Source: an uncultured Neomegalonema sp.
GTDB taxonomy: Bacteria; Pseudomonadota; Alphaproteobacteria; Rhodobacterales; Rhodobacteraceae
Assembly: GCA_937958625.1 (NCBI GenBank)
Contig: CALGNO010000031.1
Coordinates: 1-38,387, forward strand
Reading direction: 5' to 3'
DNA: 38,387 nt
A program made the translations under genes and the position numbers. The notes under the pieces are model-generated. The model was not told the DNA's origin, searched no databases, and saw nothing but the letters and a program-made list of their open reading frames with translations. Below are positions 1 to 38,387 of the stretch, one piece after another. Numbering within the stretch: the first letter of the stretch is position 1; each line of letters starts with the position of its first letter.

Positions 1-26
1 TGCGTTTGCAGGAATGACACAATAGA

Positions 27-1826
<1,800 letters not shown>

Positions 1827-1975
1827 CAGCGGGTTATGTAGCGGGTTTGAGGGTTGGTCAAGCGTCTGTGAGGGCGGCATTTTTGCAGCGGCAAAACCGG
1901 GCACGGGATGCGCCCCGCCGCACCGCAGCCCTCTGCGGTTGCGGGCGCCCCGAACATCGCCCTTCCCGCTGTGCG

Positions 1976-3007
1976 TCAGCCGCCCGTAACGCTCATATGC
2001 CGCGCCTTGACTTGACCTTTCACGCCTTGGCGCGAGTAGTCGAAATCGTGGCCTTTGGGCTTGAGGGTGATGGCGTGGCGGATGGCGTCGCGGACGGGGC
2101 CGTCGTCTTCTGACACGCGCAAGGGTGCGCGCAGGTCGGCGCTGTGGTCCTGACCGAGGCACAGGTACAACATTCCGGTGCAGGTCAGGCGCACCCGGTT
2201 GCAGCTTTCGCAGAAATTATGGGTCAGCGGCGTTATAAAGCCGAGACGCTTGCCCGTTTCCGCCACGTCGAAATAGCGTGCGGGGCCGCCGGTTTTGTGG
2301 GTGCTTTCGCTGATGGTCCAGCGTTTGGCGATCTCGGTGCGCACTTCTGTGAGGGGCCAGTATTGGCCGAGGCGCTCTTGCTCCTCCATCTCGCCCATCG
2401 GCATGACTTCGATGAAGGTGAGATCAAGGTCTTCGCGGCCCGCCCAATCGATCATGTCGTTGACTTCGGTGTCGTTGAAATCCTTGATCGCGACGGCGTT
2501 GATTTTGATGGCCATGCCCGCTTTTCGGGCGGCGTCGATGCCGCGCAGGACCGCGTCGAGCTTGCCCCAGCGGGTGACGCGGGCGAATTTTTCCGCGTCC
2601 AGCGTGTCGAGCGAGACATTGACGCGGCGGACCCCCGCATCGGCCAGCCCTTGCGCATGGCGGGCGAGTTGGGAGCCGTTGGTGGTGAGGGTCAGCTCGT
2701 CGAGGCGGCCTGATTCGAGGTGGCGGCCCATGCGCTCGAAAAACCACATGATATTGCGCCGAACCAGCGGCTCGCCCCCGGTAATGCGCAGCTTTCGCAC
2801 GCCCAGATCAACGAAGGCCGAACAGAGGCGGTCGAGTTCTTCCAGCGTCAGCAGGTCTTTCTTCGGCAGAAACGTCATCTGCTCGGACATGCAATAGACA
2901 CAGCGGAAATCGCAGCGGTCGGTCACCGAAACCCGCAGGTAGTCTATCGTCCGCGCAAACGGATCGATCAGCGGTGCGACGGCGTCGGTTTGCGCGATAG
3001 CGTCCAT
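1976..3007 (-). CDS. moaA: GTP 3',8-cyclase MoaA (molybdenum cofactor synthesis)
   Basis: This radical SAM enzyme converts GTP to 3',8-cyclo-7,8-dihydro-GTP, the first step of molybdopterin synthesis. The 343-residue product has the N-terminal SAM cluster motif CDFRCVYC (Cys32, Cys36, Cys39). A second C-terminal cluster has cysteines in [13 protein letters not shown], and the protein ends in the Gly-Gly pair that MoaA needs for catalysis. Length and order of elements are normal for the family. The ATG at 3007 starts only a short distance before the conserved core, so it is a reasonable choice. No other molybdenum cofactor gene is visible nearby. The next minus-strand gene upstream, a receiver-like protein, is 140 bases away and could be cotranscribed. 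Confidence 0.97.
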
Positions 3008-3147
3008 GATATGCCCATCCCCTGCGATTGGCCGATCAGACTAGGCGCTTGGCAACCGTCAGGCAAGACACGCCGTTCCGGGATGATTGCGGCGTATTGC
3101 ATCTGTCTCGGGCCAAAGCAGAGCCGAGACGCGCGCATCGCCAAGGC

Positions 3148-3663
3148 TCAGCACAACATCATCGGTACGGTCCGAGGGTCACGGCGCGCGGCGTTCTGAT
3201 GGTCTCTGAACAATTGCTGGATGCACTGCTTTATCTCCTCCGTCGACGAGGAGGCCGGCAGAAACCCGTCAAAACCCAAGCGCCGATAGCCGTTCGCACA
3301 GTCTGCGAGGTCATCTTCGTCATGGATCGACAGGTCGAACAGGATGATCGCCGTGGCGGGCCATGCCCTGCGCAGGGATTGTATTTGCTGTTCGGTGCAA
3401 TCTTCGAGATTACCCAGAATACACAGATCAGGCGCGTCCCGGGTATTCAAAGCCGCGTTCTGGTCCTCGCGATCGACCGTCTGCACGTCGCAATCGCTTG
3501 AGTTGAGCGCCGCGGCAAGACCTCTCAGGGCCGGGGCCTCTTCATGCAACAGCCTGACGGATATGCGTCGCTGTGCTCGGCTTTTCGTACTGGATGTGGG
3601 ATTTTTTGGTGGTGCCTTGCGGCGGGCGGCGTTGTCGTTGGCGGACGGTATGGTGCGAATCAT
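3148..3663 (-). CDS. Stand-alone degenerate response-regulator receiver domain protein
   Basis: The 171-residue protein opens with a basic, low-complexity stretch of about 30 residues. It then follows the alternating strand/helix pattern of a CheY-like receiver, with a C-terminal part (GFDGFLPASSSTEEI) like NarL/FixJ receivers. Key residues are missing. The acidic pair is HEE rather than DD. The phosphoacceptor position in PDLCILGNL is Gly instead of Asp. The conserved Lys of the usual GFLPKSSS motif is Ala. No helix-turn-helix or other output domain follows. It therefore looks like a phosphorylation-independent pseudo-receiver that may work by protein contact. It lies between moaA and leuD on the same strand, with no functional link I can defend. 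A similar oddity sits at 31602. Confidence 0.7.
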   Translation of the reverse strand: MIRTIPSANDNAARRKAPPKNPTSSTKSRAQRRISVRLLHEEAPALRGLAAALNSSDCDVQTVDREDQNAALNTRDAPDLCILGNLEDCTEQQIQSLRRAWPATAIILFDLSIHDEDDLADCANGYRRLGFDGFLPASSSTEEIKQCIQQLFRDHQNAARRDPRTVPMMLC

Positions 3664-4045
3664 TATACTTCCTCCACTTCCGGACTGCCGCCATGGCTGA
3701 CGGTCAGAGGGGAGCGAAAGTTACAGATTAAACGTCTTGAGCCGTCTAAACGCGCCGCCGCTTGGAAAAGTTTCATCCTTTGCCAAATCAAGTTCCAAGC
3801 TGTGAGGGGCCAGCGCGGCGTTCTCGATACGCGGTCGATGGGCGATGGTAGCATAATCGGGAAGAATGGGCACCGGTTTTCCGCCCGAGAACGCGACAGG
3901 ACAAATAACGACAGATTTTGAAACGATCATTGATCGTGAAAAAGCTCTACGGCGAGGCGCAACGGAAAAGGGCGCACAACCGATGCTGCGCGCCCTTCAT
4001 GCGATGGTCGATGACCTTCGGGCCATGGCCCGGGGTTGTCTCGGG
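3664..4045. other. Intergenic region between receiver protein and leuD
   Basis: This 382-base stretch holds the leuD terminator near its right end and presumably the promoter of the minus-strand receiver-like gene. A 69-codon minus-strand frame at 3721-3930 (starting MIVSKSVVICPVAFSGG) is open, but it lacks a clear ribosome binding site and any family resemblance. I do not call it. Nothing else structured was recognised. Confidence 0.5.
3965..3999 (-). terminator. Rho-independent terminator of leuD
   Basis: Read on the minus strand just past the leuD stop, the arms AAGGGCGC (3990-3997) and GCGCCCTT (3968-3975) form an 8-base-pair stem. The loop is about 14 bases. The closing arm runs into a short T tract (CCCTTTTCC). 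Position and form fit an intrinsic terminator for leuD. Confidence 0.75.
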
Positions 4046-4660
4046 TCAGGTCGGCGCGAGCCAAGGCGTTGCATCGCGGCGTTTTGCTTCAAAGGCGTCG
4101 ATGCTGCCCTGTTTCTCCATGGTCAGGCCAATATCGTCCAGACCGTTCAGCAGGCAGTGCTTTTTGAAGGCATCGACTTCGAAGGCGATGGTGCCGCCAT
4201 CCGGTCCCTTGATTGTCTGGCTCTCGAGGTCGATGGACAGGGTCGCATTGGCCCCGCGCTCGGCATCTTCCATCAGCTTGTCGACATCTTCCTGGGGCAG
4301 AGCGATGGGCAGGATGCCGTTCTTGAAGCAGTTGTTATAGAAAATATCGGCGAAGCTCGGCGCGATGACACAGCGGATGCCGAAATCGAGAATCGCCCAG
4401 GGCGCGTGCTCGCGCGACGATCCACAGCCGAAATTATCCCCGGCAATCAGAATTTTCGCATCGCGATAGGCAGGCTGGTTCAGCACGAAGTCGGGTTTTT
4501 CGGTCCCGTCGTCGTTATACCGCATCTCGGAGAACAGCGCGACGCCCAGCCCGGTACGCAGGATCGTCTTCAAATACTGTTTGGGGATGATCATGTCGGT
4601 ATCGACATTGATTTGGGGCAGCGGCGCGGCGACGCCCTCCAGCTTGTCGAATTTATCCAT
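4046..4660 (-). CDS. leuD: 3-isopropylmalate dehydratase small subunit
   Basis: This is the small subunit of isopropylmalate isomerase, which with LeuC converts 2- to 3-isopropylmalate in leucine synthesis. From the ATG at 4660 ([16 protein letters not shown]) the product has 204 residues, close to the normal 200. The choice is supported by a GGAGG ribosome site about ten bases upstream. The frame stays open to 4726, but that extension is unrelated to the family. Recognisable LeuD elements are [14 protein letters not shown], the [14 protein letters not shown] loop, and [11 protein letters not shown]. LeuC is not in the window, although leuC and leuD are often adjacent. A terminator follows the gene. 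The rhodanese gene lies 73 bases upstream on the same strand and may share its transcript. Confidence 0.97.
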
Positions 4661-4733
4661 GATTTTTATCCTCCGATAGATGCGATCTCGCTTGAAGCAT
4701 GGGTCGCCCGGGTGATCAAGGGGCACATGACGC

Positions 4734-5102
4734 CTATGTCACGGCCCGCGCCGGATCAGGACAGATCGTGGGCAGACCCTCGGCTTTCCACGCCAAAATC
4801 CCGCCCTCCAGATGCGCCAGCTCGCTATAGACGCCCATGGCCATCAAGGCCTCAGCCAGTTTCTCCGTGCGCCCGCCGCTACGGCATTGCAGGACCAGAT
4901 GCTTGCCGTCCTGGGTCGGCAGGGCACCGGGCACCAACTCCTGCATCGGCGCAAGGATGGCGCCGGGAATGCGCTCGGCGGAGAATTCGTGAATCTCTCG
5001 AATGTCGAGCAGCACGGCCTCGCCCGCCGCCATCAGGTCCGCACATTCCTGCGGCCCGAGGCGCACGAAACTTCCCCCTGTCATCTGTTCCTTGCTCGCC
5101 AT
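4734..5102 (-). CDS. Single-domain rhodanese-like sulfurtransferase
   Basis: The 122-residue protein is one rhodanese domain. The active-site loop is CRSGGR, within [18 protein letters not shown], with Cys as the expected persulfide carrier. Upstream it has the typical [18 protein letters not shown] element. The start at 5102 ([10 protein letters not shown]) is favoured over upstream codons by a GGAGG site nine bases away, and the extra upstream residues to 5213 look non-coding. There is no signal peptide, so it is cytoplasmic. Its sulfur acceptor cannot be told from the sequence. It is divergent from the stress-protein gene at 5182, with only 79 bases between the starts, so the two promoters must overlap closely. 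Confidence 0.9.
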
Positions 5103-5181
5103 CGTCTCGCCTCCGCCTGCGGAACCGAAAATCGGTTCGTCCATTGGGGTGTTACAGTAATTCTGAAGGGACGACAAAGCC

Positions 5182-5658
5182 ATGCACGAGAAAACCGAAG
5201 AACTGCGCGACATTCTCGACGATGTCCGGGTCTGTATGTTGGTGGACAGCTTTCAGGGCGGGCTGCGCGCGCGGCCCATGGCGCTGAACTTCGATGACGA
5301 CGAGGATGAAGCGCTGTGGTTCGTGACCGATACCACCTCGGGCAAGGTGGACGAAGTCGCCAGGAGCCCGAAAGTCTGCGTTTCGGTACAGGATGGCCAG
5401 ACCTACGCGTCGGTCAGCGGCACCGCCGAAATCGTCGATAACCGCGCCAAGCTCAAGGACATCTGGAACCCCTTCATCGACGCCTGGTATCCCGATGGAC
5501 CGGACAGCCCGTCGGTCGTCCTGCTGAAGGTGACCCCGGAATATGGTGAGTACTGGAAGGGCGACAATAAACTGGTTGCCGGGGCAAAGATGCTGATTGC
5601 CGCCGCGCGCGACAAGCGCCCCGATGTGGGCGAGAACGCCAAAGTTCGGTTTGGCTGA
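5182..5658 (+). CDS. Pyridoxamine 5'-phosphate oxidase-like general stress protein
   Basis: The 158-residue protein resembles the flavin/split-barrel family often annotated as general stress protein or pyridoxamine-phosphate-oxidase-like. Motifs include LRARPMALNFD, ALWFVTDTTSGKVDEV and VCVSVQDGQTYASVSGTAEI, the usual beta-barrel strands of the family. These proteins bind a flavin or a related cofactor, but substrates are mostly unknown. It should not be called PdxH, because it is shorter and lacks the PdxH C-terminal region. An AAGGG site lies upstream of the ATG. Its end is only three bases from the end of convergent zapE. Confidence 0.88.
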   Translation: MHEKTEELRDILDDVRVCMLVDSFQGGLRARPMALNFDDDEDEALWFVTDTTSGKVDEVARSPKVCVSVQDGQTYASVSGTAEIVDNRAKLKDIWNPFIDAWYPDGPDSPSVVLLKVTPEYGEYWKGDNKLVAGAKMLIAAARDKRPDVGENAKVRFG

Positions 5659-5661
5659 CGC

Positions 5662-6792
5662 TCAATAGACCAGTTCCGCCTTACTGGCGGCGAGGTACTT
5701 GCGCGAGCGCATTTCGGCAAGGCGGCTGACGGTGCGGGCAAATTCGAACGACCCGTCGCCCGCAGGATAAAGATCCTCGGGCTCCGCCTCCGCCGAGATC
5801 AACACGCGAACCTTGGCTTCGTAAAGCGCGTCGATCAGCGTCACAAAGCGTTTTGCCTGATCCCGCTGATCGCGCGTCATGATCGGCACGTCTTCGATCA
5901 TGACAGTATCAAAGGTCTCGGCGATTTTCAGGTAATCCGCCGGGCCCAATGCCTCCTTGCACAGCCGATCAAAACTGGCGCGCATGGCGTGGTCATTGGC
6001 CTGGGCCAGCTTTACCGCGCGGCCCCCGACCATCAGATCACGCGGCCCCGGCTCCTCGCCTCCCACCAGCGAGCGGAACATGCGGCCTGCAAGGCCCTCG
6101 AACCGGGGCATATCCGCGGTGATATAGACACCGCCTCGATCCATGCGTTGCAAGCGGTGGTCGGTCTCGCTGTCCAGATGCAGGATGTCGAGATGGCTCT
6201 TGATGAGGTCGATAAAGGGCACGAAGACATCACGATTGATCCCGTTCTTATAGAGATCATCCGGGGGTCGGTTCGAGGTTGCGACGATGATGACGCCTTG
6301 CGCGAACAATCCCTCGAATAACCGCCCGAGAATCATCGCATCGGCCATATCGCCGACCTGCACCTCATCAAAACATAGCAGGCGCGCGCTGTCGGCGATC
6401 TGCTTTGCGACGACGGGGAGCGGATTGGACGTGTTCTTGCCGCGCTCGACGCCGAGCTTTTCGTTTACCTCCTGCATGAAGGCATGAAAATGAACCTTGC
6501 GCTTGGGTTGAACCGGCGCATCCTCGAAAAAGAGGTTCATGGCCATGGTCTTGCCGCGCCCGACACCGCCCCAGACATAAAGGCCCTGTTCGGGCACTTC
6601 CTGTTCCGGCAGCTTCTTTTTCTTTTTGCCGAGGCCAAAGAACCCCCGTGCCTTGGGGTTGGGCTTGTCTTTCTTCGTCCCCAGCCGCACCCATAGCAGT
6701 TGCAGCTTTTCCAGCATCATCTGCTGGAGCGGGTCGCCGTTCAACTCGCCGCTTTGGACCAGTTTCCGGTATCGGGGCAGGGGGCCTTCCAT
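5662..6792 (-). CDS. zapE: Cell division protein ZapE / AFG1-family ATPase
   Basis: This 376-residue P-loop ATPase is of the AFG1/ZapE family, linked to Z-ring stability in bacteria and to mitochondrial protein quality control in eukaryotes. The Walker A motif GGVGRGKT follows the family lead-in LYVWGGVGRGKTMAMNLFF. Walker B reads LLCFDEVQVGD. Further family elements are VATSNRPPDDLYKNG and the C-terminal RFVTLIDALYEAKVRV. A Lys-rich patch (GLGKKKKKLPEQ) near residue 53 lies in the N-terminal region and may be a flexible insert. The start at 6792 matches the typical N-terminus (PLPRYRKLV). It converges tail-to-tail with the stress-protein gene and is divergent from the MFS gene at 6889. Confidence 0.95.
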   Translation of the reverse strand: MEGPLPRYRKLVQSGELNGDPLQQMMLEKLQLLWVRLGTKKDKPNPKARGFFGLGKKKKKLPEQEVPEQGLYVWGGVGRGKTMAMNLFFEDAPVQPKRKVHFHAFMQEVNEKLGVERGKNTSNPLPVVAKQIADSARLLCFDEVQVGDMADAMILGRLFEGLFAQGVIIVATSNRPPDDLYKNGINRDVFVPFIDLIKSHLDILHLDSETDHRLQRMDRGGVYITADMPRFEGLAGRMFRSLVGGEEPGPRDLMVGGRAVKLAQANDHAMRASFDRLCKEALGPADYLKIAETFDTVMIEDVPIMTRDQRDQAKRFVTLIDALYEAKVRVLISAEAEPEDLYPAGDGSFEFARTVSRLAEMRSRKYLAASKAELVY

Positions 6793-6888
6793 GGCGCCCT
6801 CCTAGCGCAAGCAAAACGGGTTTGGAAGCGGGGAAAGACGCTATCCCTGCGGTGTCCGTCAGGTTATGGCGAAGGCGAAGGAGTACCC

Positions 6889-8067
6889 ATGACCGCCAAG
6901 GCCGACCCCACTCTCATTCCGATCCTGTCGGCGGCGAATTTCGTCATCGGGATGGGCGCGTTCGTCGTCGTCGGTTTGCTCGACCCGCTGGCGGCGGATT
7001 TCGGGATGAGTACAGCGCAATCCGGCTGGGTCATGACCGCCTATGCGCTGGCCTATGCCGTGTTGTCGCCGCTGCTGGTGTCAGTCACAGGAGCGCTGGG
7101 GCGACGGCGGGTGATTGCGGCAGGATTGGCGGTATTTGCGCTGGCGCAAGTGGCCATGGCACTGGCCCCGGACCCGGCTTTCGTCTTTGCCGCGCGGATG
7201 GTGGCGGCGGGCGGCGCGGGGATCGTCACGCCGGTCGCGGCGGCGGTGGCAGCGGGCCTCAGCGCGCCCGAAATGCGAGGCAAGGCGCTGGCGTCGGTGT
7301 TTTTCGGCCTGACCCTCGCGCAAGTGCTCGGCGTGCCGGTGGGCAGCTTCATCGCCTATACCTTCGGCTGGCGTGTGGCCTTTGGCATCGTCGCGTTGCT
7401 GGCGGTGCCCTGCCTGTGGCTGATCTGGACCCGGGTGCCGCGCGGCCTTTCGTTTCAGCCCGTAAGCCTGAGCGATCTGGGCCGGGTGCTGCGCGATGGT
7501 CCGGTGATGATGGCGGTGCTGTTCACGGCGAGTTTCCTCGGGGCGATCTGGGTAGTCTTCACTTATCTCGCGCCGCTCTTGACCGAAGTGATGGGCTGGG
7601 GCCGCGACGGGATCTCGTTGGCCCTACTGGTCTTCGGGATCGGAGCCGTGCTCGGCAATGGGCTGGGCGGTGTGATGACCGACCGGATCGGCCCGGTGCG
7701 GACGCTGGCGATTCTCTCGGCGTCGCAGGTTTTCTGGCTGGCGCTCTATAGCTTGCTGCCGATGCCTGCATGGCTCTTGCTCGGCATCATCTTCTGCCAG
7801 TCGGTCTGCGGCTGGTCCTTCATGGCTGCCCAGCAAGCACGCCTCGTCACGCTAGCCCCGGCGGCTGCCCCGGTGGTCCTTTCGCTGAATGCGGCGGCGA
7901 TCTATGTCGGCGCGGCGGTCGGGTCGGCCATCGGCAGCGCGGTCATCGGCATCGGCGGCGTTCTCGCGCTCGGCTGGATTGCCTCGGCACTGGCCCTGAT
8001 AGCGGTGGCGCATATCCTGATCTCTGCACGGCTCAGCGGCGATGGGGCAGCGGCCCAAAACCCTTGA
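6889..8067 (+). CDS. MFS transporter (12-TM drug/metabolite efflux type)
   Basis: This 392-residue major facilitator protein has about twelve hydrophobic segments and no long soluble domain. The loop after the second segment (SVTGALGRRRVIAAGL) is the degenerate MFS signature. The cluster LSAPEMRGKALASVFFGLTLAQVLGVPVGSFI is typical of the DHA1/AraJ-like efflux branch. Substrate is unknown. The ATG at 6889 is chosen because AAGGAG lies five bases upstream and the following residues lead straight into the first membrane helix. The open frame runs back to 6700, but there it lies opposite zapE. It is followed after 70 bases by a second MFS gene of a different subfamily. Confidence 0.9.
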   Translation: MTAKADPTLIPILSAANFVIGMGAFVVVGLLDPLAADFGMSTAQSGWVMTAYALAYAVLSPLLVSVTGALGRRRVIAAGLAVFALAQVAMALAPDPAFVFAARMVAAGGAGIVTPVAAAVAAGLSAPEMRGKALASVFFGLTLAQVLGVPVGSFIAYTFGWRVAFGIVALLAVPCLWLIWTRVPRGLSFQPVSLSDLGRVLRDGPVMMAVLFTASFLGAIWVVFTYLAPLLTEVMGWGRDGISLALLVFGIGAVLGNGLGGVMTDRIGPVRTLAILSASQVFWLALYSLLPMPAWLLLGIIFCQSVCGWSFMAAQQARLVTLAPAAAPVVLSLNAAAIYVGAAVGSAIGSAVIGIGGVLALGWIASALALIAVAHILISARLSGDGAAAQNP

Positions 8068-8137
8068 TCGCCGCAATCACGATTCGTCATCCAGTCCCGC
8101 GCCAAAATCCGCTACAAACCCCGGCGAGGAGAGCGCC

Positions 8138-9349
8138 ATGACCGAGACTCGCCACCGGGACGACCTGACCCCGATCCTGATCGCCAGTTCGGTGATCTTG
8201 CTGATCGGTTTCGGCATCCGCGCGTCCTACGGCGTCTTTCAGGTGCCGATTGCCGAGGAATTCGGCTGGCTGCGCAGTGACTTCTCGATGGCCATCGCGG
8301 TGCAGAACCTAGCCTGGGGCATCGGCCAGCCTATGTTCGGGATGTTCGCCGAGAAATACGGCGACCGCAAAGCCATCATCCTCGGCGCGGCGCTCTATGC
8401 CATCGGCCTCGTCATCGCGGCGAATAGCGGCACGCCCACGGGGCAAGTCCTGAGTTCCGGCATCCTGGTCGGCCTCGGCATTGCGGGGACAGGCTTCGGT
8501 GTGGTGCTCGCCATCGTGGGCCGCGCCGCCTCGCCCGAGAAGCGATCCTTCGCGCTCGGCATCGCCACCGCCGCCGGATCGTCGGGGCAAGTGCTGATCC
8601 CGCCGCTGGCCGAATATCTGGAGCGGATGGTCGGCTGGGACTCGACGATGCTGGTCATGGCCGTGATGATCCTCGCGACCCTCGCGGTCCTGCCGATGAT
8701 CAAGGCCCCGCCCCCGCCCGAGGTTACCCGCGGCGCGGCGGAGGAGACCCTGTGGCAAGTGCTGGGCCGCGCCTCCCGCGATCCGAACTACATCCTGTTG
8801 TTCCTCGGCTTTTTCTCCTGCGGCTATCAGCTGGCGTTCATCACCGCGCATTTTCCGGCGCTGGTGACCGAGGCTTGCGGCTCGGCGGCGCTGGGGGCGG
8901 CATCCCTGACCCTGATTGGCATCACCAATATTTTCGGCACTCTCATCGCCGGAAAGCTGGGCGGCATCTATCGGCGCAAGACCCTGCTGGCGATCATCTA
9001 TACCCTGCGCACGATCCTTTCGATCGGGTTCATCATGCTGCCGCCGACGCCGACCACGGTGATCATTTTCAGCCTCGGCATGGGCGCGCTCTGGCTGGCG
9101 ACGGTGCCGCTGACCAGCGGGCTCGTCGGGTATCTCTATGGCATGAAGTATATGGGCACCCTCTATGGTTTCGTCTTCCTGAGCCATCAGCTCGGCGGAT
9201 TTCTCGGCGTCTATCTCGGCGGCGTTCTCTACGATGCCTATGGCAGTTACGACGTTGTCTGGTGGGTCGGCATCGGCGTCGGTGCGTTCTCCGCCATCGC
9301 ACACCTGCCGATCCGGGAAGAACCGCAGAGGCTCGGTCAACCGATTTAG
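8138..9349 (+). CDS. MFS transporter (monocarboxylate/oxalate-formate type)
   Basis: This 403-residue major facilitator protein has about twelve hydrophobic segments. The N-terminal helix with GFGIRASYGVFQVPIAEEFG, the loop MFAEKYGDRKAI, and the C-terminal SHQLGGFLGVYLGG resemble the monocarboxylate or oxalate/formate branch. That would suggest a small organic anion substrate, but the assignment is by family resemblance only. The start at 8138 has GAGGAG seven bases upstream, and upstream codons in the frame read the tail of the preceding gene. It sits between another MFS gene and topoisomerase IB on the same strand. The two transporters are not close copies of one another. Confidence 0.9.
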   Translation: MTETRHRDDLTPILIASSVILLIGFGIRASYGVFQVPIAEEFGWLRSDFSMAIAVQNLAWGIGQPMFGMFAEKYGDRKAIILGAALYAIGLVIAANSGTPTGQVLSSGILVGLGIAGTGFGVVLAIVGRAASPEKRSFALGIATAAGSSGQVLIPPLAEYLERMVGWDSTMLVMAVMILATLAVLPMIKAPPPPEVTRGAAEETLWQVLGRASRDPNYILLFLGFFSCGYQLAFITAHFPALVTEACGSAALGAASLTLIGITNIFGTLIAGKLGGIYRRKTLLAIIYTLRTILSIGFIMLPPTPTTVIIFSLGMGALWLATVPLTSGLVGYLYGMKYMGTLYGFVFLSHQLGGFLGVYLGGVLYDAYGSYDVVWWVGIGVGAFSAIAHLPIREEPQRLGQPI

Positions 9350-9400
9350 GAACTTCCCGCCGCGCGCTACATTGAATCCCGTGTCAGATACGAGGTGAAA

Positions 9401-10414
9401 ATGGGCGACGGTTTGGACGAGGTCGGGCTGGTCTGGGCCGATACCGATGCGCCGGGCTACACGCGGCGGCGGGCGGGACGCGGCTGGTCTTATCTGACCC
9501 CGGACGGATCGCTGATCAAAGACCCTGCCCTGCGAGACCGCCTCTCGTCCCTCGCCCTGCCGCCCGCCTGGGTCGATGCCTGGTATTGTACCGACCCAAG
9601 GGGGCATATTCAGGCGCTGGCCAGCGATGACCGCGCGCGGCGGCAATACCTCTACCACCCGGACTGGCGCGACTGGCGAGACCGGGCAAAGTTCGCGCAT
9701 CTCGCCGACTTCATCGAGACCCTGCCCACCATTCGCACCGAGGCCCGCGCGGCGCTCGGTTCCGATGATGCGGTCGAGAGCGCCATCGGCGTCATCGTGA
9801 CCCTGCTCGACAAGGGCGCGCTGCGGGTCGGGTCCGAACGCTATGCGAAGGCCAACAAAGCCTTCGGCGCGACCACCCTCCGCAAGCGCCATGTCGAGAC
9901 CTGCGAGGCGGGCCTTTCCCTCGATTTCACCGCCAAGGGCGGCAAGCAGCGCGCGGTCTTTCTGCGCGACCGGCGCCTGGCCGACGCGGTCGGACGGCTC
10001 GACGATCTGCCCGGCCAGCGCCTCTTCGACATCGAGGATGGCAGCGGTACGGCGCGCAGCATCAAGTCCACCGCCGTAAATGACTGGCTGTCGCGGGTCG
10101 CGGGCGACGATGTGACCGCCAAGGATTTCCGCACTCTTGCCGGGTCGGTCGCCGCCTTTGATGCGCTGGTCGAGACCGCCGTCGGCGACACCAAGCGCGA
10201 ACGCGATGCCGCACTGAAAGCGGCCTATACCGCGTCTGCGCAGCGGCTAGGCAATACCGTCACCGTGGCGAAGACCTCATATGTTCATCCCGGCATCGCG
10301 GCGCAATGGCAGGAGGGCAACTTGAAGCGGATACGGGGCCGCGCCAAGCGCATGGCCCTGAAGGCCAGCCTGCCCGAGCGTGCGGTCCAGATCATCGCCC
10401 GCGAGGCGTCCTGA
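9401..10414 (+). CDS. DNA topoisomerase IB (poxvirus/bacterial type)
   Basis: This type IB topoisomerase relaxes supercoils through a 3'-phosphotyrosyl intermediate. From the ATG at 9401 it has 337 residues, usual for bacterial TopIB. The catalytic set is visible: Arg in LRVGSERYAKANK, Lys in FTAKGGKQRAV, Arg in AKDFRTLAGS, Asn in QRLGNTVTVAK (bacterial enzymes often have Asn in place of the viral His), and the nucleophile Tyr294 in TSYVHPGI. A GTG at 9395 is an alternative start. I prefer the ATG because GAGGTG would then be the ribosome site. The gene follows two transporters and precedes a DUF3137-like gene. Confidence 0.95.
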   Translation: MGDGLDEVGLVWADTDAPGYTRRRAGRGWSYLTPDGSLIKDPALRDRLSSLALPPAWVDAWYCTDPRGHIQALASDDRARRQYLYHPDWRDWRDRAKFAHLADFIETLPTIRTEARAALGSDDAVESAIGVIVTLLDKGALRVGSERYAKANKAFGATTLRKRHVETCEAGLSLDFTAKGGKQRAVFLRDRRLADAVGRLDDLPGQRLFDIEDGSGTARSIKSTAVNDWLSRVAGDDVTAKDFRTLAGSVAAFDALVETAVGDTKRERDAALKAAYTASAQRLGNTVTVAKTSYVHPGIAAQWQEGNLKRIRGRAKRMALKASLPERAVQIIAREAS

Positions 10415-10468
10415 CCGCTGGCCGAATCGCGGACCCTGCGCCAGACTTGCCCGGGCGAGGAGGGCGCG

Positions 10469-11404
10469 ATGACGGATTTCGAGCGGGCGGTGCAGGACTA
10501 TAACACCCGCCGTCCCGGCCTCGCGGCGCATCGAGGGGCGCGGTATGGCAGGCAGAACATGATCATGGCGCTGCTCGCGCTGGCACTTTTCGCCGTGGCC
10601 TTCTCCCTGCTGCGCCGAGGCTGGGTCGGCACGGCGGTCGCGACCGTCTTTATCGGCGTGATCGCGCTCGGCATCGTCTTCACCGTGATCCGGTTCAACG
10701 CTGACAGCCCCGGCGAGGAGGCGCGCGAAGCGATGCGCCAAAGCCTCTTCCCCGCCCTGTTTCCGCAGATCGAGGGCCTGACCCTCAGCCCCGATACCAG
10801 GGGATTCTACGATGAAATTCCCGATGCCCTGAAACCCGGCGGCGACCGGGCTGGCTGGGGCGATTTGATCGAGGGCCGCTATCGCGGCCTGCCCATCGCG
10901 ATCAACGAAGTCCGCGTCTCGCAGTCCACCGAACGCAACGGTCACCGCGAGACCTTCGTGGTCTTCGAAGGCATCGCCATCCGAACCGCCCTGTCCCGCC
11001 CCGTGCCAGCATTGATCGTCGCCCAAGAGCCGGAGGAACCGGAGCGATGGCTGTCGGCTGTCTTGCCGGGTGGTCCGGCGATGCCGAGGCTGGAGACCGG
11101 GGATCCGGGCTTTGATTCGGTCTTCGAGGCCTATGCCAGCGATGCCGGTTTCGCGCGCGGTATCCTGAACGACGAGGGCCGCGCCGCGCTTCTCGACCTC
11201 AAACATAAGTATAGCAAGGGCCGCCTGCAACTGGCCGCGCAGGACGATGCGGCCTGGCTGCTGTTCGAGCATGACCGCGACTTCTTCGAACTGCCGCCCT
11301 TGGAGCGGGATTTCGATGCGGATGCAGATGGGCGACGGCTGCGCGCCGAGATGCATGGCATGTTGGAGATGATCGACGCGGTTCGCGATTTGCTCGCGAA
11401 ATAG
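10469..11404 (+). CDS. DUF3137-like membrane protein
   Basis: The 311-residue protein starts with a short cytoplasmic segment and two hydrophobic helices at about residues 31-68. A long soluble domain follows. The order of elements in that domain (a paired-helix N-terminus, a GRYRGLPIAINEVRVSQ strand region, VVFEGIAIRT, a GDPGFDSVFEAYASD motif, and a C-terminal FELPPLERDF) fits the uncharacterised DUF3137 family. No catalytic motif is evident. The start is secure, with GAGGAGG seven bases upstream of the ATG. It converges with dacB with one base between the stops. Function is unknown. Confidence 0.75.
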   Translation: MTDFERAVQDYNTRRPGLAAHRGARYGRQNMIMALLALALFAVAFSLLRRGWVGTAVATVFIGVIALGIVFTVIRFNADSPGEEAREAMRQSLFPALFPQIEGLTLSPDTRGFYDEIPDALKPGGDRAGWGDLIEGRYRGLPIAINEVRVSQSTERNGHRETFVVFEGIAIRTALSRPVPALIVAQEPEEPERWLSAVLPGGPAMPRLETGDPGFDSVFEAYASDAGFARGILNDEGRAALLDLKHKYSKGRLQLAAQDDAAWLLFEHDRDFFELPPLERDFDADADGRRLRAEMHGMLEMIDAVRDLLAK

Positions 11405-11405
11405 C

Positions 11406-12890
11406 TTACTCGACCAGACTTGTCGCGCGGACGAAGCCCGGAACGCCAGTGACCGGCGCGGCGGCGAAGAGGGTCGGCATCGGCTGGGCTTGAACCACCG
11501 GCACCGTGATCGGCGCTGCCGCCGCCACCGCGACTGCCGTCCCGGCAGGCCACTGATCGGCAACCCATTCGCTCAGGACCAGATGCTCGAACCGGCGCGC
11601 CGTGCCCATCCAATGCTTGCTCGGCAGGCTCGATCGATCCGCATCGGCGAGCGCCCGGTTGCGGGCATCATTCGCCATGATCGCAAAGATCATCTCGCGC
11701 CCGCCGACGGTCAGAAACCCGGCATAGCCGCGGACGAATCGCATAGTGCCCATCTTGCCGCGCAGGGTAAAGGCCTGATAGCCCGCCGGATCATTGTTGC
11801 GATGCAGGTCGGTAAAGCGGGTGCCAAAGCGCAGGTAACCAAGGCGCAGGATCGCGGCCATCTGGCGCGGCGTGGCCCGTGAACGGGTGCTGAGGCCGGA
11901 ATGATTGACGAGCCGGAACCCCTTCCACCCCGCGCCACCCGGATCACCGATCGCGGATTTGAGCCAACTCGAGGTCCGCCAGGCCGCATTGCCCAGCGAT
12001 GCCGGAGCCGGCCCGATGGCCCGGTTGGACAGCGCGCCCATCGCCTCGGCGGTCAGGTTGGTGGACCGGTTCATCATCCGGCGCAGGATCGCGCGCACCG
12101 GGGCGCTGCGATGGCTGGCGATGGTCTGGCCGCTCAGGGTTTGTGCGGCGCGAACGGGGTCCGGCAGGTCGATTCCATGCCGCGCCGCATGTCGATGCAG
12201 GCGCAGGGCGGCCCATTTTCCCGGCTCTTTCACGGTGCGGCGGCTGCCCGCGACCGTGCGCAGATTATAGTCGAGGTTCAGGCCGCTGATCGCCGGATTA
12301 TAGTGGGCGTTTGCGGGCTGAACCGGGTCGATATGCCGGGTGCGGGGCAGGGCACCGGCCTCGAAGGTCAGCGTGCCGGTGATTCCCCGAATCCCCTGCG
12401 CCGCCATTTGCCGGACCAGCGTTTCAAGATCGCGCGAGCGCAGGCTTGGGTCACCGCTGCCGACCAGTTGCAGGTCGCCATCCAGAATGCCGCCGCTCAC
12501 CGCGCCGTTCGTGACCAGCCGGGTCGTAAAGCGATGCTCCTCGCCCAGGGTCGCGAGGCTCACAAGCGTCGTCGGAATTTTTGCCAGCGATGCCGGGATA
12601 AAGGCCTCATCGGCATTATGGGCCGACAGGATTTCGCCGGTCACGGCATCCATCAGCACAAAGCCCTGGCGACCCGTGGGTTGCTGGCCCGCGAAAATCG
12701 CCGCCGAGGCCGATGGCTCCGCATCATTGACGGCCTGTTCCCATGCGGGGCGCTCGGGCGCGGCGGCCCGGTCATTCAGCGCCTCGTGCCAGGGCGCGCG
12801 ATTTTCCGGAGGCGTGGCCTGCGCCGTCGTCGCCATGGCAAGTGTCGCCAATCCGGCGATAAATCCAAGTCTGCTGTGCCGTTTTGCCAT
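11406..12890 (-). CDS. dacB: D-alanyl-D-alanine carboxypeptidase/endopeptidase (PBP4 family)
   Basis: This is a periplasmic class C penicillin-binding protein that trims or cleaves peptidoglycan peptides. Of its 494 residues, the first ~25 are a signal peptide ending near AQA. The Ser101-x-x-Lys104 motif lies in PASLAKIPTT, and the SxN motif is Ser276-Thr-Asn278. The third motif, normally Lys-Thr-Gly, reads Lys379-Met-Gly381 (LRGKMGTMRF), an unusual substitution at the oxyanion/carboxylate-binding strand. The remaining PBP4 landmarks are present (GDLQLVGSGDPSL, LNLDYNL, NHSGLS). The long C-terminal tail after residue 440 is Ala/Pro/Val-rich. The protein may be active with altered affinity or impaired. 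It converges on the DUF3137-like gene. Confidence 0.9.
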   Translation of the reverse strand: MAKRHSRLGFIAGLATLAMATTAQATPPENRAPWHEALNDRAAAPERPAWEQAVNDAEPSASAAIFAGQQPTGRQGFVLMDAVTGEILSAHNADEAFIPASLAKIPTTLVSLATLGEEHRFTTRLVTNGAVSGGILDGDLQLVGSGDPSLRSRDLETLVRQMAAQGIRGITGTLTFEAGALPRTRHIDPVQPANAHYNPAISGLNLDYNLRTVAGSRRTVKEPGKWAALRLHRHAARHGIDLPDPVRAAQTLSGQTIASHRSAPVRAILRRMMNRSTNLTAEAMGALSNRAIGPAPASLGNAAWRTSSWLKSAIGDPGGAGWKGFRLVNHSGLSTRSRATPRQMAAILRLGYLRFGTRFTDLHRNNDPAGYQAFTLRGKMGTMRFVRGYAGFLTVGGREMIFAIMANDARNRALADADRSSLPSKHWMGTARRFEHLVLSEWVADQWPAGTAVAVAAAAPITVPVVQAQPMPTLFAAAPVTGVPGFVRATSLVE

Positions 12891-13121
12891 CCGGGCCCCC
12901 AGTGGTTTGAGGGCACGATAGGAACTGGAGGTTTATATTTGGTACTCAGGAGGCAACCCCCGATAGGCACAATTGCAGCTATCGGAGAATGAAATCATCG
13001 ACACCCCCCCCTCGGTGAACAGAGCGCAATCGCGCAGCCTGACAGCGTCTTCGCGCAGGCAGTAACGGGACGGAATAAAACATAAAAAATCTGTAGAATA
13101 AGCATCCACCTCCGCTGCCGC

Positions 13122-13763
13122 CTATGCCGCCGCCAGCACCCGGCGCGCGAGGGCATCGCAATCGGACAGCGCCTCGTCCACCGGATGCGTGCCCCGCTGG
13201 CGATGGCCGGGGGGCAATCCGGGACGCAGGGGAGAAAACCGCCGAGGGGGTTTCCCCGCCCGTACCATCCGATCCCGCCGCGCGATCCACCGCGACAGCC
13301 GCCGCGCCTGTCCCGGCAAATCATCCAGCGCCCGCTGCACGGCCTCGATCCGCCGTGCCATCGCGCGCCCATCCACCGGATCATCCGCCGAGGCGATAGT
13401 GGGCATGGCGCGCCCGGGACTGTCCGCGCCCATCACGGTAATGCGCGGACCGGTGAGCGCCCGCCGCACGCCGAACCGCTTCAGCGGCTCGATCACCCGA
13501 AACGACGCCAAACGCTCGCCGGTCCTGCGCTCAAGACCGACCGGCCCCGGCCTCGGCGCACGCTCCGTCACCGTCACGCCCCGTGCCGCAATCACGATCA
13601 GACGCCGAACCGCCGCCTCCGCAGGCCGCAAAACGCGCAGCGCCGCAAGATAAACCCCGCGCCGCAGCATCCCGCCGGATGACATCCCGAGACCGGCCAC
13701 AAGCACAGCCAAAAGGCCCAATAAGGCCCCCCGCTGCCGCTCTATCGCCAAATCCCAATCCAC
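13122..13763 (-). CDS. Unknown protein with N-terminal membrane helix
   Basis: I do not recognise a named family. The 213-residue reading starts at the GTG at 13763 (VDWDLAIERQRGALLGL). A hydrophobic helix at about residues 12-28 follows, then the stretch LRVLRPAEAAVRRLIVIAARG. The rest is Arg- and Pro-rich and probably cytoplasmic. An open frame continues to 13877, but a plausible promoter lies inside that extension. This, together with AAGG just before the GTG, favours the shorter form. The codon pattern looks coding, with strong third-position GC. It lies between dacB and the promoter region of ffh. Confidence 0.6.
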   Translation of the reverse strand: MDWDLAIERQRGALLGLLAVLVAGLGMSSGGMLRRGVYLAALRVLRPAEAAVRRLIVIAARGVTVTERAPRPGPVGLERRTGERLASFRVIEPLKRFGVRRALTGPRITVMGADSPGRAMPTIASADDPVDGRAMARRIEAVQRALDDLPGQARRLSRWIARRDRMVRAGKPPRRFSPLRPGLPPGHRQRGTHPVDEALSDCDALARRVLAAA

Positions 13764-13799
13764 CGCGCCTTGCACCTCACTTAAGAACGATAAGGGAAC

Positions 13800-13828
13800 A
13801 AATATGTCGTTTATGACGCGCATGTCAA
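13800..13828 (-). promoter_or_regulatory. Candidate promoter of the unknown gene at 13122
   Basis: On the minus strand, TTGACA (13828-13823) is followed after 17 bases by ATATTT (13805-13800). Transcription from it would give a leader of about 30 bases before the GTG start at 13763. The -10 match is weak. Confidence 0.35.
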
Positions 13829-13980
13829 GCATATCGTAGAGTGGGGGAAGGGAGCGCGCCAAGGCACGGATCACCACAAGCCGCCGATGGGTTGTGGGTC
13901 ACTTTGAATTGCAGGTTCCTGGGACGGAGCGGTCGCTCTGAAAAAAGCCAGATTGGCGGGGTTTGGCCAGATTCTTCCGT

Positions 13981-14080
13981 TGAGACGTCGGCGCGAAGCG
14001 TCGACAAGCGCCGTTCCGCCCCCACGCGGCGGCGCTCCGCGCCACCCCTCGGAACGGCGCGTCTCTCGATTGAGAGACCG
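13981..14080 (+). repeat. Dispersed GC-rich palindromic repeat, copy A
   Basis: The core carries GACAAGCGCCGTT, then CCCCCACGCGGCGGCGCT, then GCGCCACCCCTCGGAACGGC. The outer parts GCGCCGTTCCG and CGGAACGGCGC are inverted relative to each other. The copy ends with its own small hairpin, TCTCTC-GATT-GAGAGA (14062-14077). The same core recurs in the same orientation at 36499 and 36831. Confidence 0.7.
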
Positions 14081-14150
14081 CCTTGGGCACACAGCCGCGA
14101 TCGGCGACACGCCCGCAATCAAGTGAATTTCGGGATTTCGAACCGTCCCA

Positions 14151-14179
14151 TTGACACGCCGCTCCCACCGGCGTATCCC
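14151..14179 (+). promoter_or_regulatory. Candidate ffh promoter
   Basis: TTGACA at 14151-14156 is followed after 17 bases by TATCCC at 14174-14179. This predicts a start near 14186 and a leader of about 100 bases. Confidence 0.5.
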
Positions 14180-14189
14180 CCGCCCAACT

Positions 14190-14261
14190 CTGGAAGCCCC
14201 GATACGCTTCCGGTCCTTGTGATGAGGATCGACACCCACCAGCGCGTTGCGCCCGTGGGTG
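14190..14261 (+). promoter_or_regulatory. Structured ffh leader with two hairpins
   Basis: Hairpin 1 (14190-14213) pairs CTGGAAGC with GCTTCCGG around an 8-base loop. Hairpin 2 (14233-14261) pairs CACCCAC with GTGGGTG and, inside, GCGC with GCGC around a GTT loop. The Shine-Dalgarno region begins a few bases later. Function is not known. Confidence 0.4.
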
Positions 14262-14287
14262 CGTTCGTCGTTTGAAGTGAGGCGCGC

Positions 14288-15799
14288 ATGTTCGAGTCCC
14301 TCTCAGACCGCCTTGGCGGTGTCCTCGACAAGCTCACCCGGCAGGGTGCGCTGCGCGATGAGGATGTCTCCACCGCCCTGCGCGAGGTCCGCACCGCGCT
14401 GCTCGAGGCCGATGTCTCGCTGCCCATCGCCCGCGATTTCATCGAGCGGGTCCGCGTCAAGGCCGTCGGGCAAGAGGTCACCAAGTCGATCCAGCCGGGC
14501 CAGCAGGTCGTCAAAATCGTCAATGACGAGCTGGTCTCGATGCTGCGCGGCGGCGATGACCCCGAAAAAGTCGCCCGCGACAGCGCGCTCAAGGTCGACA
14601 ACCCGCCCTCTCCGATCCTCATGGTCGGCCTGCAAGGCTCGGGTAAAACGACGACTACCGCAAAAATCGCCAAACGCCTGACCGAGCGCGAGCGCAAGCG
14701 CGTGCTGATGGCGTCCCTTGACACCCGCCGTCCGGCGGCGATGGAGCAGCTTGCGATTCTCGGCGCGCAGATCGGCGTCGATACCCTGCCGATCCAGCCC
14801 GGCCAGACCGCCGTGCAGATCGCCAAGCGCGCTCTGACCCAAGCCAAGCTGTCCGGCTATGACGTCGTGATGCTCGACACCGCCGGTCGCCTGCATGTCG
14901 ATGACGAGCTGATGGCCGAGGTGGAGGCCGTCCGCGACGTGGCCCAGCCCCGCGAGACCCTGCTCGTGGTCGACTCGCTGACCGGCCAAGACGCCGTGAA
15001 CGTCGCCGAGAACTTCGATGGCCGCGTCGGTATCTCGGGCGTCGTGCTGACCCGGATGGATGGCGACGGGCGCGGCGGCGCGGCGCTCTCCATGCGCGCT
15101 GTCACCGGCAAGCCGATCAAGCTGGTCGGCGTCGGCGAGAAGATGGACGCGCTGGAGGAATTCGTCCCCGACCGCGTCGCGGGCCGTATCCTCGGCATGG
15201 GCGACGTCGTCGGCCTCGTGGAAAAGGCGCAGGAGCAGATCGAGGCTGAACAGGCCGAAAAGCAAGCCAAGCGCATGATGGCGGGCCGCTTCGACATGAA
15301 CGACCTGCTCAGCCAGTTCCAGCAGATGCAGAAAATGGGCGGCATGGGCGGCCTGATGGGCATGTTGCCCGGTGTCGGCAAGATGAAAAAGCAGATGGAT
15401 GCGTCGGGCATGGACGATTCCATCATCAACCGCCAGATCGCCATCATCCAGTCGATGACCAAGCAAGAGCGCAAGAAACCCGACCTGCTCGCCGCCTCGC
15501 GCAAGAAACGCATTGCGGCGGGGGCGGGCGTGCCGGTCTCCGAGATCAACAAGCTGATGAAGATGCACCGCCAGATGGCCGACATGATGAAAAAAGTCGG
15601 CAAGATGGGCAAGGGCAAGGCCGGGATGCGCCAGCTTGCCGGCATGTTCGGCGGCGCGGGCGGGCTGCCCCCCGGTGCGGGCGGCGGCGCGATGCCTCCC
15701 GGCGGTATGCCCTCGCTTCCCCCCGGCGGTTTGCCGGGCATGGGACCGGGTGGCTCCACGCTGCCCCCGGGCCTGGCAGGGTTCGGCAAGAAGAAATGA
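14288..15799 (+). CDS. ffh: Signal recognition particle protein Ffh (SRP54)
   Basis: This GTPase subunit of SRP targets nascent membrane and secretory proteins to FtsY and the translocon. The 503-residue protein has the N domain, then the G domain with P-loop GLQGSGKTTT near residue 116, DTAGRL and TRMDGDGRGG. It also has a methionine-rich M domain (NDLLSQFQQMQKMGGMGGLMGMLPG). The C-terminal tail after about residue 445 is Gly/Pro/Met-rich low complexity. AAGTGAGG lies seven bases before the ATG. It heads the cluster leading to rpsP, rimM, trmD and rplS. Its stop overlaps the next start in ATGA. Confidence 0.98.
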   Translation: MFESLSDRLGGVLDKLTRQGALRDEDVSTALREVRTALLEADVSLPIARDFIERVRVKAVGQEVTKSIQPGQQVVKIVNDELVSMLRGGDDPEKVARDSALKVDNPPSPILMVGLQGSGKTTTTAKIAKRLTERERKRVLMASLDTRRPAAMEQLAILGAQIGVDTLPIQPGQTAVQIAKRALTQAKLSGYDVVMLDTAGRLHVDDELMAEVEAVRDVAQPRETLLVVDSLTGQDAVNVAENFDGRVGISGVVLTRMDGDGRGGAALSMRAVTGKPIKLVGVGEKMDALEEFVPDRVAGRILGMGDVVGLVEKAQEQIEAEQAEKQAKRMMAGRFDMNDLLSQFQQMQKMGGMGGLMGMLPGVGKMKKQMDASGMDDSIINRQIAIIQSMTKQERKKPDLLAASRKKRIAAGAGVPVSEINKLMKMHRQMADMMKKVGKMGKGKAGMRQLAGMFGGAGGLPPGAGGGAMPPGGMPSLPPGGLPGMGPGGSTLPPGLAGFGKKK

Positions 15800-16293
15800 C
15801 CCCGCCCGTCCTCACCACCGAGCGCCTAACCCTGCGCGGCCCCCGCGAGGCCGATTTCGAGCGGTTCGCGGCGTTTTATGCCACGGATCGGTCGTGCCAT
15901 ATCGGCGGGCCGCTCGCGCCCTATGCGGCCTGGACGGTGTTTGCCGGTGATATCGGTCACTGGCAGATGAAGGGCTTCGGGTTCTGGTCGGTCGATTTCG
16001 GCGATGAGTATGTCGGCACGGTCGGTATCCACTACCCGCCCCACCATGCCGATCTCGAACTCGGCTGGAGCGTCTTCGCCCATGCCGAGGGCAAGGGTAT
16101 CGCCCGCGAGGCGGCGGAGGCCGCGCGCGGCTGGGCCTATGCCAGCCTGCCACCCCAGCGGCTCGTCAGCTATATCGCCAATGACAATGACCGGTCGATC
16201 CGGCTGGCCGAGCGCATGGGTGCGGTGCGCGAGTCTGCGGCTCCGGCCCATGACCTGAACTCCGGCACCTGGCTGCATCCGGTGCCCGCATGA
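15796..16293 (+). CDS. GNAT family N-acetyltransferase (RimJ/RimL type), tandem copy 1
   Basis: This 165-residue GNAT protein begins TPPVLTTERLTLRGP, the classic RimJ/RimL-like first strand. It continues with LGWSVFAHAEGKGIAREAAEAARGWA, the acetyl-CoA-binding motif A with the G-K-G-I-A pattern, and ANDNDRSIRLAERMGA. The acceptor is unknown. Its start overlaps the ffh stop by four bases, and its stop overlaps the next start in the same way, so translation is probably coupled. It is clearly related to the following gene, with near-identical first fifteen residues, which indicates a tandem duplication that has since diverged. Confidence 0.93.
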   Translation: MTPPVLTTERLTLRGPREADFERFAAFYATDRSCHIGGPLAPYAAWTVFAGDIGHWQMKGFGFWSVDFGDEYVGTVGIHYPPHHADLELGWSVFAHAEGKGIAREAAEAARGWAYASLPPQRLVSYIANDNDRSIRLAERMGAVRESAAPAHDLNSGTWLHPVPA

Positions 16294-16817
16294 CCCCGCC
16301 CATCCTCACCACCGAGCGCCTGACCCTGCGCGGCTTGTCCCTCGCCGATGCGCCCGCCTTCGCGCGGTTTTTCGCGTCGGATCATTCGGCGTTCTACGGC
16401 GGCCCGATCCATGCCGAGGAAAGCTGGCGCAAGCTGTCGATGTATGCGGGCCACTGGACCCTGCGCGGCTATGGCCCCTGGGCGCTGACCCTGACCGAGA
16501 CCGGCGAGACCATCGGCATGGTCGGCCCTTGGTATCCCGACGGCTGGCCAGAACCGGAAATCACGTACTTCCTGCTCGAAGAACACGGCGGCAAAGGCTA
16601 CGCGACCGAGGCTGTGCGCGCCTCCCTCGACTGGTGTTTCGCCAAGGGCTGGACCCGCGTCATGAGCGCCGTGGCCGAGGCCAATACCCCGTCGATCCGC
16701 ATCGTCGAGCGCCTCGGCGCAACCGACGAGGGCATGACCATCATTCCGCCCGACCGCGCCATGCGCATCTACCGCTACCCACGGCCCCACGCTCAAAAGA
16801 CTGGAACAGCCGCATGA
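16290..16817 (+). CDS. GNAT family N-acetyltransferase (RimJ/RimL type), tandem copy 2
   Basis: The 175-residue paralogue of the preceding gene starts TPPILTTERLTLRGL. Motif A is EEHGGKGYATEAVRASLDW, and the downstream EANTPSIRIVERLGA element matches the family. Sequence between the shared motifs has diverged considerably from copy 1, so the two probably act on different acceptors. It is joined to both neighbours by 4-base overlaps (16290 and 16814), making an ffh-GNAT-GNAT-unknown run that is likely one transcript. No substrate can be named. Confidence 0.93.
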   Translation: MTPPILTTERLTLRGLSLADAPAFARFFASDHSAFYGGPIHAEESWRKLSMYAGHWTLRGYGPWALTLTETGETIGMVGPWYPDGWPEPEITYFLLEEHGGKGYATEAVRASLDWCFAKGWTRVMSAVAEANTPSIRIVERLGATDEGMTIIPPDRAMRIYRYPRPHAQKTGTAA

Positions 16818-17344
16818 GCAACGAACTGTCTTCCAAGGCAATATCGGCCCTGAAAGCCATGATCGGCAAGCCGATCTCGGCCATCTATGGCCATCAGGTC
16901 CATGCCGAACCCCTGCGGTCCAGCGCATCCCTGCCCAAGGGCGCGATCTGGCTCGGCACCGGCACGGATTTCATCACCTTCGAGACCGAGCACAAAACCT
17001 CGAAGGGCGATCAGGATTACCACCTGCTCGACATCAAGCGCGGCGACATGCCCCTCGACCTGCCTTTCAACGTGCGCTCCGGGGCCATCGGTCCCTGCTC
17101 GCTGATCGAGCTGGCCATGCCGGGGGTCGAGCTGGTCAGCATCGACATCATCCGCATGACCGCCGAACTCGACGACGTCGTCACCTACGACAACGCCCTG
17201 ACCTTACGTTTTGACGATGACAGTGCCGTCACCATCGGCACCGAACACGACTCCATCCTCGCTGCCCTGATCGTCCGCAAGGGCGAGGCGCAGTCGAACG
17301 ATCCCGAATTCGAGAAACTCGAAACCCGAATGACCCTGAAATAA
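16814..17344 (+). CDS. Unknown conserved-looking protein in the ffh-rpsP run
   Basis: I do not recognise this 176-residue protein. It has no signal peptide or membrane segment and looks like an acidic, mostly beta-sheet cytoplasmic protein. Features include AIWLGTGTDFITFETEH, LIELAMPGVELVSIDI and ALTLRFDDDSAVTIGTEHDSILAAL. The last resembles the beta-rich domains of small proteins that bind another protein rather than catalyse. The ATG overlaps the preceding GNAT stop in ATGA, supporting translational coupling. rpsP follows after 25 bases. The reading frame shows normal host codon bias. Confidence 0.7.
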   Translation: MSNELSSKAISALKAMIGKPISAIYGHQVHAEPLRSSASLPKGAIWLGTGTDFITFETEHKTSKGDQDYHLLDIKRGDMPLDLPFNVRSGAIGPCSLIELAMPGVELVSIDIIRMTAELDDVVTYDNALTLRFDDDSAVTIGTEHDSILAALIVRKGEAQSNDPEFEKLETRMTLK

Positions 17345-17369
17345 GATACTCAGATAAGGACTTACCGAT

Positions 17370-17810
17370 ATGGCTACCGTTATTCGTCTCGCCCGTGGCG
17401 GCTCCAAGAAACGCCCGTTCTATCGCATCGTCGTCGCCGACAGCCGCATGGCCCGCGATGGCCGCTTCATCGAGAAAGTGGGCACCTACAACCCGCTGCT
17501 CGCCAAGGACAATGAAGAGCGCGTGAAAATGGACATCGAGCGCATCAAGGAATGGATGGGCAAAGGTGCCAAGCCGACCGACCGCGTCGCCCGCTTCCTC
17601 GAAGCGGCTGGCGAAATGCCCAAGACCGAGCGCAACAACCCCAACAAGGCGAAACCCGGCAAGAAAGCCGAAGAACGCGTGCAGGAAAAGGCTGACAAGG
17701 CCGAAGCCCTGAAGGCCGCCGAGGAAGAGGCGAAAAACGCCCCCGCCGAGGAAGCACCGGCAGAAGAAGCCGCCGCCGAGGACGCCCCGGCTGAAGAAGC
17801 CGCCAGCTGA
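17370..17810 (+). CDS. rpsP: 30S ribosomal protein S16
   Basis: The first ~80 residues ([20 protein letters not shown] through [13 protein letters not shown]) are canonical bS16, a small-subunit assembly protein. The protein is 146 residues because of a C-terminal extension. The extension is first Lys/Glu-rich, then a run of Ala-Glu-Pro repeats ([15 protein letters not shown]). Such tails are known in alphaproteobacterial S16 but vary in length. AAGGA precedes the ATG. In the common bacterial order rpsP is followed by rimM, trmD and rplS. Here a 400-base gap and several accessory genes come between rpsP and rimM. Confidence 0.98.
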
Positions 17811-17845
17811 TCGAACGCATCCTGTTCGCTTATTGGATCAGTCAT

Positions 17846-17864
17846 GCTCGGGCTTGGCCCGAGC
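17846..17864 (+). terminator. Hairpin after rpsP, possible terminator
   Basis: Arms GCTCGGGC (17846-17853) and GCCCGAGC (17857-17864) pair perfectly around TTG. There is no T tract, so it may be an attenuator or processing structure rather than a full terminator. Its right arm runs into the tandem repeat. Confidence 0.4.
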
Positions 17865-17961
17865 AAGCGCAGCGCCGCGTGGACCCGAGCAAGCGCAGCG
17901 CCGCGTGGACCCGAGCAAGCGCAGCGCCGCGTGGACCCGAGCAAGCGCAGCGCCGCGTGGA
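17858..17961 (+). repeat. Four perfect 26-base tandem repeats
   Basis: The unit begins CCCGAGCAAGCGCAGCGCCG and is repeated head-to-tail at 17858, 17884, 17910 and 17936 with no visible differences. No unique spacers separate the units, so it is not CRISPR. The first unit overlaps the right arm of the post-rpsP hairpin, from which it may have grown by slippage. Confidence 0.9.
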
Positions 17962-17977
17962 ATGACAAACGTCCGAT

Positions 17978-18067
17978 CCTTCGAGACACGGGCTTTGCCC
18001 GTTCCTCAGGATGAGGTCAGTCCTTCAGTCTCCTCATGCTGAGGAGGGCTGAAAGCCCGTCTCGAAG
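17978..18067 (+). repeat. REP-like palindrome, copy 1
   Basis: The element starts CCTTCGAGAC and ends GTCTCGAAG, with inner arms CCTCAGGATGAGG and CCTCATGCTGAGG. It is an imperfect palindrome of about 90 bases. Related copies lie at 23078, 23247, 28801 and 30168, all outside genes. Confidence 0.8.
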
Positions 18068-18212
18068 CATGATTTTATGAATCGGCGGTTTGTCAGCGAT
18101 CTGAGGCCACATCCCCGACCGGCATCGCATCCCCCAAGGAGGCGGTGCCGAGCCGGGGCCTCGCTGTACGGGGCATCGAGCGCCACCCCAGACCCGCTCA
18201 AATGAAAGGGCG

Positions 18213-18923
18213 ATGGCCGTGACAACCCGTTTCAACGTCCCCTTGGGCGATCCCGTTCCGCCCCCCGATGCACGGGGGCCGGATGGCCGCGTTCTGACGG
18301 GGCGGTATTGCCGCCTCGAAAAGCTGGACGCGGCGGCCCATGGCCCCGCGCTCTGGGCGTGCGCGCAAGCCGAACCCGCTGACCGCTGGGCCTATCTCGG
18401 CGATACCGGGCCTTTCGCTGCCGAGGACGAAGCCGCCTTTGCGGATCTGGTCGCAACCCACGCGGCCAGCCCCGACCCGTTCTTCTATGCGGTCATCCCC
18501 GAAGAGGACGGCGCGGCGAAGGGATGGCTTTCCCTCATGCGTCACGACATCCCCAACGGTGTGATCGAAACCGGCTGGATCTGGCTGTCGCAGGCGCTTT
18601 CGGCCACCCGCGCGGCAACCGAGGCGCATTATCTGGCCATGGCCCATGTCTTCGATGACCTCGGGATGCGGCGCTATGAGTGGAAGTGCAACGCGCTCAA
18701 TGCGCCGTCCTGCAATGCCGCCACCCGCCTCGGTTTCACCGCCGAGGGCATTTTCCGCCAACACCAGATTGCGCGCGGCCTCAACCGCGATACGGCATGG
18801 TATTCGATCCTCGACCGCGAATGGCCGCAGGTGAAAGCGGGCTTCGAAGCGTGGCTCGACCCGGCGAATTTCGATGCCGAGGGCCAGCAGAAATCCCGGT
18901 TACAGGATTTGCGCGGTGCCTGA
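18213..18923 (+). CDS. GNAT family N-acetyltransferase (RimL-like)
   Basis: This 236-residue protein has a GNAT domain with the RimJ/RimL arrangement: first strand GRYCRLEKLDAAAHGPALW, core IETGWIWLSQALSATRAATEAHYL, and CNALNAPSCNAATRLGFTAEGIFRQHQI. Proteins of this subgroup often end in a helix with KAGFEAWLDPANFD, as here. The acceptor is unknown. The ATG at 18213 sits very close to GAAAGGG. A GTG six bases later has better spacing and is an alternative start. It is the third GNAT gene in the ffh-rplS interval, but not a close copy of the tandem pair. Confidence 0.9.
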   Translation: MAVTTRFNVPLGDPVPPPDARGPDGRVLTGRYCRLEKLDAAAHGPALWACAQAEPADRWAYLGDTGPFAAEDEAAFADLVATHAASPDPFFYAVIPEEDGAAKGWLSLMRHDIPNGVIETGWIWLSQALSATRAATEAHYLAMAHVFDDLGMRRYEWKCNALNAPSCNAATRLGFTAEGIFRQHQIARGLNRDTAWYSILDREWPQVKAGFEAWLDPANFDAEGQQKSRLQDLRGA

Positions 18924-18989
18924 TCGCCTTGGATTTCGGCCCTCGTTCCGTGCTATGGTCTTCGCCGACCACACAGGAGCCGCGCCCCA

Positions 18990-19547
18990 ATGACCGCCGC
19001 CGCCACTTCGCATCTGATGACCGTGCCGGAATTCCTGAACTGGGTTCCCGAGGGCGAGAAATGGGAACTCGTCGGCGGTCTTCCGATCCAGATGATGGCC
19101 GAAAGCGACTTGCACGAGACAATCAAGACGAACGTCGCAGGCGCGCTGACGCGGCGTCTGCGCCCGCCATCGGACTGCCGTCCCGCCGTCGATGGCCGTC
19201 AGGTCATGATAGACGACACGACCAGTTATCGCCCTGATGCCTACGTGAACTGCGCGCCCTTCTCCTCGAATCCAATGGATCAGGTCGCCGAAGCTCCGAC
19301 CGTGATTTTCGAGGTTTCTGTCACCACCCTTGATCGTGACACGATGGAGAAACGCGCGAATTACTTCCGCCATCCCACGGTCAGCCATGTCGTCGTCATC
19401 GACGCAATAAAACGCCGCGCTACGCTCTATACAAGCGAGGAGGCGGTGACCCTGACCGTCAACGACACCCTTCGTATCGACGGCAGGGTTGTTCTCGATA
19501 TTCCCGTCGCCGAATTCTTCGAGTTCCTGCCACCGGTGAGCGAATGA
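18990..19547 (+). CDS. Uma2 family (DUF820) PD-(D/E)XK nuclease-like protein
   Basis: The 185-residue protein fits the Uma2/DUF820 family, a restriction-endonuclease-fold group abundant in cyanobacteria and scattered elsewhere. N-terminal MTVPEFLNWVPEGEKWELVGG is typical. The presumptive active-site residues are Asp in YRPDAYV, Glu in VIFEVSVTT, and the following Lys in MEKRANYFRHP. Biological role is unknown. Some Uma2 proteins accompany mobile DNA. Its stop overlaps the rimM start by four bases, which is remarkable for a gene of this kind directly upstream of a ribosome-maturation gene. Confidence 0.88.
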   Translation: MTAAATSHLMTVPEFLNWVPEGEKWELVGGLPIQMMAESDLHETIKTNVAGALTRRLRPPSDCRPAVDGRQVMIDDTTSYRPDAYVNCAPFSSNPMDQVAEAPTVIFEVSVTTLDRDTMEKRANYFRHPTVSHVVVIDAIKRRATLYTSEEAVTLTVNDTLRIDGRVVLDIPVAEFFEFLPPVSE

Positions 19548-20053
19548 GCCGAGATCGCGTCTGCGTCGCCGCCATCGCGGGTGCCTTTGGCGTGCGCGGC
19601 GAGGCGAAGCTGAAAACCTTCACCGATGATCCGGCGGCGGTGGGCGATTATGGCCCGCTGCATACCGAGGACGCCAAGCGCAGCTTCAAGATCAAGCTCA
19701 CCCGCCCGGTCAAGGGCGGCTACGCGGCGCGGCTTTCGGGCGTTGCAACCCGCGAGGACGCCGAGGCACTGAAAGGCACCCGCCTTTATGCCGAGCGCTC
19801 CGCCTTGCCCGACCCCGACGAAGACGAATTTTACTACGCCGACTTGCTGGGCCTGCGCATCGAAACGGCAGACGGCACCGCCATCGGCAAGGTCAAGGCG
19901 ATACAGGATTTCGGCGCGGGCGACGTGATCGAATACCTGCCCGAGGGCGGCGGCGAGTCGCGCTATCTGCCGTTTACCCGCGAGATCATCCCCCGCGTGG
20001 ACATTTTGGGTGGCCGAATCATCGCCGATCCACCCCCCGAGGACGACACTTGA
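19544..20053 (+). CDS. rimM: 16S rRNA processing protein RimM
   Basis: This ribosome maturation factor helps assemble the 30S head and binds S19. The 169-residue protein has the N-terminal RimM barrel (VCVAAIAGAFGVRGEAKLKTFTDDP) and the C-terminal PRC-type barrel (EFYYADLLGLRIETADGTAIGKVKAIQDFGAGDVIEYL). PFTREIIPRVDILGGRIIADPP forms the usual end. The ATG overlaps the Uma2 stop (ATGA), and the stop overlaps a TTG start of the next gene. It keeps its place between rpsP and trmD, although other genes have been inserted. Confidence 0.97.
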   Translation: MSRDRVCVAAIAGAFGVRGEAKLKTFTDDPAAVGDYGPLHTEDAKRSFKIKLTRPVKGGYAARLSGVATREDAEALKGTRLYAERSALPDPDEDEFYYADLLGLRIETADGTAIGKVKAIQDFGAGDVIEYLPEGGGESRYLPFTREIIPRVDILGGRIIADPPPEDDT

Positions 20054-20895
20054 CCGCGATGACCCGCGATCAGGCGCGCGGGATGCTGCTGGGCCTCGCG
20101 GTCGGCGACGCCCTTGGCACGACGCTGGAATTTTCAGCGCGCGACAGCCTGCCTCCCGTCACGGATATTGTCGGCGGCGGCCCGTTCGACCTCGAACCCG
20201 GCGTCTGGACCGATGACACGTCGATGGCCCTCTGTCTCGCCGAAAGCCTGATCGAGTGCGGCGGCTGGAATGCAGCGGACTGCGCGCGGCGGTTCATCCG
20301 CTGGCGCGACGAGGGCTACATGTCGCCCACCGGCACCTGTTTCGACATCGGCAATACGGTCAGCGAGGCCCTCGACCGGGTGGCGGCCAGCGGCGATCCC
20401 TATGGCGGTCTGAACGCGGCCAATCTGGCCGGGAATGGCGGCACCATGCGCCTTGCCCCCGCCGTTATCGCCCATCATCGGGATGCGATGGCGGCGGTCG
20501 ATGTGGCCGTACTGCAAAGCCAGATCACCCATGCGGCGGATGAATGCGACGACGCGGCCTTCGCCCTCGCGGCGTTCCTGCACAGCGGCACCCTCCGCGA
20601 TGCCTTGCACCGCCTGCCCGCCGATACCCCGCGGGAAGCGGTGAAATCGACCGGCTATGTCCGCGACAGCTACGAGGCCGCGTTCTGGGCCTTCGAGAAC
20701 ACCGGGACATTCCGCGATTGCGTGCTGCTGGCGGCCAATCTTGGCGGCGATGCCGATACGGTGGCGGCTATCGCGGGGCAGATTGCGGGCCGGGTCTATG
20801 GTATGGCGGGTATTCCGGCAGAGTGGCTCGCCGTCCTCGCATGGCGCGACCGCATCGAGACCATGGCCGATACCCTCTACGCCCTCGGGGCCTGA
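20050..20895 (+). CDS. ADP-ribosylglycohydrolase family protein (DraG-like)
   Basis: This 281-residue protein is of the ADP-ribosylglycohydrolase fold, which removes ADP-ribose from proteins or small molecules using a magnesium pair. Metal-ligand motifs are present: GVWTDDTSMALCLAESL near residue 56 and the C-terminal GGDADTVAAIAGQIAGRVYG. The N-terminal RGMLLGLAVGDALG is the standard opening of the family. A TTG at 20050 overlaps the rimM stop. An ATG three codons later (20059) is the alternative start. It is not part of a nitrogenase region, so its target is unlikely to be dinitrogenase reductase. Confidence 0.93.
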   Translation: MTAMTRDQARGMLLGLAVGDALGTTLEFSARDSLPPVTDIVGGGPFDLEPGVWTDDTSMALCLAESLIECGGWNAADCARRFIRWRDEGYMSPTGTCFDIGNTVSEALDRVAASGDPYGGLNAANLAGNGGTMRLAPAVIAHHRDAMAAVDVAVLQSQITHAADECDDAAFALAAFLHSGTLRDALHRLPADTPREAVKSTGYVRDSYEAAFWAFENTGTFRDCVLLAANLGGDADTVAAIAGQIAGRVYGMAGIPAEWLAVLAWRDRIETMADTLYALGA

Positions 20896-20907
20896 CAGGA
20901 GACTTCC

Positions 20908-21144
20908 ATGAAACTGACCATCGACATCGACTGCACCCCGCAAGAGGCCCGCGCGTTTCTGGGCCTGCCCGATGTAGAGGCGCTGAATGCCTTGATCGTC
21001 GACGAAATGACCGAGCGCGCAAAGGCCAATATGGACACCCTCGCCGACCCTGAGAAATTCATGGCCCAAGCCATGACCATGGGCGGCAAGAGCATGGAAG
21101 CCATGCAAGCCATGATGATGGCAGCCATGAGCGGGAAGAAGTAA
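20908..21144 (+). CDS. Small DUF6489-like protein
   Basis: The 78-residue protein begins MKLTIDIDCTPQEARAFLGLPDVEALN and ends in a Met/Ala-rich helix (MTMGGKSMEAMQAMMMAAMSG). It resembles a small alphaproteobacterial family I know as DUF6489, whose function is not established. A good AGGAGA site precedes the ATG, and only 12 bases separate it from the ADP-ribosylglycohydrolase gene, so cotranscription is likely. No membrane segment or signal is predicted. Confidence 0.75.
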   Translation: MKLTIDIDCTPQEARAFLGLPDVEALNALIVDEMTERAKANMDTLADPEKFMAQAMTMGGKSMEAMQAMMMAAMSGKK

Positions 21145-21147
21145 TCC

Positions 21148-21190
21148 TGTCGGATAATGTCTGATTATGCTATATCCATGTCAGATAATG
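21148..21190 (+). promoter_or_regulatory. Three-repeat operator upstream of parDE
   Basis: TGTCGGATAATG (21148-21159), TGTCTGATTATG (21158-21169) and TGTCAGATAATG (21179-21190) are direct repeats of TGTCNGATWATG. Starts are spaced 10 and 21 bases, i.e. one and two helical turns on one DNA face. The array lies just before the antitoxin ribosome site, as expected for an autoregulatory operator. Confidence 0.7.
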
Positions 21191-21207
21191 CAGTTTTGGA
21201 GGCAGTC

Positions 21208-21465
21208 ATGCCGAACATCTCTCTCACCGAACCGCTGGAGCACTACGTCGACAGTCAAATCAAGGCGGGCCGCTTTGCCAATCTGTCAGAAGCGATGCGC
21301 GCCGGTATTTGGTCGCTGATGAAGGAGGATGAGCGTGCGGCGCGGTTACGGGCATTGCGCAGTGAATTCGAAGAAGCCGTTGCTCAGGCAGACCGAGGCG
21401 AGGCACGACCTTTCAGCATGGAAGAGTTCGAACCACGCCTGAAAAGCGGGTTCCACGAAACGTGA
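21208..21465 (+). CDS. parD: ParD-family antitoxin
   Basis: The 85-residue antitoxin has the ribbon-helix-helix N-terminus (PNISLTEPLEHYVDSQIKAGRFANLSEAMRAGIWSL) that dimerises and binds DNA. The C-terminal tail (FEEAVAQADRGEARPFSMEEF) wraps the toxin. The start at 21208 has GGAGG six bases upstream. A frame open to 21157 would place the repeats of the operator inside the coding region, which is less likely. Its stop overlaps the toxin GTG start. The codon mix is less GC-biased than in neighbouring ribosomal genes, compatible with acquisition. Confidence 0.93.
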   Translation: MPNISLTEPLEHYVDSQIKAGRFANLSEAMRAGIWSLMKEDERAARLRALRSEFEEAVAQADRGEARPFSMEEFEPRLKSGFHET

Positions 21466-21764
21466 AGCCCATTCGCATCGTCGCTGCTGCCGAGGGTGAT
21501 CTGAAAGAAATCCGGGATTGGTCCATTGAACGCTGGGGCGTTTCACATTGGCTGAAACGTGCCAGCGCCATTCAAGTGGCATTGGATCGAATCCGCGATG
21601 ACCACCCCGTTGGCCAATTACGCGACGATCTTTCTGCCGGTATGCGCGCTGTCATTGTAAAGCCGCACATCATCTTCTACCGGGAAGAAACGGATTATCT
21701 GGTCGTCCTGCGAGTCGTGGATGGTCGCCGTGACCTGTTCTCTCTGGAATTTTTCCCGCCATGA
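21462..21764 (+). CDS. parE: ParE-family toxin
   Basis: The 100-residue protein is of the RelE/ParE superfamily. Recognisable parts are [17 protein letters not shown] at the N-terminus, the central [24 protein letters not shown], and the C-terminal [18 protein letters not shown]. ParE toxins usually poison DNA gyrase, but some relatives cleave mRNA, and the target cannot be told from sequence. The GTG start overlaps the parD stop (GTGA). Its own stop overlaps the proposed trmD start, so toxin, antitoxin and an essential tRNA methyltransferase may be translated in a coupled way. Confidence 0.92.
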
Positions 21765-22582
21765 CCAAACCCACCCGCTCCCACGGCCTGCGCCAGATTA
21801 CCGCCTCGGCCAGCCCCCGCACTCTCATGAACGAATCGGGGGTGAAGTCCGACCCGACATGGCGCGCGACCGTCCTGACGCTCTATCCGGAGATGTTTCC
21901 CGGCCCGCTCGGGGCCTCTCTGGTCGGAAAGGCGCTTGAAAAACGGCTTTGGGCGCTGGAAACGCTGGACATTCGCGGCTTTGCGAAAGATAAGCACCGC
22001 TCTGTCGATGATACCCCGGCGGGGGGTGGACCGGGTATGGTCCTGAAACCCGACGTGGTGGCGGCAGCGATAGACGTGTCACTGGCCAAGGCTCCCAAGG
22101 ATCGGGGGCGCTGGCCTGTGCTGTGTCTTTCGGCGCGTGGTCGTCCCATCACTCAAGATCGGGTGCGGGCGCTGGCGGCGAGCGAGGGGGCCACGTTTCT
22201 GTGTGGCCGTTTCGAAGGCATCGACCAACGGGTCTTGGAGGCTCGGGACGTCGAAGAGATCAGCGTCGGCGACGCGGTCCTGACCGGGGGCGAAATCCCG
22301 GCCATGGCGGTGATCGACGCGGTGGTACGGCTGTTGCCCGGTGTGCTTGGCGCGCTGGAATCGACGGTAGACGAAAGCTTTTCTGCGGGGTTGCTGGAAC
22401 ATCCGCAGTATACAAAGCCCCCGGAATGGGAAGGGCGCGCGATACCGGAGGTTCTCCTCTCCGGCCATCACGCCCGGGTCGCCGACTGGCGACGTTCTCA
22501 GGCCGAGGCAGTGACGAAGGAACGGCGTCCCGATCTCTGGCGGGCCTTTGGTGGCGACCACATTCGTGGCGACACCGAATAG
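21761..22582 (+). CDS. trmD: tRNA (guanine(37)-N1)-methyltransferase
   Basis: This SAM-dependent enzyme methylates G37 of tRNA and prevents +1 frameshifts. SPOUT-knot elements are present: [65 protein letters not shown] and [10 protein letters not shown]. As drawn from the ATG at 21761 it has 273 residues, with about 30 extra residues before the family start ([13 protein letters not shown]). A GTG at 21842 or ATG at 21827 could be the true start, but neither has a clear ribosome site. The parE stop overlaps the 21761 ATG, so the extension might derive from insertion of the toxin module. Confidence 0.96.
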
Positions 22583-22625
22583 CACCCGGCACGGAGGAGC
22601 AGAGCACTCGGACCCGAAACCCCGT

Positions 22626-22640
22626 CCCGCGCAAAGCGGG
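22626..22640 (+). other. Small hairpin between trmD and rplS
   Basis: CCCGC (22626-22630) and GCGGG (22636-22640) pair around GCAAA, 20 bases before the rplS start. It may be an rplS leader element or chance. Confidence 0.3.
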
Positions 22641-22660
22641 CTGTACGAAGGAACGAACCG

Positions 22661-23047
22661 ATGAATGTCATCGAGCAACTCGAAGAAGAACAGCGCGCCG
22701 AACTGGCCGCCAAACGCCCGGTCCCCGATTTCAAACCGGGTGATACGCTCAAGGTCAGCGTCTTCGTCCGTGAAGGCGAGCGCGTGCGGACCCAGGCCTA
22801 TGAAGGCGTCTGCATTGCCCGTTCCGGCGGCGAGACCCTGAATGGTGGCTTCACCGTTCGCAAGATTTCCTACGGCGAAGGCGTCGAGCGCGTATTCCCG
22901 CTCTACAGCCCGTCGATCGAAGGCATCGAAGTCGTGCGCCGGGGCCGTGTCCGCCGCGCGAAGCTGTACTACCTGCGCGACCGCCGCGGTAAGTCGGCCC
23001 GTATCGCCGAAAAAACCAACTATCGCCCTCGCAAGGCCAAGGCCTGA
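22661..23047 (+). CDS. rplS: 50S ribosomal protein L19
   Basis: bL19 is located at the 30S-50S interface. The 128-residue product carries the full family core: [92 protein letters not shown] precedes the ATG with good spacing. It is the last gene of the ffh-rpsP-rimM-trmD cluster and is followed by repeat DNA and a clear terminator. Confidence 0.98.
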
Positions 23048-23077
23048 TCGGTCATTCCCGCTTCAGCAGTTGAAATA

Positions 23078-23168
23078 CGAAACGCGGCGCTGCGCGCCTC
23101 CTCAGGATGAGGCCGCAGCGCTTACCTCACCCTGAGGAACGAGCAAAGCGAGTGTCTCGAAGGGTGCG
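23078..23168 (+). repeat. REP-like palindrome, copy 2
   Basis: The copy shows CCTCAGGATGAGG and its partner CTCACCCTGAGG, and ends GTGTCTCGAAGGGTG. The left outer arm has decayed. It belongs to the same duplicated unit as copy 3. Confidence 0.8.
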
Positions 23169-23184
23169 GTTTACCCGCAGTCTC

Positions 23185-23210
23185 ACGCGGCAGGCACCAC
23201 CCTGCCGCGT
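23185..23210 (+). terminator. First copy of stem-loop downstream of rplS (no T tract)
   Basis: ACGCGGCAGG (23185-23194) and CCTGCCGCGT (23201-23210) pair perfectly around CACCAC. The following bases are CAGATC, so intrinsic termination here is doubtful. It is the duplicate of the stem at 23359. Confidence 0.5.
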
Positions 23211-23246
23211 CAGATCGAAGACCGACCCATTCTCTGATGAACAAAT

Positions 23247-23338
23247 CCTTCGAGACGGCGCTGCGCGCCTCCTCAGGATGAGGCCACATCGCGAACTTCA
23301 TCCTGAGGAACGAGCAAAGCGAGTGTCTCGAAGGGTGC
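23247..23338 (+). repeat. REP-like palindrome, copy 3
   Basis: Well-preserved copy: CCTTCGAGACGG at the left and GTGTCTCGAAGGGTG at the right, with CCTCAGGATGAGG and CATCCTGAGG inside. Confidence 0.85.
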
Positions 23339-23358
23339 GAGGTTTACCCGCAATCTCT

Positions 23359-23387
23359 CGCGGCAGGCACCATCCTGCCGCGTTTTT
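23359..23387 (+). terminator. Rho-independent terminator of the rplS operon
   Basis: CGCGGCAGG (23359-23367) pairs with CCTGCCGCG (23374-23382) around CACCAT and is followed at once by five T. This is a textbook intrinsic terminator, about 310 bases after the rplS stop. Confidence 0.85.
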
Positions 23388-23678
23388 CATGTCTGCCGCC
23401 CGTCGCGCCTGATCCGGGCAACCTCTCCCGATAAAGGCGACTGAAGCGTTTTCAATTACTCTAAAAATTGCAAGAAGCGTTGCGTATTTGCTTGCCGCGC
23501 GAAAAAAGCCAAGTTTTGACCGTGGTTTCCCTAACGAGAACATGGCCTTCCCCGCGCCTGTTCGGTAGCGGTCTAAAGCAATAATACGTTTTACTGACCC
23601 GAATCACCCCGGCGGACCCCATTCTGCCGCGTCACGCGCCCACACGCTCGCAGAAGCCAGGCGCAGGAGGAATTTGAC

Positions 23679-24824
23679 ATGAGCGCAAGAAAAACCCGCG
23701 CCAGGAATCTGGGCCTCGCAGCCTGTATCGCCATGGCCCCCGCCGCCGCCCATGCCGGCGGCTTCGACCTGACCGGTCAGCCCATCGACATCATCTTCGA
23801 AGAGGGCAATTACATCGAGGGCCGTGTTGGCATCGTCGTGCCCACGGTTGAGGGCAGCAATCCGTTGTTCGGCGATTTTGGCGATAATGCCGAGACGACG
23901 CCGTTCTTCAATGGCGGTGCGAAGACTGATTTCACCGACCGGATTTCCGGTGCCATCATTTTCGACACCCCGTTCCTGCGCTCGACCGAGTATGACAATG
24001 GGCTGTATATCGGCACGGCTGCGGATGTTTCGGCATATACCCTGACGGCGGTGGGCCGTTTTAAATTCAACGACAATTTCAGTGTCTATGCGGGTCCGCG
24101 TGTTCAGGTTGCGGCGGTCGATCTGCAAGGGCCCACTCGTAATCTCCAGGCCGTGCCGGTATTTCCCGAAACGCCCATTCCGATCTATCAGATTGATGTC
24201 GAGGACGAGGGCATCGGCTTTGTCGTGGGCGCAGCAATCGAAATCCCCGCCTACAAGGCGCGTCTGGCCGTTACCTACAACTCTGAAATCGAACACGAAT
24301 TTGATTCGACAGAGATTCTTCTCTCGCCCGTAGGACCGGTCGCCATTCCTGGCAGCTTTGAGATTCACACACCGCAATCCGTCAACGTGGACCTGCAAGC
24401 CCCGATCACGACCTCAACGCTTGTGCGGGCAAATATCCGTTGGGCGGATTGGGGCGGCGTTGATTTCGATCCGCCGGGTTTCCGGGCCAATTTCGGTCGC
24501 CCGGTGGTTGAATATACCGAGGACGTCTTCACCTACCGCCTGACGGTCGCCCAGCGCCTGAACGAAAACTTCGCGGCTTTCGTCACCGGCAGCTATGAAG
24601 AAGACGGCGGCGAAGAGGGCAGCCTTTTCAAGACCGTGGACGGCGGGTACAGCCTTGGCGGCGGTCTGATTATCGACAGCGGCGAGGGACTGCGCGTCAC
24701 CTTAGGCGCTGAATATCGCTGGCTCGATGCGATCAACGATCCCCAGGTTCCGGGCTTCCCCGCTTCGGACTTTGGCGACCCCACGGCCATCGCCGCGTCG
24801 ATGAAGGTCGGCTACACCTTCTGA
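23679..24824 (+). CDS. FadL/OMPP1-type outer membrane transport protein
   Basis: The 381-residue protein has a signal peptide ending near AHA (residue 26). The mature region alternates short hydrophobic and polar strands and ends in an aromatic residue (VGYTF), as in outer membrane barrels. The mature start GGFDLTGQPIDIIFEEGNYIEGRVG is like the Rhodobacterales members of the FadL/TodX family, which import long-chain fatty acids or other hydrophobic compounds. AGGAGG lies seven bases upstream of the ATG. The substrate is not deducible. It converges on the MepK-like gene, with 20 bases between them. Confidence 0.88.
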   Translation: MSARKTRARNLGLAACIAMAPAAAHAGGFDLTGQPIDIIFEEGNYIEGRVGIVVPTVEGSNPLFGDFGDNAETTPFFNGGAKTDFTDRISGAIIFDTPFLRSTEYDNGLYIGTAADVSAYTLTAVGRFKFNDNFSVYAGPRVQVAAVDLQGPTRNLQAVPVFPETPIPIYQIDVEDEGIGFVVGAAIEIPAYKARLAVTYNSEIEHEFDSTEILLSPVGPVAIPGSFEIHTPQSVNVDLQAPITTSTLVRANIRWADWGGVDFDPPGFRANFGRPVVEYTEDVFTYRLTVAQRLNENFAAFVTGSYEEDGGEEGSLFKTVDGGYSLGGGLIIDSGEGLRVTLGAEYRWLDAINDPQVPGFPASDFGDPTAIAASMKVGYTF

Positions 24825-24844
24825 CGTAAAAACAGGCGGTTCGG

Positions 24845-25414
24845 TCAGCTTCCCCAGGTTCTGACCGGGCCGCTATCCAGATGCACGAAGTTCGATTTCG
24901 TGTAGATCCCGACGCCCCCGGCCCCAAGGTGTTTGCCGGCCTTTTGCAGCATCGCGGCGTCCACCCCCTCCATACGCAGGTCGGCGGCCATGCCCTTCGT
25001 GTGGTACGAATTGCGCGCCACATTGCGGCTTTTCCGGCGCAGCATGTCGTTGGTTTTCTTGCTGCGATAGCCTGAAATCACCGAAAATGGCCGGTCATAT
25101 CCGAGCAAAGCCTGCGCGGCGGCGAGAATATCAATCAGTTGCGCGTCCATTTCTCGTACTTCGTCTGCACGCACATCTCGCAAAATATTGTTTAACTGTG
25201 CCATTACGTCCGGGACATAGTGCCCATTAACGTAGTAGATTACGTCAAGACGCTCGTCTGTTCTCGGGCTATAGATGTTGATCCGGCGCAAACCGTTGGA
25301 CGACGCTGCCAGAGTATTGACGGGCGCGATAGCGGTTACAGCGGCAAGGGAAAACCCCCCCGCGGTAAATTCACGTCGGGTCGCTTTGGCATGGAGACGG
25401 TCTTTGTTGAGCAC
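24845..25414 (-). CDS. MepK/YcbK-type murein endopeptidase (DUF882, peptidase M15)
   Basis: This 189-residue periplasmic metallopeptidase is of the DUF882/YcbK family. E. coli MepK of this family cleaves 3-3 crosslinks. A Tat-type leader is visible (ATRREFTAGG followed by a hydrophobic stretch). Zinc ligands fit His138 and Asp145 in YHTKGMAADLRM and His179 in FVHLDSG. The GTG at 25414 is chosen because AGGA lies upstream and the leader follows directly. The longer frame to 25630 runs into the divergent gene. The divergent partner is an L,D-transpeptidase, matching the ycbB-ycbK neighbourhood of enterobacteria, so a joint role in 3-3 crosslink turnover is likely. Confidence 0.88.
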   Translation of the reverse strand: MLNKDRLHAKATRREFTAGGFSLAAVTAIAPVNTLAASSNGLRRINIYSPRTDERLDVIYYVNGHYVPDVMAQLNNILRDVRADEVREMDAQLIDILAAAQALLGYDRPFSVISGYRSKKTNDMLRRKSRNVARNSYHTKGMAADLRMEGVDAAMLQKAGKHLGAGGVGIYTKSNFVHLDSGPVRTWGS

Positions 25415-25496
25415 GAAAGAAATTCCTGACTGCAATTCCCCAGGCGCGGCACTCGCTGTTCGGTCGAATGGTCGCTGCGCCTCTGAAAAGCATCTT

Positions 25497-27197
25497 ATGC
25501 GGGTAAGACCGAAGATCGGTTTAACGCGTGGTACGAAAATCCTGCTTTCCGCTCTTGCTGTTGTTTTTACTTGTACTTTAGTGCCTGCCCACGAGAGCCA
25601 CGCGCGGGAGACCACCGGGGACCAGGTCACCGTCGACCGCGCCCATCCCCGCGCGCAGGAGGCGATGGACGTCTTCTATGCCGAGCGGCGGCTTCAGGCG
25701 TTCTGGATCAGCGATAAACAAGGCGTCAGCCGCGCCGATGCTCTGCTGCGCGCGCTTCATGATGCCGAGGTTCACGGCCTGTCGCCCGAACGGTATGGCG
25801 TCGCCGACTTGCAGCGCCGTTTCGATTTGATCAAGCCGGTGCTGTATTTCGATTCCGCCGAAGGATTCAACGAGGCGGTTACCCTCGACCGCGAGATGTC
25901 AGCGGCCTTTTTGCTCTACGCCGATGACCTGCAATCGGGGATGACCAACCCGGAAACGATCAATACCGGCGTTTTTGTCGAACAAGTGCGGCCCGATCCG
26001 CTCAACCTTCTGCGCGGTGTCGCCGCGACGACCGATACCGAACTGGCCCTGGCCGAGCTTGCGCCGCGTGATCCGCGTTATCGCGCCCTGCAAGGCGCTC
26101 TTGCGCGTTTGATGTCCACGGCGAAGGCCGGGGGCTGGGGCGACCGGGTTCCCGGCACCAGCTTTGCGCTCGACGATACCAGCGCCGCCGTCACCGCGCT
26201 GCGCCGCCGCCTGATTGCCATGGGCGACCTTGCGCCGGAGCCGGAATTGATGGGCGATGCCGCCCCGGTGGCCTCGACCTATGACGAGCGTGTCCGGGGT
26301 GCCGTGGCAAAGTTCCAGGACCGCCACGGGCTGGATACCGACGGCGTGGCCGGTCCCGCCACCCTGCGCGCGCTGAACGAGCCGCTGGAGCGCCGGATTG
26401 CCCAGGTGATGCTGAATATGGAGCGCCTGCGCTGGCGCTCGACCCAGGAGTTGGGCCGCCGGATCGAGGTCAATCAGCCCGCCTATCGCATGTCGGTCTA
26501 CAATGACGACAACCAGCCGGTCCACGAGGCCCGGGTGGTGATCGGCAAGCCCGAGCGCCGTCTGCAAACGCCCGAATTTTCGCGGAAAATGAGCTATCTG
26601 GTGCTCAACCCGCGCTGGAATGTGCCGCGCAGCATCGTGGTGCGCGAGTTCCTGCCCGCCGCCAAGGCAGACCCGACCTTTTTCGAACGCCAGAACATGG
26701 TGCTGTATCGTCGCGGCAAGAAAATCGACGCGACGCGGGACGTGGATTGGGAAACCGTAACGCCGGAGGTCTTCGGCGAACATTACGGCGTGATCCAGAA
26801 ACCGGGCTACGGCAACGCCCTCGGCAACGTCAAATTCATGTTTCCGAACGGGCATAACGTGTATCTGCACGACACGCCGACCAAGCATTTCTTCAACCAG
26901 AAGGTCCGCGCGCTGTCCCATGGTTGCGTGCGCGTCGAGCGACCGTTTGCCCTCGCATGGCTGCTTTTGTCAGACCAGACCGATGATCCCGGCGCGATGA
27001 TCGAAAATATCCTCGCCACCCGCGAGGAGACCGAGGTGCCCCTCGACAACCCGATCCCGGTGCATCTGATGTACCTGACCGCCTGGGTGGACCAGTTCGA
27101 TCACCTGCATTTCCGCGACGACATCTATGGCCGCGACGAGGCGCTTGCCCGGGCCATGCACGCGGATGCCGAGGCCCAGCAGACGAGCGAGTTATAG
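25497..27197 (+). CDS. L,D-transpeptidase of the YcbB/LdtD type
   Basis: The 566-residue periplasmic enzyme forms 3-3 crosslinks in peptidoglycan. A signal peptide occupies about residues 1-40, ending near SHARE. It is followed by a long N-terminal domain, a peptidoglycan-binding domain (AVAKFQDRHGLDTDGVAGPATLRALN), and the YkuD catalytic domain. The catalytic motif is SHGCVRVERP with Cys477. Domain order and size match YcbB/LdtD rather than small YkuD proteins. The start at 25497 puts the signal peptide first. The frame is open to 25275, but that part overlaps the divergent mepK-like gene. The intergenic space between the two starts is 82 bases. Confidence 0.93.
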   Translation: MRVRPKIGLTRGTKILLSALAVVFTCTLVPAHESHARETTGDQVTVDRAHPRAQEAMDVFYAERRLQAFWISDKQGVSRADALLRALHDAEVHGLSPERYGVADLQRRFDLIKPVLYFDSAEGFNEAVTLDREMSAAFLLYADDLQSGMTNPETINTGVFVEQVRPDPLNLLRGVAATTDTELALAELAPRDPRYRALQGALARLMSTAKAGGWGDRVPGTSFALDDTSAAVTALRRRLIAMGDLAPEPELMGDAAPVASTYDERVRGAVAKFQDRHGLDTDGVAGPATLRALNEPLERRIAQVMLNMERLRWRSTQELGRRIEVNQPAYRMSVYNDDNQPVHEARVVIGKPERRLQTPEFSRKMSYLVLNPRWNVPRSIVVREFLPAAKADPTFFERQNMVLYRRGKKIDATRDVDWETVTPEVFGEHYGVIQKPGYGNALGNVKFMFPNGHNVYLHDTPTKHFFNQKVRALSHGCVRVERPFALAWLLLSDQTDDPGAMIENILATREETEVPLDNPIPVHLMYLTAWVDQFDHLHFRDDIYGRDEALARAMHADAEAQQTSEL

Positions 27198-27214
27198 GCG
27201 ATTGCCCCGGTTGG

Positions 27215-27248
27215 CCGTCGCGAGCGCTTGATCCCGGGCGCGCGACGG
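27215..27248 (+). other. Hairpin between the L,D-transpeptidase gene and lpxD
   Basis: CCGTCGCG (27215-27222) and CGCGACGG (27241-27248) can pair around an 18-base loop. It has no T tract. It could be a weak terminator or an lpxD leader element. Confidence 0.3.
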
Positions 27249-27291
27249 TCCAAACAAGCGTCGTCTGTCCGCCGAAAGAAAGCGCCGCGCG

Positions 27292-28383
27292 ATGCCCGTC
27301 TTTACCGTAGCAGAGCTTGCCGATCGCCTTGGCGCATCTTTCGCGGGCGAGGGCGGCCTGCCGCTCGACGGGGCCGTTCACCCGGCGGAGGCGGCCCAGC
27401 CCGGCTCCATCGCCGTCGCGACATCGCCCGAATTCACCAAGCTGCTCGACGGGGCCGGGGTCGCGGTGCTTGCGCCGGAGACCGACTGGCAAGCCCTTGG
27501 CCTCAAGGCCGCAATCTTCGTGCCCCGCCCACGCTACGCGCTTTCGGGCCTCACCGCTGCATTCGCCCACGAGATCGACGCGCCGCCCGGTCTTCACCCA
27601 TCGGCGGTGGTCGAGGCCGGGGCGGTCATCGGCGACGGGGTCAGTCTCGGCCCCTTCGTCCATGTCGCGGCGGGGGCCGAGGTCGGGGCCGGGTCGCGGG
27701 TGCTGTCCCATGTCTCCATCGGGGCGAAGGCGCGGATCGGTGCCGAGGCGCTCATTCATTCCGGTGCGCGGATCGGCGCACGGGTCAGCATCGGCGCGCG
27801 GGCGATCATCCACCAGAACGCGGTGATCGGCGCCGACGGTTTCTCCTTCGTCACCCCGCAACTCGGCGCGGTCGAGGCGGCGAAGGCGGGCGGCGGCTCG
27901 CAATCGGCGACGCAGAACACATCGCTGGCGCGCATCCACTCGCTGGCCGCCGTGACCCTCGGCGATGACGTCGAGGTCGGGGCCTGCACCACCATCGACC
28001 GAGGCACCCTGACCGATACAAGCATCGGCAGCGGCACGAAGCTCGATAATCATGTGCAAATCGGCCATAACGTGCGGGTCGGCGAGACCTGTATGCTCTG
28101 CGCCCAGGTCGGCATCGCGGGCAGCGCCGAGGTCGGCGACCGGGTGGTCCTCGGCGGCAAAGTCGGCGTGGCGGATCATGTGAAGATCGGGTCCGATGTG
28201 CTGGTCGGCGCGGCCTCGGCGGTGGCAAGCAATATTCCGGGGCGCAGCATCTATATGGGCGTACCGGCGGTCAAACGCGACGAGGCGATCAAGGGCGTCA
28301 TGGCCCAGCGCCGATTGCCGCGCCTTTTCGACGCCGTCGACGCCCTGAAGAAACGACTTTCGGCACTGGAAGCCGACCGTTAA
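27292..28383 (+). CDS. lpxD: UDP-3-O-(3-hydroxyacyl)glucosamine N-acyltransferase
   Basis: This lipid A enzyme adds the second 3-hydroxyacyl chain from acyl-ACP. The 363-residue product has the N-terminal uridine-binding domain (FTVAELADRLGASF), then a long left-handed beta helix of hexapeptide repeats (residues ~100-310). The catalytic His lies in the NHVQIGHNVRVG segment. The C-terminal helix with LPRLFDAVDALKKRLSALE completes the family pattern. It is not next to bamA/fabZ/lpxA as in many proteobacteria. Instead it is followed by an acyl carrier protein and a ketoacyl-ACP synthase, which could supply its acyl donor. Confidence 0.96.
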   Translation: MPVFTVAELADRLGASFAGEGGLPLDGAVHPAEAAQPGSIAVATSPEFTKLLDGAGVAVLAPETDWQALGLKAAIFVPRPRYALSGLTAAFAHEIDAPPGLHPSAVVEAGAVIGDGVSLGPFVHVAAGAEVGAGSRVLSHVSIGAKARIGAEALIHSGARIGARVSIGARAIIHQNAVIGADGFSFVTPQLGAVEAAKAGGGSQSATQNTSLARIHSLAAVTLGDDVEVGACTTIDRGTLTDTSIGSGTKLDNHVQIGHNVRVGETCMLCAQVGIAGSAEVGDRVVLGGKVGVADHVKIGSDVLVGAASAVASNIPGRSIYMGVPAVKRDEAIKGVMAQRRLPRLFDAVDALKKRLSALEADR

Positions 28384-28472
28384 AGCATTTTGCGTTTACC
28401 TTGAGCTACCGGAAGCATCGAAAGGCGTTCACTCTTGGCGCGGCTTTCGATTCAACATTAACGCAAAGTGCT
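28384..28472. promoter_or_regulatory. Widely spaced inverted repeat before the acp gene
   Basis: AGCATTTTGCGTT (28384-28396) is repeated inverted, with one mismatch, as AACGCAAAGTGCT (28460-28472), 63 bases apart. A -10-like TATAAG (28472-28477) abuts the second arm. This suggests a two-site operator or a decayed palindromic element over the acp promoter. Confidence 0.45.
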
Positions 28473-28504
28473 ATAAGACGAGGGCGCAAGCGAAGGATGC
28501 CTAG

Positions 28505-28765
28505 ATGAGCGATACTCTCGACAAGGTCCGCAGCATTGTCGCCGATCAAGCGATGATGGAAGCCGATGCGGTAAAGCCGGACTCCACCATGACCGATCTG
28601 GGGATCGACTCCCTCGGACTGGTGGAGATCGTCTTCGCCATCGAAGAAGCGTTCGACATCACGATCCCCTATAACGCCAATGATCCCGCCGCCTCGGATT
28701 TCGACATCTCGACGGTGCAGGCCGCCGCCGACGGCGTCGACAGGCTCGTGGCAGAAAAAGCGTGA
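28505..28765 (+). CDS. Acyl carrier protein (specialised)
   Basis: The 86-residue acyl carrier protein has the phosphopantetheine site DSLG at Ser36 in LGIDSLGLVEIVFAIEEAFDI. It is not the housekeeping AcpP, because the C-terminal half (PYNANDPAASDFDISTVQAAADGVDRLV) differs and the usual fabG/fabF neighbours are absent. A ketoacyl-ACP synthase follows after a REP element, and lpxD precedes, so it may carry a hydroxyacyl or unusual fatty acyl chain for the envelope. That role is inferred from neighbours only. GAAGGA is placed well before the ATG. Confidence 0.93.
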   Translation: MSDTLDKVRSIVADQAMMEADAVKPDSTMTDLGIDSLGLVEIVFAIEEAFDITIPYNANDPAASDFDISTVQAAADGVDRLVAEKA

Positions 28766-28800
28766 GCCTGTCTGGATGCTGGAAAGCGCTGTGCATCCCA

Positions 28801-28890
28801 TCCTTCGAGGCAGCCTTTCAGGCTTCCTCAGGATGAAGCGGCAGGCCGACCTCACCCTGAGGAGCGAGCATCGCGAGCGTCTCGAAGGGT
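28801..28890 (+). repeat. REP-like palindrome, copy 4
   Basis: It begins TCCTTCGAGG and ends GTCTCGAAGGGT, with inner CCTCAGGATGA and CACCCTGAGG. It sits between the acp and ketoacyl synthase genes and could affect the relative expression of the pair. Confidence 0.8.
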
Positions 28891-28932
28891 CCGACAGGGC
28901 TCGCAAACGGTTCTATACCGAAAGGACCACCT

Positions 28933-30150
28933 ATGTCTGACCGCCGGGTCGTCGTCACCGGACAGGGGGTCATCTCGTCCCTCGGTCTCAGCGCCCCCGG
29001 GCATATCGCCGCCCTGCGCGCGGGCCGGTCCGGCGTTGGCCCCATCGAGCGCATCCCGACCGAGGGCCTGACCATCCCCATCGCCGCCGAGGCCAAGGGC
29101 TTTAACGGCGAGGATCATTTCTCCCGCAGCGAGATCGCCCTGCGCGACCGCGTTACCCAGATGGCGACCATTGCGGCGCGCGAGGCCATCGGCCAGTCGG
29201 GCCTGAGCTTCGACGGTGCCTTGGGCGAGCGCACGGCGACGATCCTCGGCACGTCCATGGGCGGCCAGCATACCCAGGACGACAATTACCGGCTGGTTTA
29301 TGGCGAGGGCAAAACCCGCGTGCATCCGTTTCTGGTCCCGCGCCTGATGGCGAATGCGCCGGTCAGCTGGGTCAGCATGGATAACGGCCTGAAAGGCCCG
29401 GCCTATTCGATCTCCACCGCCTGCGCCTCGTCAAACCACGCCATCGGTCAGGCATTCCACCTGGTTCGCTCCGGCGGAGCCGATGTGGCGGTGACCGGCG
29501 GCACCGAAAGCGGCCTGACCTGGGGCGTCCTTAAAGGGTGGGAGGGTCTGCGCGTCATGTCCAAGACCGCCTGCCGCCCGTTCTCGAAAAACCGCGACGG
29601 CATGGTGCAGGGCGAGGGCGCGGCGATCCTCGTGCTCGAAGAGCTGGAGGCGGCGCGGGCGCGCGGGGCCGTGATCCTCGGCGAAATCATCGGTTTCGGG
29701 TCCAGCGCCGATGCGGGTGACATCGTGCAGCCCTCGCTGGATGGCGCGACACGGGCCATGCGCGGTGCGCTGTCCGACGGCTTTGTCGCGCCCGAACAGA
29801 TTGCCTATGTCAACGCTCACGGCACCGCGACGGCCATGAACGATAAGACCGAATGCGCCGCCCTGCGCGATGTATTCGGCGGCCATGCCGAGGCGCTGGC
29901 GGTCTCCTCGACCAAATCCGCCCACGGCCATTGCATCGGCGCAGCGGGCGCGCTGGAAATGGTCGCGACCCTCTCGGCGCTCGAGGGCATCGTGCCGCCG
30001 ACGATCAATTACGAAGAACCCGACCCCGACTGCGACCTGAACGTGGTCCCGAACGAGGCGCAGCAACGCGACGTCCCCTACGCCATGTCCAACTCCTTCG
30101 CCTTCGGCGGGCTGAACGCGGTGGTGGTGGTAAAGCGGTGGGATGGCTGA
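28933..30150 (+). CDS. Beta-ketoacyl-ACP synthase (FabF/KAS II type)
   Basis: This 405-residue condensing enzyme elongates acyl-ACP with malonyl-ACP. The catalytic triad is visible: Cys164 in STACASSNHA, His296 in NAHGTAT and His333 in KSAHGHCIGAAG, with Lys328 in STKSA. The thiolase fold is complete, including the NSFAFGGLNAVVV end. It differs from housekeeping FabF by being next to a separate acyl carrier protein, and the two probably work together on a special chain. Some relatives without the usual FabF motif details are called FabB-like, and I do not separate these here. Confidence 0.94.
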   Translation: MSDRRVVVTGQGVISSLGLSAPGHIAALRAGRSGVGPIERIPTEGLTIPIAAEAKGFNGEDHFSRSEIALRDRVTQMATIAAREAIGQSGLSFDGALGERTATILGTSMGGQHTQDDNYRLVYGEGKTRVHPFLVPRLMANAPVSWVSMDNGLKGPAYSISTACASSNHAIGQAFHLVRSGGADVAVTGGTESGLTWGVLKGWEGLRVMSKTACRPFSKNRDGMVQGEGAAILVLEELEAARARGAVILGEIIGFGSSADAGDIVQPSLDGATRAMRGALSDGFVAPEQIAYVNAHGTATAMNDKTECAALRDVFGGHAEALAVSSTKSAHGHCIGAAGALEMVATLSALEGIVPPTINYEEPDPDCDLNVVPNEAQQRDVPYAMSNSFAFGGLNAVVVVKRWDG

Positions 30151-30167
30151 GGCAATGCGCTGCGCAT

Positions 30168-30257
30168 CCTTCGAGACGCCGCTTTGCGACTCCTCAGGAT
30201 GAGGTCCGCGAACTGTCCTCATCCTGAGGAACGAGCGTAGCGAGTGTCTCGAAGGAT
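30168..30257 (+). repeat. REP-like palindrome, copy 5
   Basis: CCTTCGAGACGCC at the left pairs with GTGTCTCGAAGG at the right, with CCTCAGGATGAGG and CTCATCCTGAGG inside. It lies between the convergent ketoacyl synthase and IalB-family genes. Confidence 0.85.
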
Positions 30258-30295
30258 CGCGGTATGCGGTCGTTTGAGACCGCTTCATCACCCCC

Positions 30296-30844
30296 TCAAA
30301 ACGAGTCATACGCCGCCGTAAACCCGGCCAGCGAAATCGGAATTTGCATCGGGCGGTCGGGACCGGCGAAGATCACGATATTGGCAACCCCGCCGCCCTT
30401 CAGATTGGCCAGCATCGTCTGGGATACCGGCGCGCGGACCATACAGCCCTCGTCGATACAGCGCTCGAACGGCGCGGCCTTGGCGGGCAACTGGTCGACC
30501 TTCAGCCCCAGCCCACCGGGCAGATACACCCCGAGCGGCACCACGATCTCGGCAAAGGCGGCATAGGTCTCGCCATTATCGCCGGTCAGATCACCGGGCT
30601 TGGCGATGGTGAAAACCGCGTCCGACGTACCCGCCGAGCGCCGATGCAACTGGCTCATGAAGCAGGTGCCGTCGCCATAGCAATGCACCTCCCAATCGCC
30701 ATGGGTCGCGCGCAGGGTCGGTGCCGCCGCCGCCGTGGCAGGGGCGGCATAGGGTTGCGGCGTGGCTGGAACCGTATCCAGAACCTGCTGCGCCGCCGCC
30801 GGATTGGCGAGCATGGCAACGGCGAGTATGGCAAAGCGTTTCAC
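30296..30844 (-). CDS. IalB-family (invasion associated locus B) periplasmic protein
   Basis: The 182-residue protein has a short signal peptide (RFAILAVAMLANPAAA). It then has a Pro/Ala-rich linker and the IalB-type domain with THGDWEVHCYGDGTCFMSQ, VVPLGVYLPGGLGLKVD and FERCIDEGCMVRAPVSQ. The four cysteines in CYGDGTC and CIDEGC are the pattern expected for disulfides. The family was named from Bartonella but is common in free-living alphaproteobacteria, and its molecular role is unclear. It lies downstream of, and on the same strand as, the unknown protein at 30919. Confidence 0.88.
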   Translation of the reverse strand: MKRFAILAVAMLANPAAAQQVLDTVPATPQPYAAPATAAAAPTLRATHGDWEVHCYGDGTCFMSQLHRRSAGTSDAVFTIAKPGDLTGDNGETYAAFAEIVVPLGVYLPGGLGLKVDQLPAKAAPFERCIDEGCMVRAPVSQTMLANLKGGGVANIVIFAGPDRPMQIPISLAGFTAAYDSF

Positions 30845-30918
30845 GACCGGACCTCCTGCATAACTGACAGGGACGCAATAAGCTGCCGCGTCCCCGACCG
30901 CAATATTTGCGAGGAGCG

Positions 30919-31437
30919 TTAAAGGCCTCCCAAGGCGGTTCTGAGGCGCTCTCGCGAGGCGACGACGGGATTGTTACCGGTCGATTCCGGTGTCGGATCG
31001 CCAAAGATATGCAGCACCTTGGCCCGTGGGCGTTTCGGGCGCTCTGCGGGGTCGGGCAGGGTTTGCGCCGGTTTGCGGATGGCGGCGATACAATCGAGCT
31101 GGAAAACCCGCTGGTGCAGCCGGTCGACCGCCTGACTATAGGCGCGCAATTCGTCGCTGAGCACATTCTGGTCGATGCCCAGAACCGAGATCGGCTTGCC
31201 AAGCTGCGTATTGGGCACCGTGTCCTCGTCCGGGCGCAGTTCTCGCGTCAACCAGGCAAAAATTTCCATCAGCATCCAGTCGATGCGGGTTAGGGCCATG
31301 GCGGCGTCGGTGCTTTTGCAGGCTTCGTCCGAATAATCCGACGAGGCATCGAGCAGGTCGATCGTCTCGTGCAGCATATGGCGCAGGATGCGCGCATCCA
31401 GTCGCGGCGCGAGTGCCGCTTTCTTGTCATCGAACAT
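30919..31437 (-). CDS. Unknown alpha-helical protein, possibly DUF1465-like
   Basis: The 172-residue protein is predicted to be mostly helical: an N-terminal pair (ILRHMLHETIDLLDASSDY), a central RIDWMLMEIFAWLTRELRPDED, and LSDELRAYSQAVDRLHQRVFQLD. The charged, irregular C-terminus is KRPRAKVLHIFGDP. The helical arrangement is reminiscent of the DUF1465 family of alphaproteobacterial regulators, but I cannot confirm this by eye. The start at 31437 has GGGGGA six bases upstream. The open frame to 31467 would include a region without ribosome site. It is between the IalB gene and the second receiver-like gene, all on the minus strand. Confidence 0.65.
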   Translation of the reverse strand: MFDDKKAALAPRLDARILRHMLHETIDLLDASSDYSDEACKSTDAAMALTRIDWMLMEIFAWLTRELRPDEDTVPNTQLGKPISVLGIDQNVLSDELRAYSQAVDRLHQRVFQLDCIAAIRKPAQTLPDPAERPKRPRAKVLHIFGDPTPESTGNNPVVASRERLRTALGGL

Positions 31438-31601
31438 TGAAATCCCCCGATTTCTTTCTGGGGACACTATCGCCTATTCCGCTTAAAGAAGTCTGGCGGG
31501 TACTCGAAATTATCATGAACTTACGGCGTAATATTTCCCAAGAGCCGGAGCATGGTCGCTATGTCGCTGATATAAAAGACGATTTTCGGCGCGCGCGTTC
31601 G

Positions 31602-32084
31602 CTATCCCGCGCCGAGCCGCCGTTGCAGGGCCGGAAACCCCGCAAGCCGCGTCTGCAAGGCGCTCGTCAGCCGGTTGGGGCGCAGGATGGCCGGCGATGC
31701 GGCCTCCAGGATCAGCAAGGCGCGGGTCATCATCGCATTCAGGTCGGTGGAAGTGGCGGCGACCAGATGCACGTTCCCGGCCCGCCGGGCCAACGAGATG
31801 CGGGCGGGCGTGATCTCGGCACAGGGCACCAAAAGCGCAGGGCCACCGCGACCGAGCACGATTCGCTCCAGAACCAGCGCCTCGCCGCCTTCATCCCAGG
31901 GACAGATACAAAGCTGAACGTCGGGCGGGAAAATGCTCGTGCCGAGGGATCGAAAGCCGGGAAAGGCAGCGGCAAGCGTGACGAACGCCCCCGCCTGAAC
32001 CCCCGTGCTCGCGCGCAGCAGGGTCGCGAGCCTGCGGCGACGATTCTCATCGCGATCGACAATCAGAACGGGTGGCTTTTTCAC
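31602..32084 (-). CDS. Second stand-alone degenerate receiver domain protein
   Basis: The 160-residue protein opens with PPVLIVDRDENRRRRLATLL, a good receiver first strand with an acidic pair. The expected phosphoacceptor strand reads DVQLCICPWDEGG, lacking Asp at the usual place. The later segment VHLVAATSTDLNAMMTRALL lacks the conserved Lys-Pro. No output domain follows, only a short basic tail. It is thus a pseudo-receiver. The GTG start at 32084 has AGGTGA eight bases upstream. It is divergent from nrdJ and 165 bases before the unknown gene at 30919. Its role is unknown. Confidence 0.7.
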   Translation of the reverse strand: MKKPPVLIVDRDENRRRRLATLLRASTGVQAGAFVTLAAAFPGFRSLGTSIFPPDVQLCICPWDEGGEALVLERIVLGRGGPALLVPCAEITPARISLARRAGNVHLVAATSTDLNAMMTRALLILEAASPAILRPNRLTSALQTRLAGFPALQRRLGAG

Positions 32085-32303
32085 TAATTCACCTAAAAGA
32101 TGCTCCGTGCCGTCCGAAACCCGTCGGCATCGTCACGCTCTCCCATCATGGTAAAAAAAATCTAAACGACCCTCCGTATTCGGAGTGGCTTCCAAGGTAT
32201 TTGGAAACAAACCATTTCCGTAAAATGTCCCCAGATTCGTCCCCCGGCGGCGCGCCGTTTGTGTCGAAAAAGAGCTTGCGCCGGGCGGATCAATTTCTAT
32301 TGA

Positions 32304-32372
32304 TTGATGACGGAGAGAGCGCGTGCGCTATATCTTGTGTCTCTGACGTCGATTGTGGCGTATAGAGGGCGT
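32304..32372 (+). promoter_or_regulatory. nrdJ promoter with NrdR-box-like sites
   Basis: GCGCTATATCTTGTGT (32325-32340) fits the NrdR consensus acaCwATATaTwGtgt closely. A weaker match begins at 32357, exactly 32 bases on, the usual spacing of paired boxes. TTGATG at 32304 and CTATAT at 32328 could be the -35 and -10, so the first box would cover the -10. Confidence 0.6.
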
Positions 32373-32457
32373 GAGTGGCGTCGTGCTCGGCGAGAATAAT
32401 TCAAAGCCGGTGACGCGCCGAATTTCGGGGCGTATCAAGCCGGATGAGGCAGGAAAA

Positions 32458-32501
32458 AAGAGGCACGCGTCTTCCCGGCAACGGGAAGGCGCTCCCCTCT
32501 T
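32458..32501 (+). promoter_or_regulatory. GNRA-capped hairpin next to the nrdJ Shine-Dalgarno
   Basis: CTTCCCG (32471-32477) and CGGGAAG (32482-32488) close a GCAA tetraloop. The helix extends with GCGT/GCGC and, after a 3x3 internal loop, AAGAGG/CCTCTT. The ribosome site GGAG begins six bases after its end. Confidence 0.55.
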
Positions 32502-32517
32502 GTGAGTGGAGCAGACC

Positions 32518-35500
32518 ATGAAAATCGAGCGTTTCGACACGTCCGCGCGTAAAGACGCCTATGCGGGCATCCCCTTCAAGCTGACCGCCAGTGAAATCCG
32601 TAACCCGGATGGCTCGGTCGTCTTCCGTCTGGACGAGGTCGAAGCGCCCGAACAATGGTCGCAGGTCGCCTGTGACGTGCTGGCCCAGAAATATTTCCGC
32701 AAGGCCGGGGTGCCCGCCGCGCTCAAGCGCGTGAAGGAAAAGGGCGTGCCCGAATGGCTGTGGCGCTCCGAGGCCGATACCCGCGCCCTCGCCAAACTGC
32801 CCGAAGAAGAGCGCACCGGCGGCGAGACCACCGCAAAGCAGGTCTTTGATCGTCTTGCCGGGACGTGGACCTATTGGGGTTGGAAGGGTGGCTATTTCAC
32901 CGCCGAGTCCGACGCCAAGGCCTATTTCGACGAAATGCGCCGGATGCTGGCCCTGCAAAAGTCTGCACCCAACTCGCCCCAGTGGTTCAATACCGGCCTG
33001 CACTGGGCCTATGGCATCGACGGCCCGAGCCAGGGCCACCACTATGTCGATTTCAAAACCGGCAAGATGGTCAAGGCGTCGTCGTCCTACGAACACCCAC
33101 AGCCCCATGCCTGCTTTATCCAGTCCGTTGCCGATGATCTGGTCAACGAGGGCGGCATCATGGACCTCTGGGTCCGCGAGGCGCGCCTGTTCAAGTACGG
33201 CTCCGGCACCGGCACCAACTTTTCGTCCCTGCGCGGCGAGGGCGAGCCGCTTTCCGGCGGTGGCAAGTCCTCCGGCCTCATGAGCTTTCTGAAAATCGGC
33301 GACCGGGCTGCGGGCGCGATCAAATCAGGCGGCACCACGCGCCGCGCCGCCAAGATGGTCATCGTCGATGCCGATCACCCCGACATCGAGACCTTCGTCG
33401 ACTGGAAAGTCATCGAAGAACAGAAAGTCGCCTCGCTGGTGGCCGGGTCGAAACTGCACGAACAGCACTTGAATGCTGTCATGCAGGCCGTGAAAAGCTG
33501 GGATGGCACCATCGAAGCCGCCTACGATCCCAAGCAGAACACCGCCCTGAAGGACGTCATCAAAGCCGCCCGCAAGGTCCATATCCCCGAAAACTACATC
33601 CAGCGCGTGCTGCAATACGCGCGTCAGGGCTATGAGAGCATCGAGTTCCCAACCTACGGTCTCGACTGGGATTCCGACGCCTATCTGTCGGTCGCGGGCC
33701 AGAACGCCAACAACTCGATCCGTGTCACCGACGAATTTCTGACCGCCGTGAAAGAAGAGCGCGACTGGGATCTGATCGGTCGCCGCTCGGGCAAGGTCCA
33801 CCGGACCATCGAGGCCAAGGGCCTGTGGGACAAGGTCTGCCACGCAGCATGGTCCTGCGCCGATCCCGGCATCCAGTACCACGATACGGTCAATGACTGG
33901 CACACCTGCCCGGCCTCGGGCGAGATTCGCGGCTCGAACCCCTGTTCCGAGTACATGTTCCTCGACGACACCGCCTGTAACCTCGCCTCCCTGAACCTGC
34001 TGGCCTTTACCGACAAGGAGGGCCGCTTCGATCTGGCCGGGTACGAGCACGCCGTGCGCCTCTGGACCGTGACGCTGGAGATCAGCGTGCTGATGGCGCA
34101 GTTCCCGTCGGAGTCGATTGCGCAGGGCAGCTATGACTTCCGCACCCTCGGCCTCGGCTATGCCAATATCGGTGGCCTGCTGATGACCATGGGTCTCAGC
34201 TACGATTCCGACGAGGGCCGCGCCCTTTGCGGCGCGCTCTCGGCTGTGCTGACCGGGGTGTCCTACGCCACCTCCGCCGAAATGGCCGGCGAATTGGGAG
34301 CCTTCCCGCGTTACGAGGAAAACGCCGAGCATATGCTGCGCGTCATGCGCAACCACCAGCGCGCGGCGAACGGCGCGACCTCGGGCTATGAAAAGGTCTG
34401 CACCCCCCCCGTCCCCCTCGACCACGCCAACTGCCCCGACCAGAAACTGGTCAAGGCGGCGGTGGCGGCCTGGGACAAGGCGGTCAAGCTGGGCGAGAAA
34501 CACGGCTATCGCAATGCCCAGTCCTCGGTCGTCGCCCCCACGGGCACCATCGGTCTGGTGATGGATTGCGACACGACCGGCATCGAGCCGGACTTTGCCC
34601 TGGTGAAGTTCAAGAAACTCGCGGGCGGCGGTTATTTCAAGATCATCAACCGCGCCGTCCCTGCGGCCCTCAAGACCCTCGGTTACACCGCCGAGCAGTC
34701 CGAAGAGATCATCAACTACGCCGTCGGTCGCGGCACCTTGAAGGACGCCCCCGGCATCGACCACGACGCCCTGCGCACCAAGGGTTTCGAAGATGCCCAG
34801 ATCAAGGCCGTCGAGGATGGCATGGCCACGGCCTTCGACATTCGCTTCGCCTTCAACCAGTGGACGCTGGGCGAGGACTTCTGCATCAAGACCCTCGGTC
34901 TCGATGCTGCCCAGATGATGGACCCGGAATTCAACCTGCTGCGCGCCATCGGGTTTTCGAAATCCGAGGTCGAGGCCGCAAACCTGCACGCCTGCGGAAC
35001 CATGACGCTGGAGGGCGCGCCGCACCTCAAGGACGCGCATCTGCCCGTCTTCGATTGCGCCAATCCCTGCGGCAAGATCGGCAAACGCTATCTGTCGTGG
35101 GAGAGCCACATCAAGATGATGGCGGCGGCGCAGCCGTTCATCTCGGGCGCGATCTCTAAGACGATCAACATGCCCAACGATGCCACGATCGAGGATTGCA
35201 ACGACGCCTATATGATGTCCTGGCGTCTGGCGCTGAAGGCCAATGCGCTCTACCGCGATGGCTCGAAACTCAGCCAGCCGCTATCGACGCAGCTGCTCGA
35301 GGACGATGAGGACGAGAGCGATCTGCAAGAGGCCATCGGGGCCAACCAGCCCGCCGCCATGCGCGCCGAGGCCCTGGCCGAGCGCATCGTCGAAAAGATC
35401 ATCTACCGCGACCGGGCCGTGCGCGAGCGCGAAAAGATGCCCCAGCGCCGCAAGGGCTATACCCAAAAGGCCGTCATCGGCGGGCACAAGGTCTACCTGC

Positions 35501-36168
35501 GCACCGGTGAATACGAGGATGGCCGCCTTGGCGAGATCTTCATCGACATGCACAAGGAGGGCGCTGCCTTCCGCGCGATGATGAACAACTTCGCCATCGC
35601 CGTGTCGCTGGCCCTGCAATACGGCGTGCCGCTGGACGAGTTCGTCGAGGCCTTCACCTTCACCCGGTTCGAGCCTGCGGGCGTTGTGCAGGGCAACGAC
35701 TCGATCAAGAACGCCACCTCGATCCTCGACTATATCTTCCGGGAGCTGGCGGTCAGCTACGCGGGCCGCTCCGACCTTGCCCATGTCCAGCCCGAAGCCC
35801 CGCGCTTCGACGAGATGGGCGGCGGCGAGTCCGAAGACCCCGGCAAGCCCGCAACCGGCAGCGTGCCCATGGGCGAATTGCTCAAGCACCTGACCTCCAA
35901 CGGCTATACCCGCGGCCTTGCGCCCAGCTTTGGTGCGGATTTGGCCGTCGAAAGCGCCAGCCCGGTCGTGCCGGGGGCCAGCGACGTCGCAGAACGCGCG
36001 GCGGCGGCAACCAGCTCGCTGGGATCGGCGGTGATGGACAAGGTCGCCGAGGCCCGCATGAAGGGCTTCGAAGGCGATGCCTGTGGCGAATGCGGCAACT
36101 TCACCCTGGTGAGGAATGGCGCTTGCCTAAAGTGCAACACCTGCGGCGGCACGAGCGGGTGTAGTTGA
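32518..36168 (+). CDS. nrdJ: Vitamin B12-dependent ribonucleotide reductase (class II)
   Basis: This adenosylcobalamin-dependent enzyme reduces ribonucleotides to deoxyribonucleotides, with or without oxygen. From the ATG at 32518 ([15 protein letters not shown]) it has 1216 residues. GGAG lies upstream, and an in-frame ATG four codons earlier is less well placed. Active-site elements include the [20 protein letters not shown] segment and [14 protein letters not shown]. The C-terminus carries a cysteine tail, [20 protein letters not shown] and GGTSGCS, thought to shuttle electrons. The last codons (AGG, AAT, GCT, CTA) are untypical of the gene, and a second copy of the end exists at 36654. 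See the finding on the 3' end. Confidence 0.97.
36130..36166 (+). repeat. Direct repeat at nrdJ 3' end, left copy
   Basis: The 37 bases 36130-36166, starting AAGTGCAACACCTGCG, encode the terminal cysteine motif of NrdJ and are identical to 36675-36711. They form the left boundary of the inserted segment. Confidence 0.9.
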
Positions 36169-36182
36169 GGGAATTTAACAAC

Positions 36183-36210
36183 TTTAGCCGCGCAATATTG
36201 CGCGGCTAAA
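36183..36210 (+). terminator. Perfect palindrome after nrdJ, probable terminator
   Basis: TTTAGCCGCGCAAT (36183-36196) is followed directly by its reverse complement (36197-36210). It gives a long GC-centred stem flanked by A/T, 14 bases after the nrdJ stop. There is no long T tract on the plus strand. Confidence 0.6.
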
Positions 36211-36246
36211 AACTCGGACAAATCAAGTACGAATAGGTGAAAAGTT

Positions 36247-36495
36247 ATGTCTAAAGGACGCGATAGAATGGTTTCCCAGCGACCTGATGGAACTTGGGCG
36301 AACAAGAGAAATGATGCTGACCGCGCTTCAAGCGTTCATTCCACCCAAAAAGAAGCAGTCAAAAGCGCGAAAGAAATGCTGCTCAATCAAGGGGGTGGAG
36401 AGCTATCGACGCAAGGCCGGAACGGCCAAATTAGGAGCAAAGACACTATCGGTCGAGGGAACGATCCATTTCCGCCTCGCGATACCGAGCACTGA
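36247..36495 (+). CDS. DUF2188 domain protein
   Basis: The 82-residue protein matches the small DUF2188 family. RPDGTWANKRNDADRASSVHSTQKEAVKSAKEMLLNQGGGELSTQGRNGQI is followed by RSKDTIGRGNDPFPP, the characteristic NDPFPP end. Function is unknown. The base composition stands out: 57 of 120 bases are G or C in 36241-36360, against 43 of 60 in 35821-35880 of nrdJ. AGGTGA stands upstream of the ATG. The gene lies wholly between the two copies of the nrdJ 3' end, so it probably arrived as cargo of the inserted segment. Confidence 0.88.
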   Translation: MSKGRDRMVSQRPDGTWANKRNDADRASSVHSTQKEAVKSAKEMLLNQGGGELSTQGRNGQIRSKDTIGRGNDPFPPRDTEH

Positions 36496-36498
36496 ATT

Positions 36499-36630
36499 TC
36501 TGTGCTGAGATGTCGCCGCGTAGCGGTGACAAGCGCCGTTGGGCGCAAGCGGAGCGCCGCGCATAGCCCCCACGGGGCGGCGCTTTGCGCCACCCCTCGG
36601 AACGGCGCGGTTCTGAACTGAAATTCCGGC
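36499..36630 (+). repeat. Dispersed GC-rich palindromic repeat, copy B
   Basis: It carries GACAAGCGCCGTT, CCCCCACGGGGCGGCGCT and GCGCCACCCCTCGGAACGGC, then TTCTGAACTGAAATT. It is longer than copy A by an inner AGCGGAGCGCCGCGC segment. It lies inside the segment inserted at nrdJ. Confidence 0.8.
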
Positions 36631-36653
36631 TCTTCGCGCCAGTGAAAAACCGT

Positions 36654-36713
36654 GTGCGCAACGGTGCCTGCCTGAAGTGCAACACCTGCGGCGGCACGAG
36701 CGGGTGTAGTTAG
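36654..36713 (+). pseudogene. Orphan copy of the nrdJ 3' coding end
   Basis: GTGCGCAACGGTGCCTGCCT and the following bases encode [19 protein letters not shown] and a TAG stop, the same end as NrdJ, but with host-like codons CGC, AAC, GCC and CTG. The last 37 coding bases are identical to the functional nrdJ end 545 bases upstream. It has no start or upstream homology and is not expected to be expressed. Confidence 0.9.
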
Positions 36714-36715
36714 GA

Positions 36716-36734
36716 GCATTCGCAAAGCGAATGC
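36716..36734 (+). terminator. Hairpin after the orphan nrdJ end
   Basis: GCATTCGC (36716-36723) and GCGAATGC (36727-36734) pair perfectly around AAA, two bases after the orphan stop. It may be the original nrdJ terminator. No T tract follows. Confidence 0.45.
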
Positions 36735-36738
36735 GTGG

Positions 36739-36820
36739 GGCGGTGAAGCCTGGTTCAGCCTTGCAGCGGCAGATGGTCGGCATGGCCGACCATTGAGAGC
36801 GTTGAAAAAACCTCACCGCC
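36739..36820. repeat. Nested inverted repeats
   Basis: GGCGGTGA (36739-36746) and TCACCGCC (36813-36820) enclose a second palindrome with arms ATGGTCGGC (36773-36781) and GCCGACCAT (36785-36793). The arrangement could fold into a branched structure. Confidence 0.5.
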
Positions 36821-36830
36821 TTCACAATGG

Positions 36831-36944
36831 GAGCCGCCCAGCGGTGACAAGCGCCGTTGGGCACAAGCGGAGCGCCGCGCACAGCCCCCACGCGGCGGCG
36901 CTCTGCGCCACCCCTCAGGGCGGCGCAGTTCTGAACTGAAATTT
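36831..36944 (+). repeat. Dispersed GC-rich palindromic repeat, copy C
   Basis: It is nearly the same as copy B over its whole length, in the same orientation, again ending TTCTGAACTGAAATT. It lies outside the segment bounded by the nrdJ end duplication. Confidence 0.8.
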
Positions 36945-37040
36945 TGCGCTATCGTAGTCTTCCGCAACTCCCACCTTGCTCCTGCCGTCAGACCCGCTAG
37001 CATCACGCCACAGGCACCCTTGCCCGACGGGAGATGACCG

Positions 37041-37451
37041 ATGAAATCCAGACTTGCCCCCCTCGCCCTTGCGGCGGCGTCCCTTGCCTTTGCGGGCTGT
37101 GTCGTACAGCCCGCCGATGGCCCCTATGTCCCGCCGCAACAACAGCAGCCGGTCTTTCAGCAACAGCAACCCGTCTATCAGCCGGTCCAGCCCCGACGCG
37201 GGGTATTCCTGCAACTCGAAGGACCGTGGCAGATGTTCGACGGGCGCGTTTTCGTCCGCAATATCGTCATCGAGCGCACGCGCGGTGGTCTCCTGATCGA
37301 GAACCGCCGCCGGGGTCGTCAGGATTTCGCCCGCCGCATCGCACCGGGCGTGTTTCAGGACGAGCGGGGCCGGGTCTACCAGTTCACCACCAATGCCGAC
37401 GGGTTCTTCGAAAACCCCAACAATGGCCGCCGCCTGCGCCTGATCCGCTAA
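37041..37451 (+). CDS. Small lipoprotein, unknown function
   Basis: The 136-residue protein has a lipoprotein signal peptide with lipobox LAFAGC (Cys20), so it should be membrane-anchored, probably at the outer membrane. A Gln/Pro-rich linker (QQQQPVFQQQQPVYQP, about residues 33-52) leads to a compact C-terminal domain of short beta strands (FVRNIVIERTRGG, VYQFTTNADGFFEN) with many Arg. I know no family. GGGAGA precedes the ATG. Its stop overlaps by four bases the stop region of the convergent gene at 37448. Confidence 0.8.
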   Translation: MKSRLAPLALAAASLAFAGCVVQPADGPYVPPQQQQPVFQQQQPVYQPVQPRRGVFLQLEGPWQMFDGRVFVRNIVIERTRGGLLIENRRRGRQDFARRIAPGVFQDERGRVYQFTTNADGFFENPNNGRRLRLIR

Positions 37452-37813
37452 CGCATCAACGCGAGCACCACGCTAGCGAGCACGCCAATACCGGCCATCA
37501 CCGCGACGACCGCATACATGTGCACATCGCGGATATGCCGGGTGCGAAACCGCACCGTTGCATCGGTCTCCGGCGTGACATGGATCTGATAGCCATGGTC
37601 CCGCCACGGCTTGTCGAAGGCATTCAGCGCGTGCAGCGGATGGGTCTCGGTCTGCCGCCCGGTAAACACACTCCGATGGGAGGTTTCGACGATACCGCGC
37701 GGCTGCGCGCCGTCCTCGGTTGCGACCTCGAACTCGATGCGCGTGGACAGATTGCGGTGCGACAACCCCAGCACCTTCGTCCGCTGTCCCGCCTTCAAAG
37801 TAACCTCACGCAT
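37448..37813 (-). CDS. Unknown tail-anchored membrane protein
   Basis: The 121-residue protein has a soluble, beta-rich N-terminal part (VTLKAGQRTKVLGLSHRNLSTRIEFEV, RGIVETSHRSVF) and one C-terminal transmembrane helix (YAVVAVMAGIGVLASVVLALM). It therefore looks tail-anchored with the domain in the cytoplasm. I do not recognise a family. The ATG at 37813 lies within the last codons of the upstream dGTPase gene, an eight-base overlap that suggests translational coupling. An ATG two codons earlier (37819) is also possible. Confidence 0.65.
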   Translation of the reverse strand: MREVTLKAGQRTKVLGLSHRNLSTRIEFEVATEDGAQPRGIVETSHRSVFTGRQTETHPLHALNAFDKPWRDHGYQIHVTPETDATVRFRTRHIRDVHMYAVVAVMAGIGVLASVVLALMR

Positions 37814-38387
37814 CGGCAAACGGGTCGGTCAGCCGCCGGTATTCGTCCAGCGCATAGTTGTCGGTCATGCCCGCGATATAATCCGCCACGATCCGCGCCC
37901 GCGCGCTGTCCTTGGCGGCGATGGCGGCGTCGCCCCATTCGTCGGGCAACAGGTTAGGCTGGTCCAGCAACAGCGGAAACATCTCCTCGATCACGCGCTG
38001 GGCCTTGGCCATCATCCGGTTGACCTGCCAGTGCCGGTACATCCGCGCGAACAGGAACCGGCGAATATCGGCAAAGGCCGCCTCGACCGCCTCCGAGAAC
38101 CCGGCCAGCGCCGATCCATGGGCGCGCACGGCCTCGGGCGATGTCGGCGCGGCCTCGGCGACCCGGCGCGTGGTCTCAGACAGCATATCCTCGACCATCG
38201 CCGAGAACAGCCGCCGCAGCGCCTCGTGACTGCGCCTCGGCGTCTCAAGCCCCGGATAAAGCGCATCGACCTCGTGCAGGGCAGGGCCGATCATCGGCAG
38301 GTCGGCGATCTCCTCCAGCGTAAAGAATCCGGCCCGCAGCCCGTCGTCGAAATCATGGTTGTTATAGGCGATGTCATCGGCCAGCGC
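37806..38387 (-). CDS. dgt: Deoxyguanosinetriphosphate triphosphohydrolase-like protein, C-terminal part
   Basis: Only the last 193 residues are in the window, because the 5' end lies beyond base 38387. The visible part starts ALADDIAYNNHDFDDGLRAGFF, the characteristic HD-domain end of bacterial dGTPase-like proteins. The helical C-terminal domain continues with RFLFARMYRHWQVNRMM and VADYIAGMTDNYALDEYRRL. Such enzymes hydrolyse dNTPs to nucleosides and triphosphate. The frame is continuous to the window edge, so the ATG at 38294 is internal and not the start. It overlaps the tail-anchored protein gene downstream. Confidence 0.93.
   Translation of the reverse strand, partial: ALADDIAYNNHDFDDGLRAGFFTLEEIADLPMIGPALHEVDALYPGLETPRRSHEALRRLFSAMVEDMLSETTRRVAEAAPTSPEAVRAHGSALAGFSEAVEAAFADIRRFLFARMYRHWQVNRMMAKAQRVIEEMFPLLLDQPNLLPDEWGDAAIAAKDSARARIVADYIAGMTDNYALDEYRRLTDPFADA

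Follow-up and report, generated by a model that had tools for sequence, protein, structure and literature searches.

A doubled nrdJ 3' end and a candidate slot for imported one-gene cassettes in Alphaproteobacteria

We find that the DNA directly behind the stop codon of nrdJ is probably a recurrent slot for imported one-gene cassettes that enter by one-sided recombination, a reading to which we assign a probability of roughly 0.6. The case at the center of this analysis is a stretch of 38,387 nucleotides (the window) from an uncultured Neomegalonema sp. (genome G000), in which the 3' end of nrdJ is present twice with a small gene between the copies. An earlier note, made from the sequence alone, had described this arrangement; going beyond that note, we find the build in other genera too, as part of a broader cassette slot behind nrdJ.

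The doubled nrdJ end in the window

The doubled end is real. As the earlier note had reported, the bases at 36130-36166 recur identically at 36675-36711 (37 nt), although not all of them are coding, since the last is the first base of the TGA stop codon of nrdJ (36166-36168). The claimed extension of the homology upstream was confirmed: both ends become alike at V-R-N-G (36109 and 36654), and an ungapped repeat of 67 nt with 85% identity and a spacing of 545 pairs 36109-36175 with 36654-36720. The nrdJ product matches PF08471 (2.1e-43), PF02867 (5.7e-123) and PF12637 in a Pfam search. The features of the locus, including the downstream copy of the nrdJ end, which we call the orphan, are collected in Table 1.

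Table 1. Features of the nrdJ locus in the window
Feature	Coordinates	Strand	Evidence
nrdJ, class II (B12-dependent) ribonucleotide reductase	32506..36168	+	Pfam; start codon as in the ORF list
Foreign-looking nrdJ 3' end (AGG, AAT, GCT, CTA)	36109..36168	+	Repeat and codon usage
Orphan, probable original nrdJ 3' end, in frame, stop TAG	36654..36713	+	Repeat, homology, codon usage
Right joint, putative inserted segment / probable original nrdJ end	36653..36654	.	Start of homology
Perfect 28-nt palindrome behind the nrdJ stop	36183..36210	.	Similar hairpin behind nrdJ of G011
DUF2188 cargo gene	36247..36495	+	Pfam PF09954 1.4e-20; PADLOC PDC-S16 7.2e-22
Dispersed repeat copy 1, within the putative inserted segment	36515..36625	.	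Direct repeat, further copies elsewhere
Dispersed repeat copy 2, downstream of the orphan	36833..36943	.	Direct repeat

The DUF2188 gene and the dispersed repeat that had been placed between the two ends are both borne out. The DUF2188 ORF has a GC content of 0.518, and the segment 36169-36513 has 0.487 versus 0.632 for the whole window; across 761 windows of 345 nt (step 50) the GC content never falls to 0.487, and the minimum of 0.496 belongs to one that overlaps this segment. The dispersed repeat is a direct repeat of 111 nt (91%), and copies that are shorter or weaker occur in other parts of the genome, including other contigs, and also in congeners. It is found as well at 13981-14061 of the window. 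Separately, 14218-14269 of the window matches the ffh sRNA in Rfam (RF01793, 59 bits).

Codon usage points to which of the two ends is foreign. In the body of nrdJ, the codons of the fused end are AGG 0/62, AAT 7/38, GCT 5/146 and CTA 1/90, versus CGC 47/62, AAC 31/38, GCC 93/146 and CTG 54/90 for those of the orphan. The contrast drawn earlier thus holds at four sites; the fifth differing codon, a glycine codon, runs the opposite way (fused GGC 79/106, orphan GGT 15/106). The summed log ratio over all five is -10.8. Because the codons of the fused end are hardly used in nrdJ and those of the orphan are host-like, the orphan is most likely the native nrdJ end. A local copying event had been expected to show as a fused-type end in relatives and an orphan-type end in none. 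This pattern was not seen: at four of the five differing sites the best-scoring congener, G011, shares the codon of the orphan, and the other congeners are mixed, with AGG in G003 and G005. A palindrome like that of the window also follows nrdJ in G011, where the cargo is different and there is no orphan. The sequence after the orphan resembles DNA behind nrdJ in G004 and G012, a likeness to which we give little weight since this sequence is present several times in these genomes.

A second case with a codon contrast comes from another family. In G685, the GC3 of nrdJ drops from about 0.8-0.9 to 0.2-0.5 across the last 60-80 codons, and the mean log adaptiveness is -1.39 for the fused end, -0.61 for the orphan and -0.32 for the nrdJ body; the fused end is AT-rich, and the orphan is closer to host codon use. 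In both the window and G685, then, nrdJ now bears the end that looks foreign by codon choice. In G390, G105, G066, G415 and G076 the two ends are not separated by codon use, and for G105, G066, G415 and G076 the fused end would be the incoming one by analogy. For G390 and G061, a conserved element that follows nrdJ in many genomes (described below) gives a second measure. It begins 49 nt after the orphan stop in G390 and 47 nt after it in G061, so that the orphan, not nrdJ, stands at the usual distance. By this distance, the orphan occupies the native place in these two genomes. Together, the window codons, G685 and the spacing in G390 and G061 support the proposal of the earlier note that the orphan is the original end, displaced by an incoming segment with its own copy.

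Recurrence of the arrangement

We searched 394 genomes of the family with a 44-amino-acid nrdJ end, which matched in 364; 12 of these have two matches. In six, the second match lies just downstream of nrdJ (the window's genome, G390, G105, G066, G061 and G415). In the other six, it reflects an nrdJ end on another contig (G138 and G333) or is weak and elsewhere (G100, G217, G291 and G308). A DNA query, for which the first pass scored two candidates per genome, matched in 352 of the 394, and a recheck of the 53 genomes with at least two matches added G076; the other second matches in these 53 are short and elsewhere, and the sole good match in G357 is at a contig start. Overall, nrdJ followed by small low-GC cargo and an orphan end is present in 7 of the 394 family genomes, with a weak eighth case, G064, whose possible orphan is about 20 nt. 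On a 73-row NrdJ tree the seven orphans correspond to seven changes by a quick method.

In a class-wide sample of 385 genomes, 230 matched, five of them from the window's own family, and five have two matches. Besides the window's genome these are G685, with the complete nrdJ-cargo-orphan build; G730, where a tandem end has decayed; and G474 and G691, whose ends lie at contig ends. At the G730 locus (L252) the decayed copy lies 144 nt downstream and is followed by the apparent start of a further copy. Short nrdJ-end matches repeated about 760-840 bases apart, away from nrdJ, were observed at L129 (G356:C2, about 775728-777270) and L130 (G279:C14, about 348649-349508).

A search for further orphans at 40 loci from 37 genomes, placed around cassettes or nrdJ ends, gave only those already known in G076 and G105. 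In eight genomes whose downstream element is at least 260 nt away, only G390 has a residual orphan above shuffles, in a test that did not pick up the roughly 20-nt copy of G064. A chance test covered 1656 open frames, spurious ones among them, with a length of 200 codons or more, in 77 regions, several of which had been fetched for having a second nrdJ end. A frame's own end was copied within 1.5 kb downstream, to the stop or within 3 bases of it, for nrdJ in six genomes, for three other frames in two genomes and, in the window, for one spurious frame that overlaps nrdJ. The unselected rate for nrdJ is 7 of the 364 genomes with a detectable end. At four loci (L152, L155, L143 and L133, from G262, G311, G198 and G111) the contig stops 223-435 nt after the nrdJ stop.

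The individual cases differ in size, joint and cargo. The end-to-end spacing is 545 in the window, 798 in G390, 477 in G105, 664 in G066, 1062 in G415, 389 in G076 and 933 in G685, and 155 with an N gap in G061. The orphan starts at -60 in the window, -123 in G390, -81 in G105, -86 in G066, -57 in G415 and -35 in G076; in G685 the two ends are clearly similar from about -140 on, and by eye the sequence turns GC-rich at about -200. None of the cases found has an orphan longer than about 200 nt. The nrdJ reading frame stays open in the orphan cases. The cargo is an M78 peptidase in G066, G415 and G685 (Pfam 3.3e-9, 1.2e-23 and 1.9e-6), an HExxH protein with no Pfam match over the cut-off in G390, a PDC-S38 protein in G105 (PADLOC 1.9e-32) and a small protein that we label KTSAK-like in G076, which like its relatives has no Pfam or PADLOC match. 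G415 has two ORFs between its ends, and its cargo frame continues into the orphan, as if the end of the cargo had been cut.

Two simple explanations can be weighed against these cases. In favour of a local duplication of the nrdJ end, with later divergence and the arrival of an unrelated gene, the two ends are identical in G105 (81 nt) and G415 (57 nt). We nevertheless reject local tandem duplication and consider it very unlikely: codon choice sets the two ends apart in the window and in G685, seven genomes have their cargo placed exactly between the ends, and related cargo recurs. An artefact in which metagenome assembly joined strain variants would suit the window's assembly, which has 258 contigs and 87% completeness, and the congener G006, which has two alleles on separate contigs. 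It is exceedingly unlikely given that the same build sits inside long contigs of G390, G105, G415 and G685, from assemblies of 2, 20, 20 and 3 contigs, respectively.

Cassettes, leader RNA and cargo behind nrdJ

To describe the native site, we drew 68 genomes from a ranking of nrdJ ends. A conserved element behind nrdJ (AGGCCGCAGGCA ... GCGGT ... AGCCTG, for example in L131 from G356 and L183 from G328) is present in 40 of them, beginning 38-212 nt after the nrdJ stop in 33 and 380-705 nt after it, with an intervening ORF, in seven; of the 28 genomes lacking it, five have less than 600 nt of sequence behind nrdJ. Its outer stem keeps pairing through two-sided changes across the 40 sequences, and the copy in L131 has no Rfam match at the gathering threshold. 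Members of seven seed cargo families occur in 7 of the 68 genomes. Some relatives carry one-gene cassettes behind nrdJ without an orphan, and most cassette genomes have no detectable orphan. The congener G006 offers a direct comparison: two contigs (L112 and L113) have the same nrdJ end, with one base different, followed by different one-gene cargo and then by an identical terminator and start of the next gene. A similar terminator lies 27 nt after the nrdJ stop in congeners G013 and G005, and we take this to be the probable empty site. Downstream of nrdJ in G216, L185 3003-3101 (minus strand) matches PYLIS_3 in Rfam (RF02510, 44 bits).

In some genomes a structured leader lies between nrdJ and the cargo. 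Eight leaders of 205-233 nt, located between the nrdJ stop and the cargo, align and fold alike (RNAalifold -25.5 versus a mean of -0.14 for 100 column shuffles), and 9 of their 21 pairs have changes on both sides. A sequence-only alignment of 21 leaders has a consensus energy of just -2.6 (0 for 50 shuffles), though the first helix retains compensatory changes. The leader has no match in Rfam 15. Using a model built from the eight leaders, with ten candidates scored per genome and strict filters, we find a single copy of the leader in each of 20 genomes out of 295 of the family, and all 20 copies lie directly behind the nrdJ stop. The model has no match in the window's genome, and among the orphan cases only G105 and G076 carry a leader. 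The genes behind the 20 leaders are KTSAK-like (7), of a third small family (3), DUF2188 (2), PDC-S38-like (2), Mrr_N-like (2; one by Pfam, one by eye) or another ORF (1), with none called in 3.

We read the distribution of the leader as horizontal movement of leader and cargo. On the 73-row NrdJ tree the leader takes 16 changes by a quick method, at least eight of them forced by starred branches; shuffling gives a mean of 17.7, with 98 of 500 shuffles as low as 16. Leader similarity goes with cargo type (0.315, p 0.0045), and its tie to NrdJ similarity is weak and non-significant (0.18, p 0.096). Given this weak tie, and since cargo type follows NrdJ similarity as well (0.29, p 0.018), part of the pattern may be vertical inheritance. 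Outside the orphan cases, the data do not support the nrdJ end travelling together with the leader: the nrdJ ends of leader genomes are no more alike than NrdJ similarity would predict (mean residual -0.02, with 97% of permutations at or above it).

The cargo belongs to families that recur across genera, namely DUF2188 (PDC-S16), PDC-S38 and M78 peptidases. DUF2188 has 47 matches in 42 of 295 genomes and lies directly behind nrdJ in at least four (the window's genome, G079, G083 and G322), a lower bound since nrdJ positions were compared for part of the matches. At 29 DUF2188 loci away from nrdJ, no repeat flanks the gene within up to 1.5 kb, and we reject the view that the repeats belong to the cargo. 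Among 20 proteins near nrdJ ends, Pfam recognizes no integrase and no nuclease, apart from one Mrr N-terminal domain standing alone; the cargo is DUF2188, M78, this Mrr_N domain or without a match, and eight proteins have no match in NCBIfam. Two cargo families match profiles (PDC-S16 and PDC-S38) from the PADLOC category of phage-defence candidates (PMC11514479), and the window's own cargo matches PDC-S16. On this basis we propose phage defence as a candidate role for the cargo, at the level of candidate status that such profiles confer.

Phages and plasmids with a lone nrdJ end were sought and the matches set aside. Two of three phage matches are annotated class II RNR genes and the third is weak; of 16 plasmid matches, the one examined, on Rhizobium plasmid pSU303_2 (L222, about 4001-4058), is a decayed nrdJ end with stops. 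A match from a viral collection, L221, begins with an nrdJ end followed by leader and cargo, and looks chromosomal to us. In Pseudomonas mendocina (L218), a KTSAK-like gene lies a few hundred bases behind what appears by eye to be an ORF for an integrase fragment.

Possible routes of entry and known parallels

In the orphan cases, the segment starts inside the nrdJ 3' end and continues through the stop codon, sometimes a leader, and a small gene to the orphan. We propose that such a segment would come from the nrdJ locus of another cell and recombine at one side through the conserved nrdJ end, with the other side joined by little homology. The route may be homology-facilitated illegitimate recombination, or else a break within the nrdJ end may undergo templated repair. 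When the nrdJ end and the downstream element both provide homology, exchange would leave no orphan, and cassettes without an orphan would be accounted for in this way. Transformation and gene transfer agents are possible carriers of the incoming DNA. Homology-facilitated illegitimate recombination, as described, likewise has homology at one end and an illegitimate joint at the other (PMC3240628); there it is a laboratory process, whereas for nrdJ it would be deduced from recurrent natural insertions at one locus.

One-sided recombination is favoured over a fixed attachment site because the orphan starts vary. Also speaking for it are the codon contrast in the window, the GC3 drop in G685, the orphan spacing in G390 and G061, the recurrence in other genomes, the G006 alleles, the cut cargo of G415, the scattered leader and the recurrent cargo. 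Against it, we identified no donor locus for the inserted segments, nrdJ ends do not travel with the leader outside the orphan cases, and most cassettes have no orphan. In addition, the joints cluster nearer the stop than free one-sided joining predicts; free joints do not explain the missing long orphans, and this leaves room for a targeted break.

The earlier note had likened the insertion to integrative elements at gene 3' ends, with homologous recombination as its alternative. In site-specific integration, a trans-acting integrase would use the nrdJ 3' end as the attachment site for small circles with a matching end. The repeat copies that reach the stop codon, the short units between direct repeats and a leader that is always behind nrdJ are as such integration predicts, and the regenerated and displaced ends of the analogy are indeed found. 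A constant crossover and an encoded integrase are not: the position at which the orphan begins changes between cases (from -35 to -123, with about -140 or beyond in G685), the 20 proteins include no integrase by Pfam, and in 76 regions (many about 16 kb, some less than 1 kb) no nrdJ-end copy reaches the stop beyond the small-cargo cases, so that these regions showed no larger element bearing such an end. We therefore regard site-specific integration as quite improbable, and with insertion points that differ between cases, homologous recombination fits better. Elements such as SGI1 at trmE, as reported, share with nrdJ the restoration of the host gene end by the insert, but they have an integrase and a fixed site (PMC8409611, PMC6531882), whereas the nrdJ units are 0.4-1.1 kb with no recognized integrase and a varying joint.

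An architectural parallel is already known from fungal mitochondria, where gene-end hybrids with displaced native ends carry endonuclease cargo. These mobile-ORF hybrids are reported to affect atp6, atp9, cox2 and nad3 in Glomus and atp6 in Allomyces; the insert gives a foreign C-terminal end, carries one ORF and leaves the native end downstream, and the length of the replaced end varies (PMC3630166). The foreign C-terminal end and the displaced native end are both found at nrdJ. The mitochondrial ORF is an endonuclease in that account (PMC3630166), whereas Pfam recognizes no nuclease in the nrdJ cargo, and the nrdJ case further differs in its bacterial chromosome, single gene, many cargo families and leader RNA. 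A literature search, at the level of search results that were mostly unrelated papers, returned nothing on insertions at nrdJ ends.

This parallel raises the reading that these are nrdJ-specific homing cassettes, composed of nrdJ end, leader RNA and an exchangeable, often defence-like gene, with a dedicated insertion process in which a nuclease or RNA-guided cut in the nrdJ end lets the cassette and donor end be copied in. The leader RNA or the conserved end might guide insertion, and the cassette itself would encode neither an integrase nor a classical homing endonuclease. The shared mitochondrial architecture (PMC3630166), the clustering of insertion points near the stop and the shared structured leader speak for dedicated homing. 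We consider it unlikely, as Pfam finds no nuclease among the 20 scanned proteins beyond the lone Mrr N-terminal domain, and the leader is missing from most orphan cases. If true, homing cassettes would be the bacterial equivalent of the gene-end hybrids of mitochondria, and in function they would resemble integrons that have a housekeeping gene as acceptor. Integron gene cassettes, like the nrdJ slot, bring one small gene per unit to one acceptor position, with exchangeable cargo; the nrdJ unit differs in that the end of the host gene is part of it.

Under our preferred reading of one-sided recombination, nrdJ would mark a chromosomal locus that repeatedly takes single foreign genes without recognizable mobility genes and, in some cases, swaps the C-terminus of a housekeeping enzyme for a foreign one. 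The slot offers a leader RNA that Rfam 15 does not contain, as well as a bacterial parallel, open to testing, to the gene-end hybrids of mitochondria. With two cargo families already candidates, it may also be a place to seek small defence genes.
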